From contig CALUZM010000006.1 of NCBI GenBank assembly GCA_944325245.1, forward strand, positions 1 to 64,000: 64,000 nucleotides of DNA, read 5' to 3'. Shown here in pieces: positions 1 through 64,000 of the stretch. The notes under the pieces were generated by a model that saw only the letters and a list, made by a program, of their open reading frames with translations, searched no databases and was not told where the DNA came from. Origin of the DNA: an uncultured Massilimicrobiota sp. (GTDB lineage: Bacteria > Bacillota_I > Bacilli_A > Erysipelotrichales > Coprobacillaceae). Both the position numbers and the translations under genes were made by a program. Each line of letters starts with the position of its first letter. Within the stretch, counting starts at the first letter, position 1.

Positions 1-42
1 TGAACAAATACTATTAAAGTTGTAATCACAAAGGTTTTGAAA

Positions 43-92
43 TACCCCGTCGCAAATGTCCAGTGGACATTTGTGGGATCTGCCCCGGGGTA
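43..92. repeat. nested palindromic element
   Basis: Perfect inner arms caaatgtcca (53-62) and tggacatttg (64-73) surround a single base. Outer arms taccccg (43-49) and cggggta (86-92) pair around them. The GC-rich ends differ from the AT-rich surroundings. It could be a copy of a dispersed palindromic repeat, an operator, or a terminator of an upstream gene outside the window. No copy elsewhere in this window was noticed, so the repeat status is inference. Confidence 0.6.
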
Positions 93-241
93 GTTTATTG
101 AAGGTCAGTGAAGGCATCGTCACATATAGCAATTTTATAACTCATAGCACTTCTCCTTTTTTCAATAATTATTATATTACCTTGTTTTACATCATACAAC
201 ATGGAGATTTGAAAATGAATTTTAATATCTTAAAAAATAAG

Positions 242-284
242 AAGTTTAATTTTGAAAGTCAAATCAACTTTCAAAATTAAACTT
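242..284 (-). terminator. intrinsic terminator of the GNAT gene
   Basis: A perfect 17-bp stem (242-258 with 268-284) has a 9-base loop. On the minus strand it is followed by a U-rich tract (CTTATTTTTT). The stem includes the last bases of the minus-strand acetyltransferase stop codon. Confidence 0.85.
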
Positions 285-735
285 ATAGTTTTTGTTCCAT
301 CATGATTTTTAATGGTGTCATACCACAGCTTTCATAAAATTTCATTGCTGATTCATTCAAGCACCAGACATTAAGAGTAATATGATAGTAATCATTCTTT
401 TTGGCATAATCTACTACATATTGATAAAGCTGTTTTCCAATGTGTTGTCCACGGCATTTTTCATCTACACATAAATCATCAATATAAAGTGTTTTTTTAT
501 TTTCAAAATTATGTTGTGTAATACAAAAAGCATATCCTAGAATTTGATGTTCATCATTTTCAAAGACAAAAATAGGTCTTGTATCATCTTCAATGACTTT
601 GATTAATTGTTCATCAGTATATTTTTTACTACCATGTTGAAATAAGTCAGGACGTCCATCAGCATGAACATTATTGACTTGAAATAATAAATGATTAAGA
701 CTTGGTAAATCTTTAATTGTTGCTGTTCTAATCAT
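283..735 (-). CDS. GNAT family N-acetyltransferase
   Basis: A single GNAT-fold domain of about 150 residues, a normal length for the family. The acetyl-CoA pyrophosphate loop is visible as RGQHIGK after the strand YIDDLCVD, and the C-terminal part has the usual N-ES-A--FYESCGM motif. It transfers an acetyl group from acetyl-CoA to an amine on an unknown substrate in the cytoplasm. I chose the second ATG because the GGAG ribosome binding site sits 7 bases upstream of it, whereas the first ATG at 741 is only 2 bases away. It is divergent from the next GNAT gene, and a strong terminator follows. The family is certain; the substrate cannot be told. Confidence 0.85.
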   Translation of the reverse strand: MIRTATIKDLPSLNHLLFQVNNVHADGRPDLFQHGSKKYTDEQLIKVIEDDTRPIFVFENDEHQILGYAFCITQHNFENKKTLYIDDLCVDEKCRGQHIGKQLYQYVVDYAKKNDYYHITLNVWCLNESAMKFYESCGMTPLKIMMEQKL

Positions 736-804
736 AGACATTCTCCTTCCTTCTGTATTATTTATATGATAATATGTTTTTTATAAGAATTCAAGGAGGA
801 GTCT

Positions 805-1368
805 ATGAAGCATATAGGGACAAAGGCTATCAAAACAAGTCGTTTAAAACTAAGAGCATTTGAAAAAAGTGATGCCAAAGCAATGTATGAACGCTGGGCT
901 AGTGATGAAGAGGTAACACATTTTTTGACTTGGAAACCACATCAGAATATTCAAGTTACGCAAAATATTTTAACTGATTGGATCGATCAATATCAAAATC
1001 TCAATTATTATAATTGGGCTATTGTTATGGAAAATCAGGATGATTTACCTATTGGAAATATTTCAGTTGTGGAGACTCATGAAAAAGTGCATCTAGCTGT
1101 GATAGGATATTGTCTTTCCCGTCAATATTGGCATCAGGGGATTATGAGTGAAGCACTTCATGCTATTATTGATTTTCTTTTTAATGAAGTTGGATATGAA
1201 TGCATTCAATCTAGACATGATCCACGTAACAAACATTCTGGACAGGTTATGTTAAAATGTGGCATGAAATATGAAGGTACTTTAAGACATAGTGATTGGA
1301 ATAATCAGGGAATTGTTGATGCCTGTTATTATTCTATTTTAAAAGATGAATATAAAAAGAAAGTTTAG
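805..1368 (+). CDS. GNAT acetyltransferase, RimJ/RimL type
   Basis: 187 residues. It begins with the typical RimJ/L opening (TSRLKLRAFEKSDA), has the substrate-side WASDEEVTHFLTW segment, and ends with the motif NKHSGQVMLKCGMKYEG. This subgroup acetylates N-terminal amines of ribosomal proteins or small amines such as aminoglycosides; the target here is unknown. The start is supported by AAGGAGG 6-8 bases upstream. The gene stands alone between divergent transcription on the left and a terminator on the right. The pyrophosphate-binding loop is a degenerate version (YWHQGIMSEAL) of the usual Q-x-x-G-x-G/A pattern but is usable. Confidence 0.85.
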   Translation: MKHIGTKAIKTSRLKLRAFEKSDAKAMYERWASDEEVTHFLTWKPHQNIQVTQNILTDWIDQYQNLNYYNWAIVMENQDDLPIGNISVVETHEKVHLAVIGYCLSRQYWHQGIMSEALHAIIDFLFNEVGYECIQSRHDPRNKHSGQVMLKCGMKYEGTLRHSDWNNQGIVDACYYSILKDEYKKKV

Positions 1369-1379
1369 GCTTTCTTTTT
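1354..1379 (+). terminator. intrinsic terminator after the RimJ/L-type gene
   Basis: A 10-bp stem (aaaaagaaag at 1354-1363, ctttcttttt at 1370-1379) with a 6-base loop. It overlaps the stop codon and has its own T run. Confidence 0.7.
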
Positions 1380-1395
1380 ATGAACGTTTTAAATG

Positions 1396-1465
1396 TGAAG
1401 TAAACTTCATATTTGTATTGCAAAATTATAGATATGAATATATAATATATGTGAAGTAAACTTCA
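1396..1465 (+). promoter_or_regulatory. promoter with two identical operators
   Basis: The -35 TTGCAA (1418-1423) and -10 TATAAT (1441-1446) are 17 bases apart. The 14-bp dyad TGAAGTAAACTTCA occurs twice, at 1396-1409 just upstream of the -35 and at 1452-1465 over the transcription start. The two sites are 56 bp apart centre to centre, on matching helix faces within rounding. This layout suggests autorepression by the XRE protein encoded immediately downstream, possibly with DNA looping. Confidence 0.8.
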
Positions 1466-1479
1466 TATTGGAGGTGTTT

Positions 1480-1701
1480 ATGAAAACAAGAGTCAAAGAA
1501 TTTAGACTTCAGAAGGGAATGACACAGCAGCAGTTAGCAAATCTGGTTCATGTTTCCAATAGAACCATTATTTCCATCGAAAAAGGACAATATAACCCAT
1601 CACTTATGCTGGCATATCGTCTTTCTCAAGTCTTTCATGTATCTATTGAAGAATTATGTTGTTTAGAAGATAATTTAAAGGAGGAAGAATCTCATGATTA
1701 A
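1480..1701 (+). CDS. XRE-family transcriptional regulator
   Basis: 73 residues, essentially one Cro/CI-type helix-turn-helix (VKEFRLQKGMTQQQLANLVH, then VSNRTIISIEKG). I start at the ATG at 1480 because GGAGG lies 6 bases upstream; the longer TTG reading starts inside that ribosome binding site. Stop and start overlap with the next membrane protein gene, so the two are translationally coupled. Small regulators of this type next to a four-helix membrane protein are common in Bacillota. The twin dyads in the promoter make autoregulation likely. The inducing signal is unknown. Confidence 0.9.
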   Translation: MKTRVKEFRLQKGMTQQQLANLVHVSNRTIISIEKGQYNPSLMLAYRLSQVFHVSIEELCCLEDNLKEEESHD

Positions 1702-2101
1702 AAATAAAAGAAATTTTTTCATGGCTATCATCATGACGTTATTATCTTTTGTTGCCTTCATTATTTATATGAAGAGTAATGAACAACGCTATTTCATAAC
1801 CATGCTAATAGGTATATTTTATGCAATGATACAATATCACCAGGCCTTTTCTACAAATATCTTTGAAGAATTGAAAATCTATAATGATGAAAGAGATGAT
1901 TTCATTATTATGAAAACAAGTCATCTTCTCGTAAGAATAATGAATTATGTTTTATTTATAATGATTTGTATATTTTTGATGAGTTATGTGTTATTGGGTG
2001 TTGATACATTGTTGGTTATATCTTTAACATTGGTTGGAGTATTGGTCTTTGTATTTTTAGGCACACTTTTTATCAATATTTATTTAGAAAAAAGAAATTA
2101 A
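1694..2101 (+). CDS. small membrane protein paired with XRE regulator
   Basis: 135 residues with four predicted transmembrane helices in two pairs (about 8-25, 35-50, 78-100, 106-128). The loop between pairs carries NDERDDFI, a conserved acidic/arginine motif seen in DUF2178-like membrane proteins that accompany small XRE regulators. It overlaps the regulator gene by 8 bases and has its own AAGGAGG site, so it forms the same operon. Its role is unknown; a signal-sensing or regulator-sequestering partner is inference from the pairing. Confidence 0.75.
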   Translation: MIKNKRNFFMAIIMTLLSFVAFIIYMKSNEQRYFITMLIGIFYAMIQYHQAFSTNIFEELKIYNDERDDFIIMKTSHLLVRIMNYVLFIMICIFLMSYVLLGVDTLLVISLTLVGVLVFVFLGTLFINIYLEKRN

Positions 2102-2103
2102 AA

Positions 2104-2126
2104 ACACAGAAATACTACTTCTGTGT
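2104..2126. terminator. bidirectional terminator
   Basis: An 8-bp stem acacagaa (2104-2111) / ttctgtgt (2119-2126) lies between convergent genes and overlaps the 3' end of the minus-strand kinase gene. Confidence 0.5.
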
Positions 2127-2849
2127 ATAAATATGATGATTTTCATATAAATGAATATGTGCAGGTAAAGAATGATCAAGGACTCTTTTGACATTGACAC
2201 CATCAGAGTTTTCATAAAATTGTTTGGCTAAATGATGAGGAGTACCACCCATCATCTTACGTTGAATGAGACGTTTTTCCAATTCTGAAACAGGAGCTTC
2301 AATAAAAAGAGAATCATCGAATAAAAGATGGATATCTCTCCATTTATCCTCGTCTAATAATAAATAATTTCCTTCCAGTAAAATAATGTTTTGACAAATA
2401 TGGACTTGGTCTTCTACGGGATTATGGAGCACTCTGTCATATATAGGGAAATCAATATTTGATGTTTGCATAGCTTTGATTTTTTCAATCAGTGTATTAA
2501 TATCAAAAGTTTCAGGACATCCTTTAACATCTTTCATACAAATTGTTTGATGATCTCTAGTTATATAATGAGTATCTAAATAATCCTGATAATAGTGAAA
2601 ACCATCCATCCCTAGGGCTTGTAAAGGTGTGACATTGGGAGTATATTGTGATAAATGTTCAAGAAATAATGATAATGTCGTTTTGCCTGTTCCTGGTGGA
2701 GCTGCTAAAAGAATCAATAATCTTTGGTTCTTTTCTTTTTGCATTTGTGTCCATTTTTTTAATAAAGGGATGAATAAATTTTGGATATTCTGTTCATTAA
2801 ATTGTGCTTGAATCAGATGTCCATTGACATGAAGTTCATAAGTTTTCAT
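2115..2849 (-). CDS. P-loop nucleoside/sugar kinase family protein
   Basis: 244 residues of the uridine kinase/phosphoribulokinase-like superfamily. The Walker A loop APPGTGKTT is at about residues 49-57. It is followed by the substrate-side motif DGFHYYQDYL, the segment FPIYDR typical of uridine and pantothenate kinases, and a Walker B-like strand IILLEGNYLLLD. It probably phosphorylates a nucleoside, sugar or related small molecule using ATP in the cytoplasm; the sequence does not fix the substrate. It lies 8 bases after the upstream hypothetical gene, in the same minus-strand unit. The start has a weak GGAGG site near it. Confidence 0.8.
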   Translation of the reverse strand: MKTYELHVNGHLIQAQFNEQNIQNLFIPLLKKWTQMQKEKNQRLLILLAAPPGTGKTTLSLFLEHLSQYTPNVTPLQALGMDGFHYYQDYLDTHYITRDHQTICMKDVKGCPETFDINTLIEKIKAMQTSNIDFPIYDRVLHNPVEDQVHICQNIILLEGNYLLLDEDKWRDIHLLFDDSLFIEAPVSELEKRLIQRKMMGGTPHHLAKQFYENSDGVNVKRVLDHSLPAHIHLYENHHIYTQK

Positions 2850-2857
2850 AAGTCCTC

Positions 2858-3439
2858 CTAAGAAATAATAATTTTTCTTCTCTTTTTATGACATGTTTTT
2901 TCATAAAGTAAAGATTGTATATTCATTTTAATCAGTTCATTACGACGAAAAGATAATGCTTTGATTGTTTGTTTTTGAATATCAAAACAATAAAGTTTTG
3001 TGACACAATTGATAAATAGATAATGATAAAAATCACTAGGTATCTGTTTTTGAATAAGAAATGTTTTTAAACTCTCTTCTGATAAATTATGGCAATGAGA
3101 AAAAATATATAGTCCATTATTTAAATATCTTTCATAGTTTTTGCATTTGATGAGTTTACGTTCAATCGCATCGTCTATTTTTTCAAAAACAAAAGAAAGA
3201 TTTTGATCATCATGGTCAAAAGGTGTCATATCTAAAGTTTTATATAAAGGTTTTTTCATATCAGCAACAGCTTCTTCTGGTGTAAGAGCTTGGGTGACTT
3301 CTATGCCATGCTGACAAACAGGAATACGTAAATCTGGTCGATCAGATAAAATAATCTCATCTTCACTAATTTTAAAAAATGAAGTTAATGATAAAGCCGC
3401 ATATTTTTCAAAGTAGTTTTTACTGTAAGTTTCAGCCAT
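2858..3439 (-). CDS. hypothetical protein, possible PD-(D/E)xK nuclease fold
   Basis: 193 residues, not assigned to a family by me. Near the N-terminus the pattern SDRPDLRIP followed about 15 residues later by GIEVTQAL resembles the PD...(E)xK active-site arrangement of restriction-like nucleases. The last lysine position is not clear, so this is only a suggestion. The C-terminus is very basic (KKRRKIIIS). There is no signal peptide or membrane segment. It is first in a two-gene minus-strand unit with the P-loop kinase, start supported by GAAGGTG upstream. Confidence 0.55.
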   Translation of the reverse strand: MAETYSKNYFEKYAALSLTSFFKISEDEIILSDRPDLRIPVCQHGIEVTQALTPEEAVADMKKPLYKTLDMTPFDHDDQNLSFVFEKIDDAIERKLIKCKNYERYLNNGLYIFSHCHNLSEESLKTFLIQKQIPSDFYHYLFINCVTKLYCFDIQKQTIKALSFRRNELIKMNIQSLLYEKTCHKKRRKIIIS

Positions 3440-3527
3440 AAAGACACCTTCTTTCTGTTTCTATTATCTCATAGAATAAACGAAAACTCTAGAAACTGTG
3501 TTATAATAAATCAAAAGGAGTTTTAAA

Positions 3528-4085
3528 ATGTGTGGAAGATATTATTTAATGAAACGAATTAATGATGTATTAGAAGATATGCAGCTAGATGTTATTCGAT
3601 ACTTATCAACAAAAGAAGATTGTAGACCTCAACAGTATTTGCCTGTTATTGTAGAAGATAATGGTCAACTTAAAATAAAAAAATTGAAATGGGGCTATAC
3701 AACAAATTATTCTTCTCAAGTACTGATTAATGCAAGAAGTGAAACGATTTTAGAAAAAAAGATGTTTAAAGAAGATATATTCAAGAGACGTTGTTTGATT
3801 TTAGCTAATGGATTTTATGAGTGGGATGCTCATCAACATCAGATTGCCTTTGAACCAAAGGATAAAGTTTTATTCATGGCGGGAATCTATAATCGAAATG
3901 GAGAGTTTGTCATCATAACAAAAAATGCCAATGAAATCATGAAACCAGTTCATTCACGTATGCCAGTCATGATATCAAAAGAAGACATATCAAGTTGGTT
4001 TGATTCTTCACATTTTCCAAAATATCTTCAAAGTGAAGTGCCTTTTGATATTGTTTCAGGCATTCTTCAAACATCTTTGTTTTGA
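3528..4085 (+). CDS. yedK: SOS response-associated peptidase (SRAP/HMCES family)
   Basis: 185 residues. Processing leaves Cys2 (MCGRYY) as the new N-terminus; in this family that Cys forms a thiazolidine cross-link with abasic sites in single-stranded DNA and shields them. Other family hallmarks are NARSETI, RCLILANGFYEW with the catalytic Glu, and PVHSRMPVMI with the active-site His. The domain is slightly short but complete. AAAGGAG sits at the right distance from the ATG. It is probably monocistronic or read with the peroxiredoxin gene. Role in DNA damage tolerance is known for the family. Confidence 0.93.
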   Translation: MCGRYYLMKRINDVLEDMQLDVIRYLSTKEDCRPQQYLPVIVEDNGQLKIKKLKWGYTTNYSSQVLINARSETILEKKMFKEDIFKRRCLILANGFYEWDAHQHQIAFEPKDKVLFMAGIYNRNGEFVIITKNANEIMKPVHSRMPVMISKEDISSWFDSSHFPKYLQSEVPFDIVSGILQTSLF

Positions 4086-4148
4086 GCATATGCATTGCAT
4101 TTTTTATAAAGAATGATTATGATGAAAAAGAAAAAGGAGAGAGAACAT

Positions 4149-4607
4149 ATGTTAGAAGTGGGAACAAAAGCACCAGATTTTACATTACTGAATCAAAATG
4201 GAGAAGAAGTCTCATTAAGTCAATTTCAAGGACAAAAAGTCATTTTATATTTTTATCCAAAAGATAATACACCAGGTTGTACAAAACAGGCTTGTGGATT
4301 TGCAAGCTTATATCCAGATTTTACACAAAAAGGCGCTGCTATTATAGGTATCAGCAAAGATAGTGTGAAATCACATAAAAAATTTGAAGAAAAATATCAG
4401 TTACCATTTACACTTTTATCTGATCCAGACTTAATTGCTATACAGGCATATGATGTATGGAAAGAAAAGAATATGTATGGTAAAAAAGTTATGGGTGTTG
4501 TGAGAACAACTTATTTAATTGATGAAAATGGAATGATTGAAAAGGCATATACGAAAGTCAAAGCAGCACAAAATCCAAGTGATATGCTTGAAGTCTTAAG
4601 TCAATAA
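4149..4607 (+). CDS. bcp: thioredoxin-dependent thiol peroxidase, Bcp-type peroxiredoxin
   Basis: 152 residues. The peroxidatic Cys is in the motif DNTPGCTKQAC, with the resolving Cys five residues later, the atypical two-Cys PrxQ/Bcp arrangement. It reduces hydrogen and organic peroxides in the cytoplasm using thioredoxin. I start at 4149 because AAGGAGA precedes it and the protein then opens with the family's LEVGTKAPDF; a longer reading begins in a lysine-rich stretch. A hairpin terminator follows. Together with the SRAP gene it makes a small stress-defence pair. Confidence 0.93.
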   Translation: MLEVGTKAPDFTLLNQNGEEVSLSQFQGQKVILYFYPKDNTPGCTKQACGFASLYPDFTQKGAAIIGISKDSVKSHKKFEEKYQLPFTLLSDPDLIAIQAYDVWKEKNMYGKKVMGVVRTTYLIDENGMIEKAYTKVKAAQNPSDMLEVLSQ

Positions 4608-4609
4608 GA

Positions 4610-4636
4610 GCAGGAATTGAATATTCTTGCTTTTTA
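4610..4636 (+). terminator. intrinsic terminator after bcp
   Basis: The stem agcaggaat / attcttgct, with one G-U pair, is followed by TTTTTAT. Confidence 0.7.
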
Positions 4637-4747
4637 TATGTTTCTTTTTTTATGGAAGTAAAATGATTTGATTTTGTTGTTGAGCTTGATAGATTCAACT
4701 GGAAACACGTTTATCTTTTTATTATAATAGAGTGCAGAGGTGGAAGA

Positions 4748-5542
4748 ATGATTAAATTAATTGCGACAGATATGGATGGAACTTTTTTGGATTCACAAAA
4801 AAAGTTCGATAAATCTTTTATAGATCTTTTTTATCAAATGAAAGATAAAGGTATAAAGTTTGTTATAGCGAGTGGAAATCAATATTATCGCTTATATCAG
4901 AAGTTTTTGCCATTAAGTGATCAGATGTATTTTATTGCAGAAAATGGAAGTTATATTGCTAAAGGAACAAAAGAATTGCACTGTGATATTATTCCAGAAA
5001 ATACCATAAAAGATATTATTCATATTTTATCAAGATATACACGTGTTTTTATGATTTTATGTGGAAAGAAAGGTGCTTATATTTTAAAAGATTATTTTGA
5101 ATATAAAGATGAAGTCAAAAAATATTATTGCGCCTATTCTTTTATTGATTCCTATGATGAAATTCAAGATGAAATTATGAAAGTGGCTATCTATGATAAG
5201 GAACAACATATTCAGGATTTAATAGAGGATGTGCGACAACAGTTACCTGAAAGTGTGAAGATTGTAACATCAGGAAACGAATGGATGGATATTCAAAATC
5301 GTCACATGCATAAAGGTGTAGGAATGAAATTCCTACAGGAAAAATATCAGATTAAGCCAGAAGAATGTGCAGCTTTTGGAGATCAAATGAATGATTATGA
5401 AATGTTAAAACAGGTTAAGTATGCATATGCAATGTCTAATGCAGTAGAGCCTATTAAAGACATTGCATATGAAGTGATTGGCTCTAATGATGAACAAGCC
5501 GTGCTCAAAAAAATCAGTGATATTTTAAAAGAAAGTCAGTGA
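4748..5542 (+). CDS. Cof-type HAD-IIB family phosphatase
   Basis: 264 residues. Motif I is DMDGTFLDS near residue 8, motif II is IASGN, and the late motifs are HKGVGMKFL and FGDQMNDYEML. All catalytic positions of a Cof/YbjI-like sugar phosphate or flavin phosphate phosphatase are present, with a type II cap in the middle. It is followed after 4 bases by the DUF4177 gene. The physiological substrate is unknown. It is one of five Cof-type HAD genes in the window, two of them broken. Confidence 0.9.
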   Translation: MIKLIATDMDGTFLDSQKKFDKSFIDLFYQMKDKGIKFVIASGNQYYRLYQKFLPLSDQMYFIAENGSYIAKGTKELHCDIIPENTIKDIIHILSRYTRVFMILCGKKGAYILKDYFEYKDEVKKYYCAYSFIDSYDEIQDEIMKVAIYDKEQHIQDLIEDVRQQLPESVKIVTSGNEWMDIQNRHMHKGVGMKFLQEKYQIKPEECAAFGDQMNDYEMLKQVKYAYAMSNAVEPIKDIAYEVIGSNDEQAVLKKISDILKESQ

Positions 5543-5546
5543 TAAA

Positions 5547-5753
5547 ATGAAAAAAGTAGAATTCGAACGCTTGAAATCAGTTACTGTTGGATTTGGTGGG
5601 ATAAAAGGTAGCAAATATCAATTCGATGGTATTGAAGAGATGATTAAGAAACGTTTATTAGATGGATGGACGTATCTAGGGTATGTACCAGTCATAACAA
5701 GAAGCTCAGGCGACATAGAAACTCTCTCGTTGATTTTTGAAAAAGATGAATAA
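5547..5753 (+). CDS. DUF4177 domain protein
   Basis: 68 residues with the DUF4177 pattern of a short beta-hairpin, a helix ending in LDGWTYLGYVPV, and a final strand LSLIFEKDE. No function is known for the family. It sits between the HAD gene and the RpiR gene with gaps of only 3-4 bases, so it is probably cotranscribed. Confidence 0.75.
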   Translation: MKKVEFERLKSVTVGFGGIKGSKYQFDGIEEMIKKRLLDGWTYLGYVPVITRSSGDIETLSLIFEKDE

Positions 5754-5756
5754 CCT

Positions 5757-6585
5757 ATGAGTCAACAAATATTGGATAAACTTATTGAGAACTATCATCT
5801 GAGTGAAAATGATCAACTGATTGCGACATACATGATTGAACATTTAGAGGATATTCCTCATTTATCGTCTAGAGAATTTGCGAAAAGAACATATACCACA
5901 GCAACATCTATTATTCGTTTTGTTAAAAAAATTGGATATAAAAATTACAATGATTTTAAATACCATATTGTTTTAATGTTAAAGAATATGGACTTAGAGG
6001 ATTATGATATTTTTTCAGGAGAAGATATTTTGTCTATTTCTCATAAAATCAGCCAATTAGAATCTGAAGTGATTCAACAGACAAAAGATTCTTTAAATAC
6101 AGATATTTTAAATGAAATAGCAAAACAGATAAATCAAAAGAAGTTTATTGATATATATGCAAATGATACCAATGCATCAATAAGTTATTATGCTGCTCAC
6201 GTTTTGAGTCGTTTAGGTTTATTTGTGCATATTTATCAGGATACAGATTCATCATGCTTTAAATATAAATCATGATCATCTGATTATGATGATTAGTAAA
6301 CATTCTAAAAATCCTTATCTTATAGATATAGCCAAGACATTATCAAAACGTCATATTTCTTATATTCTCATTACTGGAAAAGATGAAAATATTTTATCTC
6401 AGTATGCTTCATATGTGATACATACACCCTTTGATTCTCAAGCATCTCAGATTCAAGAGTTGTCATTCTACACATCGCTTAAATATGTTTTCGATATCCT
6501 TTATAGCTTATTGTATTCTATGACATATGAAAAGACTAAAAGATATGAACAATTATATGATCAAATCTTTTTTAAGAACCTGTAA
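5757..6585 (+). pseudogene. RpiR-family regulator, frameshifted
   Basis: The first part (5757-6275) has the RpiR helix-turn-helix (LSSREFAKRTYTTATSIIRFVKKIG). The sugar-binding SIS domain starts normally and then runs out of frame after DSSCF. The rest of the SIS domain (NINHDHLIMMIS, then KHSKNPYLIDIAKTL) continues in the +1 frame to 6585. Removing one A from the AAA near 6261-6263 restores a 275-residue protein of normal length. It precedes the PTS IIB and GH1 genes, so it would be their regulator, sensing a phosphosugar. Either a true mutation or a sequence error is possible. Confidence 0.8.
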
Positions 6586-6604
6586 CATTGTCACAGGTTT
6601 TTCT
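6577..6604 (+). terminator. intrinsic terminator after RpiR
   Basis: The stem aacctgt / acaggtt with a 9-base loop and a TTTTCTTG tail overlaps the regulator stop codon. Confidence 0.65.
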
Positions 6605-6630
6605 TGTTTATGAGGTAAAATAGGTTGACA

Positions 6631-6683
6631 ATGTTTCTTAAACTTAAACATGTCTTGTCTTTTGGTATGAAAGCGGTTATATT
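6631..6683 (+). promoter_or_regulatory. promoter and dyad upstream of PTS IIB
   Basis: The dyad ATGTTT-N9-AAACAT (6631-6651) lies immediately before a -35 TTGTCT (6655-6660) and a -10 TATATT (6678-6683) with a 17-base spacer. The dyad is a good candidate for the RpiR site of this locus. The sequence CATGTTTAA recurs upstream of the GH1 gene of the second locus. Confidence 0.6.
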
Positions 6684-6710
6684 GAAGCTACAAGAGAAGG
6701 AGGAATAGAA

Positions 6711-8513
<1,803 letters not shown>

Positions 8514-8528
8514 GTTAAAGGAGATATG

Positions 8529-8879
8529 ATGAAAATGGCAAAAGTAAAAATTACAGTTATTGATAAGAAATGCTATCCAGAATTACAAAAAGAATATTGT
8601 ATGGAACCAGATGTAGGACCATGTCCTATGTTTGAAGTTGGGCAAGAGTTTATTATTGAAAAGGGAAATGGAAAAGATGATTTTTGGCATATGATGGATG
8701 GAAAGTTCTGTAGTGAAGCATGGGATTGTGTTAGCCGTTATATTTATGCTGGACTTCAGGGTGGTTCTATTATGAAGGGCTGGATGAAAAGAGAAAACGA
8801 AATGATTGCTTGTTGTAATGATGGAACAAGACCCGTTATTTTTAAAATTGAAAGATTGGATGAAGAAGTATCTGAATAG
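8529..8879 (+). CDS. TIGR04076-family Cys-rich protein
   Basis: About 116 residues with the TIGR04076 pattern: KVKITVIDK at the start, GPCPMFEVGQEFII, then FCSEAWDCVSRYIYAG and a C-terminal CCNDGTRPVIFKIE. The repeated cysteines suggest metal or cluster binding. The family has no proven function. It follows the GH1 gene by 15 bases and is probably in the same operon. I choose the second of three close ATGs because AAAGGAG lies 5 bases upstream. Confidence 0.8.
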   Translation: MKMAKVKITVIDKKCYPELQKEYCMEPDVGPCPMFEVGQEFIIEKGNGKDDFWHMMDGKFCSEAWDCVSRYIYAGLQGGSIMKGWMKRENEMIACCNDGTRPVIFKIERLDEEVSE

Positions 8880-8881
8880 GT

Positions 8882-8910
8882 CCTTTTTCAAATTATGAAA
8901 GGGTTTTCTT
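8882..8910 (+). terminator. probable terminator
   Basis: The hairpin cctttttca / tgaaaggg, with one bulge, is followed by TTTTCTT. Confidence 0.45.
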
Positions 8911-8920
8911 GGCAAATTGA

Positions 8921-8950
8921 TTGCAAACTTAACCATAAAAGTATTATAAT
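8921..8950 (+). promoter_or_regulatory. promoter of small hypothetical gene
   Basis: TTGCAA (8921-8926) and TATAAT (8945-8950) with an 18-base spacer, 30 bases ahead of the downstream ATG. Confidence 0.6.
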
Positions 8951-8979
8951 TATTTTAATAGAAAAGGAGGTTGGTTTAT

Positions 8980-9243
8980 ATGTTTAGTCTGTTTGATATT
9001 AATCATCGTTTACAGAAATTAACTTTAAGCAGAATTAAGCAAATGTGTCGTCGTAATAAGACTGTCATTGATGATCAGAAACTTAAAGTTATTTTGAAGA
9101 TTATCAAGGATAATCCTCATGCTGTTATTGATGAAGATTATCATCCTTTGTTATTGGTAGAGATTAGTAAAGAAACCAACCTAGAGGTTTCAAAACGATT
9201 TAAGCCAATATTAGAAAACTATATCATGCAAGAAATTAAGTAA
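8980..9243 (+). CDS. hypothetical protein, small, helical
   Basis: 87 residues, charged and probably all-helical, with no membrane segment. It has some resemblance to DUF2624-type small proteins of Bacillota but I cannot confirm this. The ATG at 8980 is preceded by AAAGGAGG at good spacing; a TTG nine bases earlier lies inside that site. It has its own promoter and terminator, so it is a real single-gene unit. Confidence 0.65.
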   Translation: MFSLFDINHRLQKLTLSRIKQMCRRNKTVIDDQKLKVILKIIKDNPHAVIDEDYHPLLLVEISKETNLEVSKRFKPILENYIMQEIK

Positions 9244-9250
9244 AATATGA

Positions 9251-9273
9251 AGCTCAGATGTCTGAGCTTTTTC
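9251..9273 (+). terminator. intrinsic terminator
   Basis: A perfect 8-bp stem agctcaga / tctgagct with a 2-base centre is followed by TTTTTCTTTT. Confidence 0.85.
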
Positions 9274-9285
9274 TTTTGTCAAAAA

Positions 9286-9306
9286 AACCACGTTTTATGC
9301 GTGGTT
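9286..9306 (-). terminator. intrinsic terminator of the YitT transcript
   Basis: On the minus strand, a 7-bp stem aaccacg / cgtggtt with a 7-base loop is followed by a T tract. Confidence 0.75.
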
Positions 9307-9339
9307 AAATATTTAAATACAGGGCTTTTTTGTTATGAT

Positions 9340-10200
9340 TTACTCTAATGGTTTTTGATAAAATTGACCTTTAATATCTTTTGAACGAATGATATTGATA
9401 AAGACAGAAGGATCAAGATTTTTACATAAATGACTGACATGTCTCACTTCATCAGCACCTATGACAGTATATAAAATTGTTTTTTGCTCATGTGTATAAC
9501 ATCCTTCTCCTTGAATCAAAGTCACTCCATGATGTGTATATTTCATAATTTCTTGACTTAAAAGATGGGGTTTTTGTGTAATGATGATAAGAGTAATCTT
9601 ATGATCTTTTTGATGGAAATTTTCAATGATTTGCGTTGAAACAAATTGAAAAATTATAGAATACATGGCTGCTTCAAAGCCAAATAGAAAACCAGCAAAA
9701 ATTAATATAAGCATATTAAAAATAAAAATAAAATTCCATGATGGTTGTTTTAATTTATATGATAGATAGATAGCGACAAAATCAGTTCCTCCACTTGAAG
9801 CTCCGCCATATAAAGCAATTACAATTGCAATACCATTCAAAATTCCACCAAATACAGCAACAAGTAATGGATCATATGTTATAGGAGTACTGGGAATGAT
9901 ATCAACAAGAAAAGAATTTAAAATAATCATTAAAATAGAATAACTTGTAAATTTTTTTCCTATAAAATAAAAACCGATAAGTGCAGGGATAGCATTAAGA
10001 GAGATGTTAATAATAAAATAGGGGATATTCATTTCAAAGAATTGATAAAATGATCTTTGTAATAATAGGGATAATCCATTAAAGCCACTAGGAATGAGAC
10101 CGACAGCATTAACAAAAGTTTTAATATTAAAGGACATTATAAGTGATGCAAGCAAAACGCATAGAAAACAAAATAGATACTTTTTTAAAAAATGATACAT
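9340..10200 (-). CDS. YitT family membrane protein (DUF161/DUF2179)
   Basis: About 286 residues. Five or six transmembrane helices fill the first two thirds, with the family motif VGLIPSGFNGL and the glycine-rich YGGASSGGTDFVAIYLS. A cytoplasmic DUF2179 domain (ITLIIITQKP to the end) closes the protein. The start at 10200 gives normal family length and follows the AbgB-like gene's stop by one base, implying translational coupling; a longer reading would run inside that gene. Function is unknown; a transporter role is inference from topology. Confidence 0.85.
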   Translation of the reverse strand: MYHFLKKYLFCFLCVLLASLIMSFNIKTFVNAVGLIPSGFNGLSLLLQRSFYQFFEMNIPYFIINISLNAIPALIGFYFIGKKFTSYSILMIILNSFLVDIIPSTPITYDPLLVAVFGGILNGIAIVIALYGGASSGGTDFVAIYLSYKLKQPSWNFIFIFNMLILIFAGFLFGFEAAMYSIIFQFVSTQIIENFHQKDHKITLIIITQKPHLLSQEIMKYTHHGVTLIQGEGCYTHEQKTILYTVIGADEVRHVSHLCKNLDPSVFINIIRSKDIKGQFYQKPLE

Positions 10201-10201
10201 T

Positions 10202-11599
10202 TTAACGATTGAAATATTCTTGAGGAATTGGACATACGTATTCTTGATTGTGAGTACGTTTTTTTTGTTCTTGTTTTGCTTGTAAAATAATGTTTTTATC
10301 TTCAAATAAATGAATACATGTTTGAAAAAGAACTTCGCTAGCGTATAGCATACCTTTTATTGCATAGCTGGATGTACCTTGTGCAACTTGAATCCAAGAA
10401 TGTGGTTGTGTTCCTAAGCAGAAACAGGCGCAATGAAGTTGAACGAGAGGAACGATTTGACTGACATCCCCCATATCTGAAGAAGCAGTTTCAATAACAT
10501 CTTGTGGAGAATAGGGGAGAATGAAATCGCCGTATGGATGCTCCTGACATAAATTTTTTCTATAGTCTAATTGAAAAGCAGGAATTAAACCTAGATCATG
10601 ATACCAATCATCACCAATGATTTTACGATAATTATCAATATATTGTTTTTCTTCATTGGTGTACTGAGGTAAAGGAATTTTTTGCATAACCTCATAGACA
10701 AGTGTCCCCAAAGTATCATTAGGAATTACATTGCTGACGGCTTTATTAAAAGCAATATCAACTGTTGTCCCTGTCATTAAAGCTGCGCCTTTGGCGATAT
10801 TTGAGACTCTTTCAAAAAGTTTTTGGACAGTTTGATTATTTCGACTGCGAATGAGATAGAGAACTTCTGCTTCTGATTGAACAACATTTGGAGATATTCC
10901 ACCTGTATTTGTTATGGCATAATGGATACGATCTGTCATTTCCATATGTTCTCTTAAATAATTGACTCCAATATCCATAAGCTCAACAGCATCTAAAGCA
11001 CTTCTACCTTTTTCAGGGGCAGAACCAGCATGACTGCTTAATCCATGGAAACGAAAATAATATTGACAATTAGCAAGCATACTTCCCATCATAACAGTAT
11101 TCATAGTACTTGGATGCCAAGTCAGGGCAATATCAATCTGATTAAAGATACCAGAACCAGCTAAATACGTTTTACCTGCACCATTTTCTTCAGCAGGACA
11201 ACCAAAAATAACAATAGAACCACAGTTAGGATGATGGTCAATATATTCTTTTATTAATAAGGCAGCACCAACAATACCGGTTCCTATTAAATGATGGCCA
11301 CACCCATGACCATTATTTGTTTCTTCTCTGGGACAATATGTGAAATAATCTGCTTTTTGACTTAAGCCATTTAAAGCATCATATTCAGCTAATAATCCAA
11401 TAACTGGTTTTTGATGTCCATAAGTTGCTTTAAAAGCAGTCGCTATACCAGCTACGTTTTTTTCTATTTGAAATCCATATGAAGCTAAAGTTTTTGTCAG
11501 TAATTCAACAGTTTTAAATTCTTGATAACCTAATTCAGAAAAGGACCAAATTTGTGAATTAATAGATTGCAATAAATCTTTATATTGATGAATACTCAT
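10202..11599 (-). CDS. M20 family amidohydrolase, AbgB-like
   Basis: 465 residues, matching the length of aminobenzoyl-glutamate hydrolase subunit B. Metal ligands are in NNGHGCGHHLIG, with PAEENGAG for the catalytic Glu and later HSWIQV. A dimerisation domain (HGLSSHAGSAPEKGRSALDA) lies in the middle. It hydrolyses an amide bond in an acylated amino acid, with p-aminobenzoyl-glutamate the known AbgB substrate; the exact substrate here is unproven. Neighbours are an AEC carrier, another M20 peptidase and YitT, suggesting a scavenging unit. Confidence 0.85.
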   Translation of the reverse strand: MSIHQYKDLLQSINSQIWSFSELGYQEFKTVELLTKTLASYGFQIEKNVAGIATAFKATYGHQKPVIGLLAEYDALNGLSQKADYFTYCPREETNNGHGCGHHLIGTGIVGAALLIKEYIDHHPNCGSIVIFGCPAEENGAGKTYLAGSGIFNQIDIALTWHPSTMNTVMMGSMLANCQYYFRFHGLSSHAGSAPEKGRSALDAVELMDIGVNYLREHMEMTDRIHYAITNTGGISPNVVQSEAEVLYLIRSRNNQTVQKLFERVSNIAKGAALMTGTTVDIAFNKAVSNVIPNDTLGTLVYEVMQKIPLPQYTNEEKQYIDNYRKIIGDDWYHDLGLIPAFQLDYRKNLCQEHPYGDFILPYSPQDVIETASSDMGDVSQIVPLVQLHCACFCLGTQPHSWIQVAQGTSSYAIKGMLYASEVLFQTCIHLFEDKNIILQAKQEQKKRTHNQEYVCPIPQEYFNR

Positions 11600-11611
11600 A
11601 AAATAAACCTC

Positions 11612-12526
11612 CTATATTAAAAAGAAATATACAAGTAAAGGAATCGTTATCACAGAAAGTAGTGTAGAAATAAAGATTGTCTGTACAGCCAATTGTTCGT
11701 TTTGATGATAAGTTTTAGCATATAATGCAGCGCTATTCGCTACTGGCATAGCTAATATAATGAGAGCAATTCCTTTGACGATATCGTTTTGAATCAACTG
11801 AAATAAAGGCATAAAACCGATTGGTAATATAAAATTAATAAAAATACAGAATAGATAAATACGACCCTGACATAACATTTGCTTAATATCATATTGTGAC
11901 ATAGTCAAACCAATAATAAACATGGATAATGGAGTTGTCATATTTCCGATACTTGTACAGAAATCAGCGATAGGTGTGGGAATTGGTACAGAAAAGATAT
12001 ATATGATAAAAGCTAATAAAGAGGAAATAATACCAGGGGTCATTAATTTTCGAAAGGAAAAATGAAATTCATGTTGATTTTGATAATTCATCATTAAAAT
12101 ACCAATAGAAAATAAAGAAATATTAAAGCCAATGTTAATCATAGCAGTGTATAACAAAGCACCTTGTCCATAGATAGATTGAATCAAAGGGAATCCCATA
12201 AAACCAACATTGGGGTAACTGATCATAAACATATATAAAGATGCATCTTTTTGAATATGCAATACTTTTATGATGACATAGGCAATGATGGGTAATAGAA
12301 ATACTAATAAAAAGCTGGCATAGAGAATATCTATAATTGGCATTTGATCAAAATGAGAAGTTGTAACGGAAGATAAAATCAAAAAAGGCATAGTGATATT
12401 CAAAACAAATTTTGTTAGATCATTGGAAAACTGATAATGAAAAAGATGACATTTACCTATGAAAAAACCTAAACAGATCATCATGAATAATTGGAGCAAT
12501 TGTATCAAAATAACAGTTATACTCAT
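11612..12526 (-). CDS. AEC family transporter
   Basis: 304 residues with about ten transmembrane helices in two five-helix halves, the auxin efflux carrier/malate permease fold. Helix-breaking N/P motifs appear at ISYPNVGFMGFPLIQSIYG and AMPVANSAALYA, typical of the family. The ATG at 12526 overlaps the stop of the upstream M20 gene (ATGA), and GGGAG lies 7 bases before it, which decides the start. It may move the product or substrate of the flanking M20 hydrolases; direction is not clear from sequence. Confidence 0.88.
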   Translation of the reverse strand: MSITVILIQLLQLFMMICLGFFIGKCHLFHYQFSNDLTKFVLNITMPFLILSSVTTSHFDQMPIIDILYASFLLVFLLPIIAYVIIKVLHIQKDASLYMFMISYPNVGFMGFPLIQSIYGQGALLYTAMINIGFNISLFSIGILMMNYQNQHEFHFSFRKLMTPGIISSLLAFIIYIFSVPIPTPIADFCTSIGNMTTPLSMFIIGLTMSQYDIKQMLCQGRIYLFCIFINFILPIGFMPLFQLIQNDIVKGIALIILAMPVANSAALYAKTYHQNEQLAVQTIFISTLLSVITIPLLVYFFLI

Positions 12527-13671
12527 ATACGTAACTCCCAATCAACATATTGAAGAATTAATGCCATAGCAACCTGAAATCCTATAGGAATACTGTTTAT
12601 ATCAATCCATTCATGGTAAGTATGAGCATCACCGCCAATGATTGTGCCAATTGTATTTGCGCAAATTCCATATGATAAAGGAATATTAGAATCAGTCGAA
12701 TTTTCGCATAGAATAACATCTTTTTTATAGAAGTGTTGAATGATGTTCAGATTTCTATTTGTAAATTTTTCCATTTTTTCTTGTGATAAAGGTCCATTAC
12801 CAGGACGTTCTCCTAATACTTTGATTTGAATATCAACATGTTTATTATTTATATGATGAATGATGTTTTGAAATGACTGTTCCATAATATCAAGACATTG
12901 TTGACTTGACGAACGAAATTCATATGTGACAGAAGCGTGGTTAGCGATAACATTGATTGCACTTCCACCTTCTATTTTTCCGAAATTAAAAGTTGTTTTT
13001 GCTTCTGTTGGCAAAGAAATTTGATTGAGTTGTGTAATTATCTTTGCAATCCAAGTGATTGCATTTTCTTGACCAAAATTAACATAGGAGTGACCACCAT
13101 CTGTTGTGACATCAATCTGATAACGTTTGGAACCAACTGCACAGCAGGTACATTCATTTAAATAGCCATCCAAAGAAATGAATTCTTTAATCTGTGAATG
13201 GTATTTTTCAATGATTTCACGACAACCCATTGAATTTCCTAGACCTTCTTCTCCTGAGTTAATAACAAATAAGATTTGATATTTAGGTTTAAGTTTCTTT
13301 TCGATCATATATTTTATTGTCATTAACATATTGACCATATTAGCTGTATCATCTCCAATACCTGGGGCAAAAAGTTTGTCATCAATTTGTTGAACTTGGA
13401 TATCCTGAATATCAGGAAAAGCAATGTCATTGTGAGCCATAATCACGATGATTTTGTCATTGCAATACCCTTCAATAGGACAGATCACATTATGAACATG
13501 ATCCATATATGCATTTGCACCTAGTGATAATAGCCAATTCAAACAAAAAGTAGCACGCTTTTTTTCATGAAAAGTTGGAGAAGGAATTTCTGTCAGTTTT
13601 TTTAATAATTGAATATTTTCTTCAAAATGCTGTTGAATATATATTGTTTCTTCATATGTTAAATAATCCAT
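12523..13671 (-). CDS. M20/PepT-like metallopeptidase
   Basis: 382 residues. Metal-binding residues are visible in VIMAHNDIAFPD, PGIGDDTANMV, NSGEEGLGNSMG with the catalytic Glu, and the late GGDAHTYHEW. This arrangement is closer to tripeptidase-type M20B proteins than to the AbgB neighbour. It likely removes N-terminal residues from small peptides. The start at 13671 has AAGGAG 8 bases upstream; upstream in-frame codons overlap the RDD gene. It is translationally coupled to the AEC carrier gene. Confidence 0.85.
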   Translation of the reverse strand: MDYLTYEETIYIQQHFEENIQLLKKLTEIPSPTFHEKKRATFCLNWLLSLGANAYMDHVHNVICPIEGYCNDKIIVIMAHNDIAFPDIQDIQVQQIDDKLFAPGIGDDTANMVNMLMTIKYMIEKKLKPKYQILFVINSGEEGLGNSMGCREIIEKYHSQIKEFISLDGYLNECTCCAVGSKRYQIDVTTDGGHSYVNFGQENAITWIAKIITQLNQISLPTEAKTTFNFGKIEGGSAINVIANHASVTYEFRSSSQQCLDIMEQSFQNIIHHINNKHVDIQIKVLGERPGNGPLSQEKMEKFTNRNLNIIQHFYKKDVILCENSTDSNIPLSYGICANTIGTIIGGDAHTYHEWIDINSIPIGFQVAMALILQYVDWELRI

Positions 13672-13681
13672 AAATAACTCC

Positions 13682-14173
13682 TTATTGAATCTCTGTTTTA
13701 GCCACACGATCATATAAAGCAATGTGATTTCTATGACAAAGCATATAAATAATCATAATGACAGATAGAATGAAAACGAATGTATTGATATAAGGTGTTA
13801 ATGAAATTGAAGAAAACAAAGAAATAAACTGAACGATTAAAGAGGTCAAAGAAGTTAAGCAAAGCATATATATGCATTGTCTGATGCATAATGAAGAAAA
13901 AGAGGAGTAGCTGATTTTATATTTCATAATTTTCTTCCCAATCGTTTGTCCATGAAAGAAATATGGAATGATAAGAAAATATAGGATGAGTGCGAATATG
14001 CTTAGTAAGAGTAAAATGGAAGATATTGGTTGAGAAAATAAAGAGATATCTTGAGAAATCTGATGAAATTGATAATATGTAGCGAGTGAAATAGGAATTG
14101 TAGATAAAAGTGTACCTAAGTATAAATCAATAAAGTAAGCAAAAGCCCTTTTTATAAGTGATATATTATTCAT
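13682..14173 (-). CDS. RDD family membrane protein
   Basis: 163 residues with the RDD signature near the start (KRAFAYFIDLYLG), where the conserved Arg and Asp are in place. There are four transmembrane helices and a cytoplasmic GKKIMKYKI segment between them. Some RDD proteins act in ion transport but most are uncharacterised. AGGAGG lies at good distance from the ATG. It is first gene of the minus-strand peptidase/transporter unit, 10 bases before the M20 gene. Confidence 0.85.
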   Translation of the reverse strand: MNNISLIKRAFAYFIDLYLGTLLSTIPISLATYYQFHQISQDISLFSQPISSILLLLSIFALILYFLIIPYFFHGQTIGKKIMKYKISYSSFSSLCIRQCIYMLCLTSLTSLIVQFISLFSSISLTPYINTFVFILSVIMIIYMLCHRNHIALYDRVAKTEIQ

Positions 14174-14190
14174 TTTTTATCCCTCCTGTG

Positions 14191-14215
14191 AAAAAAGGCA
14201 TGTTTTTCATGCCTT
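14191..14215 (-). terminator. intrinsic terminator of the PTS IIC gene
   Basis: A perfect 10-bp stem aaaaggcatg / catgcctttt with a 5-base loop and a minus-strand T run. It separates the beta-glucoside locus from the RDD operon. Confidence 0.85.
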
Positions 14216-14220
14216 TTGTT

Positions 14221-15507
14221 TTATTGTCTTGTAGCAATTTGTTCATTATCATATTCTTGCTTATCCTGCATTTTAAAGAATGGATAATAGATGGCCATAC
14301 TGACAAGAATGAGAACAATTTGCAAAACAGCACCTTGCCAACCACATAATAAGAATCCTGAAATAATAGGTGGAGTTGTCCAAGGGACTTCAACACCAAT
14401 GCTTACTGGAACTAATCCAAAGAATGTAGTAGCATAAGTTACTATAGCAACAGCAATATTCGCGATAATAAATGGAATTGCCATAATTGGGTTGAGAACA
14501 ATTGGTAATCCAAAGACAATAGGTTCATTGATATTGAATAAAGCAGGTACAATAGATAATTTTCCTAATGCCTTATATTGAGATGATTTAGCAGTAAGAA
14601 GAATCACAATAGCTAAACCTAAAGTTGCAGCAGTTCCTCCAATTTTAACAAAGTTAGCAATAAATTGATAATTGACGATATTGGTAGCGGCTTGTCCTAA
14701 TTCAAGTGCAGCAGCATTTTCAGCTGAAAGTGATCTCCAAATAGGATTCATAACAGCAGAAACAATAGAAGAACCATGTAAACCAAAGCACCATAAGATA
14801 GCTTCAATAAATAGCACAATACAAGTTGCTGGTAAAGTACTACCTAGTGATTGTAATGGCTGTTGTAGGATTGTAAAAATAAAGTTTTGTGCACTACCAA
14901 AGTCAGTGTTTACAAAAATTAGTCGAATAATATTGAAGATAATAAAGATAATGGCAGCTGGAATTAAAGATTCAAATGGTTTTGCTACGTTTTGTGGGAC
15001 AGCATCAGGAAGTTTAATTGTCCATCCTCTATTTAAAATAAAACGATATATTTCAACTGCTAAACAAGATGAAATAATAGCTAAAAATAAACCAGAAGCA
15101 CCAAAATTATCGATTGGTAATCCTTTAGCATTGTCTGCATCTACAATCAAAGGAGTGAGCATAAAATAAGAGACGAAAGCAACGATAATAGATTCACGAC
15201 TTCCAATTTTATAATGATTTGCTAAAGATTTAGCAATTCCTACAACAACATATAATGACATCAAACCATAGCTGATACGATATGGAAACATAAAGATATC
15301 ATTCCAGTTTTCTCCTAATATACCAGCCATAAATTCTTCATAACCATTTATTGGAATACTTGTTAATAATAGAAATATAGATCCTACAATAATAATTGGC
15401 ATAACACCAAAAAAACCTTCTTTGATAGCTGTCAAATATCTATTGCTACTAATTTTCATAGCAATAGGGACAAGCTTTTCATTCATTTTTTCGAACACAC
15501 TATTCAT
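14221..15507 (-). CDS. celB: PTS cellobiose-type EIIC permease
   Basis: 428 residues, normal for the lactose/cellobiose/lichenan EIIC. About ten hydrophobic helices; family motifs include AIKEGFFGVMPIIIVGSIF near the start, FGLHGSSIVSAVMNPIW, and FNINEPIVFGLPIVLNP, which contains the sugar-binding Asn-Glu. It carries beta-glucosides across the membrane while they are phosphorylated by EIIB. It lies 16 bases downstream of a GH1 gene and an RpiR gene. No EIIA or EIIB is next to it; an EIIB is found at 6711. Symbol by family only. Confidence 0.92.
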   Translation of the reverse strand: MNSVFEKMNEKLVPIAMKISSNRYLTAIKEGFFGVMPIIIVGSIFLLLTSIPINGYEEFMAGILGENWNDIFMFPYRISYGLMSLYVVVGIAKSLANHYKIGSRESIIVAFVSYFMLTPLIVDADNAKGLPIDNFGASGLFLAIISSCLAVEIYRFILNRGWTIKLPDAVPQNVAKPFESLIPAAIIFIIFNIIRLIFVNTDFGSAQNFIFTILQQPLQSLGSTLPATCIVLFIEAILWCFGLHGSSIVSAVMNPIWRSLSAENAAALELGQAATNIVNYQFIANFVKIGGTAATLGLAIVILLTAKSSQYKALGKLSIVPALFNINEPIVFGLPIVLNPIMAIPFIIANIAVAIVTYATTFFGLVPVSIGVEVPWTTPPIISGFLLCGWQGAVLQIVLILVSMAIYYPFFKMQDKQEYDNEQIATRQ

Positions 15508-15523
15508 TTTTTACCCTCTTTCC

Positions 15524-16972
<1,449 letters not shown>

Positions 16973-17000
16973 TTAAAAAAAATATGTGTTGAACATCATT

Positions 17001-17054
17001 TAACACTGTTAAAAAATTTGTCAAAAAAACGAAACAGAAAATTGAACAGTGTTA
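17001..17054 (-). promoter_or_regulatory. spaced inverted repeat and promoter upstream of GH1
   Basis: The 10-bp inverted repeat taacactgtt (17001-17010) / aacagtgtta (17045-17054) flanks a minus-strand TTGACA. One arm overlaps the spacer to a weak -10 (AATGAT), the other the RpiR stop codon. It may be the RpiR binding site for the GH1-EIIC unit. Confidence 0.5.
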
Positions 17055-17945
17055 TTTTTTGTCGGCATCATCAATTAAAATAGGATTGCTAGAACTACGT
17101 TTATTTTCAAATTTATGAGTAACATTCATTTTATATTCAAGATTGTCAGCATAATTTAGTGAAAAATAAGTTGCATATAAAGTGTCCAAAAGAAAGAAAA
17201 TTGATAGATTACTATTAAAATTTGCAATATTATGAGTTAATCTTTCTCTAGTAGAAATAAAAAGATTGATATCACTCATCTGATTTAATGTGTTTTCTCC
17301 AAAAGATGTCATAGAAATAAATGGAATCTTTTTGATAATGCAGGTTTGTGCCATGTCAATAATATTTCCTGTTTCACCAGAGTATGAAATAAAGATGACA
17401 CAATCACGATTCGTAATACAATTCATTTCATATCTTTGATAATTTAAGTTATTCGTAATATAAACGTTTTTTCCTATTTTCATCATTTTTTCTTTAAATG
17501 ATTCTGCAATGTTAAGTGCAGTACCAAAAGAATAAATATGAATATTTTGAGCTTTAGATAATGTGAGAACAGCTTTTTGTAGGGAATCATGATGTAATAA
17601 AGATAATGTATCTTTAATTGTTTCTTCATAAAGAGTTCCCATTTTATTAGCAATCATAAAAAAAGTATCTTTTTCATTGAAAGGAATATTAGGATCAACA
17701 TTTCCAAATTGTTGGTCAAGATATTGTATTTCTTTTAAATATGCACTTTTAAAATGATCAAATCCTTTAACACCAACTTTTTCACATAGATTTAAAACTG
17801 TTCCTGGAGAAGTATATGTTTCTCTTGCGATTTTTCTGGCTGAAATATCTTTGATATCTTCACCAAGATTAATAATATAATCAGCGATAATCATTTCACT
17901 CTTTGAAAAATTTTCTTTTTGAATTAATTTATCAACTAAAAGCAT
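17052..17945 (-). CDS. RpiR/MurR family transcriptional regulator
   Basis: 297 residues. An N-terminal helix-turn-helix (ISARKIARETYTSPGTVLNLCEKVG) is followed by a SIS sugar-isomerase domain with IHIYSFGTALNIAESF, CVIFISYSGETGNII and ISMTSFGENTL. The SIS domain binds phosphorylated sugars and controls DNA binding. It is the intact counterpart of the broken RpiR at 5757 and lies directly upstream of GH1 and EIIC, so it most likely controls them. The inverted repeat at its 3' end may be its operator. Confidence 0.9.
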   Translation of the reverse strand: MLLVDKLIQKENFSKSEMIIADYIINLGEDIKDISARKIARETYTSPGTVLNLCEKVGVKGFDHFKSAYLKEIQYLDQQFGNVDPNIPFNEKDTFFMIANKMGTLYEETIKDTLSLLHHDSLQKAVLTLSKAQNIHIYSFGTALNIAESFKEKMMKIGKNVYITNNLNYQRYEMNCITNRDCVIFISYSGETGNIIDMAQTCIIKKIPFISMTSFGENTLNQMSDINLFISTRERLTHNIANFNSNLSIFFLLDTLYATYFSLNYADNLEYKMNVTHKFENKRSSSNPILIDDADKK

Positions 17946-18117
17946 AAACCCACACTCCTTATGTCGTTATTGTAACATATTATTCTTAAAGAAATCATGT
18001 GATTTTTATGACTTATTATTTAGAAATTTTAGGAAATATTTCAATGATTTTTCTTGATATGTCTTTGATGAGGAGAGAAGACATATAAGCTATTCTATTT
18101 TTATAGAATAGTAGATT

Positions 18118-19436
18118 TTATATAAATGGTGCGAAATACATAGGCATAAATTGTATACCATTTTCTTGTTTGTAGTCTTTTTGTGAAAAGATATAACAGT
18201 TCTTAATGTGTTTCGAATATTTTTTGTAAATTCACATATAGAATCATGTTTACCCAATCCTGAAGATTTGACTTCAATAGCTGAAATTTTACTACCATCA
18301 GAAATTAAAAAGTCTATCTTATAATAATGAGTGCTATTTTCTTTATCCCATGTATGATAATATAATTCCCTATCTTTTGAAGCTAACAACTGAGCCATTA
18401 AATTTTCATATAGATACCCTAAATTTGCTGGTAATTTATCAGAAAGAAGTTTAGCATATATTTCATTTTCTGTAATAGGTCGATCAATAAACATAAGTGT
18501 TACAAATAATCCTGTATCGGATAAATAGAGTTTATAGCTATTTAAATCCTTCGTTAAAGTCAAACTCACTCTTGGGTCAGTTGAATTGTAGCATGGTAAT
18601 ACAGTTTTAGAATCAAATAAATCAAATAATAATTCTTCTTTAAACGTTGTTCTCTTTTTGAGTGCAGAAGAAATACGATATTTTTTAAGGTCTTTAGCTA
18701 ATTGAGAAGGGATTGAATGATAAAGTGCAGAAATTTTTCCAGATGGATCTATTTTTTTAAAATCTTCTTCATACAAATGAATGATTTGGCGTTTGACGTT
18801 ATCTATAGTAGAAAAATTATTTCCATTAACATATGCTTCAACGGCTTGAGGCATACCCCGACTGCCATATAAATTCTAATGTCTCTCATAAGTTTTCTAT
18901 TCACTTCTTGACCAATGGCTGTTTTCATATCAAACAGTTGTTTGATTAAATTGTAATTATTTCCTGTCGCATTGCAGAATTCCTCATAATCCATAGGATA
19001 CACTTCAATCTTCATTTCTTCAGAAGGAATTAAGATATCTTTCACATTTTTTTAATGGATATCAAAGAACCGGTTTCAATATAATGATATCTTCCATCTT
19101 TTACCAAATGCTTAATGGCTTGTCTAGCTTTAGGAAATAACTGTACTTCATCAAAGATAATCACTGATTCATGTTCATATAAATTAATTCCAGTAATTGC
19201 CTGTAACCTTAAAAAAACATATTTAAATTATTAATATCATCAAAGCAAGATAATATATCAGGTGAAGCAATTGAAAAATCTATAAGAATATATGATTTAT
19301 ATTCATTTTCGGCAAATAATTTGGCTATTGTTGATTTCCCTACACGTCTTGCTCCCTCTAATAAAACAGCATAGTTATCAGCATAATGAGATTTCCAATC
19401 TGCTAACTTATCATAAGCTTTTCTTTTAAAATACAT
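18118..19436 (-). pseudogene. AAA ATPase with DUF4143, four frameshifts
   Basis: The pieces add up to about 440 residues of an AAA_14/DUF4143 ATPase. Walker A is EGARRVGKST in the first piece and Walker B VIIFDEVQLF in the next frame. Then follow YPMDYEEFC, the family motif VGGMPQAVEAY, a DUF4143 nuclease-like EVKSSG, and PMYFAPFI at the end. Each break is repaired by one base in a homopolymer: A7 at 19211-19217, T7 at 19047-19053, C4 at 18856-18859 and T6 at 18220-18225 (plus-strand letters), each one base short. Four breaks in 1.3 kb suggest real decay more than random error. Family function is poorly known. Confidence 0.88.
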
Positions 19437-19453
19437 GGTAACCACTCCTTTAT

Positions 19454-19505
19454 TGCGTTTCTTCAATATTATTTTAGACTAAATAATGCATTTCTTCAAA
19501 ATTAT
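19454..19505 (-). promoter_or_regulatory. promoter with tandem 19-bp repeats for the ATPase
   Basis: Two direct repeats of 19 bp with 17 identities begin at 19454 and 19487, 33 bp apart. On the minus strand the -35 TTGAAG (19499-19494) lies in one repeat. A -10 TAAAAT (19476-19471) follows after a 17-base spacer, and the second repeat lies downstream of the start. The bases from 19506 to 19800 hold nothing else I can identify. Confidence 0.6.
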
Positions 19506-19800
19506 ATATTTTAAGATTTGATATTGATATGAAATCCATATGTTTATATTATGATTTATGAGATTATAATTATTCATTAATTTTTTGGCTTTGAATTACA
19601 AATCACAAAACGCGTTCATTCTTTACATCACATTATTCATTGCAGGCAATCAACAAATAAAGGGCTTTGTTTATGAAGAGAATTATCCATTTTATTATTA
19701 TAGAGGGCAAAAATTTGAACTCTTTTTTAGAAAATCTTTCATAATTTTTTTCATTATTATTCATTTTTATATGTATAGTGAAGATAGGAAAGGTGATATT

Positions 19801-20799
19801 ATGAAGGTTTTATTATACTTTGAAAATCAGAATTTGATAAAAAAATCAGGTATAGGGAGAGCACTTAAACATCAAATCAAAGCATTACAGTCACAGGGCA
19901 TAGAATATACTTTAGATCCTCAGGATTCTTTTGATATTGCACATATCAATACTGTTGGACTACAAAGTCAATGGCTTATACATCGTTGTCATCAGATGAA
20001 TAAAAAAGTGATTATTCATGCTCATAGTACAGAAGAAGATTTTAGAAATTCATTTATTTTATCTAACCAGATATCATTTCTATTTAAAAAACGATTAAAG
20101 ACAGTTTATTCAAAAGCAGATTGTTTGATTACACCTACAGTATATTCAAAGAAACTTATTAGTCATTATGTGGATAAAAGTATACCTATATATGCCATTA
20201 GTAATGGCATTGATATTGAAGAATATCATGATAATAAAGATAGTATTCAATTATTTAGACAATATTTTCATTTGACGTTGCAACAAAAAGTTGTCATTTG
20301 TGTTGGATTGTTTTTTCAAAGAAAAGGTATATTAGACTTTATTGAAATAGCTCAAAAACTGCCTCAATATACTTTTATCTGGTTTGGAGATATATCTTTA
20401 TATACTATACCCAGTCATATTCGTCATGTGATTAAACATCATCCACCAAATGTGATTTTTCCAGGTTATATAACTGGAGATGTTATTAAAGGTGCTTATT
20501 GTGGAGCAGATGCATTTTTCTTTCCAAGTTATGAAGAAACAGAGGGAATTGTTGTTTTAGAGGCATTAGCTTCTTATCAACAGGTTATTATCCGAGATAT
20601 ACCGGTTTATGAGGATTGGTTGACACATGGGAAAAATTGTTATAAAGGAAAGGATAATGATGAATTTATTGAATTAATACAAAATGTTGTAGAAAAGAGA
20701 TTTCCACACTTGGGTAAAGAAGGAAGAAAAGTTGCAGAAAAACGTTCGCTTCAAAGAGTAGGGCAACAGCTTAAAAGTGTATATCAATCAGTTATTTGA
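19801..20799 (+). CDS. glycosyltransferase family 4 (GT-B)
   Basis: 332 residues. N-terminal Rossmann-like domain begins MKVLLYFENQN with the acceptor-side loop SGIGRALKHQIKAL; the C-terminal domain has VVICVGLFFQRKGILDFIE and the donor-binding FFPSYEETEGIVVLEALA, including the E-x7-E motif. Proteins of this type transfer hexoses to diacylglycerol or cell-wall glycopolymers; the acceptor here is unknown. The start at 19801 is chosen because it begins the fold and has AAAGGTG upstream; an in-frame extension of 72 codons looks non-coding. The gene stands alone. Confidence 0.85.
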   Translation: MKVLLYFENQNLIKKSGIGRALKHQIKALQSQGIEYTLDPQDSFDIAHINTVGLQSQWLIHRCHQMNKKVIIHAHSTEEDFRNSFILSNQISFLFKKRLKTVYSKADCLITPTVYSKKLISHYVDKSIPIYAISNGIDIEEYHDNKDSIQLFRQYFHLTLQQKVVICVGLFFQRKGILDFIEIAQKLPQYTFIWFGDISLYTIPSHIRHVIKHHPPNVIFPGYITGDVIKGAYCGADAFFFPSYEETEGIVVLEALASYQQVIIRDIPVYEDWLTHGKNCYKGKDNDEFIELIQNVVEKRFPHLGKEGRKVAEKRSLQRVGQQLKSVYQSVI

Positions 20800-20819
20800 T
20801 GTGCTTGGCACATCTTTTT
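20798..20819 (+). terminator. intrinsic terminator
   Basis: A 7-bp stem gatgtgc / gcacatc with a 3-base loop is followed by TTTTTG and overlaps the glycosyltransferase stop. Confidence 0.8.
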
Positions 20820-20881
20820 GATTAAGGGTTGCATTTTCGATTTTAGCCATTGTACAATGTTTAAAAAGAGGGAGGAAAACG

Positions 20882-21709
20882 ATGAAAAAAATAGAAATGG
20901 TTGTGATGGATATGGATGGGACATTGTTAACATCTCAACAAAAAATACTCCCATATACAAAAGAGATTTTAATGCATTTACAAGAACAAGGGGTTGCCCT
21001 TGTTCTAGCAAGTGGGAGAGATGTGAATAGTTTAGAATTTTATGGAAAACAATTGGATATGCATCACTATTTACAAAGTGGATATATTGTATTAAATGGT
21101 TTAGAGATTTATAACTCAAAAAAAGAATGTTTAGATGCTAAAAAGAGGTTATCAAGAGAAGATATTTTTATTTTAGATGAAATTGCTCAAAAATCATTAT
21201 TTGATATGGTTATTTTCTTTGAAAAATGCTTGTATATTTTAAATCATGGAAACACAGGGATTATGGAAGAACATTTTATGGATAGAGAAAAGCATCATAT
21301 TGACGATGTCAAAGATATTCCTCAAGAATTATTTACATCAGTTAAGAAAGTAGCTTTTATTCAAAATGAAACAATCATCCAAGATCTTTTACCTGACATT
21401 CAAAAACAAATGTCTGAGCGATTTGAAATATGTAAAGTAGAAAAAGATTGGATAGAAATCAATCCAGCACATGCGACAAAAGGTCAAGCTCTGCTTCAAT
21501 TATCAAAGATGAAAAAGATATCAATAGAAAATGTGATTGCCTTTGGCAATGGTGAAAATGATATAGACATGTTGAAGATAGCAGGTTGTGGTGTTGCGAT
21601 GGAAAATTCATTTGAAACGGTGAAGGCGGTTGCTGATGATGTCTGTTTAGATAATGAACATGATGGTATCGGTATTTATTTAAAAGAAAGGATGGCAGAA
21701 TCATGTTAG
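20882..21709 (+). CDS. Cof-type HAD-IIB family phosphatase
   Basis: 275 residues with motif I DMDGTLLTS, motif II LASGRDVNS, and the terminal motifs HATKGQALLQL and FGNGENDIDML. All catalytic residues are present. GGAGG precedes the ATG. Its last codons overlap the start of the Cys/Met PLP enzyme gene, so the two are translationally coupled, which hints at a shared pathway, perhaps removal of a phosphorylated by-product. Substrate unknown. Confidence 0.9.
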   Translation: MKKIEMVVMDMDGTLLTSQQKILPYTKEILMHLQEQGVALVLASGRDVNSLEFYGKQLDMHHYLQSGYIVLNGLEIYNSKKECLDAKKRLSREDIFILDEIAQKSLFDMVIFFEKCLYILNHGNTGIMEEHFMDREKHHIDDVKDIPQELFTSVKKVAFIQNETIIQDLLPDIQKQMSERFEICKVEKDWIEINPAHATKGQALLQLSKMKKISIENVIAFGNGENDIDMLKIAGCGVAMENSFETVKAVADDVCLDNEHDGIGIYLKERMAESC

Positions 21710-22860
21710 ATCAAGATAATATATGTTTGTCAATAGAAAGACAGCAGGCAAAATATAAAAGTATTTCCCCGGAAATCGTGCAAACATCATCATTTCAATT
21801 TGATAATTTTCAACATTATGTAAATGTCAATACGAATTATGAAGCAGCATATACATATACAAGAGGAGAGAATCCAACACTGGCAATCTTAGAAAAGAAG
21901 ATAGCAAAACTGGAAAAAGGAGAATGCGCAAAAGTTTTTGCTTCAGGAATGGGAGCCATCAGTGCCACAATATTAAGCCTTATCCAACAAAAAGAACATA
22001 TTTTGATTGTGAATACTGTCTATGGTTCATCAGTGAAATTGATTCAAAGTCTCAATCGCTTTGGTGTTGAGAGTACAAAAATAGATATTTCTTCAACAGA
22101 AGATATTTTTAAATTTGTTAAAGAGAATACAAAAATGATTTATTTTGAAAGTCCATCTTCGCAAAAATTTGAAATGCTGGATTTAGAAATGATCAGTCAG
22201 TTTGCAAAAGAAAGACATATTATCACAGTGATTGATAATACATGGGCGACACCTCTGTTTCAAAATCCTTTAGTACATGGTATTGATATTGTCATTCATT
22301 CATGTTCGAAATATATAGGTGGACATAGTGATTTGGTTGGAGGTGTTGTTGTTTCGCATCAACATTATATACAAAAAATAGATTAATTTGGACAAATACT
22401 TTTAGGTGCCACAATGTCACCTATGAATGCCTGGCTGGCTTTAAGAGGTTTAAGAACATTACCAGTTCGTTTGAAACATCAAGAAGAAAGTGTCAAACAA
22501 ATGATTCAATTTTTACAGCAGGATGAACGCATTCAGAAAATTTATCATCCCTTAGTTCATACGGAGCCTCATCTAAGAGATAAGTATTTAAAAGGTTATG
22601 GAAGTTTATTGGGATTTGTATTAAAAGATGCCTCGCCAGCCATTATTGAAACTTTTATTGATTCCCTGCAACATTTCACTTTAGCATATAGCTGGGGAGG
22701 ATTTGAGAGTTTGGTTATGCCCGTATTTAAAGGAAATAATCAACAAGAGCTTAAACAAAGAGGATTGGATATGGGGCATATGAGAATGTATATTGGTTTG
22801 GAAGAAGTGAATCTTCTTATAGAAGATATTCAAAATGCATTGGATTGTGCTTATAAATAA
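21703..22860 (+). pseudogene. Cys/Met metabolism PLP enzyme with in-frame TAA
   Basis: 385 codons of a cystathionine gamma-synthase/beta-lyase/methionine gamma-lyase type enzyme, interrupted once by TAA at 22384-22386 with the frame otherwise unbroken. The PLP lysine is in HSCSKYIGGHSD; YTRGENPT, ASGMGAISA, DNTWATP and LALRGLRTLPVRL are family motifs. The stop falls between the PLP lysine and the C-terminal domain, so the N-terminal product would lack part of the active site. It overlaps the HAD gene. The exact reaction cannot be told. A single base change would remove the stop. Confidence 0.85.
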
Positions 22861-22877
22861 TAAGAGGGGAGATAATC

Positions 22878-23684
22878 ATGATGAAAATGGCCTTTTTTGA
22901 TATTGATGGAACTTTAATCAATGCACAAAATGGGATGATGGAACCTGATAAAGAGACAAAAAAAGTATTGAAACAATTTCAACAACAAGGAAATAAAATT
23001 ATTATTGCTTCAGCAAGAGGTGTGATTCCTGATGGTTTAAAAGATATTCATTTTGATGGCTATATTTTCAGTGATGGTCATTACATTGTTTATGATGATC
23101 AAGTTCTCATTGATGATATGATGACTTTATCAGAGATTCAAAAACAGATGGAAGTCTATCAGAAATATCATGGTCGTGCAATGTTTTATGGACGTCATCA
23201 GGAATGGTGTAGCTGTATCGAAGATGAATTAGTTAAAAAACATCGTATAATGTTCCAGGGGACTGATCAAAAACCGGATGGTGTTATAGAACAATTTCAA
23301 CCTCAAGATATACAATCCATCAGTTGTTGTGTTTTGTTTGAAACGGTTGATCAATTATGGAATGCATACCATGAATTAGAAAATGATATGACTATGGTTG
23401 CCTATGATCAAGGATTAATTCGTATGGATGTTTATCATAAGGGCTACAAAAAAGGAACGGCATGTCAGTATTTGTATCAAAAGCTAGGAGTTTCTCAAGA
23501 CAATACTTATGCTTTTGGAGATGGCATTAACGATATTGAAATGTTTGAACTGGTTGGACATGGTATTGCAATGGGAAATGCTGTGAATCCATTGAAGAAG
23601 GTTGCAGAATATGTCACAGATGATGTTGAACATCAAGGGATTGTTCAAGCATTTCAAAAGTATTTTGGCATAAAGGAGGAATAA
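22878..23684 (+). CDS. Cof-type HAD-IIB family phosphatase
   Basis: 268 residues with motif I FDIDGTLINA, motif II IIASARG (Ser followed by Ala rather than Gly), and late motifs YKKGTACQYL and FGDGINDIEMF. It belongs to the same operon as the preceding HAD and PLP enzyme (18-base gap, GAGGGGAG site) and precedes an esterase gene by 4 bases. Catalytic residues appear intact. Substrate unknown. Confidence 0.88.
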   Translation: MMKMAFFDIDGTLINAQNGMMEPDKETKKVLKQFQQQGNKIIIASARGVIPDGLKDIHFDGYIFSDGHYIVYDDQVLIDDMMTLSEIQKQMEVYQKYHGRAMFYGRHQEWCSCIEDELVKKHRIMFQGTDQKPDGVIEQFQPQDIQSISCCVLFETVDQLWNAYHELENDMTMVAYDQGLIRMDVYHKGYKKGTACQYLYQKLGVSQDNTYAFGDGINDIEMFELVGHGIAMGNAVNPLKKVAEYVTDDVEHQGIVQAFQKYFGIKEE

Positions 23685-23688
23685 AACA

Positions 23689-24501
23689 ATGGCACTTGTA
23701 CAAGTTGATTTTTTATCAGAGAAGTTAATGAGAACAGTCACAATTAATGCGATTATCCCAGTTGATAAAAATTCAAATCAGCCACAAAAGAAATTAAAAA
23801 CTTTGTATTTACTTCATGGGATATTTGGTAATTATACAGATTGGGTATCAGGGACACGTATTCAAAGATGGGCACAGGATCATGATTTGGCTGTGATTAT
23901 GCCTTCAGGAGAAAATAAATTTTATGTAGATAATGAAAACTCTCATGAATATTATTCACAATTTATTGGAGAAGAACTCGTTCAAATCACCAGAGCTATG
24001 TTTCCTCTTTCTCATAAGAGAGAAGATACTTTTATTGCAGGATTATCAATGGGTGGTTATGGAGCCATCATTAATGGTTTGAAATATCATCAGACTTTTG
24101 GCTATATTGCAGGATTATCTTCAGCTTTATTGATTGATACTTTTGTGAATGCAAAAGATGGAGATGATGTTCCATATATGTATAAAAGAAGTTATTTGAC
24201 ATCCGTTTTTGGAAATCTTGATGAACTCAAAGGAAGCGATAAAGATTATAAAGCTTTGATTGAGAAGTTAGATAAGAAAGATATTCCAGCTATGTATATG
24301 GCATGTGGTGTAGATGATCCTTTGATCAAAGAAAATAGAGATTATCGTGACTTCCTTAAAGCTCATGATATTTCAGTGACATATGAAGAAGGAAAAGGGG
24401 CACATGAATGGGATTTTTGGGATCGATATATTGAACATGTGCTAGCATGGTTACCAATTAATGAAAAAAATGAAGGGCTAAGTAGTGGACATATAGCATA
24501 A
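23689..24501 (+). CDS. alpha/beta-hydrolase esterase, EstA/FrmB-like
   Basis: 270 residues. The fold opens with YLLHGIFGNYTDW for the oxyanion hole; the nucleophile elbow is AGLSMGGYGA; the acid is probably in CGVDDPL and the histidine in GAHEWDFWD. This is the pattern of the tributyrin esterase/S-formylglutathione hydrolase group. It hydrolyses short-chain esters; cytoplasmic because no signal peptide is present. It is last in the HAD/PLP operon, with AAAGGAGG before the start. Confidence 0.9.
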   Translation: MALVQVDFLSEKLMRTVTINAIIPVDKNSNQPQKKLKTLYLLHGIFGNYTDWVSGTRIQRWAQDHDLAVIMPSGENKFYVDNENSHEYYSQFIGEELVQITRAMFPLSHKREDTFIAGLSMGGYGAIINGLKYHQTFGYIAGLSSALLIDTFVNAKDGDDVPYMYKRSYLTSVFGNLDELKGSDKDYKALIEKLDKKDIPAMYMACGVDDPLIKENRDYRDFLKAHDISVTYEEGKGAHEWDFWDRYIEHVLAWLPINEKNEGLSSGHIA

Positions 24502-24519
24502 AAATGAAAAAAAATTAAC

Positions 24520-24550
24520 TTGACCTCGAGTTAACTTTAGAGTGTATAAT
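24520..24550 (+). promoter_or_regulatory. MerR-type promoter of aldo/keto reductase
   Basis: TTGACC (24520-24525) and a perfect TATAAT (24545-24550) are separated by 19 bases, the lengthened spacer characteristic of MerR-family activated promoters. An imperfect dyad centred on GTTAAC fills the spacer. No MerR gene lies in the window. Confidence 0.7.
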
Positions 24551-24579
24551 AAGCATGATGATGAATAGGAGGAAAAATT

Positions 24580-25701
24580 ATGGCAAAAAAACTTGGTTTT
24601 GGATTAATGAGACTACCATCACTTGATGAAAATGATCCTTCAAAGATTGATATTGAACAAGTGAAGAAAATGGTTGATACTTTTATTGATAATGGTTTTA
24701 CATATTTTGATACCGCTTGGATGTATTGTGGTTTTAATAGTGAAAATGCTGCAAGAGAAGCATTGGTAGAACGTCATGATCGTCAGAGCTATACACTAGC
24801 TACAAAATTACATTCTGGTTTTATTCAAACAAAAGAAGATAGAGATAAAATCTTTAATGAACAGTTGAAGAAAACAGGTGTAGAATATTTTGATTATTAT
24901 TTACTTCATGATATTAATACACATAGTATTGAAATTTATAATCAATTAGATTGTTTTACTTGGATTCAAGAAAAGAAAAAACAAGGTTTAGTGAAAAAGA
25001 TTGGATTCTCTTTCCATGATGGTCCTGAATTATTAGAAAAAGTTTTACAGGAACACCCAGAATTTGAATTTGTTCAATTACAAATCAATTACTTGGATTG
25101 GGATAGTGTTGGTGTACAATCACGTAAATGTTATGAAGTTGCAACTAAATATCATAAACCAGTCATTGTCATGGAACCAGTCAAAGGTGGAACTCTTGCG
25201 AAAGTTCCAGAAGAAGTTGAAAAGATGTATAAAGATTATCATCCAGATATGTCCGTTCCTTCTTGGGCTATTCGTTTTGCAGCAAGTCTTGATAATGTCA
25301 TGATGGTTTTAAGTGGTATGTCAAATATGGAACAATTACAAGATAACATTTCATATATGAAAGATATGAAACCATTAAATGAGGAAGAATATCAATTGGT
25401 ATATAAAGCTGTAGACATGATTAACTCAACAATTGCGATTCCATGTACAGGATGTTCATATTGTACAGAAGGTTGTCCAATGCATATTGCTATTCCTAAA
25501 TATTTCTCTTTATATAATGCAGATTTACAGGAAGTGGAAGAAAAAGGATGGACACCTCAAGGTGAATATTATGCTAATCTTACAAAAACATTTGGTAAAG
25601 CTAGTGAATGTATTGGATGTGGTCAATGTGAATCTGTTTGTCCACAACATTTACCTATCATTGAAGATTTACAAAAAGTTGCTGCACATTTTGAAAAATA
25701 G
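24580..25701 (+). CDS. aldo/keto reductase with C-terminal 4Fe-4S ferredoxin domain
   Basis: 373 residues. Residues 1-270 form the aldo/keto reductase barrel, with the catalytic Asp/Tyr in YFDTAWMYCG, the Lys in LATKLHSG and the His in YLLHDI. The C-terminus has two cysteine clusters (CTGCSYCTEGCPM and CIGCGQCESVCPQ), one a full CxxCxxCxxxCP, able to bind one or two 4Fe-4S clusters. Such fusions probably link carbonyl reduction to ferredoxin-type electron transfer. The MerR-like promoter suggests induction by aldehydes, thiols or redox stress. A second paralogue is at 62479. Confidence 0.92.
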   Translation: MAKKLGFGLMRLPSLDENDPSKIDIEQVKKMVDTFIDNGFTYFDTAWMYCGFNSENAAREALVERHDRQSYTLATKLHSGFIQTKEDRDKIFNEQLKKTGVEYFDYYLLHDINTHSIEIYNQLDCFTWIQEKKKQGLVKKIGFSFHDGPELLEKVLQEHPEFEFVQLQINYLDWDSVGVQSRKCYEVATKYHKPVIVMEPVKGGTLAKVPEEVEKMYKDYHPDMSVPSWAIRFAASLDNVMMVLSGMSNMEQLQDNISYMKDMKPLNEEEYQLVYKAVDMINSTIAIPCTGCSYCTEGCPMHIAIPKYFSLYNADLQEVEEKGWTPQGEYYANLTKTFGKASECIGCGQCESVCPQHLPIIEDLQKVAAHFEK

Positions 25702-25709
25702 AAACATTC

Positions 25710-25736
25710 AGAATCAGTTGAAAAGCTGATTCTTTT
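25710..25736 (+). terminator. intrinsic terminator after aldo/keto reductase
   Basis: An 8-bp stem agaatcag / ctgattct is followed by TTTTTTAT. Confidence 0.8.
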
Positions 25737-25814
25737 TTATGATGTCAAAAAGTTTGAAAAACGCATATATTATGTTATATTAGTTGGCATAAACATATGA
25801 AAAGGGGACGAGAT

Positions 25815-26510
25815 ATGAAAAAAAGAATAGGTATAACATGTAGTGAAGAATTACAAAATGATAAATACGTTCATTTCATTAATCATGATTATTTACATGG
25901 AATGATTGAAGCGGGAGCTGTTCCTGTTTTATTACCACCCATTCCTGTAGAAGATATTGAAATGCAAATTGAATCTATAGATGGTTTAATGGTTATTGGG
26001 GGTTGTGATGTCAATCCGTTGGTTTATAATCAGGAACCACAGCCATTATTAGGGGAAACAGATTATCCTAGAGATTTATATGAAATAGCTCTTATTCAGG
26101 CATGTGCCCAAAAGAAACTGCCTATCTTTGGTGTTTGTCGTGGATTGCAAGTCATCAATGTCGCTTTTGGCGGAACGCTTTATCAAGATCTTTCCTATGC
26201 TCCACAGAAAACTTTCTTACATTCTCAAAAAGAAAGAAAAGAATGTGCAAGCCATATAATGAAAGTTGAAAAAAATAGTTTTTTATATCCTATTTTTCAA
26301 GATAAAGGATATGTGAACAGCTTTCATCATCAGGCCATTGATCAGTTAGGTGAAAATTTAAAAGCAGTCGCATGGAGTGATGATCAAATTATTGAAGCGA
26401 TTGAACATACATCTTTACCTGTGACAGCCGTTCAATTTCATCCTGAAGGTATGTGCGCAACAGATAAAAAAATGCAGGAAATCTTTAATCAGTTTATTAG
26501 ACAATGTTAA
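25815..26510 (+). CDS. gamma-glutamyl hydrolase-type class I glutamine amidotransferase (PuuD-like)
   Basis: 231 residues of peptidase family C26. The nucleophile is in GVCRGLQVINV; the other members of the triad are His and Glu in VQFHPEGM. GLMVIGGCDVNP and SFHHQAIDQL are typical of the PuuD group. It hydrolyses a gamma-glutamyl amide such as gamma-glutamyl-GABA; the physiological substrate is unproven. The start at 25815 has AAAGGGGA upstream at good spacing; the in-frame ATG 18 bases earlier is too close to no site. Confidence 0.9.
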   Translation: MKKRIGITCSEELQNDKYVHFINHDYLHGMIEAGAVPVLLPPIPVEDIEMQIESIDGLMVIGGCDVNPLVYNQEPQPLLGETDYPRDLYEIALIQACAQKKLPIFGVCRGLQVINVAFGGTLYQDLSYAPQKTFLHSQKERKECASHIMKVEKNSFLYPIFQDKGYVNSFHHQAIDQLGENLKAVAWSDDQIIEAIEHTSLPVTAVQFHPEGMCATDKKMQEIFNQFIRQC

Positions 26511-26599
26511 TGCTTTTTAAGCATTGTTAATGATGAAATTTAAGTATTAGATATTTGAAAAGACACGTTATATAATAAGAGCAGATAGGAGGTTATATA

Positions 26600-26992
26600 A
26601 TGAAAGATGTAAAAACATTGTTCCCAATTGGAACTGAAAATACTGCATTTGCTCAATATTTTATTGGTCAAAGTTATTTGGCCCCACTAGCTGAAAGTTT
26701 ACCAGTCAGCAACGTGACATTTGAACCAGGATGTAGAAATAATTGGCATATTCATCATAAAGGTGGACAAATTTTACTTGTGACTGATGGAAGAGGATGG
26801 TATCAGGAATGGGGAAAACCTGCCAGAGAATTAAAACCTGGTGATACTGTAGATATTCCACCAGAAGTGAAACATTGGCATGGAGCTGCAAAAGATAGCT
26901 GGTTTTCTCATATTGCTATTAGTGTACCTGCAGAAGGTGCCTCTAATGAATGGTTAGAACCTGTTACTAATGAAGAATACAACAAGTTATAG
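26600..26992 (+). CDS. cupin domain protein
   Basis: 130 residues forming one double-stranded beta-helix. Metal ligands are in cupin motif 1 (WHIHHKGGQILLVTDGRG) and motif 2 (PGDTVDIPPEVKHWHG). Very similar proteins occur next to redox enzymes and carboxymuconolactone decarboxylases, but the reaction is unknown. TAGGAGG precedes the ATG. It is followed after 20 bases by the DUF362 gene, probably one operon. Confidence 0.85.
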   Translation: MKDVKTLFPIGTENTAFAQYFIGQSYLAPLAESLPVSNVTFEPGCRNNWHIHHKGGQILLVTDGRGWYQEWGKPARELKPGDTVDIPPEVKHWHGAAKDSWFSHIAISVPAEGASNEWLEPVTNEEYNKL

Positions 26993-27012
26993 GTTCTAAA
27001 GAGGGCTTTGAT

Positions 27013-27897
27013 ATGGAAAAAGCAAAAGTTTATTTTATTAAAGATATCACACCAGAAAACTTGATCAAAGCATATGAAGTTTTAGGGAAAAAACTGGAAG
27101 GCAAAGTTGCAGTGAAAATGCATTCTGGTGAAAAAGGCAATCAGAACTATTTAAGACCTGAATTCGTGCAGGATGTCATCAAACATGTCAATGGGACTGT
27201 TGTAGAATGCAATACTGCCTATGCAGGAGCTAGAAATACAACAGAAAAGCATAAGAAGCTTATTGAAGAACATGAATGGACAAAGTATTTTCCATTTGAT
27301 TTGTTGGATGAAACAGGACCAGATATGGAACTGGATATCCCTAATGGAAAAATCTTAAAGAAAAATTATGTTGGAAAAGATTTAGCTAAATATGATTCAT
27401 TGATGGTCTTATCACACTTTAAAGGACATGCTATGGGTGGTTATGGAGGAGCATTGAAACAACTTTCTATTGGTTGTGCCTCATCAGCAGGAAAGACATT
27501 AATCCATACAGCCGGAGTGACAGATGATCAATATGTTTTATTTGATAATCTACCTGAGCAGGATCGTTTTCTCGAAGCGATGGCAGATGCAGCCTCAAGT
27601 GTTGTAGATTACTTTAAAGGTAATGCTGTCTATTTGAATGTGATGAAGAACATATCAGTAGACTGTGATTGTGATGGACATGCAGCACCACCATGCATGA
27701 AAGATATTGGTATTCTTGCAAGTCTTGATCCTGTTGCAGTAGATCAGGCATGTCTGGATTTGGTTTATCAATCAGATGATCAAGGGAAAGAAGCATTGAT
27801 ACAAAGAATCGAATCATTACATGGAGTTCATACTATTGAAGCAGCAGCTGATTTAGGAGTTGGAACACGTGAATATGAACTGATAGAAATAGAATAA
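27013..27897 (+). CDS. DUF362 domain protein
   Basis: 294 residues covering the DUF362 domain (VAVKMHSGEKGNQNYLRPE, then SHFKGHAMGGYGGALKQLS and GCASSAGKT). A cysteine group CDCDGHAAPPC in the C-terminal third may bind metal or an iron-sulfur cluster. Unlike many relatives, no separate CxxCxxCxxxCP ferredoxin tail is visible. Function is not established; context next to a cupin and several iron-sulfur oxidoreductases suggests a redox role. Confidence 0.85.
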   Translation: MEKAKVYFIKDITPENLIKAYEVLGKKLEGKVAVKMHSGEKGNQNYLRPEFVQDVIKHVNGTVVECNTAYAGARNTTEKHKKLIEEHEWTKYFPFDLLDETGPDMELDIPNGKILKKNYVGKDLAKYDSLMVLSHFKGHAMGGYGGALKQLSIGCASSAGKTLIHTAGVTDDQYVLFDNLPEQDRFLEAMADAASSVVDYFKGNAVYLNVMKNISVDCDCDGHAAPPCMKDIGILASLDPVAVDQACLDLVYQSDDQGKEALIQRIESLHGVHTIEAAADLGVGTREYELIEIE

Positions 27898-27936
27898 TTG
27901 TATAAACTCTATTTTCAGTAAATGATATATAAAATA

Positions 27937-27983
27937 AAAAAATCTAAGGCTTAAGATGAATGATATTCTAGGCTTTAGATTTT
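27937..27983. terminator. bidirectional terminator
   Basis: The stem aaaatctaa / ttagatttt lies between convergent DUF362 and LysR genes, with A and T tracts on the two sides. Confidence 0.65.
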
Positions 27984-28823
27984 TTATAATTGATAAAGTA
28001 ATGATTTTAAAGTGACTTCATTTTCTTTCAGATACCAACAGTAAAATGTAGCATGGGCTGCTTCATCCTCAATAGGAATAATGACTCTGTTTTGAGGCAT
28101 TTGTTCTGTTTTCATCACATAATCAGATGTGAATGATGGTAAGGTGGAAAGTTCCACAAGATCATAAAAAACACTGCGATCATTTTGAATTAAAAACTTG
28201 GTGTTTGGCATTTTTTCTTTGTGCATCTGATGCCAGAATCCAATGTTAGACATCAATAACATTCTTTCACCATCCATTTCTTTAAGAGAAATGGCTTTTT
28301 TATGAATGAAGGGATGTGATTTTGGTAAAGAAAAGAAGAGATTTTCTTTCATGAAAGAAATACTTTCGATTTGTTCATCCTCAATACTATAAGGCATAAT
28401 AATCATCGTGTATGTCTTCTCTTTTAAACCAGTTATTAAGACATTCATATCTCTAATCTCTGTTAAAATAGTTTTTTGAGGATAGGATTGAGAAACTTTT
28501 TGACCCAGATATTGCAATGGTGCTGGAGCGCAGGAACCAATAGAAAATGTATGCAATTTACGGTCAAATTCTATCAGTTGCTTTTTCATATCTTTTGCAT
28601 CACTGACAATTCTTTTGGCATGTTTAACAGCAAGTAGCCCAGTTTCATTGAAATGAATTCTATTTTTTGTACGATAAAATAAAGGAACTTCCAATTCTTC
28701 TTCTAGTTTTTGCATTGAGCGTGTTAATACAGGTTGAGAAATATGTAATTGTTCAGCAGCTTTTGATAAAGTTTCATATTCATCAAAGGCTATTAAATGT
28801 ATAAGTTGTTCTAGTTCAATCAT
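27984..28823 (-). CDS. LysR family transcriptional regulator
   Basis: 279 residues. The winged helix-turn-helix is at residues 1-60 (LSKAAEQLHISQPVLTRSMQKLE, quoted in part), followed by the linker VPLFYRTKNRIHFNETG and a periplasmic-binding-type effector domain. It is divergent from the flavodoxin-ferredoxin gene at 28927, the usual LysR layout, so that operon is its likely target. The effector is unknown. Confidence 0.92.
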   Translation of the reverse strand: MIELEQLIHLIAFDEYETLSKAAEQLHISQPVLTRSMQKLEEELEVPLFYRTKNRIHFNETGLLAVKHAKRIVSDAKDMKKQLIEFDRKLHTFSIGSCAPAPLQYLGQKVSQSYPQKTILTEIRDMNVLITGLKEKTYTMIIMPYSIEDEQIESISFMKENLFFSLPKSHPFIHKKAISLKEMDGERMLLMSNIGFWHQMHKEKMPNTKFLIQNDRSVFYDLVELSTLPSFTSDYVMKTEQMPQNRVIIPIEDEAAHATFYCWYLKENEVTLKSLLYQL

Positions 28824-28926
28824 TTTGATACCTCACTATTCTATTTCATTATAGCAGATTTCAATATTGATATTGTACAAATTTTATAAAAACACTTAAA
28901 ATAAATGCTGAAAGAAGGTGAAGAGG

Positions 28927-29718
28927 ATGATTTTTTACTATACTGCAACAGGAAACTGTTTGTATGTCGCAAGACAAATAGAAGATAATGTCTACAGTAT
29001 TCCACAAGAATTAAAAAAAGAAAATCTTGAGTATAAAGATGATAAAATTGGTATTGTTGCTCCAATATATGCTGGAGAATTACCTCAGACAGTCAGACGT
29101 TTTATAGAAAAAGCAAAGTTTGATACATCTTACTTTTATATGTTGTTAACATATGGAAATAAAGACAGCGTTGCAGGTGTATGGAGTGAGAAGTTTTGTA
29201 GAAATCATGGAATAAAAGTTGACTTTATTCAAACAGTTTTGATGGTTGACAATTATTTACCTTCATTTGATATGGATGAACAGATGGCCATGAATAAACA
29301 TGTCGATGAGCAAATTCAAAAAGCCAAAAAGAAAATAGACGAGCGTCAACAAAGCATTCCCCAACCAACACAGGAAGGCATAGAAGCTTATCAGATGGTC
29401 AGCCAAAGATTTGCTTTGCATCCTGAGCTGAATAATGGCGAAACAATTCAAATGACATTAAGGTGTGTAGGATGTAGCATTTGTGAACAGGTTTGCCCAA
29501 TTGGAAATATCAAAATGGTCAATGGAAAAGCTCAAAGGATTTCTAAAACATGTGATTTCTGCTTGGCATGTGTTCAAAATTGCCCATTTCTTGCGATTGA
29601 TTTAAAGATTGATAAGAATCATTCAGCAAGATATCGTCATCCAAAAATAACATTAAAAGATATTGTACAATCAAATCATCAGGGAAGAAAAAAAAAAAAA
29701 AAAAAACACTTTATTTAA
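28927..29718 (+). CDS. flavodoxin-like/ferredoxin fusion (EFR1 family)
   Basis: About 263 residues. The N-terminal flavodoxin domain has the FMN phosphate loop YYTATGNC and IGIVAPIYAGELP. The C-terminus carries two 4Fe-4S motifs (CVGCSICEQVCPIG and CDFCLACVQNCP). It is a cytoplasmic electron carrier, and the LysR gene opposite it may control it. The end of the gene runs into a 19-base A tract (29688-29706) encoding a string of lysines and then a stop that touches the next ATG. The natural C-terminus may be shorter. Start chosen as ATG with AAGG 8 bases upstream; the earlier GTG is possible. Confidence 0.9.
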   Translation: MIFYYTATGNCLYVARQIEDNVYSIPQELKKENLEYKDDKIGIVAPIYAGELPQTVRRFIEKAKFDTSYFYMLLTYGNKDSVAGVWSEKFCRNHGIKVDFIQTVLMVDNYLPSFDMDEQMAMNKHVDEQIQKAKKKIDERQQSIPQPTQEGIEAYQMVSQRFALHPELNNGETIQMTLRCVGCSICEQVCPIGNIKMVNGKAQRISKTCDFCLACVQNCPFLAIDLKIDKNHSARYRHPKITLKDIVQSNHQGRKKKKKKHFI

Positions 29719-30278
29719 TGAGACATGGACAAACATTATTTAATTTACAACATAAAATTCAAGGATGGTGTGATGCACCATTAACACCATTAGGAATTAA
29801 ACAGGCAAGAATTGCAGGAGAATATTTTAAAGATAATAAGATTCAATTTGATCATGCTTATTCTTCAACAGCAGAAAGAGCCTGTGATACTTTAGAAATT
29901 GTGACAGATTATCAAATGCCTTATACAAGAGTGAAAGGATTAAAAGAATGGAATTTTGGTGTTTTTGAAGGAAAAGATGAATGTTTAAATCCACCATTAC
30001 CTTATGGAGATTTCTTTAAAGCATATGGTGGAGAAGGAGAAATGGAAGTTAGAGAAAGAATGTCTAAGACTTTAACTGACATTATGAATCAGGAAGATCA
30101 TCAGATTGTTTTGGCTGTTTCTCATGGAGGAGCTTGTGCCCAGTTTTATCGTGCCTGGGAAAAATATGCAAAAGTTGAAAAGAAAGAAAGATTCTATAAT
30201 TGCTGTATTTTAAAGTATGAATATGAAGATGGTATCTTTACATTAGTTGATATTATCAATAAAAATGTCACTGAGTAG
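29718..30278 (+). CDS. histidine phosphatase (phosphoglycerate mutase-like), 5' end lost in A tract
   Basis: 186 residues from the first ATG. The catalytic histidine motif MRHGQTLFN begins at that very ATG, and the second histidine is in AVSHGGACAQF. In the family the RHG motif follows a short strand, and the upstream in-frame codons AAA ACA CTT TAT TTA give KTLYL, exactly that strand. So the true start lies upstream in the A19 run (29688-29706), where no ATG is now present. Either the start codon was lost or the sequence is wrong there, or the two proteins are joined by slippage. It removes phosphate from an unknown small substrate. Confidence 0.8.
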   Translation: MRHGQTLFNLQHKIQGWCDAPLTPLGIKQARIAGEYFKDNKIQFDHAYSSTAERACDTLEIVTDYQMPYTRVKGLKEWNFGVFEGKDECLNPPLPYGDFFKAYGGEGEMEVRERMSKTLTDIMNQEDHQIVLAVSHGGACAQFYRAWEKYAKVEKKERFYNCCILKYEYEDGIFTLVDIINKNVTE

Positions 30279-30296
30279 AAATGGAAGTGAAGAGTG

Positions 30297-31667
30297 ATGG
30301 ATAATGTCAAGAAAAAGAAGTTCTTTCAGGCTGATGTTGATTTAATACATGGACCTATTTTTCAATCATTGATTACTTTTGCATTGCCTTTGTTTGTTTC
30401 CAATATTTTTCAACAATTATATAATACTGTAGATACAATGGTTGTTGGAAACTATTTGGGAGATGTATCTCTAGCTGCTATTGGATCATGTACTTCAATA
30501 TATGATTTACTTGTTGGGTTTGCTTTAGGAATTGGAAATGGTTTAGCCATAGTGACTGCCAGAAGCTTTGGTTCTTCTGATAGAGAATTGTTAAAGAAAT
30601 CAGTAGCTAGCTCCATAGTCATTGGAATTGTTGTATCCGTTGTTTTAACGACTATTGGAATGATTGGTTTATATCCTTTATTAGAGATTTTAAATACACC
30701 TGTAGATATTATTCAAGAAGCATATAGTTATATTTCAGTTATTGTTTTATTTATTATTGTTATGTTTGCATATAATTTATGCGCTGGTTTAATGCGAGCT
30801 ATTGGAAACAGTGTGATGCCACTTGTTTTCTTAATTGTTTCATCATTACTGAATGTTGTATTAGATATTTTATTTATTACAACTTTTCAAATGGGAATTC
30901 AGGGTGCAGCCGTTGCGACAGTGATTTCTCAAGGTGTCTCTGTTGTTTTGTGCATCATTTATATGATTAAGAAAACACAGATTTTATTACCATCAAAGAA
31001 ACATTTTCAGGTAGATAAAGATTTATATAAAGAATTACTAGGACAAGGTTTCTCCATGGGATTTATGAGTAGTATTGTCTCTGCTGGATCAGTGATTCTA
31101 CAATATGGTATTAATAATTTAGGATATTTGATTATTGCGGGACATACGGCTGCTAGAAAGCTCTATATGTTCTTCAATATGCCTTTTACTGCTATGGCTT
31201 TAGCTATATCAACTTTCGTATCACAAAATCGTGGAGCAAATCAGAGAGAAAGAATCCAAAAAGCCATGAGATATGCATATATTTATGATGTTGTGATGGC
31301 AGCAATTGTGACAGTTATTATTTTGTTGTTTGGTTCAAGTCTTGTGAAATTAATTTCAGGATCTAGTGAAAGTGTTGTTTTAGATAATGGAACACTCTAT
31401 TTAACAATTGTTGGTCCATTTTATGCCATCTTAGGAATTTTGATGCAGACACGTTATGCTCTGCAGGGCTTAGGACAGAAATTATTGCCACTTATATCAA
31501 GTGTTATTGAATTTGTGGGAAAAGTTATCTTTGCATTCCTCTTTATTCCTCAATTTGAATATATGGCTGTTATATTCTGTGAACCAGTTATATGGTGTGT
31601 GATGTGTGTGCAACTTGTTTATTCTTTATATACAAATCCTTATATGAAGGGAATTAAAGAAGATTAG
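30297..31667 (+). CDS. MATE family efflux transporter
   Basis: 457 residues with twelve transmembrane helices in two homologous bundles. The first helix is ALPLFVSNIFQQLYNTVDTMVVGNYLG and the second half begins LGQGFSMGFMSSIVSAGS (both shortened motifs). It exports cationic drugs or metabolites by sodium or proton antiport. It lies 16 bases behind the histidine phosphatase gene. The ATG at 30297 is preferred over the GTG just before it because it is the conventional codon and lies near AAGTGAAG. Confidence 0.9.
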   Translation: MDNVKKKKFFQADVDLIHGPIFQSLITFALPLFVSNIFQQLYNTVDTMVVGNYLGDVSLAAIGSCTSIYDLLVGFALGIGNGLAIVTARSFGSSDRELLKKSVASSIVIGIVVSVVLTTIGMIGLYPLLEILNTPVDIIQEAYSYISVIVLFIIVMFAYNLCAGLMRAIGNSVMPLVFLIVSSLLNVVLDILFITTFQMGIQGAAVATVISQGVSVVLCIIYMIKKTQILLPSKKHFQVDKDLYKELLGQGFSMGFMSSIVSAGSVILQYGINNLGYLIIAGHTAARKLYMFFNMPFTAMALAISTFVSQNRGANQRERIQKAMRYAYIYDVVMAAIVTVIILLFGSSLVKLISGSSESVVLDNGTLYLTIVGPFYAILGILMQTRYALQGLGQKLLPLISSVIEFVGKVIFAFLFIPQFEYMAVIFCEPVIWCVMCVQLVYSLYTNPYMKGIKED

Positions 31668-31691
31668 AAAATGCCATTTTTGGCATTTTTT
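31668..31691 (+). terminator. intrinsic terminator after MATE
   Basis: A perfect 9-bp stem aaaatgcca / tggcatttt with a TTTT loop is followed by TT. Confidence 0.85.
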
Positions 31692-31702
31692 AATAAATTA
31701 AG

Positions 31703-31770
31703 TTGTAATGATTGACATTACAATAAAACAGGTTATATTTCATATATAAAATGTAATGATGATTATTACA
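31703..31770 (+). promoter_or_regulatory. promoter flanked by two TGTAAT dyads
   Basis: TTGACA (31712-31717) and TATATT (31734-31739) have a 16-base spacer. The dyad TTGTAATG-N5-CATTACAA (31703-31723) covers the -35, and a related dyad TGTAAT-N7-ATTACA (31752-31770) covers the start of transcription. This predicts repression of the PNPOx/sirtuin/macrodomain operon by a dimeric regulator. Confidence 0.75.
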
Positions 31771-31784
31771 ACTGGGAGGCTGTT

Positions 31785-32408
31785 ATGACGACACATGAAA
31801 TATTAAAAATTTTACAGGAAGAAATTCATACAGTTATTGTAGCAACTGTTGATAGTCAAGGGATTCCTTATACTTGTGCTATTGATTTAATGCTTTTAGA
31901 AGATGAAACGCTTTATTTTTTAACGGCTAGAGGGAAATCATTTTATCAAAGATTGATGAGTCATCCCAACATTGCTTTAACAGGATTAAAAGGTGAGGAT
32001 ACGATGTCTTCTATAGCGATTTCATTAAATGGTCGCGTTCGAAATATAGGTCATGAAAAATTGAAAGATATTTTTGAAAAGAATGCTTATATGAATCAAA
32101 TTTATCCTCATTTAGAGTCAAGAGATGCTTTGGAAGTCTTTCAAATATATGAATGTCAAGGTGAGTATTTTGATTTAAGCCAAAAACCTATTTTCAGACA
32201 AAGTTTTTCAGTCGGCAAAGAAATATCAAGGCAAGGATATCAAGTGACAGATCAATGTATAGGATGTCAAAAGTGTTATCAGGTATGTCCACAAAGATGT
32301 ATAGATATCAGTGTCAAACCAGTTATGATTCAACAAAATCATTGTTTGCATTGTGGTAAATGCTATGAAGTGTGTCCAGTGAAAGCTATTGAGAAGGTAG
32401 GTGTTTGA
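31785..32408 (+). CDS. PNPOx-like flavin protein with two 4Fe-4S motifs
   Basis: 207 residues. The first 140 form a split-barrel pyridoxamine 5'-phosphate oxidase-like domain (TVIVATVDSQGIPYTCAID) that usually binds FMN or F420. The last 50 hold two ferredoxin clusters (CIGCQKCYQVCPQRC and CLHCGKCYEVCP). The combination suggests a flavin reductase fed by internal iron-sulfur clusters. It overlaps the region before the sirtuin gene and shares the dyad-flanked promoter, so it belongs to the ADP-ribosylation module. Its role there is unknown. Confidence 0.88.
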   Translation: MTTHEILKILQEEIHTVIVATVDSQGIPYTCAIDLMLLEDETLYFLTARGKSFYQRLMSHPNIALTGLKGEDTMSSIAISLNGRVRNIGHEKLKDIFEKNAYMNQIYPHLESRDALEVFQIYECQGEYFDLSQKPIFRQSFSVGKEISRQGYQVTDQCIGCQKCYQVCPQRCIDISVKPVMIQQNHCLHCGKCYEVCPVKAIEKVGV

Positions 32409-32409
32409 T

Positions 32410-33285
32410 ATGTTTGTTGATGATTATACTATATCCATAAAGAAGTTGACTAAGGCTATTCAGACATGTGAAGCTATTGTTGTTGGAGCAGGGTCAGGAC
32501 TATCTACTGCTGCAGGTCTAACATATTCTGGTGAAAGATTTGAAAAATATTTTGCGGATTTTATTGAACGCAATCATTTACAAGATATGTATTCAGCTGG
32601 TTTTTATCCTTATCAAACTTTAGAAGAATATTGGGCATATTGGTCTCGACATATTTATTATAATCGTTATGTAGATGCCCCATTCAACACTTATCAATTG
32701 CTTTGGCAACTTGTCAAAGATAAAGATTATTTTGTGATTACAACGAATGTGGATCATCAATTTCAAAAGAATGGTTTTGATAAAAAAAGACTGTTTTACA
32801 CTCAAGGAGATTATGGTTTATGGCAATGCTCTAAGGCTTGTCACCAACAAACTTATGATAATCAAGATATTGTCATTGAAATGCTTCATCAACAAGAAGA
32901 TATGAAAATTCCTTCTTCTTTAATTCCTTATTGTCCAAAATGTGGAGCCCCCATGACTATGAATTTAAGATGTGATCAGACATTTGTGCAAGATATGGGA
33001 TGGCATCAGGCCTTATCACGTTATGAAGAGTTTCTAAAGAAACATCAACATTCCAAAGTCCTTTATCTGGAATTAGGGGTTGGAGGTAATACACCAGTTA
33101 TTATTAAGTATCCTTTTTGGAATTATGTACATCAAAATAAAAAAGCAATCTATGCCAATATGAATTTAAATGATGTTTATTGTCCTAAGAATATTCAAAA
33201 ACAATCCATATTAATAGATAGTGGTATTCATGATACACTTATAAAATTATGGGAAGAAATGGGGAAAGAGAATGAATCAGATTGA
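32410..33285 (+). CDS. class M sirtuin (SirTM-like)
   Basis: 291 residues. NAD-binding motifs are VVGAGSGLSTAAGLTYSGE and TTNVDHQFQKNGF. Where classical sirtuins have the catalytic His of the HG motif, this has Gln in YTQGDYG, the known hallmark of SirTM proteins, which act as protein ADP-ribosyltransferases and not deacylases. Two zinc-binding cysteines are in YCPKCGAP; earlier cysteines (CSKACHQ) would complete the site. It overlaps the macrodomain gene by 14 bases. The start at 32410 follows AAGGTAGG. Confidence 0.9.
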   Translation: MFVDDYTISIKKLTKAIQTCEAIVVGAGSGLSTAAGLTYSGERFEKYFADFIERNHLQDMYSAGFYPYQTLEEYWAYWSRHIYYNRYVDAPFNTYQLLWQLVKDKDYFVITTNVDHQFQKNGFDKKRLFYTQGDYGLWQCSKACHQQTYDNQDIVIEMLHQQEDMKIPSSLIPYCPKCGAPMTMNLRCDQTFVQDMGWHQALSRYEEFLKKHQHSKVLYLELGVGGNTPVIIKYPFWNYVHQNKKAIYANMNLNDVYCPKNIQKQSILIDSGIHDTLIKLWEEMGKENESD

Positions 33286-34051
33286 AAGATTAACTTTTCT
33301 AGTTCAATATTTATTAGATGAAAAAAATATGAAAATTGATATTCCAGAAGAACATCAAGATTTATTTGATTTGTATCGTGCTTTGGTCAATGTGAGAGAA
33401 GCTGGAGAAGTTTCACAGGAGTTTTTAAGTATTCAAGATGAAATGTTGCAGGAAGAAAATATGAAGAAAGGAATTGTCTCTTTTGAAGATAAGATTGATC
33501 AAATGATTATCTGGCGTGGAGATATCACACGATTAAAGGTTGACGCTATTGTCAATGCTGCCAATAATCAGATGGAAGGATGCTTTGTGCCAGGTCATCA
33601 ATGTATCGATAATGCCATTCATACTTATGCAGGTGTACAGTTAAGAAATGATTGTCATCACTTGATGCAGCAACAAGGTTACTTGGAACCTACAGGTCAA
33701 GCTAAAATCACAAAGGCTTATAATTTACCTTCTCAATATATTTTACATACAGTAGGGCCAATAATAAGAGGAGTTGTCACTCATAAGGATGAAGTTTTAC
33801 TGGCATCTTGCTATGAAAGCTGTCTGAGACTCGCTGAACAATATCAAGTTAAATCCATAGCGTTTTGTTGTATTTCAACAGGAGTCTTTCATTTCCCTCA
33901 TAATCGAGCAGCTCAGATTGCTGTTGCAACAGTAGAGAATTATCTTAAACATTCTACAATTGAAAAAGTGATTTTCAATGTTTTTAAAGAAGAAGATGAA
34001 AAAATATATAGACAATTACTAGATAAAAAAGATTCACCCGTTATCATATGA
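33272..34051 (+). CDS. zinc-type macrodomain ADP-ribosylhydrolase
   Basis: 259 residues: a helical N-terminal part (1-75) and a macrodomain with WRGDITRLKVDAIVNAAN at 81-98. Directly after comes Cys104, His109 and Cys111 (GCFVPGHQC), the zinc ligands of the macrodomains encoded beside SirTM. A GVFHFP phosphate loop follows. It would remove ADP-ribose placed by the overlapping sirtuin. The gene start overlaps the sirtuin end, and a terminator follows, so this is the last operon gene. Confidence 0.92.
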   Translation: MNQIERLTFLVQYLLDEKNMKIDIPEEHQDLFDLYRALVNVREAGEVSQEFLSIQDEMLQEENMKKGIVSFEDKIDQMIIWRGDITRLKVDAIVNAANNQMEGCFVPGHQCIDNAIHTYAGVQLRNDCHHLMQQQGYLEPTGQAKITKAYNLPSQYILHTVGPIIRGVVTHKDEVLLASCYESCLRLAEQYQVKSIAFCCISTGVFHFPHNRAAQIAVATVENYLKHSTIEKVIFNVFKEEDEKIYRQLLDKKDSPVII

Positions 34052-34064
34052 GTGAATTTTTTTA
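34025..34064 (+). terminator. intrinsic terminator after macrodomain gene
   Basis: The stem gattcac / gtgaatt, extended by flanking A and T tracts, has a 14-base loop and ends in TTTTTTT. Confidence 0.65.
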
Positions 34065-34094
34065 TCTTTATATTTAATTGTAAAAAATGTATTT

Positions 34095-34568
34095 TTAAAG
34101 AAGTTCAATGATATGATTTTCAATTTCATAGGGTGTCACTAATGGTTCAAATCTTTCAATGACGTGACCTTCACGATCTAATAGAAATTTAGTAAAGTTC
34201 CATTCTATTCTTTGAGATGAACCTGGTTTTTGATGCTCTTTTAAATATGTATAAACAGGAGATTCTAAAGGACCATTAACATCAATTTTTTTGAATTGAG
34301 GAAAGCTCACACCATATGTATCAGCACAAAAAGACATGATTTCTTCCATTGTCCCAGGAGCTTGTTCACCAAATTGATTACATGGAAAGTCTAAGATCGT
34401 AAATCCCTGTTCATGATATTTTTCATATAAGTCTTCTAGATGATCATATTGTTCGGTAAATTCACATTCTGTCGCAGTATTCACAATTAATAAGACTTGC
34501 CCTTTATATTTTGATAACTTTTCCTTTTGATTATAACTATTCATAACTTCAATATCATATATATGCAT
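34095..34568 (-). CDS. gpx: glutathione peroxidase family thiol peroxidase
   Basis: 157 residues. The active-site Cys replaces selenocysteine in NTATECEFTEQY; the Gln is in FPCNQFGEQAPG and the Trp in IEWNFTKFLLDREG, giving the full catalytic set. Bacterial Cys-type members are usually thioredoxin-dependent peroxidases. The start at 34568 has AAAGGTG upstream and gives normal length. It is convergent with the macrodomain gene and divergent from the MarR gene. Confidence 0.92.
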   Translation of the reverse strand: MHIYDIEVMNSYNQKEKLSKYKGQVLLIVNTATECEFTEQYDHLEDLYEKYHEQGFTILDFPCNQFGEQAPGTMEEIMSFCADTYGVSFPQFKKIDVNGPLESPVYTYLKEHQKPGSSQRIEWNFTKFLLDREGHVIERFEPLVTPYEIENHIIELL

Positions 34569-34657
34569 TTTTATCACCTTTTTCACTATATCAAGTTCAA
34601 TATCAAAAGTCAAAGAATGTAACTTGAAGAAATATTTTATAAAATTCATATGAAGTA

Positions 34658-34697
34658 TTGACACACAACAACGAACAGTTTATTATATAACTGTTCG
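34658..34697 (+). promoter_or_regulatory. MarR-operon promoter with operator over the -10
   Basis: TTGACA (34658-34663) and TATTAT (34681-34686) have an ideal 17-base spacer. A perfect inverted repeat with 9-bp arms cgaacagtt (34672-34680) and aactgttcg (34689-34697) is separated by 8 bases that contain the -10. This is a strong autorepressor site for the MarR gene just downstream. A further gaaca element lies at 34703. Confidence 0.88.
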
Positions 34698-34723
34698 AAA
34701 ACGAACAATAGGAGGCGCCACAT

Positions 34724-35182
34724 ATGATTGTTCATACGAGACAAGGCGATAAGAAATATTTTAGTTTAGGAATGCACACATATATTATTAAGAAATATAA
34801 TTCTTTATTTGAGAAATTATTGAAAAAGTATGATATTAGTCAAATTGAAGTTGATGTATTGGCTTTTTTGGCGAATAATCCTGAATATCAATATGCACAG
34901 GATATCGTGAAAGTCAGGGGGATTTCTAAAAGTCATGTTTCCACAGCTATTGACAAATTGGTGAAACGTGGATATGTTAGCAGAAATCCTGATCCAAAAA
35001 ATCGACGTTTTAATGTTTTGCATGTTGAAAAAAAAGCACAGAATATCGTTCAAGATATTCAAGAGATTCAGCATTCTTATAATCAAATGTCATTTCAAGA
35101 TATTTCTTTGGATGATATCGTTACCTATCACGAAGTTTTACAGAAGATTTATCATAATTTAGGAGGTGGCCATGATGAATGA
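34724..35182 (+). CDS. MarR family transcriptional regulator
   Basis: 152 residues with the winged helix-turn-helix ISQIEVDVLAFLANNPEYQYAQDIVKVRGISKSHVSTAIDKLVKRGYV (recognition helix SKSHVSTAIDKL) and wing RNPDPKNRR. Perfect promoter dyad and overlap with the MATE gene fit a local repressor of drug efflux. GGAGG lies 8 bases before the ATG. The ligand is unknown. Confidence 0.92.
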   Translation: MIVHTRQGDKKYFSLGMHTYIIKKYNSLFEKLLKKYDISQIEVDVLAFLANNPEYQYAQDIVKVRGISKSHVSTAIDKLVKRGYVSRNPDPKNRRFNVLHVEKKAQNIVQDIQEIQHSYNQMSFQDISLDDIVTYHEVLQKIYHNLGGGHDE

Positions 35183-36524
35183 ACGTTTAGAAAATGAAAA
35201 AATATCAAAATTACTTTTTTCTATGGCATTGCCTGCCATTTTAGCACAATTAGCGACTTTGATTTATAATATGGTTGACCGCATTTATATTGCAAGATTA
35301 GCTGATGGAGCATTAGGAATTGCAGGAATTGGGCTATGTACTTCAGTCATTACAATTATTACTGCCTTTACTAATCTTTTTGGACGTGGAGGTGCTCCAT
35401 TGGCATCTATTCGTCTTGGGGAAAAAAGACCAGAATTGGCTGAAAAAATATTAGGAAATTGTTTTTCTAGTTTAATTATTTCATCAATTATTATTATGCT
35501 TATTCTACAATTTTTTGGAGCTCAAATTTTAACTTTATTTGGAGCAAGTGAAAATACTTTACCTTATGCTATGGATTATATGCGTATCTATAGTTTAGGA
35601 ACTATTTTTGTTCAGTTAAGTGTAGGCTTAAATTATTTTATTAATGCTCAAGGATATACTAAATATGGAATGTTAACATTACTTATTGGTGGTATTTTGA
35701 ATATTATTTTAGATCCTATATTTATTTTTGTATTTCATATGGATGTAGCTGGAGCTGCTATTGCAACAGTGATTTCACAGTTTGTTTCATGTGTTTGGGT
35801 TATGAAATTTTTATGGGGAAAACAGACAACAATTAAAATAAAAAAAGGACATATGAAACTTGATTTAGAGATAATGAAAAAAGTTGTAGGATTAGGTTTT
35901 TCACCATTCTTTATGAATGCTACAGAAGGTGTTTTGCAGGTTTCTTTTAATCGACAATTATTATTTTTTGGTGGGGATATAGCTGTAAGTGCTATGACCA
36001 TTATGTTATCAATGAATCAGATTTTACAGTTACCAATGGAAGGAATTGCTCAAGGAACACAACCTATCATTAGTTATAATTATGGTGCTAAAAATTATGA
36101 TCGTGTGAAAAAAACAATTTCTTTGGCTATTAAAGTTTCACTGATTTATTCTGTTATCGGTGTTTTGTTGATGGAATTATTACCTGGTTTCTTTGTTCGT
36201 CTATTTGCAAACGAACCTCAACTTATTGAGCTTTCAAATCAAATGTTAAGAATTTATATCTCTGGTTTTATTATAATGGGTGCTAACTCTACATATCAGC
36301 AAACATATACATCCTTGGGATTTGGAAAACGTTCGTTTTTCTTTGCATTTTATCGAAAGATTATTTTATTGATTCCTTTGATTTATATTTTACCACTCTT
36401 GATTCCAAATGGCGTCTTTGCTGTTATGTTAGCTGAACCATTGTCAGATTTGATTACAACAATAACAAATACTTTTGCATTCCGTTCATTTATGAAAAAG
36501 AATTTACAGACTGAACTATCATGA
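35172..36524 (+). CDS. MATE family efflux transporter, MarR-linked
   Basis: About 450 residues, twelve transmembrane helices, with family motifs LIYNMVDRIYIARLADG and GIAQGTQPIISYNYGAK. It overlaps the end of the MarR gene by 11 bases, and its GGAGG site lies inside that gene, so the two are coupled. Exports a drug or metabolite, probably sensed by the MarR protein. A GTG six bases earlier and an ATG three bases later are other possible starts. Confidence 0.92.
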   Translation: MMNERLENEKISKLLFSMALPAILAQLATLIYNMVDRIYIARLADGALGIAGIGLCTSVITIITAFTNLFGRGGAPLASIRLGEKRPELAEKILGNCFSSLIISSIIIMLILQFFGAQILTLFGASENTLPYAMDYMRIYSLGTIFVQLSVGLNYFINAQGYTKYGMLTLLIGGILNIILDPIFIFVFHMDVAGAAIATVISQFVSCVWVMKFLWGKQTTIKIKKGHMKLDLEIMKKVVGLGFSPFFMNATEGVLQVSFNRQLLFFGGDIAVSAMTIMLSMNQILQLPMEGIAQGTQPIISYNYGAKNYDRVKKTISLAIKVSLIYSVIGVLLMELLPGFFVRLFANEPQLIELSNQMLRIYISGFIIMGANSTYQQTYTSLGFGKRSFFFAFYRKIILLIPLIYILPLLIPNGVFAVMLAEPLSDLITTITNTFAFRSFMKKNLQTELS

Positions 36525-36542
36525 TCTCATGATGGTTTTTTC
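36515..36542 (+). terminator. intrinsic terminator after MATE
   Basis: The stem actatcat / atgatggt, with one G-U pair, is followed by TTTTTTCTTT. Confidence 0.7.
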
Positions 36543-36596
36543 TTTAGAAAAAGATAGGAATATGATAAAATGGGAAAAAAGAATGTGAGGGATAGT

Positions 36597-37247
36597 ATGA
36601 AAAAAGCAGTTATATTTGATATGGATGGACTAATGATTGATAGCGAAAGGGTAACATATAATGAATATGTCAAGAAGTTAGAGCAATTAGGTCGCTATGA
36701 TTTTACAGAAGAGCTTTATAGAAATTGCTTGGGTAAAAATAAACAGGGGATTTGTCAGGTGTTTATTGATCATTATGGAGAAGACTTTCCCATGACAGAA
36801 GTCTGGGATGATGTTCATGTATGGATTGATGAAAGTTTAAGACAATATGTTCCTAAAAAGAAAGGGTTAGTAGAATTACTAGAATACTTAAAAGCAAATA
36901 ATTATAAAACAATTGTGGCAACATCAAGTGGGAGAACACGTGTTGATGAAATCTTAAAAAATGCAGATTTAACAAAATATTTTGATGATACAATTTGTGG
37001 AGATGAAGTGACTCATGGTAAACCTCATCCAGAAATCTTTTTAACAGCATGTCAAAAACTGGATGTAAAACCAGATGAAGCTTTGGTTTTAGAAGATAGT
37101 GAAGCTGGTATTTTAGCAGCACATGACGGACATATTGATGTGATTTGTGTCCCTGATATGAAATATCCAGAACCTCAGTTTGTTGAAAAAGTGACAAAAA
37201 TTGTTGATTCATTAGATGAAGTAATTGATTATTTAAAAGCACAATAA
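36597..37247 (+). CDS. HAD-IA phosphatase, beta-phosphoglucomutase-like
   Basis: 216 residues. Motif I is FDMDGLMIDSE, motif II VATSSGR, motif III in HGKPHPEIF and motif IV VLEDSEAGILAA. The small helical cap after motif I identifies subfamily IA, as in beta-phosphoglucomutase or sugar-phosphate phosphatases. The start at 36597 places motif I near residue 7 as usual; the longer reading adds nine residues without support. Substrate unknown. Confidence 0.88.
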   Translation: MKKAVIFDMDGLMIDSERVTYNEYVKKLEQLGRYDFTEELYRNCLGKNKQGICQVFIDHYGEDFPMTEVWDDVHVWIDESLRQYVPKKKGLVELLEYLKANNYKTIVATSSGRTRVDEILKNADLTKYFDDTICGDEVTHGKPHPEIFLTACQKLDVKPDEALVLEDSEAGILAAHDGHIDVICVPDMKYPEPQFVEKVTKIVDSLDEVIDYLKAQ

Positions 37248-37420
37248 AAGAAGATGTCATAAAGTAGAGTTAATGTGAATGAACATCTATAATGACAAAG
37301 GGTATACAATTACTGGAATCTAGATTATTGTGAGTGCAATCAAACACCAAATAATTGAAGAGTTATGAAGATAGAGACTCTATTTGAAGTACAAAGGACG
37401 TTAATGAATGCGTCCTTTTT
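37248..37420 (+). ncRNA. possible structured small RNA ending in a terminator
   Basis: A gene-free stretch follows the HAD gene. It holds short pairs tgtcat/atgaca and agatgt/acatct that overlap, a stem agagt/actct, and ends in a clear terminator (aaaggacg at 37393-37400, cgtccttt at 37411-37418, then TTTTTT). No T-box or known riboswitch core was recognised. From 37421 to 37584 I see only an imperfect inverted repeat near 37490-37525 that may terminate the minus-strand HAD gene. Confidence 0.3.
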
Positions 37421-37422
37421 TA
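37393..37422 (+). terminator. intrinsic terminator
   Basis: An 8-bp stem aaaggacg / cgtccttt with a 10-base loop is followed by TTTTTTA. Confidence 0.8.
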
Positions 37423-37584
37423 TTGGTCATCTAAAATAAGTTCATCTAAAAAAGTAAGATGAATCAATTATTTTGATATTTTTAAAAGGGTACCAATTTT
37501 CAATTGAACCAGTACCTTAACTTAATCCTTAAAATCTTATATCATTCTTATTGACTATAATTATCATTTCATAGTTTTGATTAT

Positions 37585-38442
37585 CTATTTTGTTGGAAAT
37601 TTATCGCCTTCGATGAGCCCAAAATGTACAAAGGCATTATATAGACCATCCTGATCAACATCATCAGTAACATAATCAGCCATAGCTTTGATTTCGTCAC
37701 CACCACTACCCATGGCTACACCAACATGGCAATATTCCAGCATTGGGATATCAATTTTAGCATCACCAAAGGCGAGGGTATCTTCTATGCTGGCATGAAG
37801 ATATTTCAAAAGTTCATCAATTGCATGAGCTTTAGTAATGTTTTTAACACCTAAATCACCAAATAAAGCAACTTCTCCTTTTCCTCCCTAAGTACCTGCT
37901 TTTAAATCTGGGAATTCTTTAATAGAATCCAAATGATCTTGATAACTATTTAAAATAAAGCTTACTTTATTTAAATCACCACGATATAATTCTCCACCAT
38001 AAATCATATCAGGAAAGATATCACGAACTGTTAACTCATCAGCGTTATCTTTTCCTTTTCTTTTACAATATTCCTTAATAACAGGATTGCCTTTTTCTTC
38101 AAAATTTTCACTTGCAAATAAACCATTATTACTTTCAAGATAAAATTCTAAATGTCTGGATTTCAGCCAATCAACAATATGATGACATTGTTCCAATGTA
38201 ATAAGTTGATGCATCACAACATGTCCTTGATGTTCTACATAACTTCCGTTACCTCCAATCATTCCATCTAATCCAATATTCCAAATATAGTCATAGACTT
38301 CGCCTTTACTTCTTCCTGTGCAGATATACACTTTATGCCCATTGGCACGAGCTTGTTGGATGGCAATGGCAGCAGATTCAGGTAATTTGTTTTCATAGTC
38401 TAATAATGTTCCATCAACATCAATAAATACGATTTTACTCAT
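37585..38442 (-). pseudogene. Cof-type HAD phosphatase with in-frame TAG
   Basis: 286 codons, one frame, interrupted only by TAG at 37888-37890 (between KAGT and GGKGEVALFGDLGVKNI). Motif I is FIDVDGTLLDYE, motif II CTGRSKGEV, motif III NITKAHAIDELL and motif IV FGDAKIDIPML, so all HAD motifs survive. A TGG to TAG change would explain it, since Trp or another large residue is plausible here. The upstream product would lack the metal-binding Asp of motif IV. AAAGGAG precedes the ATG at 38442. Confidence 0.85.
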
Positions 38443-38579
38443 TTTTTTCACTCCTTTGCTTTGATACCTTTATTATAGAAAACAATATATACAAAGCTAT
38501 ATGTTTTTATGAAATAGAAAAAATATGCAGAAAAAAAAGATATGAACTTCTATTTTCATGAAAAAAATTTATCATATAA

Positions 38580-38614
38580 AAAATATATCTCTCATAATAA
38601 AAGAGATATATTTT
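38580..38614 (-). terminator. intrinsic terminator of HAD gene
   Basis: A perfect 13-bp stem aaaatatatctct / agagatatatttt with a 9-base loop lies downstream of the minus-strand gene at 38636. Confidence 0.7.
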
Positions 38615-38635
38615 GTCAAACCAATAAACAAGAAA

Positions 38636-39393
38636 TCATAATTCTATTTTGTGATTATGTTTTAAACAGGCAATCGCTTCAGCAACACTATGCACATGAT
38701 ACTGGGCAATATCTTTTAATGTTTGAGGGGCATCTACAAAAGTGATAGGAATATCAACATTTGTCAGCATAGGCAAATCGTTATAGGAATCACCAATACC
38801 AGCTAAGCTTGTGATTTGATAATATTCCTTGATCTTTTGTAAGGCAGCACCTTTAGAACATCCATGAGGAACAATATCAATGGAATCAGTATTTTGAAAG
38901 CCTTCAATATCAGGATACAATTGATTGATTTTTTGTGTTTGCTGATATGCTATTTCTTCATCGTGAAAAACGAGAGATATTCCTAGAACAGAATGTTTAA
39001 TATCATAAATATTAGAAAATAAGAGACACTCATCATCAGGAAATTCTTTTTGTGTTTTATATGTTTGATAATCATCAGAGTGAATAATAATGATAGATTG
39101 ATGATGATATTGCTGATAGAGTTGATGAATGGTTGTATCTAGAATTGTTTGTTTATAAAGAATGTTATAATCACGATTTAAAATCAAAGCACCACTGGTG
39201 ATAATATAAAAATCAGGCTGAATATTTTCAAATAATTGAACAACACCCTGATAGGGACGTCCACTGCATAACCAAAGAGATGTCCATGACTTTGATAGTT
39301 TTGAATAGCCTCGCAATCTTCATCAGAAATATGAGGATTTCTTTCATGAAAAAATAAAGTACGATCAATATCACTTGCTAGAGCTTGCAACAT
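38636..39393 (-). pseudogene. Cof-type HAD phosphatase, frameshifted
   Basis: The first frame encodes ALASDIDRTLFFHERN with motif I and continues to QSHGHLFG. The next frame starts LCSGRPYQGVVQLF (motif II) and continues to the end through GCSKGAALQKI and GIGDSYNDLPML. One extra G in the GG at about 39262 joins them into a normal protein of about 252 residues. AAGAAGGTG lies before the ATG at 39393. As it stands the protein is broken near the start. Confidence 0.85.
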
Positions 39394-39463
39394 AATAAAC
39401 ACCTTCTTTCTTTATTTATTTTTATTTTATATCATTTTATGCAAAATGAACATCTTAAAATCT

Positions 39464-39491
39464 TTGTCATCATCTTAAAAAATGTTATGAT
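39464..39491 (+). promoter_or_regulatory. promoter of GH32 gene
   Basis: TTGTCA (39464-39469) and TATGAT (39486-39491) with a 16-base spacer, 21 bases ahead of the ATG. Confidence 0.55.
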
Positions 39492-39512
39492 ACATATAAG
39501 GAGGATAATATC

Positions 39513-40841
39513 ATGAGACCAAAAATACATTTTACAGCCCCTTATCATTGGATTAATGATCCCAATGGTTTAATTTATTATCAAGGAAAGTATCATATTT
39601 TTTATCAACATTTTCCATATGAGAATTTCTGGGGAACCATGCATTGGGGACATGCGGCAACTGAAGACTTTCTTCATTTTCAACATTATCCCATTGCCTT
39701 ATATCCATCAAAACTTTATGACCGTAATGGCTGCTTTTCGGGTTCAGCTATTGAAAAAGATGGAAAGTTATATCTTTATTATACAGCTATTCGTTATGCG
39801 AAAGAAAATCCTGAATATGTGCATATTCAATACAGTGATGATGATTTAATTGCATCACAGGCATTAATGATATCTGATGATGGATTCCATTTTGATAATA
39901 AAGATGGAAAACAAAAGATTATTGATGTTATAGAAGATGAAACATTAGGGGATGTCAGACATACAAGAGATCCTAAAGTCTGGAAAATGAAGAATGGGAA
40001 ATATGCTCTTATTGTAGGCAGCAAAGTTCCAAGTGAGACAGGATATAGTGGAGAAGTTTTATTATATGAAAGTGAAGATGCTGTTCATTTTACATATAAG
40101 AATCGCTTTTTAGATGATCGTATTGGAGATATGTGGGAATGTCCGGATTTATTTGAAATTGATGGACAATATTTTATGATTTTCTCACCTGAACATATCA
40201 ATCAGCCACCACAACCTGACAGCAATGCTGTTATTATGCCTGTAAGCTTTGATGAGGAAACGATGACAATCACCAAGCAGGGTGATTATATGTATCTGGA
40301 TTATGGTTTGGATTTTTATGCACCGCAAACATTTTTAGATGAAAATCATCAACGTACAATGTTAGGATGGATGCGTATGCGTGAGCCAGTCAAAGGTGAA
40401 CCATGGACAGGATTGTATATTTTACCAAGACATTTGACTTGTCATCAGGGTCATATTTATCAATCTATTCATCCGCATGTTCAAAAATATTTTAACAAGA
40501 AGGTAAAACAAGCTCATTTAAAACAACCATTTTATATGCATGTACAATGCAATGATCAAAGCTATATCAATTTTGGAGGTATGAAACTCTATATTGAGAA
40601 TGATTGCCTTGTTTGTGATCGCCAACAAGTATCTATTGTTCATGAGAAAGTATGTCAGATCAATGCAACACCAAAATTAAATCAACAATATAATTTAGAA
40701 ATCTATTATGATTATCATATTTTTGAGATTTATATCAATGGTGGATATTATGTGTTGAGTCAACTTGTTTATGATTTAAGTGATGAAATGACTTTTGATA
40801 ATGTTGATATTCAAGAAATTAGAGTTCATTCTCATAACTGA
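39513..40841 (+). CDS. GH32 sucrose-6-phosphate hydrolase / fructosidase
   Basis: 442 residues. The nucleophile Asp is in HWINDPNG near residue 16; the transition-state stabiliser is in TRDPKVW and the acid/base Glu in WECPDLF. A C-terminal beta-sandwich follows the five-blade propeller. It hydrolyses beta-fructosidic bonds, cytoplasmic because no signal peptide is present, so the substrate is probably sucrose-6-phosphate or a short fructan. No sucrose transporter is nearby. An AraC regulator follows after 35 bases. Confidence 0.92.
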   Translation: MRPKIHFTAPYHWINDPNGLIYYQGKYHIFYQHFPYENFWGTMHWGHAATEDFLHFQHYPIALYPSKLYDRNGCFSGSAIEKDGKLYLYYTAIRYAKENPEYVHIQYSDDDLIASQALMISDDGFHFDNKDGKQKIIDVIEDETLGDVRHTRDPKVWKMKNGKYALIVGSKVPSETGYSGEVLLYESEDAVHFTYKNRFLDDRIGDMWECPDLFEIDGQYFMIFSPEHINQPPQPDSNAVIMPVSFDEETMTITKQGDYMYLDYGLDFYAPQTFLDENHQRTMLGWMRMREPVKGEPWTGLYILPRHLTCHQGHIYQSIHPHVQKYFNKKVKQAHLKQPFYMHVQCNDQSYINFGGMKLYIENDCLVCDRQQVSIVHEKVCQINATPKLNQQYNLEIYYDYHIFEIYINGGYYVLSQLVYDLSDEMTFDNVDIQEIRVHSHN

Positions 40842-40876
40842 AAATGATTGGTTTTATAAAGAATTAAGGTGATTGT

Positions 40877-41752
40877 ATGTATATTGAAACGCAAACACAA
40901 TATTCACAATTTGAAAGCGACGAATTGACTGATTTATTAGGAAAGATGACGTTTCAGATTAATAATTTTGGTTTATGGCAGAGTCAAAAAGATACCAAAG
41001 CCAGTTACATTTCCAATGATATAGAAATTGTATATTATAAAGAAGGCGGTTCTACTACCATTGTGGGTGATAAGAAATATATCTGTCCTCCAGGAAGTTT
41101 TTTAATTATTGAGCCATTTCAATTAAATACATCTATTAATGAGGGTTATGATCGTTATGCTTATTACTACTTTCATTTTGATATTGAACCAGCTTACTTA
41201 AAACATGCCTTTCTTTCCTTGTTAATGAAATATGGTCATGTTATAGAGGCATATGAAATTGATTATACAGAAATGTTTGATCGTTTATATTTGGAAGCTC
41301 AAAGAAAAGAGCTGGGATATTCAAGTATTATTACTTCAGCATTAATCCGATTACTTGTTCAAATGACAAGAGCTCAATTAAAAAGAGGTCAAGATCATTC
41401 TATAGAAATTGTTGAATCTCCTTATATCCAGCTGGTGAATGAAGCTATCCAATACATTCAAGATCATTTATGTGAATCTATTCGTGTCACAGAAATAGCG
41501 CAGACTTTAGGTGTTTCTACAAGTGTCTTATATAAGGCATTTATGAGTGTTTTGGACATACCACCTGTAAAATATATTCATCAGCAGAAAATTCAATATG
41601 CACAAAAACGTCTGATGTTGGATCGAAGTGTCACAGAGATTGCACAGGAACTCGGTTACTCATCTGCCTATCATTTATCAAAAAAAAATAAAAAAATTGT
41701 AGGTGTGAGTCCTAAAGATTATAAAAAAGCTATCAGAACACCTAAAATGTAA
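40877..41752 (+). CDS. AraC family transcriptional regulator
   Basis: 291 residues. The first 150 form a cupin-like ligand pocket (IEIVYYKEGGSTTIVGDKKY, then PPGSFLIIEPFQ). The last 100 carry two helix-turn-helix motifs (IRVTEIAQTLGVSTSVLYKAF and VTEIAQELGYSSAYHLSK, partly quoted) ending in GVSPKDYKKA. It lies downstream of GH32 in the same direction and likely activates that gene. A terminator follows. Confidence 0.9.
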   Translation: MYIETQTQYSQFESDELTDLLGKMTFQINNFGLWQSQKDTKASYISNDIEIVYYKEGGSTTIVGDKKYICPPGSFLIIEPFQLNTSINEGYDRYAYYYFHFDIEPAYLKHAFLSLLMKYGHVIEAYEIDYTEMFDRLYLEAQRKELGYSSIITSALIRLLVQMTRAQLKRGQDHSIEIVESPYIQLVNEAIQYIQDHLCESIRVTEIAQTLGVSTSVLYKAFMSVLDIPPVKYIHQQKIQYAQKRLMLDRSVTEIAQELGYSSAYHLSKKNKKIVGVSPKDYKKAIRTPKM

Positions 41753-41801
41753 AATAGAAGAATAGAGTTTCTCATTTTATAGAAATGGGAACTTGTGAAA
41801 T

Positions 41802-41833
41802 AAAAAACATATACGAAAAAGTATATGTTTTTT
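41802..41833 (+). terminator. intrinsic terminator
   Basis: A perfect 13-bp stem aaaaaacatatac / gtatatgtttttt with loop gaaaaa. A second hairpin at about 41766-41793 lies just before it. Confidence 0.85.
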
Positions 41834-41911
41834 ATTGAAAAGAGTATGTTTTATATATTTGTAAGTGTTATCATAAGGGCGAGATGAAATGATGAAGAAA
41901 AGGAGAAAAGT

Positions 41912-43849
41912 ATGAAATTATTAGAACCCATTCAAGTAGGAAAAATCACATTAAAAAACAGAATTATGTTTCCACCAATGACAACTGGATATGAAGAAAG
42001 AGATGGATCTATTGGTGAACAAAGTTTTCATTTTTATAAGAGATTAGCTCAGGGAGGAGTCGCTTATATTGTTTTAGGAGATGTTGCTCCAGTGAATACA
42101 GTTTCACCAACACCAAAATTATTCCATGATGGACAAATAGAAGCATATAAAAAATTGGCTGATGCTTTACATGAATATGATTGTAAGTTAGGTATCCAAT
42201 TATTCCATCCTGAATATGATGTGGATGCTTTAGCTGAGTTATTTAAAAAAGGAGATATGCAGGCAGCGCGTGCTAAATTACATCATGATATGTTGCATTA
42301 TATTGATGAAGTCACTGAAGAACAATTAAATAATATTTTAGAGAAAATGGGTGCCTGTGTGAAACGTGCTTATCAGGCTGGTGTTGATGTTATCGAAGTA
42401 CATGGAGATCGTTTGGTTGGATCTTTATGTTCAACAATTTTAAATCATCGTCAGGATCAATATGGAGGGGCATTTGAAAACAGAATTCAATTTGCTTTAA
42501 ATGTTGTAAAATTTATTAAAGAAAGTGCACCTGATATTTGTATTGATTATAAATTGCCTGTGATTACTGTGAACCCAGATGGAACATTACGTGGTAAAGG
42601 TGGTTTGTTAATTGAAGAAGCTGTTGAGTTTGCAAAAAGATTAGAGCAGGCTGGTGTAGATATGATTCATGTAGGGCAGGCGAATCATACCGGAAATATG
42701 AATGATACGATTCCAGCTATGGGAACAACACCTTATTGTTTTATGTCTCATTATACAAAACAAATTAAAGAAGCTGTGTCAATTCCTGTTTCTTCAGTAG
42801 GACGTATTTTAACACCTGAAAATGGTGAATCATTAATTGAAAATGGTGTCTGTGATATTATTGGTTTAGGACGTTCTTTATTAACTGATCCGGATTATGT
42901 GAAGAAATTAGAAACAGGTGACATCTCACGTATTCGTCATTGTATGATGTGTAACAAAGGGTGTACAGATGCTATTCAAAACAGACAATTCTTAAGCTGT
43001 GTCTTAAATGCAGAAAATGGTTATGAATATGTCAGAGTCATCACACCAGCTCAAAACAAGAAAAAAGTTGTTGTTGTAGGTGGTGGACCAGCAGGTATGG
43101 AAGCAGCACGTGTGGCGAAGGAAAAAGGACATCATGTTGTTTTATTTGAAAAAGAAACAACATTAGGTGGTCAGTTAAATATTGCTGCCATGCCACCAAG
43201 AAAATATGAAATGAATAGAGGACTTCATTATTTAACAAATGAAATGAAAGAATTAGATATTGATTTAAGATTAGGACATGAAGTTTGTGCACAATGTATT
43301 TTAGAAGAAAATCCAGATGTTGTGATTGTGGCAGTAGGAGCTTCTAATATCATGCCTGCTATTGATGGCGCTAATTTACCACATGTTTATGATGCATGGA
43401 AAGTTTTAAATCATGAACAATTACCAAGTGGTAAAGTCGTTGTCATTGGTGGAGGTCTAGTAGGTGCAGAGACAGCAGAAATGCTAGCACAAATGGGAGC
43501 AGATGTGTCAATTGTAGAAATGATGGATACGATTGCCAAAGAAGAATCTACAACTGTTAGACCAACAATGATGGCAGATTTTGAAAAACATGGTGTACAA
43601 CAATATGTGAAAACAAAAGTTACTGCTATTACAGGAAATCATGTTGAAGCAGAGAACGAAGATGGTCAAGTTTCTATTCCTTGTGATTATGTTGTTATGG
43701 CTGTAGGAGCAAAACCTAATACTTTTGATACATCATTATTAGAAGAAAAAGGTATTGAAGTGCATGTTGTAGGAGATTGCCATGATAAAGCAGCAGATAT
43801 CAATCATGCGATTGAAGAAGGATATCTAGCAGCTAATGGAATTGAATAG
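41912..43849 (+). CDS. NADH:flavin/enoate reductase, Old Yellow Enzyme type, divergent active site
   Basis: 645 residues. Residues 1-330 are the FMN barrel, followed by a 4Fe-4S motif (CMMCNKGC then CVLN) and an FAD/NAD domain (VVVVGGGPAGMEAAR, VVVIGGGLVGAETA). This is the 2,4-dienoyl-CoA reductase/BaiCD/BaiH architecture, which passes electrons from NADH via FAD and iron-sulfur to FMN and reduces an activated C=C bond. In the substrate loop the usual HGAHGYL is replaced by HGDRLVG, so the second His and Tyr are missing. Tandem with a canonical paralogue. Confidence 0.9.
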   Translation: MKLLEPIQVGKITLKNRIMFPPMTTGYEERDGSIGEQSFHFYKRLAQGGVAYIVLGDVAPVNTVSPTPKLFHDGQIEAYKKLADALHEYDCKLGIQLFHPEYDVDALAELFKKGDMQAARAKLHHDMLHYIDEVTEEQLNNILEKMGACVKRAYQAGVDVIEVHGDRLVGSLCSTILNHRQDQYGGAFENRIQFALNVVKFIKESAPDICIDYKLPVITVNPDGTLRGKGGLLIEEAVEFAKRLEQAGVDMIHVGQANHTGNMNDTIPAMGTTPYCFMSHYTKQIKEAVSIPVSSVGRILTPENGESLIENGVCDIIGLGRSLLTDPDYVKKLETGDISRIRHCMMCNKGCTDAIQNRQFLSCVLNAENGYEYVRVITPAQNKKKVVVVGGGPAGMEAARVAKEKGHHVVLFEKETTLGGQLNIAAMPPRKYEMNRGLHYLTNEMKELDIDLRLGHEVCAQCILEENPDVVIVAVGASNIMPAIDGANLPHVYDAWKVLNHEQLPSGKVVVIGGGLVGAETAEMLAQMGADVSIVEMMDTIAKEESTTVRPTMMADFEKHGVQQYVKTKVTAITGNHVEAENEDGQVSIPCDYVVMAVGAKPNTFDTSLLEEKGIEVHVVGDCHDKAADINHAIEEGYLAANGIE

Positions 43850-43861
43850 GAGATTGATAAT

Positions 43862-45805
43862 ATGAAATACCCACATTTATTCGAACCTATTCAGATAGGA
43901 ACACAAACAGTCAAAAATCGTATTTTTATGCCACCACTTTCAACCAATTTAGGAAATAAAGGTTATGTGACAGATGAATTGGTTGAGCATTATAAGGCAA
44001 GAGCCAGAGGTGGTGTAGGGCTTTTCGTAACAGAAGTTGTGACAGTGGAACCAACGTATGTTTATTTACCTGGGGATATGTCTATCTATGATGATTCATT
44101 TATTGAAGGCTGGAAGAAACTCGTTGATGGTGTTCATGAATATGGAGCCAAAATATTACCACAGTTATTTCATCCTGCTTACATGGCTTTTCCTATTCCA
44201 GGAACACCTCAGCTTATTGCACCATCACATGTTGGGCCTTACTATGCAAAATCAGCACCACGCCCTGTCACAAAAGAAGAGCTAAAAGTTATTATTCAAC
44301 AGTTTGCTGATGCAGCCAAAAGAGTTCAGCAGGCTGGTGGAGATGGTGTTGAAATTCATGCTGCACATGCCCATGGATTATTAGGAGGATTTTTATCACC
44401 ACAGTATAATAAGCGTACAGATGAATATGGTGGAAATCTAGATGCACGTCTAAAATTAACTTTGGAAGTTGTTGAAGCTGTGAGACAAGCCTGTGGAAAA
44501 GATTTTATCATTGATGTGCGTATCTCAGGTGATGAATATAGTGATGGCGGTCTCAATCTTAATGATATGATTTATGTGTCTAAACAATTAGAAGCTCAAG
44601 GGGTAGATATGTTACATGTTTCTGGTGGAACAACAATTGCAAGAGGAAGTTCAATTCCAGCACCAGGAACACCAATGGGATCACATAGTGCTTTATCTGC
44701 TGAAATCAAAAAATATGTGTCTATTCCAGTGACCACAGTGGGACGTATTACAGAACCATGGCTTGCTGAAGAGCTTATTGCCAATCATAAAGCAGATGCC
44801 TGTATGATTGGTCGTGCTAATCTTTGTGATCCTGAGTTTGCTATGAAAGCACAAGCAGGAAAACCTGAAGATATTCGTCCATGTATTGGTTGTTTGCGTT
44901 GTCTTAACGGTATTATGTTTGGCAAACCAATAGCTTGTACAATGAATCCATCATTTGCTTTGGAAAATGAGGAAACATTAACTGAGGCAGAACAAAAGAA
45001 GAAAGTTCTTGTTATTGGTTCAGGACCAGCTGGAATGGAAGCAGCCTATATCGCAAAAAAACGCGGACATGAAGTTGTCTTATGTGAAAAAGAAGCAGAA
45101 ATGGGTGGAGCATTAAGAATTGCCAGTGTTCCTATTGGAAAACAGGATTTATGTCAGGTCATCAAATGGATGCAACATCGTTTACAACAGGCTGATGTCG
45201 ATATTCGTTTGCAAACAACAATCACTTTAGATATGTTAAAACAGGAATATCAGGATTATGAAGTCATCGCTGCCACTGGTGCGAAACCAATCATTCCTCA
45301 TCATTTGACAGCATTTCAACAATGGATGAGTGCGGATGATATTCTATCAGGAAAAGCATTCCCAGGTAGAAAGATTGTGATTATTGGAGGAGGTTCAGTT
45401 GGTTGTGAATTGGCAGATTATTTAGCACCTTTAGTTAATGATCGTTTCCCTAGAAATCGTGATATTACTGTGATTGAAATGGATCATGAGATTATGCTTC
45501 AGGAATCTGGACCAGGACGCTCTTTGCTTGTTCAAAGATTGATGAAAAAAGGTGTTCATATTCAAGTGAATGCCAAAGTGACAAAAGTCACTGAAAATCA
45601 GATAACTTATATCCAAAATGGTATTGAACACACTATTGATGATGCCGATACGCTTGTTTTCGCTTGTGGTTATCAACCAGATACAGCATTGGAAGATATG
45701 TTCAAAGCAGCACAAGTCAGCTATCATATGATTGGTGATGCACACCAAGTTGGTAATATTAAAGATGCCATCCAAGAAGGATATAACATAACAAAAGCTA
45801 TTTAA
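43862..45805 (+). CDS. NADH:flavin/enoate reductase, Old Yellow Enzyme type
   Basis: 647 residues, same three-part design as the upstream gene: FMN barrel, cluster motif CIGCLRCLN, and FAD/NAD domain (VLVIGSGPAGMEAAY, IVIIGGGSVGCELA). The active-site loop keeps histidines (VEIHAAHAHGLLGGFLSP) and the NKRTDEYGG motif. It likely reduces an alpha,beta-unsaturated acid, ester, CoA-thioester or steroid; substrate unknown. It starts 12 bases after the first gene with GGAG upstream. The pair may work together. Confidence 0.92.
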   Translation: MKYPHLFEPIQIGTQTVKNRIFMPPLSTNLGNKGYVTDELVEHYKARARGGVGLFVTEVVTVEPTYVYLPGDMSIYDDSFIEGWKKLVDGVHEYGAKILPQLFHPAYMAFPIPGTPQLIAPSHVGPYYAKSAPRPVTKEELKVIIQQFADAAKRVQQAGGDGVEIHAAHAHGLLGGFLSPQYNKRTDEYGGNLDARLKLTLEVVEAVRQACGKDFIIDVRISGDEYSDGGLNLNDMIYVSKQLEAQGVDMLHVSGGTTIARGSSIPAPGTPMGSHSALSAEIKKYVSIPVTTVGRITEPWLAEELIANHKADACMIGRANLCDPEFAMKAQAGKPEDIRPCIGCLRCLNGIMFGKPIACTMNPSFALENEETLTEAEQKKKVLVIGSGPAGMEAAYIAKKRGHEVVLCEKEAEMGGALRIASVPIGKQDLCQVIKWMQHRLQQADVDIRLQTTITLDMLKQEYQDYEVIAATGAKPIIPHHLTAFQQWMSADDILSGKAFPGRKIVIIGGGSVGCELADYLAPLVNDRFPRNRDITVIEMDHEIMLQESGPGRSLLVQRLMKKGVHIQVNAKVTKVTENQITYIQNGIEHTIDDADTLVFACGYQPDTALEDMFKAAQVSYHMIGDAHQVGNIKDAIQEGYNITKAI

Positions 45806-45809
45806 ATCG

Positions 45810-45836
45810 AGGGCAATTCTACGGAATTGCTCTTTT
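45810..45836 (+). terminator. intrinsic terminator after reductase pair
   Basis: A 10-bp stem agggcaattc / gaattgctct with loop TACG is followed by TTTT. Confidence 0.8.
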
Positions 45837-45927
45837 ATATTGGTTTTGATAACAGAATATAGGGTTATGATATAGAAATCCATGAACATAACTATTATAA
45901 TAATGATTTGAAAGGCAGGGAGTCAAA

Positions 45928-46515
45928 GTGGATCGTATTGATTTGACAGATGTGAAGGATAAATGGAAAAGAAAAAATCAAATTCTTTTTTCAAGAGAAA
46001 GTGCCTGTTTACAGGATTTATTAGTAAATATCAGAAAACAATCCCATCAGGCTCTGGTTTTATGGGCATTGAAATTTGCTGAAGAAATTGCTTTGACATT
46101 ACAAAATAAATACCCTGACGATCATCGCCCTACGACTGCGATTGAAAAAACACGTCAATGGGCAAGAGGGGATATCAAAATGCCCGAAGCTAAAAAGGCG
46201 ATACTTGCAGCACATGCAATGGCTAAAGACATCACAGATGTATCAGATCAGGCTTTATGTCATGCTATTGGGCAGGCGTGTGGAACGGTACATGTAGAAA
46301 CACATGCGATAGGACTGGTTTTCTATGAATTAACAGCCACAGTCAGACTATATGGGATTGATGATTGTGAACCAATGTTGATCAAAAGAATCAATGAATA
46401 TCAGTCGTATCTTCCTGTATGTGCACAACATATTCATCAGTATCAATGGGCTAAATTTATAAGTGATGATCCTCATGCAAATAAAGAATATTTATTGTGG
46501 TTAAAACGTAAATAA
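45928..46515 (+). CDS. putative immunity protein, Imm-5-like
   Basis: 195 residues, all-helical. The pattern LALKFAE...KYPDDHRPTTAIEKTRQWARG then EAKKAILAAHAMAKD and VHVETHAIG is the signature of the Imm-5-like proteins often annotated as immunity proteins of polymorphic toxin systems. No toxin gene lies beside it in the window, so it may be an orphan, or the family may do something else. It starts with GTG after AGGCAGGGAG. Not a membrane protein. Confidence 0.75.
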   Translation: MDRIDLTDVKDKWKRKNQILFSRESACLQDLLVNIRKQSHQALVLWALKFAEEIALTLQNKYPDDHRPTTAIEKTRQWARGDIKMPEAKKAILAAHAMAKDITDVSDQALCHAIGQACGTVHVETHAIGLVFYELTATVRLYGIDDCEPMLIKRINEYQSYLPVCAQHIHQYQWAKFISDDPHANKEYLLWLKRK

Positions 46516-46574
46516 GTTTGAAAAACTCGTTGTTTTTTCATTTTATTGTTAATTCATAAAAGAAGGGGGAAATG

Positions 46575-47096
46575 ATGATAATGACACAACAACAAATAGC
46601 ATTACTCGTTTTTTTAATTATCGGAGGATTGGGGCTCATATTTTTGATTGTTGGAGTTATTTTGGCATTATTGCAGAAAAGAAAAATAAAACTTTGCCAA
46701 GAGATGACACATGGCGTTGTTGTTGATTATTGTTATAGGGGCAATGGCGTGATTGTGCCCATTGTTGAGTATCGTGTATTTGGAGAAACTTATAAGAAAG
46801 TTAGGACTTTTCGTGGATATCTGATGAAAAGCTGGAAAAGAAATGGTCAGCCATCTGTTCAAGTGACGAAAAATGATTATTTGTCTATTTCTGGTGGTAG
46901 AATGGGACAAAATGATGCGCAATATATGTGGCCAATGGGTTCAAATTTATCTGTGTATTATAATCCTTTGAAACCTCAAATGGCTTATGTTGAAAAAGTA
47001 CCAGAACGTCAATCAATAGTTGCAATTATTTTTATAAGTTTAGGAGTTTTTTTGATCGTATTATCTATACTCATAGCTTATTTGATATCATTATAA
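46575..47096 (+). CDS. membrane protein, DUF3592-like
   Basis: About 173 residues. One transmembrane helix at the start (about 8-32) and one at the end (about 148-172) enclose a soluble beta-rich domain. The segment NLSVYYNPLKPQMAYVEK is characteristic of DUF3592-type proteins. Function unknown. AAGGGGG precedes several close ATGs; I take the second. Followed by a terminator. Confidence 0.7.
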   Translation: MIMTQQQIALLVFLIIGGLGLIFLIVGVILALLQKRKIKLCQEMTHGVVVDYCYRGNGVIVPIVEYRVFGETYKKVRTFRGYLMKSWKRNGQPSVQVTKNDYLSISGGRMGQNDAQYMWPMGSNLSVYYNPLKPQMAYVEKVPERQSIVAIIFISLGVFLIVLSILIAYLISL

Positions 47097-47118
47097 AAGC
47101 AGTATAATCTGCTTTTTT
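47095..47118 (+). terminator. intrinsic terminator
   Basis: An 8-bp stem aaaagcag / ctgctttt with a 6-base loop, then TTG. Confidence 0.85.
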
Positions 47119-47203
47119 GTTTATATAACATCAAGAATAATTGATAATAAGTTTGCATTTTCATAAAAATATTTATTAAATTTTGAAAAAATAAAAATTA
47201 ATG

Positions 47204-47232
47204 TTGACAAAATAAAAACATCCATGTATCAT
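47204..47232 (+). promoter_or_regulatory. promoter of the arg operon
   Basis: TTGACA (47204-47209) and TATCAT (47227-47232) with a 17-base spacer, immediately upstream of the T-box leader. Confidence 0.8.
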
Positions 47233-47239
47233 AAACGCA

Positions 47240-47477
47240 TATTCAAACAAATCGCTGATCAGGAAAAGTAATTTCTTGAACGCTTCAAGCGAGGTAGTAC
47301 AGAGTGGAAGGCTACTAAGTGGAAAGGAATGAAACGCACCTGTGAGAGTCCATTGGAAATAAGAGTATAATGGAACGTAACCTGCGTTAAAGGGAAGAGG
47401 GGTTAGATATAATATCTAACAACTAGAGTGGTACCGCGTATATATACGTCTCTGGAATAATCCAGAGGCGTTTTTTT
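47240..47477 (+). ncRNA. arginine T-box leader
   Basis: The conserved T-box core AGAGTGGTACCGCG begins at 47425. It is followed by a strong terminator (stem acgtctctgga 47446-47456 with tccagaggcgt 47461-47471, then T7). In stem I the probable specifier is CGC (47335-47337), an arginine codon, followed by A as usual. Uncharged tRNA-Arg would favour the antiterminator and turn on argGHCJBF. The specifier position is my reading; the T-box itself is clear. Confidence 0.93.
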
Positions 47478-47574
47478 ATTTGAGTGAGAGGGTGATGACA
47501 TTGCGGCGATTTCAAAAATGTAAATTAGGAATAAACATCATAAATATAAATAAAAAGAAAAGGAGAATGAAACA

Positions 47575-48795
47575 ATGGAAAAGAAACAATATAAAAAAGT
47601 CGTTTTAGCTTATTCAGGAGGATTAGATACATCAATTATTATTGCTTGGTTAAAAGAAAATTATGGTTGTGAAGTCATTGCTGTGGCTGGAGATGTTGGT
47701 CAAGGAGATGAACTTGACGGATTAGAAGAAAAAGCTTTAGCTACAGGAGCTTCTAAATATTATTGTGCTGATTGTAAGGAAGAATTTGTCAATGATTTTA
47801 TCTTCCCGGCTATCAAAGCTAATGCTGTTTATGAAGGAAAATATCTTTTAGGAACTTCACTTGCAAGACCTATCATTGCTAAAAAATTAGTGGAAATTGC
47901 CAAAAAAGAAGGTGCTGATGCCATTTGTCATGGTTGTACAGGTAAAGGAAATGACCAAGTCAGATTTGAACTCACAATCAAAGCTTTTGCGCCAGAATTA
48001 GATATCATTGCACCATGGAGAGTATGGGAATTAAAGAGTAGAGAAGATGAAATTGAATATGCTGAAGCTAGACATATTCCATTAAAAATCAATAAGGAAA
48101 CAAATTACTCTAAAGATAAAAACTTATGGCATTTATCACATGAAGGATTAGATCTTGAAAATCCAGCTAATGAACCAATGTATGATAAGATTCTTGAATT
48201 AGGAGTGACACCAGAAAAAGCACCTGACAAACCAACATATATTACTTTAACTTTTGAAAAAGGAATTCCAGTTGCTTTAAATGGTGAGAAAATGAATGGT
48301 ATTGATTTAATCACTGCTTTAAATAAGATTGGTGGAGAAAATGGTATTGGTATCATTGATATGGTTGAAAACAGATTAGTTGGTATGAAATCTAGAGGTG
48401 TCTATGAAACTCCAGGTGGAACAATTCTTTATAAGGCACATGCAGATTTGGAAGAAATCACAATTGATAAAGAAACACAACATTTTAAATATCAGGTTTC
48501 TCAAAAATTAGCTGATATTTTATATAATGGTCAATGGTATACACCATTAACAAAAGCATTGCTTGCTTTTATTGATGAAACACAAAAGACTGTCAATGGA
48601 GAAGTGAAATTAAAATTATATAAAGGAAATATCATTGGAGCAGGTATGACTTCACCAGATACTTTATATAGTGAACAGACAGCTTCATTTGGAGAAGATG
48701 AAGATTATAATCAAATGGATTCTCAAGGATTTATTAATTTATATGGTTTACCTATTAAAGTGAAAGCTTTATTAGATCAACAAAGAAAGAAATAG
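47575..48795 (+). CDS. argG: argininosuccinate synthase
   Basis: 406 residues. The PP-loop ATP motif is [13 protein letters not shown] at the start; [13 protein letters not shown] contacts citrulline/aspartate. It condenses citrulline and aspartate with ATP to argininosuccinate. It is first in the T-box-controlled arg operon, with AAAAGGAGAA before the ATG and argH starting 11 bases after its stop. Full length, no anomalies. Confidence 0.97.
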
Positions 48796-48806
48796 GAGTT
48801 GAAAAT

Positions 48807-50192
48807 ATGGCGTTATGGGCAGGGAGATTTAAAAAAGAAATCAATGCAAATGTGAATGCTTTTAATTCATCAATATCGTTTGATGCAAGAATGTATAAAC
48901 ATGATATTATGGGGAGTCAGGCACATGCCAAAATGTTAGCCAAACAAGGTATTATTTCTCAGCAGAATTTAACTGAAATTTTAAAGGGATTGGATGAAAT
49001 CTTATGTGAATTGGAAAATGGAGATTTGCTATTTGATCCTAATGCTGAAGATATTCATATGTTTATTGAAGCAGAATTGACAAAGCGATATCCCGAAAGT
49101 GGGAAAAAACTTCATACTGCAAGATCACGTAATGATCAGGTGGCTTTAGATTTAAGGTTATACACACGTGATGAAATCAAAGATATTCAGGATATGTTAA
49201 TGGAATTGATGCATGTGCTTTTAGATCAATCCAAACAGCATACGCATACGATTATGTGTGGCTATACGCATTTGCAGCGTGCTCAACCCATAACATTTGC
49301 TCACCATTTAATGGCTTATGTTGAAATGTTTTATCGTGATTATACAAGATTGGATGATTGTATGAAACGACTCAATGTTTCACCATTAGGTAGTGGAGCC
49401 TTAGCGACGACAACATATCCTATCGATCGTCATTTTGTAGCACAGGAACTTCATATGGACGATATTATGTATAACTCATTAGATGGTGTCAGTGATCGTG
49501 ATTATACGATTGAACTAGCTAATGATCTTGCTATGATTATGATGCATTTATCACGTTTTAGTGAAGAGATTATTCTATGGTGTTCATGGGAATTTAAATA
49601 TATTGAACTGGATGATGCGTATGCGACAGGATCAAGCATCATGCCACAAAAGAAAAATCCAGATATTGCGGAACTGGTCAGAGGAAAAAGTGCTAGAGTC
49701 ATCAATGATGTGTCAACATTGTTGACAATGATGAAGGGTTTACCACTTGCTTATAATAAAGATATGCAGGAAGATAAGGAAACTTTATTTGATGCGATTG
49801 ATCAGGTGAAATTATGTTTACCAGTTTTTAGCGATATGATCAAAACCATGAAAGTTCATGTTGAACGTATGAAAGAATGTGCTGCTAAGGGATTTATTAA
49901 TGCAACGGATTGTGCAGATTATCTTGTTAAAAAAGGAAGAGCTTTTAGAGATGCCTATAAAACAACAGGACAACTGGTTGCCTATTGTATTGATCATGAT
50001 GAAGTATTAGAAACATTGTCACTAGATGTCTATCAATCATTTGATGAAGTTTTTAGTGAAGATATTTATCAGGCGATTTCATTATTGACATGTGTTGAAA
50101 ATCGTGTGGTAGATGGGGGACCAGCACCACAGACATGCCAAAAAGCAATCGCAAGAATGGAAAAACAATTGGAGGCGTTGAAACATGATTAA
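48807..50192 (+). CDS. argH: argininosuccinate lyase
   Basis: 461 residues. The fumarase/aspartase-family signature is GSSIMPQKKNPD, and the HTARSRNDQVALD motif near residue 110 belongs to ASL. It splits argininosuccinate into arginine and fumarate. TAGGAG lies before the ATG; the stop overlaps the argC start by 8 bases, so translation is coupled. Confidence 0.97.
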   Translation: MALWAGRFKKEINANVNAFNSSISFDARMYKHDIMGSQAHAKMLAKQGIISQQNLTEILKGLDEILCELENGDLLFDPNAEDIHMFIEAELTKRYPESGKKLHTARSRNDQVALDLRLYTRDEIKDIQDMLMELMHVLLDQSKQHTHTIMCGYTHLQRAQPITFAHHLMAYVEMFYRDYTRLDDCMKRLNVSPLGSGALATTTYPIDRHFVAQELHMDDIMYNSLDGVSDRDYTIELANDLAMIMMHLSRFSEEIILWCSWEFKYIELDDAYATGSSIMPQKKNPDIAELVRGKSARVINDVSTLLTMMKGLPLAYNKDMQEDKETLFDAIDQVKLCLPVFSDMIKTMKVHVERMKECAAKGFINATDCADYLVKKGRAFRDAYKTTGQLVAYCIDHDEVLETLSLDVYQSFDEVFSEDIYQAISLLTCVENRVVDGGPAPQTCQKAIARMEKQLEALKHD

Positions 50193-51219
50193 AGTTGGAA
50201 TCATTGGAGCGAGTGGTTATGCAGGAGCAGAATTATATCGCTTATTGCTGAATCATCCACATGTTGAAATTGTTGCTATCAGTTCTCAAAGTTATGAAGG
50301 AAAGATGATTTCTGATTTATATCCATCATTTTATGGAGCCTTTGATATGATACTCACAAATGATCAGGAAGTGATTGAAAAAGCAGATATTGTTTTTGCA
50401 TCACTGCCACATGGACTGAGTGAAAAGTATGCCAAACAATGTGATGAACAAGGAAAGAAATTCATCGATTTAGGAGCTGATTTCCGTTTAGATCAAGAAA
50501 AAGATTATCAACAATGGTATCAACATGATTACCAATATCCACAATTACATCAAAAACAGGTTTATGGTTTAAGTGAAGTCAATCGTGAAAAAATTAAACA
50601 AGCGTCAATCATTGGTAATCCAGGATGTTATCCAACATCTATTACTTTGGGGTTATACCCATTATTAAAAAATCATATGCATAAAGATGAAAAGATTATC
50701 ATTGATTCTAAATCTGGAACAACAGGTGCCGGGAAGACACTCACAGAAGATACACATTTCCCTAAATGCAATGAGTCATTTCATCCATACAAAATAGCAA
50801 GTCATCGTCATACACCAGAAATTGAACAGGAATTATCAAAAATGGCTAATCAAGCTATTCATGTGATGTTTACACCACATCTGTTACCAGTGAATCGTGG
50901 TATTGTTTCAACGATGTATGTTTCATTAAAAGATGATGTTGATTTTGATGATGTTTATCATATCTATCAAAAAACATATCAGGATGAATATTTTGTAAGG
51001 GTTTTACCCAAAGGGAAAGTTGCTGATTTAAAGTTTGTTCAGTATTCTAATTTCTGTGATATATCTTTGCATTATGATCAAAGATATCATCAATTGATTG
51101 TTGTGTCTACAATAGATAATATGGTGAAAGGAGCAGCTGGACAAGCTATTCAAAATATGAATTTGATGTATGGTTTCGATGAAAAAGAAGGATTAATGAT
51201 GGTACCTGCATCATTTTAG
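50185..51219 (+). CDS. argC: N-acetyl-gamma-glutamyl-phosphate reductase
   Basis: 344 residues. The NADP-binding motif is VGIIGASGYAGAELYRLL, and the catalytic Cys is in GNPGCYPTS, with HRHTPEI further along. It reduces N-acetylglutamyl-phosphate to the semialdehyde. Overlaps argH, GGAGG upstream. Confidence 0.97.
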   Translation: MIKVGIIGASGYAGAELYRLLLNHPHVEIVAISSQSYEGKMISDLYPSFYGAFDMILTNDQEVIEKADIVFASLPHGLSEKYAKQCDEQGKKFIDLGADFRLDQEKDYQQWYQHDYQYPQLHQKQVYGLSEVNREKIKQASIIGNPGCYPTSITLGLYPLLKNHMHKDEKIIIDSKSGTTGAGKTLTEDTHFPKCNESFHPYKIASHRHTPEIEQELSKMANQAIHVMFTPHLLPVNRGIVSTMYVSLKDDVDFDDVYHIYQKTYQDEYFVRVLPKGKVADLKFVQYSNFCDISLHYDQRYHQLIVVSTIDNMVKGAAGQAIQNMNLMYGFDEKEGLMMVPASF

Positions 51220-51232
51220 TGGGGTGAATGGA

Positions 51233-52447
51233 TTGAAAAATATTGAAGGTGGTGTTTGCGCTCCAATTGGTTTTCAGGCAGCAGGCATACACTGTGGAAT
51301 TAGAAAAAATAAAAGTAAAAAAGATTTAGCATTAATTGTGAGTGATGTGATGTGTCATTGTGCGAGTACATATACTCAAAATAAGGTGAAAGGGGCACCT
51401 ATTTATGTCACACAGCAGCACTTACAAAATAATGAAGCCCAGGCTATTATCTGTAATAGTGGGAATGCCAATACATGCAATCCTGATGGTGAAATGATAG
51501 CTAATCAGGTATGCGAATTGTGTGCATCAGAATTAAAGATAGATGTCAATGATATTGTTGTGGCTTCAACTGGAGTCATTGGGCAACCTTTAAGTCTGAC
51601 ACCTTTTCAAAATCATATGTCAGATTTAGTTAAAGCTTTATCAACGAAGGGAAGTCAAGATGCCTGTGAAGGAATCATGACAACAGATACAGTCAAAAAA
51701 GAATATGCAGTTGAATTTGAACTTGATGGCAAGACTTGTCATATTGGAGCAATCGCCAAAGGAAGTGGCATGATTCATCCAAATATGGCCACAATGCTGG
51801 CTTTTGTGACAAGTGATGTTGCTATTTCTAAAGACATGCTAAATGAGGTAATTCATGAAGTTGTTGATGATACATTTAATATGGTTAGTGTTGATGGAGA
51901 TACATCAACCAATGATATGTTGACATTAATGTGTAATGGTTTAGCCAAAAATCCAGAAATTACACAAAAAGATGAACATTATCAAATCTTTAAAGAAGCT
52001 TTGTTGTCTATCTGTACATGCTTATCAAGAGGCATTGCGAACGATGGTGAAGGAGCGACAAAACTTTTAACTTGTCAAGTCCATCATGCCAAGAAAAAAC
52101 AAGATGCCAAAGTTGTCGCAAAGTCTATTATTACAAGTTCATTGTTTAAAGCAGCCATGTTTGGTGAAGATGCGAATTGGGGACGTATCTTATGCGCCAT
52201 TGGTTATAGTCCAGCTGAATTTGATATCAATAAAATTAAAGTTGAGCTGGCGAGTCAAGAGGGAACTATCTGTGTTTGTCAAAATGGACGTGGCTATCCT
52301 TTTGATGAGGATAAAGCGTCTCAAATTTTAAGTGAAGATGAAATTGAAATCATTGTTGATTTACAGGATGGAGATTTTTCTGCAGTCGCATGGGGATGCG
52401 ATTTAACATATGATTATGTTAAAATCAATGGTGATTATCGCACATAA
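51233..52447 (+). CDS. argJ: bifunctional glutamate N-acetyltransferase
   Basis: 404 residues. The autoprocessing site Ala-Thr in NMATMLAFVTSD marks the alpha/beta cleavage where Thr becomes the nucleophile; GAIAKGSGMIHP precedes it. It makes N-acetylglutamate and recycles acetyl from N-acetylornithine to glutamate. I start at the TTG at 51233, which gives the conserved MK-I-GGV opening with GGGGTG 6 bases upstream; the GTG at 51224 is the alternative. Confidence 0.95.
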   Translation: MKNIEGGVCAPIGFQAAGIHCGIRKNKSKKDLALIVSDVMCHCASTYTQNKVKGAPIYVTQQHLQNNEAQAIICNSGNANTCNPDGEMIANQVCELCASELKIDVNDIVVASTGVIGQPLSLTPFQNHMSDLVKALSTKGSQDACEGIMTTDTVKKEYAVEFELDGKTCHIGAIAKGSGMIHPNMATMLAFVTSDVAISKDMLNEVIHEVVDDTFNMVSVDGDTSTNDMLTLMCNGLAKNPEITQKDEHYQIFKEALLSICTCLSRGIANDGEGATKLLTCQVHHAKKKQDAKVVAKSIITSSLFKAAMFGEDANWGRILCAIGYSPAEFDINKIKVELASQEGTICVCQNGRGYPFDEDKASQILSEDEIEIIVDLQDGDFSAVAWGCDLTYDYVKINGDYRT

Positions 52448-52459
52448 AGGGGACTATTT

Positions 52460-53320
52460 ATGAATCAGAATGCAATTGTAAAAGCTGAGATTTTATCACA
52501 GGCTTTACCATATATTCAAAAATATCATGATAAAATTGTTGTCATTAAATATGGTGGCAATGCCATGATTAATGAAGAACTCAAGATGAATGTGATTCAA
52601 GATGTTGTTTTATTATCAGAAATAGGAGTAAAAGTCATTTTAGTTCATGGTGGGGGACCAGCTATTAATCAGACTTTAAAAAAGATGAATATCGAATCAA
52701 AATTTATTCATGGTTTAAGATATACAGATGATGAAACAATTGATGTTGTCCAAATGGTTTTGGCAGGAAAAACAAATAAAGATCTTGTCAAACTGATTAT
52801 GCAAAAGGGTGGCAATGCAGTTGGTATCAGTGGTATTGATAATCAGCTGATTGTTGCCAAGAAACATGAATCTGAAGATGATTTAGGATATGTTGGAGAT
52901 ATAGTAAAGATCAACGATCATATCATCATGGATTTATTAGATAAAGGATATATTCCAGTTGTTTCAAGTGTGGGAACTGATGAAGAAGGACATACGTATA
53001 ATATTAATGCTGATACAGCAGCAGCAGAAATTGCAGCTCAGGTTAAAGCGGAAAATATGATTCTGGTCAGTGATATACCAGGACTTTTAATGGATAAAGA
53101 TGATGAATCAACATTATTGCCTTTGGTTCACGTTTATGAAGTCAAAGGTTTGACAGATAAAGGTATTATTAGTGGTGGTATGATTCCAAAAGTGGAATGT
53201 TGCGTGCGTGCTATTCGTGAAAATGTTAAAAAAGCAGTCATCATTGATGGAAGAATTCCACATTCTATTTTGATAGAGATGTTATCTAAAGATGGTATTG
53301 GAACAATGTTTACAAGATAG
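52460..53320 (+). CDS. argB: acetylglutamate kinase
   Basis: 286 residues. [10 protein letters not shown] is the ATP-side lysine loop and [11 protein letters not shown] binds phosphate/N-acetylglutamate; [10 protein letters not shown] is the conserved C-lobe motif. It phosphorylates N-acetylglutamate, the regulated step of arginine synthesis. Starts 12 bases after argJ. Confidence 0.97.
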
Positions 53321-53330
53321 GAGGTCAGCT

Positions 53331-54323
53331 ATGGTTAATTTAAAGAATAGAAGTTTTTTAACATTAAAAGATTATTCTAAGGAAGAAATTCGTTATTTAT
53401 TGGATTTAGCTCATCAGTTAAAGAAAGAAAAGAAACAGGGAAGAATTGGCACAGCTTTAAAAGGAAAAAATATCGTTTTATTGTTTGAAAAAACATCAAC
53501 ACGTACACGTTGTGCATTTGAAGTGGCAGCTTTAGATGAAGGTGGACATGTCACATTTTTAAGCAATTCTCAAATGGGAAAGAAAGAATCTTTAGAAGAT
53601 ACCGCAAAAGTTCTAGGAAGAATGTATGATGGTATTGAATTTAGAGGTTTTGAGCAAAAGACTGTTGAAGATTTAGCGAAATTCTCAGGAGTACCTGTAT
53701 GGAATGGATTGACAGATGTTGATCATCCGACTCAGACATTGGCTGATTTTATGACAATTGAAGAACATTTAAAGAAACCATTAAATGAAGTGAAGTTTGT
53801 TTTTACAGGAGATATTCGTAATAATGTTTGCTATGGATTAATGTATGGAGCAGCCAAGATGGGAATGCATTTTGTCTGTTTGGGTCCAAAGACTTTACAA
53901 ATAGATCCTGAAGTTCTTAACTATTGTCAGCAGGAAGCACAAAAATCAGGTGGAAAATTTGAAGTTTTAGATAATGTTGATGAAGCAGTTAAAGATGCTG
54001 ATGTGATTTATACAGACATTTGGGTGAGTATGGGAGAAGATGAATCTCTATACAAACCTAGAGTTGAAATGTTATCACCATATAAAGTTACAACTGAAAT
54101 GATGAAAAAGACAGGAAAAGATTCTACACTCTTCATGCATTGTCTTCCTTCATTCCATGATTTTGAAACCGAAGTTGCGAAAGCGAAACATCAACAAGGA
54201 ATAGATATTAGAGAAGTGGAAGATGAAGTGTTTAGATCTTCACAATCTGTTGTATTTGATGAAGCAGAAAATAGAATGCATACCATTAAAGCGGTCATGG
54301 TTGCTACAATTGGAAATTTATAA
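53331..54323 (+). CDS. argF: ornithine carbamoyltransferase
   Basis: 330 residues. Carbamoyl-phosphate contacts are in [12 protein letters not shown] and HPTQTLADF; the ornithine loop is [10 protein letters not shown]. It makes citrulline. TAGGAGG sits 7 bases ahead of the ATG. It ends the operon; argD is missing between argB and argF, where many Bacillota carry it. No clear terminator follows. Confidence 0.97.
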
Positions 54324-54363
54324 AACAAAGAGGGCGTAATAAAACAGCTTTTTAAAGGTTGAT

Positions 54364-54660
54364 TTGTTACATCCTTTTATTCATTTAGATGTAGATGCGT
54401 ATATAGAAAATGAACACTTAAAAATGAGTAAAATAAAAATTGTGATTGTAGGAAGTTCGGCTCTTGTTTCAAATAATATTCATATCAAAGAGACAGAAGA
54501 TATTGATATTATTAAAATAAGTAGTTATATATCTGAAGAATTATTGAGAAATATAATATGAATACAAGAGTGAGTGGACTAGAAAATTTCTTTCCTTATA
54601 ACTATATAGATAGAATTGAACAACTATATTATGTTGGTGCTATCTTAATCAAAAATGGTT
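54364..54660 (+). pseudogene. nucleotidyltransferase-like remnant
   Basis: A degraded stretch. IVIVGSSALVSNNIHIKETEDIDII resembles the G-S-A...D-I-D active-site strand of small nucleotidyltransferases (AbiEii/DUF6036-like). A small open frame from 54558 with NTRVSGLENFFPYNYIDRIEQL looks like the next part of the same family. There are stops and frame changes throughout. I regard it as the remains of one gene; no activity is expected. Confidence 0.45.
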
Positions 54661-54760
54661 AATAATCATATTCAACTTTCTTATCATTTAGAAATGGTAA
54701 ACAATATGTATCCGATAGTTACAGAAGATAATATATTATCATATTTACAGAATTCTCAAA

Positions 54761-54991
54761 ATGAGGAGTGTCAGAAATATAGTCATTCATAACTTTTTGA
54801 GTGAAAATATGAGACGAGATGAAACAGAGAAGAAAAATACATATAGAAAACGTATTATAAATATGAAAGAGAAAACAAAAATCATAGCTTATCAATTATG
54901 TAAATTATCGAATGTTAATGCAGGCAATTTTAATGCTTTTTTCAATAAAGGTGATAATAACAAACTATTTTTAAAAAATGTAGAGCAATGA
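54761..54991 (+). pseudogene. helix-turn-helix remnant
   Basis: The segment AYQLCKLSNVNAGNFNAFF followed by NKGDNNKLFLKNVEQ resembles an XRE-like DNA-binding motif that accompanies nucleotidyltransferase genes in other Bacillota, but the frame ends abruptly and lacks a convincing start. With the preceding remnant it suggests a decayed two-gene unit. The interval 54992-55105 holds no gene. Confidence 0.4.
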
Positions 54992-55105
54992 TGTGAGTTC
55001 TGAAAGCTTACTATAATAGCGATGTATTTTAAGTTGACACTTCTTTTCATCGTTTATACACAATGAAAAATTATAATGAAAGTATAAAGATGGGAGGGAA
55101 AGAAT

Positions 55106-55677
55106 ATGAAAAAAATATTATTTATGCTTGTTTTGATATGCGTCTGTGGTTGTACGCAAACAATTGTAGATGATCAATCACAACCTTCTTCACAAACAAA
55201 TCAGAATCATGTGACAGAGCAAGAAACAAAGAACCTGATATAGAAGATGACCATATGAAAGAGTTGATGTCAGGTATCAAGAAAACAATGCCAGAGGGTA
55301 TTTATCAGGAACTAAAAAATAAAGGTGTTGTAAAGAAAGCTACAGACACCATTTTGATTGGTAATGATGAAGAAGAACCAACACTACGTTTGGATTTTAC
55401 TTATTTAGATGATCAGCTTATTCAGTTTGTTAATAAGGAATATGGTTTTTTAGAAACTTTACCAGAAAATAAAGTTAATGAAGAACAAGCGAAAGAAACA
55501 GCACAGACATTTGCCAAAGTCTTTTTGAATCAGGATGTTGAGCTTACAAAAACAACAGATTTAAGTGGTTATGATACAGGTGATTATGTCACTTTTGAAG
55601 ATCAAAATCAAAATACATATTTAGTTGATTTAAATAGAAATGTATTCTTGAAATATCAGAATGCTTCACAAGACTAA
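55106..55677 (+). pseudogene. lipoprotein, frameshifted
   Basis: The first frame gives a signal peptide MKKILFMLVLICVCGC with a lipobox Cys, then a linker rich in Q, S and N. After QETK the frame breaks at an AAA (about 55224-55226), and adding one A continues as EPDIEDDHMKELM and the rest of a small secreted domain of about 140 residues to 55677. GGGAGGG precedes the ATG. The restored protein of about 190 residues would be a membrane-anchored surface lipoprotein of unknown function. Confidence 0.75.
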
Positions 55678-55680
55678 ATG

Positions 55681-55730
55681 AAAGAAATAAGCATAATATT
55701 ACATTTTTGTAATGTTATGCTTATTTCTTT
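55681..55730. terminator. long hairpin terminator
   Basis: A 23-bp stem (55681-55703 with 55708-55730, one G-U pair) with a TTTT loop. It could terminate the lipoprotein gene from the left. It is unusually long and perfect for a terminator. Confidence 0.65.
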
Positions 55731-55773
55731 TCAAGAAAAATAGAAAAAGATATAATTGTTTTAAGGAGTTGGT

Positions 55774-56454
55774 ATGATGAATGCAATGCATATTATGATT
55801 GTGGAAGATGATGAGACATTAGCAAGAGAAATCAAAGATTTTCTGATGCGATGGGGATATCATGCTGTTATAGCAACACATTTTGATAATATTATAGAAG
55901 ATTTTTTAAATTATAAACCACATCTTGTATTGATGGATATTAATTTGCCTTATTATGATGGATTTTATTGGTGTACCCAAATTAGAAATTTATCACAGGT
56001 TCCAATTATTTATATCAGCAGTCGTAATGATGATCATGATAAAATTAGAGCCATGGTTCAAGGTGGGGATGATTATGTTGATAAGCCATTTCATTTAGAA
56101 CTTTTAAAAGCTAAGATTGAAGCTATATTAAGAAGAACTTATCATTATAAAGTCAAAGATCAAATGAGAATTAATCAGGATATTTATTATGATAAAGTGA
56201 AAGGAAGTCTTTATTATCAAGATCACGAGATTCATCTAACGAAATCAGAGAGTCAGATTATTTGTTTGCTTTTAGAATCACAGGGAGAAATTGTCTCAAG
56301 ACAAGCCTTAATGGAAGCTTTATGGAATACAGATGAATTTATATCTGATAATTCTTTAACAGTTTTGATTTCTCGTTTAAGAATGAAACTCAAAGAGGAA
56401 TGCCATTCTGAAATCATTGAAACAAAGAAAGGTCAAGGTTATTATATATTATGA
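55774..56454 (+). CDS. OmpR-family response regulator, BceR-like
   Basis: 226 residues. Receiver domain with acidic pocket VEDDET, phosphoacceptor Asp in LVLMDINLP, Thr/Ser in YISSRND and Lys in VDKPF; winged-helix output domain at the C-terminus (LTKSESQIICLLLES to RLRMKLK). It partners the overlapping histidine kinase and probably switches on the ABC genes downstream in response to cell-envelope-active peptides. AAGGAG precedes the ATG. Confidence 0.93.
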   Translation: MMNAMHIMIVEDDETLAREIKDFLMRWGYHAVIATHFDNIIEDFLNYKPHLVLMDINLPYYDGFYWCTQIRNLSQVPIIYISSRNDDHDKIRAMVQGGDDYVDKPFHLELLKAKIEAILRRTYHYKVKDQMRINQDIYYDKVKGSLYYQDHEIHLTKSESQIICLLLESQGEIVSRQALMEALWNTDEFISDNSLTVLISRLRMKLKEECHSEIIETKKGQGYYIL

Positions 56455-57437
56455 TTTATTTACGAAAATACAGTCGTTATATAATGGTTATGATCTTGAT
56501 TATACTCACTTATAATCTCTATTTCATTTATCTTGTTCCTAGGGCGAATACACAATATTTAGTTTATTTTGATGTTGTCGTTAGTGTGTGTCTTCTTTTT
56601 TTCATTTTCTTGGATTTTATGCGTGAAAGATATCGTTTGGATAAAAAACAGGATTATTTACAATCAACAGAAGTGATCTGTTTTGAATTTGATGATTATG
56701 ACAATATTGATATTGCCTATCATGATGTCAATGTTCTTCAAAAGCAGTTGGATGAAAGATATCAAATGAATAATGATTTACAGGATTATATGACAAAATG
56801 GTGCCATGAAATTAAAATCCCACTGGCTGTCAGTTTATTGATCAATCAAAAAAATACAGATTATAAGCAAAAACAAAATATGCAGGAACAGTTAGAAAAG
56901 ATGAACCAGTATTTAAATCAAATTATGGTTGCCAGTCGTATTCAAAGCCAAATACATGATATTTATGTGAAACCAGTATCATTAAAAGAATGTGTTCATC
57001 AATCCATAAAGAATAATCAATTCTTTTTAATTAAGAATCATTTTGAAATGGATGTGAATGTGGCAGATTTACAAGTATATAGTGATAAAACGTGGCTTAT
57101 CTATGTTTTGGATCAGATTATCAATAATGCGATTAAGTATGCCAAAGAGTCATCCCAATTAAAGATTTGGAGTGAACAAAATCAAAAAGAGATTCATTTA
57201 TATATTGAAGACAATGGAGAAGGTATTCAATCACAGGATTTACCTAGAATTTTTGAAAAAGGATTTACTGGTCAAAATCATCATAATGGTCAATATAAAT
57301 CTACAGGAATGGGATTATATATGGTAGAAAAAGTCATGTCTCAATTAGGACATTCTATTGAAGTAGAGAGTATTTTTCAAGAGTTTACACGTATTTGTAT
57401 AACCTTTAAAGATCAAAGAGATTATTTTTATCGCTAA
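56451..57437 (+). CDS. intramembrane-sensing histidine kinase, BceS-like
   Basis: 328 residues. Two close transmembrane helices (about 10-32 and 38-60) with almost no extracellular loop, as in BceS kinases that rely on the ABC transporter for sensing. H-box KWCHEIKIPLA near residue 122, N-box QIINNAIKYA and G-boxes DNGEGI and STGMGLYM. Overlaps the regulator gene by 4 bases. Confidence 0.92.
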   Translation: MIYLRKYSRYIMVMILIILTYNLYFIYLVPRANTQYLVYFDVVVSVCLLFFIFLDFMRERYRLDKKQDYLQSTEVICFEFDDYDNIDIAYHDVNVLQKQLDERYQMNNDLQDYMTKWCHEIKIPLAVSLLINQKNTDYKQKQNMQEQLEKMNQYLNQIMVASRIQSQIHDIYVKPVSLKECVHQSIKNNQFFLIKNHFEMDVNVADLQVYSDKTWLIYVLDQIINNAIKYAKESSQLKIWSEQNQKEIHLYIEDNGEGIQSQDLPRIFEKGFTGQNHHNGQYKSTGMGLYMVEKVMSQLGHSIEVESIFQEFTRICITFKDQRDYFYR

Positions 57438-57537
57438 CCTTTCAATCAATGTAAGATATAAAGAGATATTGTTATGAAGATGTAAGGATTTCTAACAGAT
57501 GATATTTTAAAATGGAAAGTGTTAGGAGGAATAATTT

Positions 57538-58299
57538 ATGGATAAGAAAAAGGTTGTTGAAATCAAAGGATTAGTTAAGAATTATGGAACGAGAGGATTT
57601 CAGACAAGAGTTTTAAAAGGTATTGATTTAACCATTTATGAAAATGATTTTATTGCGATTATGGGTCCAAGTGGAAGTGGGAAAACAACGTTGTTGAATA
57701 TTTTATCAACCATTGATAAACCTACACAAGGAACAGTGCTATTAGATGGCAAAGATGTCACAAAGTTGAAAAATGAAGAATTATCTCAAATCAGAAGAGA
57801 TAAGATTGGTTTTATTTTTCAGGATTATAATTTATTAGATACCATGACTTTACAAGATAATATTGCCTTACCATTATCATTAAATGGTGTATCATCACAG
57901 GTATGTATATCCAAATGTCAAACTTTGGCACAGATTTTTGGGTTAAAGGAACATTTAAAGAAATATCCATATCAATTATCAGGAGGGCAAAAACAAAGGG
58001 GAGCAACTTGTCGTGCTTTAATCAGTGAACCTGAAATCATATTTGCGGATGAACCTACGGGAGCACTTGATTCTAAATCAAGCCGTGATTTACTGGAACG
58101 TCTCAAGATGGTCAATGATGAAGGAAAAGCCACTATTTTAATGGTCACACATGATGCTCTAAGTGCTTCTTATGCTAAGGATGTCTATATATTAAGTGAT
58201 GGTATGGTGAAATGTCGTTTAACACGAGGAGATAGTCGTAAAGAATTCTATGATCGTATCATTGATATGCAAGTTTCTATGGGAAGTGATTTTTCATGA
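57538..58299 (+). CDS. ABC transporter ATPase, BceA-like
   Basis: 253 residues. Walker A GPSGSGKTT, Q-loop FIFQDYNLLD, signature LSGGQKQRGA and Walker B IIFADEPTGALD. This is the macrolide/bacitracin-type ATPase subgroup. It overlaps the permease gene. In the 100-base gap before it, a rough repeat ATGTAAG(A/G)AT occurs twice 31 bp apart (57449 and 57480) and may bind the response regulator. Confidence 0.95.
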   Translation: MDKKKVVEIKGLVKNYGTRGFQTRVLKGIDLTIYENDFIAIMGPSGSGKTTLLNILSTIDKPTQGTVLLDGKDVTKLKNEELSQIRRDKIGFIFQDYNLLDTMTLQDNIALPLSLNGVSSQVCISKCQTLAQIFGLKEHLKKYPYQLSGGQKQRGATCRALISEPEIIFADEPTGALDSKSSRDLLERLKMVNDEGKATILMVTHDALSASYAKDVYILSDGMVKCRLTRGDSRKEFYDRIIDMQVSMGSDFS

Positions 58300-60200
58300 A
58301 CTTAGCCAAATTATCTTTTATGAACTTTAAAGCCAGTTTTAAAAATTATGTTTCATTAATTGTATCATTAGCTTTTACAGTTCTCATTATTTTTAATTTC
58401 TTTAATCTGATGGATTCTTCTGTTATGGAATCATTAGGAAAAATCAATAGTCAGAATATTAAGATTGTTATTCAATGTGTGATTGTTGTTTTATGTTGTT
58501 TCATGTTTTTCTTTATCTGGTATGCAACAAATGTTTTTTTAACCAAACGTAAAAAAGAAATTGGCGTCTATGTTTTTATGGGATTGACAAATCAGAGAAT
58601 TGGAAAACTTTATATGTTGGAAACAATGATGATTGGTCTTGTTGCTTTAATCATGGGAATTGGTTTTGGGATTTTGATTTCTCAGTTGTTTACAATGATT
58701 TTAGTAACGATTTCTGATATTGAAGTCAATCTATCTTTTGAAATTTCATTATCAGCCATTTTATGGAGCGGTTTGATTTATTTTATTGTTTATATGATTT
58801 TTGTTTTCAAAGGATATATCAATTTAGTCAGTAGCAGTGTTTTAGATATGGTCAGTGCCAATCGTCAAAATGAATATGTGAAACAAAATAAAGTGATTCT
58901 CTTTTTAAAAGCTATCCTTGGAATCATGATTCTCATTTTAGGGTATTATTATGCTATTAAAGAAGGTGGCATGGAAACGATGGCCAATGCATTATTGGCA
59001 GTTGTTTTGGTTATCATAGGTGTCTATCTGTTATTTGGTGGTTTCATTCCATTGGTTTATCAGACATTGGCTTCCAATAAAAGATTTCTATATAAGAAAC
59101 AAAGAACTTTATGGATCAATCAGATTATCTTTCGTATGAAGAAAAATTATCGTACTTATGCGATTGTCACAGTACTGATGATCTGTGCAGTTACAGCATT
59201 GGCAACAGGTGTGGCTATGCATGAACGTTGCCAGATGATACATGATTTTGAAAATGTCTATACGTATCAGATTTTTTCTCAAAAAGATAATCTTCAAAAT
59301 GAGTTTACAAAGGTGATAGAAGAACATAATGATATTCAATATAGTTCTTATATTGAAATGTTGCAGGTAGAGGGAAGCTTTGCTAGTACAACTCATCAAA
59401 AGAATACATTTGCTTTAATTCCATACTCTCAATTAAAAGAATTAGCTCAAGATTCTCATCAGACATTTGAACTTAAACAGCCCCAAGATGATGAAGTGAT
59501 TGATTTGTCTCATCAATATATTCTTTCATTAATTACAACAGATGAACTAGAAGATATTCAGATACAAAATCAAGTCTATAATACAATTCAAAGAACAACT
59601 GTCCCTTATTTAGGCTACTTACAGGAACAAGTTTCTTTCTATTGTGTCAGTGATGATGAATATCAAAGACTAAAATCTACAGAAACATCATTATATGTCT
59701 ATAATTATAAAATTGAGAATACCAAAATGTTGAATGAATCTACTGAAGATATTCAACAGCATCAGGATTGTGCAGGTTTAATCAAAGTTGATCCACAAAA
59801 TGATTCTAATCAATGGATCAAAATGCTTTATCCTGTCTGTATCTTTATGTTTATGGTCTTTATCTTTGCCAGTGGCAGCATTATCTTTATGAAGTTATAT
59901 AATGATGCCTTTGAAGAAAAAGAACGTTATCGTGTCTTAAGAAAAATAGGTATTGGCACAAAAACATTAAGAGCAGGTGTTCAAAAAGAATTATTGTTAA
60001 CGTATATTGTGCCATTTCTACTGATGAGTCTTTCTTCTTATTTCTCAGTTCATGCTTTGGCAAATATGATGCAGACAGATCTGTTATCAGTCAATATATT
60101 GAGTGTAGGAGTTATTGCTATATTCTTTGTAATATGTTATGGATTATCAGTTGTTATTTATTGTCAAAATGCAGGTATATATGAAAAACGTATGTCATAA
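58296..60200 (+). CDS. ABC transporter permease, BceB-like (FtsX domain)
   Basis: 634 residues with ten predicted transmembrane helices and a large extracellular domain of about 200 residues between helices 7 and 8 (roughly 310-520), the arrangement of BceB-type peptide sensors/exporters. FtsX-like segments occur in the first half (KKEIGVYVFMGLTNQRIGKL) and the last (RYRVLRKIGIGTKTLRAGV). With the kinase it likely senses and frees antimicrobial peptides from lipid II cycle targets. Ends at a terminator. Confidence 0.93.
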   Translation: MNLAKLSFMNFKASFKNYVSLIVSLAFTVLIIFNFFNLMDSSVMESLGKINSQNIKIVIQCVIVVLCCFMFFFIWYATNVFLTKRKKEIGVYVFMGLTNQRIGKLYMLETMMIGLVALIMGIGFGILISQLFTMILVTISDIEVNLSFEISLSAILWSGLIYFIVYMIFVFKGYINLVSSSVLDMVSANRQNEYVKQNKVILFLKAILGIMILILGYYYAIKEGGMETMANALLAVVLVIIGVYLLFGGFIPLVYQTLASNKRFLYKKQRTLWINQIIFRMKKNYRTYAIVTVLMICAVTALATGVAMHERCQMIHDFENVYTYQIFSQKDNLQNEFTKVIEEHNDIQYSSYIEMLQVEGSFASTTHQKNTFALIPYSQLKELAQDSHQTFELKQPQDDEVIDLSHQYILSLITTDELEDIQIQNQVYNTIQRTTVPYLGYLQEQVSFYCVSDDEYQRLKSTETSLYVYNYKIENTKMLNESTEDIQQHQDCAGLIKVDPQNDSNQWIKMLYPVCIFMFMVFIFASGSIIFMKLYNDAFEEKERYRVLRKIGIGTKTLRAGVQKELLLTYIVPFLLMSLSSYFSVHALANMMQTDLLSVNILSVGVIAIFFVICYGLSVVIYCQNAGIYEKRMS

Positions 60201-60221
60201 AAGGAGCGAGTCTCCTTTTTT
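60199..60221 (+). terminator. intrinsic terminator after the Bce-like module
   Basis: An 8-bp stem aaaaggag / ctcctttt followed by TTG and T6. Confidence 0.85.
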
Positions 60222-60244
60222 GTTTTTTGAGAGGAAAATAATGA

Positions 60245-60296
60245 TATAATAGCCTTATCTATCATCAAATGTTTCAAATTCTCCTGACAGGAGAAT
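60245..60296 (+). promoter_or_regulatory. -10 element and dyad upstream of XRE-membrane gene
   Basis: TATAAT (60245-60250) without a good -35 is followed by the perfect inverted repeat ATTCTCCT (60278-60285) / AGGAGAAT (60289-60296) in the leader. The dyad could be an operator or a small leader hairpin. Confidence 0.45.
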
Positions 60297-60362
60297 GAAT
60301 CTAGCATCAAGATGTTGTTATGGAGATAAAAATTCTTATAAAATGATGAAGAGGTGGTCATT

Positions 60363-62426
60363 ATGAATAATCAGAAAATTGGTCAATATATTGCATCTAA
60401 GCGTAAGGAAAAAGGATTAACCCAAAAGGAACTGGCAGAAGCTCTTTCTGTAACAAACAAAGCAGTATCGAAATGGGAAACTGGAACCAGTATGCCCGAC
60501 ATTTCTTTATTAAAAGATCTGGCTCAGATTTTAGATATAACAGTCGATGAATTATTAGAGGGAGAAGATCAAAAGGACAAGAGAACATTAGAAGTCAAAG
60601 ATTTTGTTCATTTCAAAATAACGAAAGATATGTATAAAAAATATCTCAAAGTTCAAATGTATCAACAACCACTATACCTCTTTATCACAACGGTATTAGG
60701 ATGTCTTTTTATGTGTTTAGGGTTAGCATTGTTTTTAGCCAATCGTTATATTGGTAGACATATGGATATGATAGGTATGCTGTTAACTGCTATAGGCTTT
60801 TGTGTTTTATTATTTCATATTATCAAAAGAAGTCTTCTGATAATGTTTTATAAACCTTGTGAAGTTCAATATAGTCTTGATCAGCAGGGATTTGATTATA
60901 TTAAGGATGGTGAAAAAGTCTTTTATTTTTTTGCTGAAGTTTATAAGATTATGATTATTGATGATTTCGTTGTTTTAAACAGTAATCATCAGATTCATTT
61001 TCTATTGAAAGAACATTTTGATCATATTAATTATTTATGGACATGTTCTATAGAAACACCCATATTGAGAAAAGCAAAGATGCAGTTATGGATGAAAATC
61101 ATTTTTGCGATAGGAACATTGTTATTGGGATGTTTAGAATTAGGATATCTGATTGTTTTAAAACGATTAGGCTTTGAATATATGTTTGATACTATGGAAA
61201 GTGTTGTGATTCTCTGTATTCTTTTATTTGCGTCAGCTTTTCTTTTGATATGTAAAAAACAATGGACACGCAAACAAATGTTAATAGGATTAGCAGCTTC
61301 AGTCATTTTTTTATTAGTAACATGGTTGTCAGGAAATCAGCTATCTGGATATCAGACATATTATTCTTTATCACCTGATTTGTCTCATCAGCTGGTTTTA
61401 AAGCAATCTAAACAGACAGGACAGATTAAAGATTTACATTACTCATTTTTATGTTTTGGTAAATCTGGCAGTATATTTGATACCAATCAAGAGCCTATTC
61501 ATACACTATGGTTAAATGGCGATAATAATCTTGTCTCTTATCGAGATTCTACTGGTCAAAGACTGGCATATGTAGCCACTTATGGGGATCGTGGCAATGG
61601 GATTTCTTATTATCAGGTCGTAGGAACTCTCACAGGGAACTGGGCAACTCTTCAAGAACGTGATCAATCTTATCAAGTCAGTGTTGATCAGGGAAATATT
61701 GAAATTCAACATCAAAATCAAACATTTTACTATTCATCTTCTCAAATTGAACAATTTGGAACAACAGCCATTGTATGTCAAGATATACGTGGAAATGCAC
61801 AATATGTCATAGCGTTGAATGAAAACTGTGAATTTAATGATAGTGGTCTGATTACATCAGATGGAACTATTACAATTGTTGATATGGAACAACTCTTACC
61901 AACAGAGTTATTCTGTACAACTTATAAAGAAGATCCTCTTGTCCAACAGGAAATTGATAATCAGGTGGAAGAACAGGCTAATCAACTGATTTCTCAAATG
62001 CAAAATATTTTATCTGATGATCCCACACTTGATTCATATCAGGATACTTATGATATTTTTTCAATCAAAACATCTTCTGAAGATTTTTTTGAAATTGCAC
62101 GCTTAGCTTTTCAAAAAGATATTCAAGATGATGTAATCAGTGAAGGCATGAAATATATCAATCAGATAACTGATATTTCTGTGAAAGCAGGAACAATATC
62201 AGATTTTTATGTGGAAATGAAAGCTGACATAAAATTAGAGAATATGTCTACAGGTCATATTGATTCCAATGGTTTATTGGCTAATTATCGTATTATGCAA
62301 GGTGATGGCTGTTATTTGATTGGAAGAATAACTTATCGTGTTCCTGGAGATGTTCATTTGTTAGCATTGCCTTCTCCAATAGAAAAAGATGTTTCTGAGG
62401 ATTCACACTACTATTTTGAATATTGA
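60363..62426 (+). CDS. XRE-family regulator fused to membrane and extracellular domains
   Basis: 687 residues. Residues 1-66 are an XRE helix-turn-helix (KRKEKGLTQKELAEALSVTN). Two hydrophobic helix pairs follow at about 100-160, and further helices at about 235-330. The last 350 residues are polar and lack cysteines beyond a few, probably outside the membrane, with acidic DxSxx-rich stretches. It looks like a one-component membrane-bound transcription regulator that senses something at the cell surface. The ATG at 60363 follows GAAGAGGTGG; an in-frame GTG is 9 bases earlier. Confidence 0.8.
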   Translation: MNNQKIGQYIASKRKEKGLTQKELAEALSVTNKAVSKWETGTSMPDISLLKDLAQILDITVDELLEGEDQKDKRTLEVKDFVHFKITKDMYKKYLKVQMYQQPLYLFITTVLGCLFMCLGLALFLANRYIGRHMDMIGMLLTAIGFCVLLFHIIKRSLLIMFYKPCEVQYSLDQQGFDYIKDGEKVFYFFAEVYKIMIIDDFVVLNSNHQIHFLLKEHFDHINYLWTCSIETPILRKAKMQLWMKIIFAIGTLLLGCLELGYLIVLKRLGFEYMFDTMESVVILCILLFASAFLLICKKQWTRKQMLIGLAASVIFLLVTWLSGNQLSGYQTYYSLSPDLSHQLVLKQSKQTGQIKDLHYSFLCFGKSGSIFDTNQEPIHTLWLNGDNNLVSYRDSTGQRLAYVATYGDRGNGISYYQVVGTLTGNWATLQERDQSYQVSVDQGNIEIQHQNQTFYYSSSQIEQFGTTAIVCQDIRGNAQYVIALNENCEFNDSGLITSDGTITIVDMEQLLPTELFCTTYKEDPLVQQEIDNQVEEQANQLISQMQNILSDDPTLDSYQDTYDIFSIKTSSEDFFEIARLAFQKDIQDDVISEGMKYINQITDISVKAGTISDFYVEMKADIKLENMSTGHIDSNGLLANYRIMQGDGCYLIGRITYRVPGDVHLLALPSPIEKDVSEDSHYYFEY

Positions 62427-62451
62427 TATCACTTCTTTGTTCACTTATAAT
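62423..62451 (+). promoter_or_regulatory. promoter of the second aldo/keto reductase
   Basis: TTGATA (62423-62428) and TATAAT (62446-62451) with a 17-base spacer. Unlike the paralogue at 24580, there is no lengthened spacer. Confidence 0.75.
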
Positions 62452-62478
62452 AAGAGTAAGAGTATGGAGGTCTAATCT

Positions 62479-63597
62479 ATGGAGAAAAGAAAGTTTGAAA
62501 AATTAGGAATTGAATCATCATTATTGGGTTTTGGATGCATGCGTTTTCCATTAGATGAAAATGGAAATATTGAAGAAAAAGAAGCAGAACAAATGCTGGA
62601 TAAAGCCATTTCACATGGAGTCACTTATATTGATACTGCATACCCATATCATAATGGAGATAGTGAACCTTTTGTTGGAAAAGTATTAAAAAAATATGAT
62701 AGAAATCAGTACACTTTAGCGACAAAGTTACCTATCTGGAATGTCAATAGTCAACAAGAAGCCAGAGAGATTTTTGAATCACAACTACAAAGATTAGGTG
62801 TGGATTACGTTGATTTTTATTTATTACATGCTTTAGACGAAAAGAAATGGGAGAAGGTTTTAGAATATCATATTATTGAACTATGTGAAAAATTAAGACA
62901 AGAAGGGAAAATAAAATATCTTGGTTTTAGTTTTCATGATGAATATCCTGTTTTTGAAAAAATCTTAAAAGCTCATGATTGGGATTTTTGTCAATTACAG
63001 TTAAACTATATGGATATGAATATTCAAGCAGGACAAAAGGGTGTCGATTTAGCCAATCAGCTAGGTGTTCCTTTGGTTGTAATGGAACCTATTAAAGGTG
63101 GTAGTCTTGCAACTCTTCCACAAGATGTGACACAAATGTTTAAGGATTATGATGCAAACAGAACTTTAGCATCTTGGGCACTTCGATATGTAGGAACTTT
63201 ACCTGAAGTGAAAGTGATTTTAAGTGGGATGTCAACACTTGAACAAGTGGAAGATAATTTGAAAACTTTTGAAAATTATCAGAATTTAAATGATGAAGAA
63301 ATGAAAATTGTTCAAAAGGTGGCAGATACATTACATGCTCGTACAAAAAATGGATGCACAGGTTGTGGATATTGTATGCCTTGTCCTTTTGGTGTGAATA
63401 TTCCATCTAACTTTAAATATTGGAATAATTGCTTTATCTATGATGATGAAAAATTATTTAAAGGTAAATATGAAAAGATGGATGAAAAAGAAAAAGCAAG
63501 TCATTGCCAGCAATGTGGGGCATGTGAAAGAATGTGTCCACAACAATTACTAATTAGAGAGGATTTAAAACGCGTCGTACAAGATTTTGAGAGATAA
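62479..63597 (+). CDS. aldo/keto reductase with C-terminal 4Fe-4S ferredoxin domain
   Basis: 372 residues, paralogue of the protein at 24580 with the same domain order. Barrel residues include the catalytic set in YIDTAYPYHN, LATKLP and YLLHALDE. The C-terminal cysteine groups are CTGCGYCMPCPFGV, a CxxCxxCxxxCP variant with shorter spacing after the third Cys, and CQQCGACERMCPQ. Expressed from its own promoter and ended by a terminator. Confidence 0.92.
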   Translation: MEKRKFEKLGIESSLLGFGCMRFPLDENGNIEEKEAEQMLDKAISHGVTYIDTAYPYHNGDSEPFVGKVLKKYDRNQYTLATKLPIWNVNSQQEAREIFESQLQRLGVDYVDFYLLHALDEKKWEKVLEYHIIELCEKLRQEGKIKYLGFSFHDEYPVFEKILKAHDWDFCQLQLNYMDMNIQAGQKGVDLANQLGVPLVVMEPIKGGSLATLPQDVTQMFKDYDANRTLASWALRYVGTLPEVKVILSGMSTLEQVEDNLKTFENYQNLNDEEMKIVQKVADTLHARTKNGCTGCGYCMPCPFGVNIPSNFKYWNNCFIYDDEKLFKGKYEKMDEKEKASHCQQCGACERMCPQQLLIREDLKRVVQDFER

Positions 63598-63611
63598 ACC
63601 ATCTCTCTTTT
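63589..63611 (+). terminator. intrinsic terminator
   Basis: A 7-bp stem gagagat / atctctc with a 5-base loop, then TTTTG. Confidence 0.8.
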
Positions 63612-63661
63612 GTTTATACTGGAAAGATGATAAAATGAATATGCTGAAGGGGGAAAGTATC

Positions 63662-64000
63662 ATGACGAAAAAGAAATGGATCATATTGATTTTATCCATT
63701 GTGATTATCGTTGCAGGAGGAATTGGTGGATATATCTGGTATCAAAATGATCAAAAACAAAAAATATTAGATTCTATTCAACTGACTTTTACAGATCAGA
63801 CAGTTATAGAATATGGGAGTGACTGTCATGCAGAGGAATTGGTAGCCAAACAAAGCGGACAATTATCAGCTCCTCAAATAGATACAATGAAAATAGGTAA
63901 GCAAACTTTAGAATATAAAGTTTCTAAAGGTGATTTAAGTAAAACATTTTCACATGAAATCGAAGTTAAAGATACACAGTTACCAGAAATCAAATTGACA
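63662..64000 (+). CDS. membrane-anchored extracellular protein, N-terminal part
   Basis: 113 codons are visible before the window ends. A transmembrane or signal-anchor helix (WIILILSIVIIVAGGIGGYIW) lies at residues 6-26, shown here as an approximate span. It is followed by an extracellular domain with an Ig-like pattern (VIEYGSD, then MKIGKQTLEYKVSKGD and EIEVKDTQLPEIKL) like bacterial surface-protein repeats. GAAGGGGGAAAG precedes the ATG. Its function cannot be judged from the fragment. Confidence 0.7.
   Translation, partial: MTKKKWIILILSIVIIVAGGIGGYIWYQNDQKQKILDSIQLTFTDQTVIEYGSDCHAEELVAKQSGQLSAPQIDTMKIGKQTLEYKVSKGDLSKTFSHEIEVKDTQLPEIKLT

Follow-up and report, generated by a model that had tools for sequence, protein, structure and literature searches.

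Bilirubin reduction by gut bacteria has been assigned to the bilirubin reductase BilR, for which an HGDR motif was published as signature (Hall et al., 2024; PMC10769871). Activity of R. gnavus BilR was clearly lower with the exchanges D166A/R167A (PMC10769871), and expression of bilR on its own suffices for activity in E. coli (PMC10769871, PMC13252198). A second enzyme, BilV, was recently described in a single preprint (Jiang et al., June 2026; PMC13252198) as an OYE-type reductase that is encoded adjacent to bilR and carries AHAH where BilR has HGDR, with a score of >1000 bits in the authors' HMM as criterion; most, but not all, of the published BilV proteins are encoded near bilR. Its function was derived from co-expression with bilR: the F. 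intestinalis bilR–bilV operon gave rise to urobilinogen in E. coli, whereas bilR alone yielded divinyl products only, and the products of the operon included mono-vinyl urobilins, diethyl urobilins and mesobilirubin (PMC13252198). The later claim that BilR leaves the vinyl groups unreduced is in conflict with the observation that BilRS alone gave urobilin, with all four bonds reduced (Hall et al., 2024; PMC10769871).

The stretch of DNA analyzed here, called the window in the following, comprises 64,000 nucleotides from an uncultured Massilimicrobiota sp. An earlier note had placed two OYE-type reductases in tandem at 41912–45805, and two ORFs were found exactly there, separated by 12 nt and each preceded by an AGGAG-type Shine-Dalgarno sequence. 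Together with their surroundings, the features of the locus are as follows:

40877–41752, plus strand: gene of an AraC-family regulator, 291 aa; HTH PF12833/PF00165 above cut-off
41807–41874, plus strand: conserved putative promoter/operator block of 68 bp, with 44 invariant columns in 12 genomes
41912–43849, plus strand: bilR, 645 aa, predicted bilirubin reductase of the long form without a ~28-residue insert; HGDR at residues 164–167 (42401–42412)
43862–45805, plus strand: bilV, 647 aa, predicted bilirubin vinyl reductase by motif, clade and co-occurrence; HAAHAHG at residues 166–172 (44357–44377)
45809–45834, plus strand: intrinsic-terminator-like hairpin directly 3′ of bilV

The hairpin is the only one between 39300 and 46700, and since 2.9 would be expected in shuffled sequence, it is its place that counts and not its number. 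With a probability of about 92%, this Massilimicrobiota locus represents a bilR–bilV operon that codes for two separate enzymes, predicted to act on one pathway leading to urobilinogen, and that would be activated by binding of the AraC-family protein. Directly 3′ of the operon lies a gene for an Imm5-like putative immunity protein (45928–46515; PF21805). The genes argG, argH, argC, and argJ are found 3′ of bilR both here (47575–54323) and in Neglectibacter timonensis (L013:11576–17183), while arginine biosynthesis genes are absent downstream of bilR in the other Massilimicrobiota loci seen. In another part of the window (31785–34051), genes for a PNPOx/ferredoxin-type protein, a SIR2-resembling protein (recognized by eye, without a Pfam match) and a macrodomain protein stand in a row, which may represent a sirtuin-macrodomain ADP-ribosylation set.

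The protein encoded first in the pair, protein 1, matches NF045599, the model curated by NCBI for long BilR, over its full length with 1073.2 bits (cut-off 750) and NF045592 with 538.5 bits (cut-off 425). Its loop reads H164-G-D-R-L-V-G, so that the HGDR residues carry the same numbers, 164–167, as in R. gnavus BilR; that HGDRLVG takes the place of the usual loop had been recognized correctly beforehand. The 66 family members that were aligned include 25 BilR homologues, of which 24 retain HGDR and one has HGGR instead. The bearer of HGGR (L022:7980–10022), from a Roseburia-type genome, is the most divergent of the BilR-like proteins (46% identity). The other OYEs aligned have the classical HxxHxY loop, and in comparison with them BilR has Arg167 in place of the second His, is devoid of the Tyr, and has a loop shortened by two to three residues. 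Additionally, Lys214 occupies the position of an Arg which in OYEs contacts the flavin; this Lys is present in all 25 BilR proteins, whereas the 41 other members sampled all have Arg. The absence of FMN from protein 1, named by the earlier note as a point against its own reading, finds no support: Gln96, Arg298, and Arg321 of the FMN site as well as all four cluster cysteines (C344/347/351/363; CX2CX3CX11C) are kept, and there is thus no sign of a loss of FMN or cluster. From family score, motif, and clade, protein 1 is BilR and is predicted to be a bilirubin reductase. An insert of ~28 residues after residue 112, which marks another BilR clade, is missing from it, and we infer from this that it belongs to the 'basal' subtype.

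For protein 2, the loop is H166-A-A-H-A-H-G, in which the AHAH motif aligns with HGDR of BilR. AHAH is present in all 20 BilV proteins of the alignment, and in all 20 the Tyr of OYEs is replaced by His (His171 here). The earlier statement that the second protein keeps its histidines is right for both His and has to be complemented by this replaced Tyr. The cluster cysteines are C341/344/347/359 (CX2CX2CX11C), with the CX2CX2C spacing found in all 20 BilV. Given how consistently the HGDR and AHAH loops are kept within their respective groups, they are not the result of chance. Since BilV has no curated family model, membership of protein 2 was judged by the AHAH motif, its position in the BilV clade, and its co-occurrence with bilR, the latter gene ending 12 nt upstream; on these grounds protein 2 is BilV, a predicted vinyl reductase. 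As had been stated before, both proteins contain FMN, cluster, and FAD parts, namely PF00724 (FMN/TIM barrel), the 4Fe-4S cysteine set, and a Pyr_redox_2 FAD/NAD domain, with the domains above cut-off. AlphaFold models of both proteins (mean pLDDT of 90 each) match the structure of 2-naphthoyl-CoA reductase, 6QKG. A comparison with PHROGs yielded nothing informative.

Upstream of bilR, the conserved block consists of an inverted half-site ACATATAC (41807–41814), two direct half-sites TATGTTTT (41824–41831 and 41845–41852) that are 21 bp apart and of which the second overlaps the −35 position, and an extended −10 element TGTTATCAT (41866–41874; consensus across genomes TGYTATCAT). AraC-type activator sites are arranged in this way. 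The exact 21-bp spacing of the TATGTTTT repeats is found in 12 of 12 genomes. Alternatively, the block might just terminate the AraC gene or reflect shared ancestry, without being an operator: T's follow its inverted repeat, a structure that could stop transcription of the AraC gene, and the 12 genomes are related to each other. However, conservation extends past the hairpin over the 21-bp repeats and the extended −10, the flanks contain no invariant column, and mean pairwise identity drops from 85% within the block to 41% and 39% on its two sides, which makes this alternative rather unlikely. An RNA element was rejected as identity of the block, in which no Rfam match was obtained. The operator pattern occurs in 12 of 116 genomes, once in each, and never in reversed controls; it always stands in front of a bil operon (12/12), be it bilR–bilV, bilV-A–bilR, or bilR alone, and a search of the window's own genome with up to three mismatches returned no second site. 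Orthologues of the AraC protein (64–75% identity) are encoded 5′ of the bil operon in all 11 other operator-bearing genomes. Exceptions are an orthologue in G013 (53%), which lacks bilR, and one in G042 (72%), which is located at a contig end and for which no bilR was found. From the conserved linkage of regulator gene and operator, the AraC-family protein likely is an activator of the bil operon, with putative binding to the half-sites and a putative inducer. A literature search for bilR in connection with AraC, or for control of bilirubin reduction, gave nothing relevant, and the AraC–operator module ahead of the bil operon appears to be undescribed so far, the enzymes themselves being already known.

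When it comes to the function of BilV, the proteins fall into two types, BilV-G and BilV-A, that are only about 54% identical, so that their functions may differ, and the published evidence is based on co-expression. The BilV of the window could accordingly be imagined to catalyze another late step, such as the conversion of urobilinogen to stercobilinogen, instead of vinyl reduction. This is very improbable, since the authors of the BilV study set the stercobilinogen step aside, R. gnavus with both genes forms urobilinogen but no stercobilinogen, and the mono-vinyl urobilins, diethyl urobilins, and mesobilirubin among the operon products speak for vinyl reduction (PMC13252198).

In a set of 118 relatives, bilR was found in 27, with 26 copies above the model cut-off and one frameshifted copy in G004, and bilV, counted at ≥52% identity and including two fragments, in 25, all of which also have bilR. 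The two genes adjoin in 24 of these 25 genomes and are about 430 kb apart in G019; bilR without bilV occurs in G009 and G022 (Longibaculum muris). The frameshift splitting bilR of G004 (L120:7994–9927) leaves bilV intact; as neighboring genes are split as well, assembly errors are likely and a natural loss was not accepted. Directly 5′ of bilV, G094 (L124:7202–8275) and G019 (L121:6695–7705) encode a different, second AraC-family regulator. The earlier note had considered the pair a possible heteromeric reductase. An obligate heteromer would fit the 12-nt distance between the genes, the terminator-like hairpin behind the second one, and the restriction of BilV to BilR-bearing genomes. It is nevertheless highly unlikely, because BilR is active alone in the published E. 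coli experiments (PMC10769871, PMC13252198) and two relatives do without bilV; the split arrangement in G019 and the differing bilV partners of close bilR relatives also speak against it.

The order bilR–bilV is found in the window, its nearest kin, and G110, and bilV–bilR in the other genomes. In G076 and G094, BilR is 58% but BilV 78% identical to the proteins of the window, while the opposite applies to Stoquefichus (G025), with 82% for BilR but 54% for BilV. A tree in which the BilV proteins paired with insert-free BilR were forced to group together was rejected (AU p = 0.0004, for a group picked post hoc). Since the sequence histories of BilR and BilV disagree and the constrained tree is rejected, bilV has probably been paired with bilR more than once, and on either side of it, which appears to be new. 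In a wider proposal, the AraC protein would be a dedicated sensor of bilirubin or another bile pigment that switches on bilR–bilV via the operator, with bilV recruited repeatedly to either side of an AraC–operator–bilR core; this is tentative and has, in our estimation, slightly less than an even chance of being correct.

A phylogeny as suggested by the earlier note was calculated from the 66 homologues with SH-aLRT support, characterized 2-enoate reductases lying outside the sample, and BaiCD-like, BaiH-like, BilR, and BilV proteins formed separate clades in it. Support was 100 for the BilR clade of 25 HGDR-type proteins, 99 for BilV-G, 100 for BilV-A, and 99 for all BilV, next to which lies a protein of 43% identity carrying HACHRHG. 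With weak support (81), BilV is further joined by a BaiH-like/delta6-reductase-like clade that is marked by CAHAYM and probably corresponds to the delta6-steroid reductases of a previous study (PMC12238238). The proposed BaiCD/BaiH neighborhood thus holds for the broad family and, weakly, for BilV, but not for BilR, which is a clade apart. As BilR is separate from BilV, with the two proteins of the window only 34% identical and placed in deep clades, a recent tandem duplication was ruled out as origin of the pair. Tandems of a BaiCD-like OYE and a CAHAYM OYE with the same architecture as bilR–bilV occur at L129:8822–12748, L130:7960–11931, and L134:8458–12314 and are probably steroid delta4/delta6 reductase pairs. 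Despite these tandems, the identical three-domain architecture, and the weak affinity of BilV to the CAHAYM clade, the view of the pair as bile-acid or steroid-hormone reductases (BaiCD/BaiH or delta4-5beta-reductase/delta6-reductase) has a very low probability, as the BaiCD model NF041087 gives 474.8 bits for protein 1 and 486.3 bits for protein 2 (cut-off 825), BaiCD-like proteins form a clade of their own (100) with an FHxxH[NGS]Y loop that excludes both proteins, and no other bai-like genes were recognized among the ORFs near the pair. A cinnamate reductase was ruled out along with these readings, for both proteins lack the Tyr donor of the HxxHGYL-type loop of 2-enoate/cinnamate reductases. 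Of the idea of a pair with a new substrate, the three-domain OYE pair and a substrate outside the usual enoates remain, whereas bile acids, steroids, and cinnamate drop out by family score and motif.

Returning to BilR and BilV, transcription would probably start from the extended −10 at 41866–41874, activated by the AraC protein encoded upstream and bound to the two half-sites spaced by 21 bp. In BilR, hydride is expected to pass from NAD(P)H via FAD and the 4Fe-4S cluster to FMN, from where both methine bridges of bilirubin (C5, C15) would be reduced, with Asp166 and Arg167 replacing the histidine and tyrosine of OYEs as substrate binders and as putative proton donor. BilV, with a His instead of the OYE tyrosine, would use the same electron path for the reduction of the two vinyl groups (C3, C18), and both together would yield urobilinogen as separate enzymes of one pathway, with no obligate heteromer involved. 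We infer this activity from homologues, in which the reactions themselves and the requirement for D166/R167 have been demonstrated.

By these assignments, Massilimicrobiota would join the bacteria predicted to reduce bilirubin completely. The two-enzyme model can be tested cleanly at this locus, because close relatives carry bilR together with either of the two bilV types or without any: Massilimicrobiota timonensis has bilR and bilV-G, Stoquefichus massiliensis bilR and bilV-A, and Longibaculum muris only bilR. Should bile pigments indeed be sensed by the AraC protein, it would reveal how gut bacteria control bilirubin reduction. With the enzyme system itself already described, it is the AraC–operator module that deserves to be pursued, together with the way in which bilR and bilV were paired repeatedly.

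Compared with known systems, protein 1 resembles the long form of BilR (Hall et al., 2024; PMC10769871; NF045599) in its full-length match, HGDR, and three domains; in contrast to BilR of that study, bilR of the window does not adjoin bilQ (MarR) or bilS and has an AraC gene and operator instead, and it differs from another BilR clade by the absent insert near residue 112. The fold and cofactor domains of the 1PS9 system are common to both proteins (TM 0.86–0.92), at an identity of about 24–28% and without its Tyr donor (Y166 as given in PMC10769871). BaiCD/steroid 5beta-reductase and BaiH/delta6-3-ketosteroid reductase (PMC12238238) are likewise OYEs with FMN, 4Fe-4S, and FAD that occur as tandem pairs, yet loop motifs and clades differ and both proteins stay below the BaiCD cut-off. 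Protein 2 is most similar to BilV (PMC13252198), with which it shares the AHAH motif, the tandem with bilR, and an Erysipelotrichales host. For pairing with bilV, the preprint gives 17% for the basal and 66% for the insertion type of BilR (PMC13252198), and if the ~28-residue insert corresponds to the published 'insertion' type, the window, with its insert-free and thus presumably basal BilR, probably represents the less common BilR–BilV pairing.
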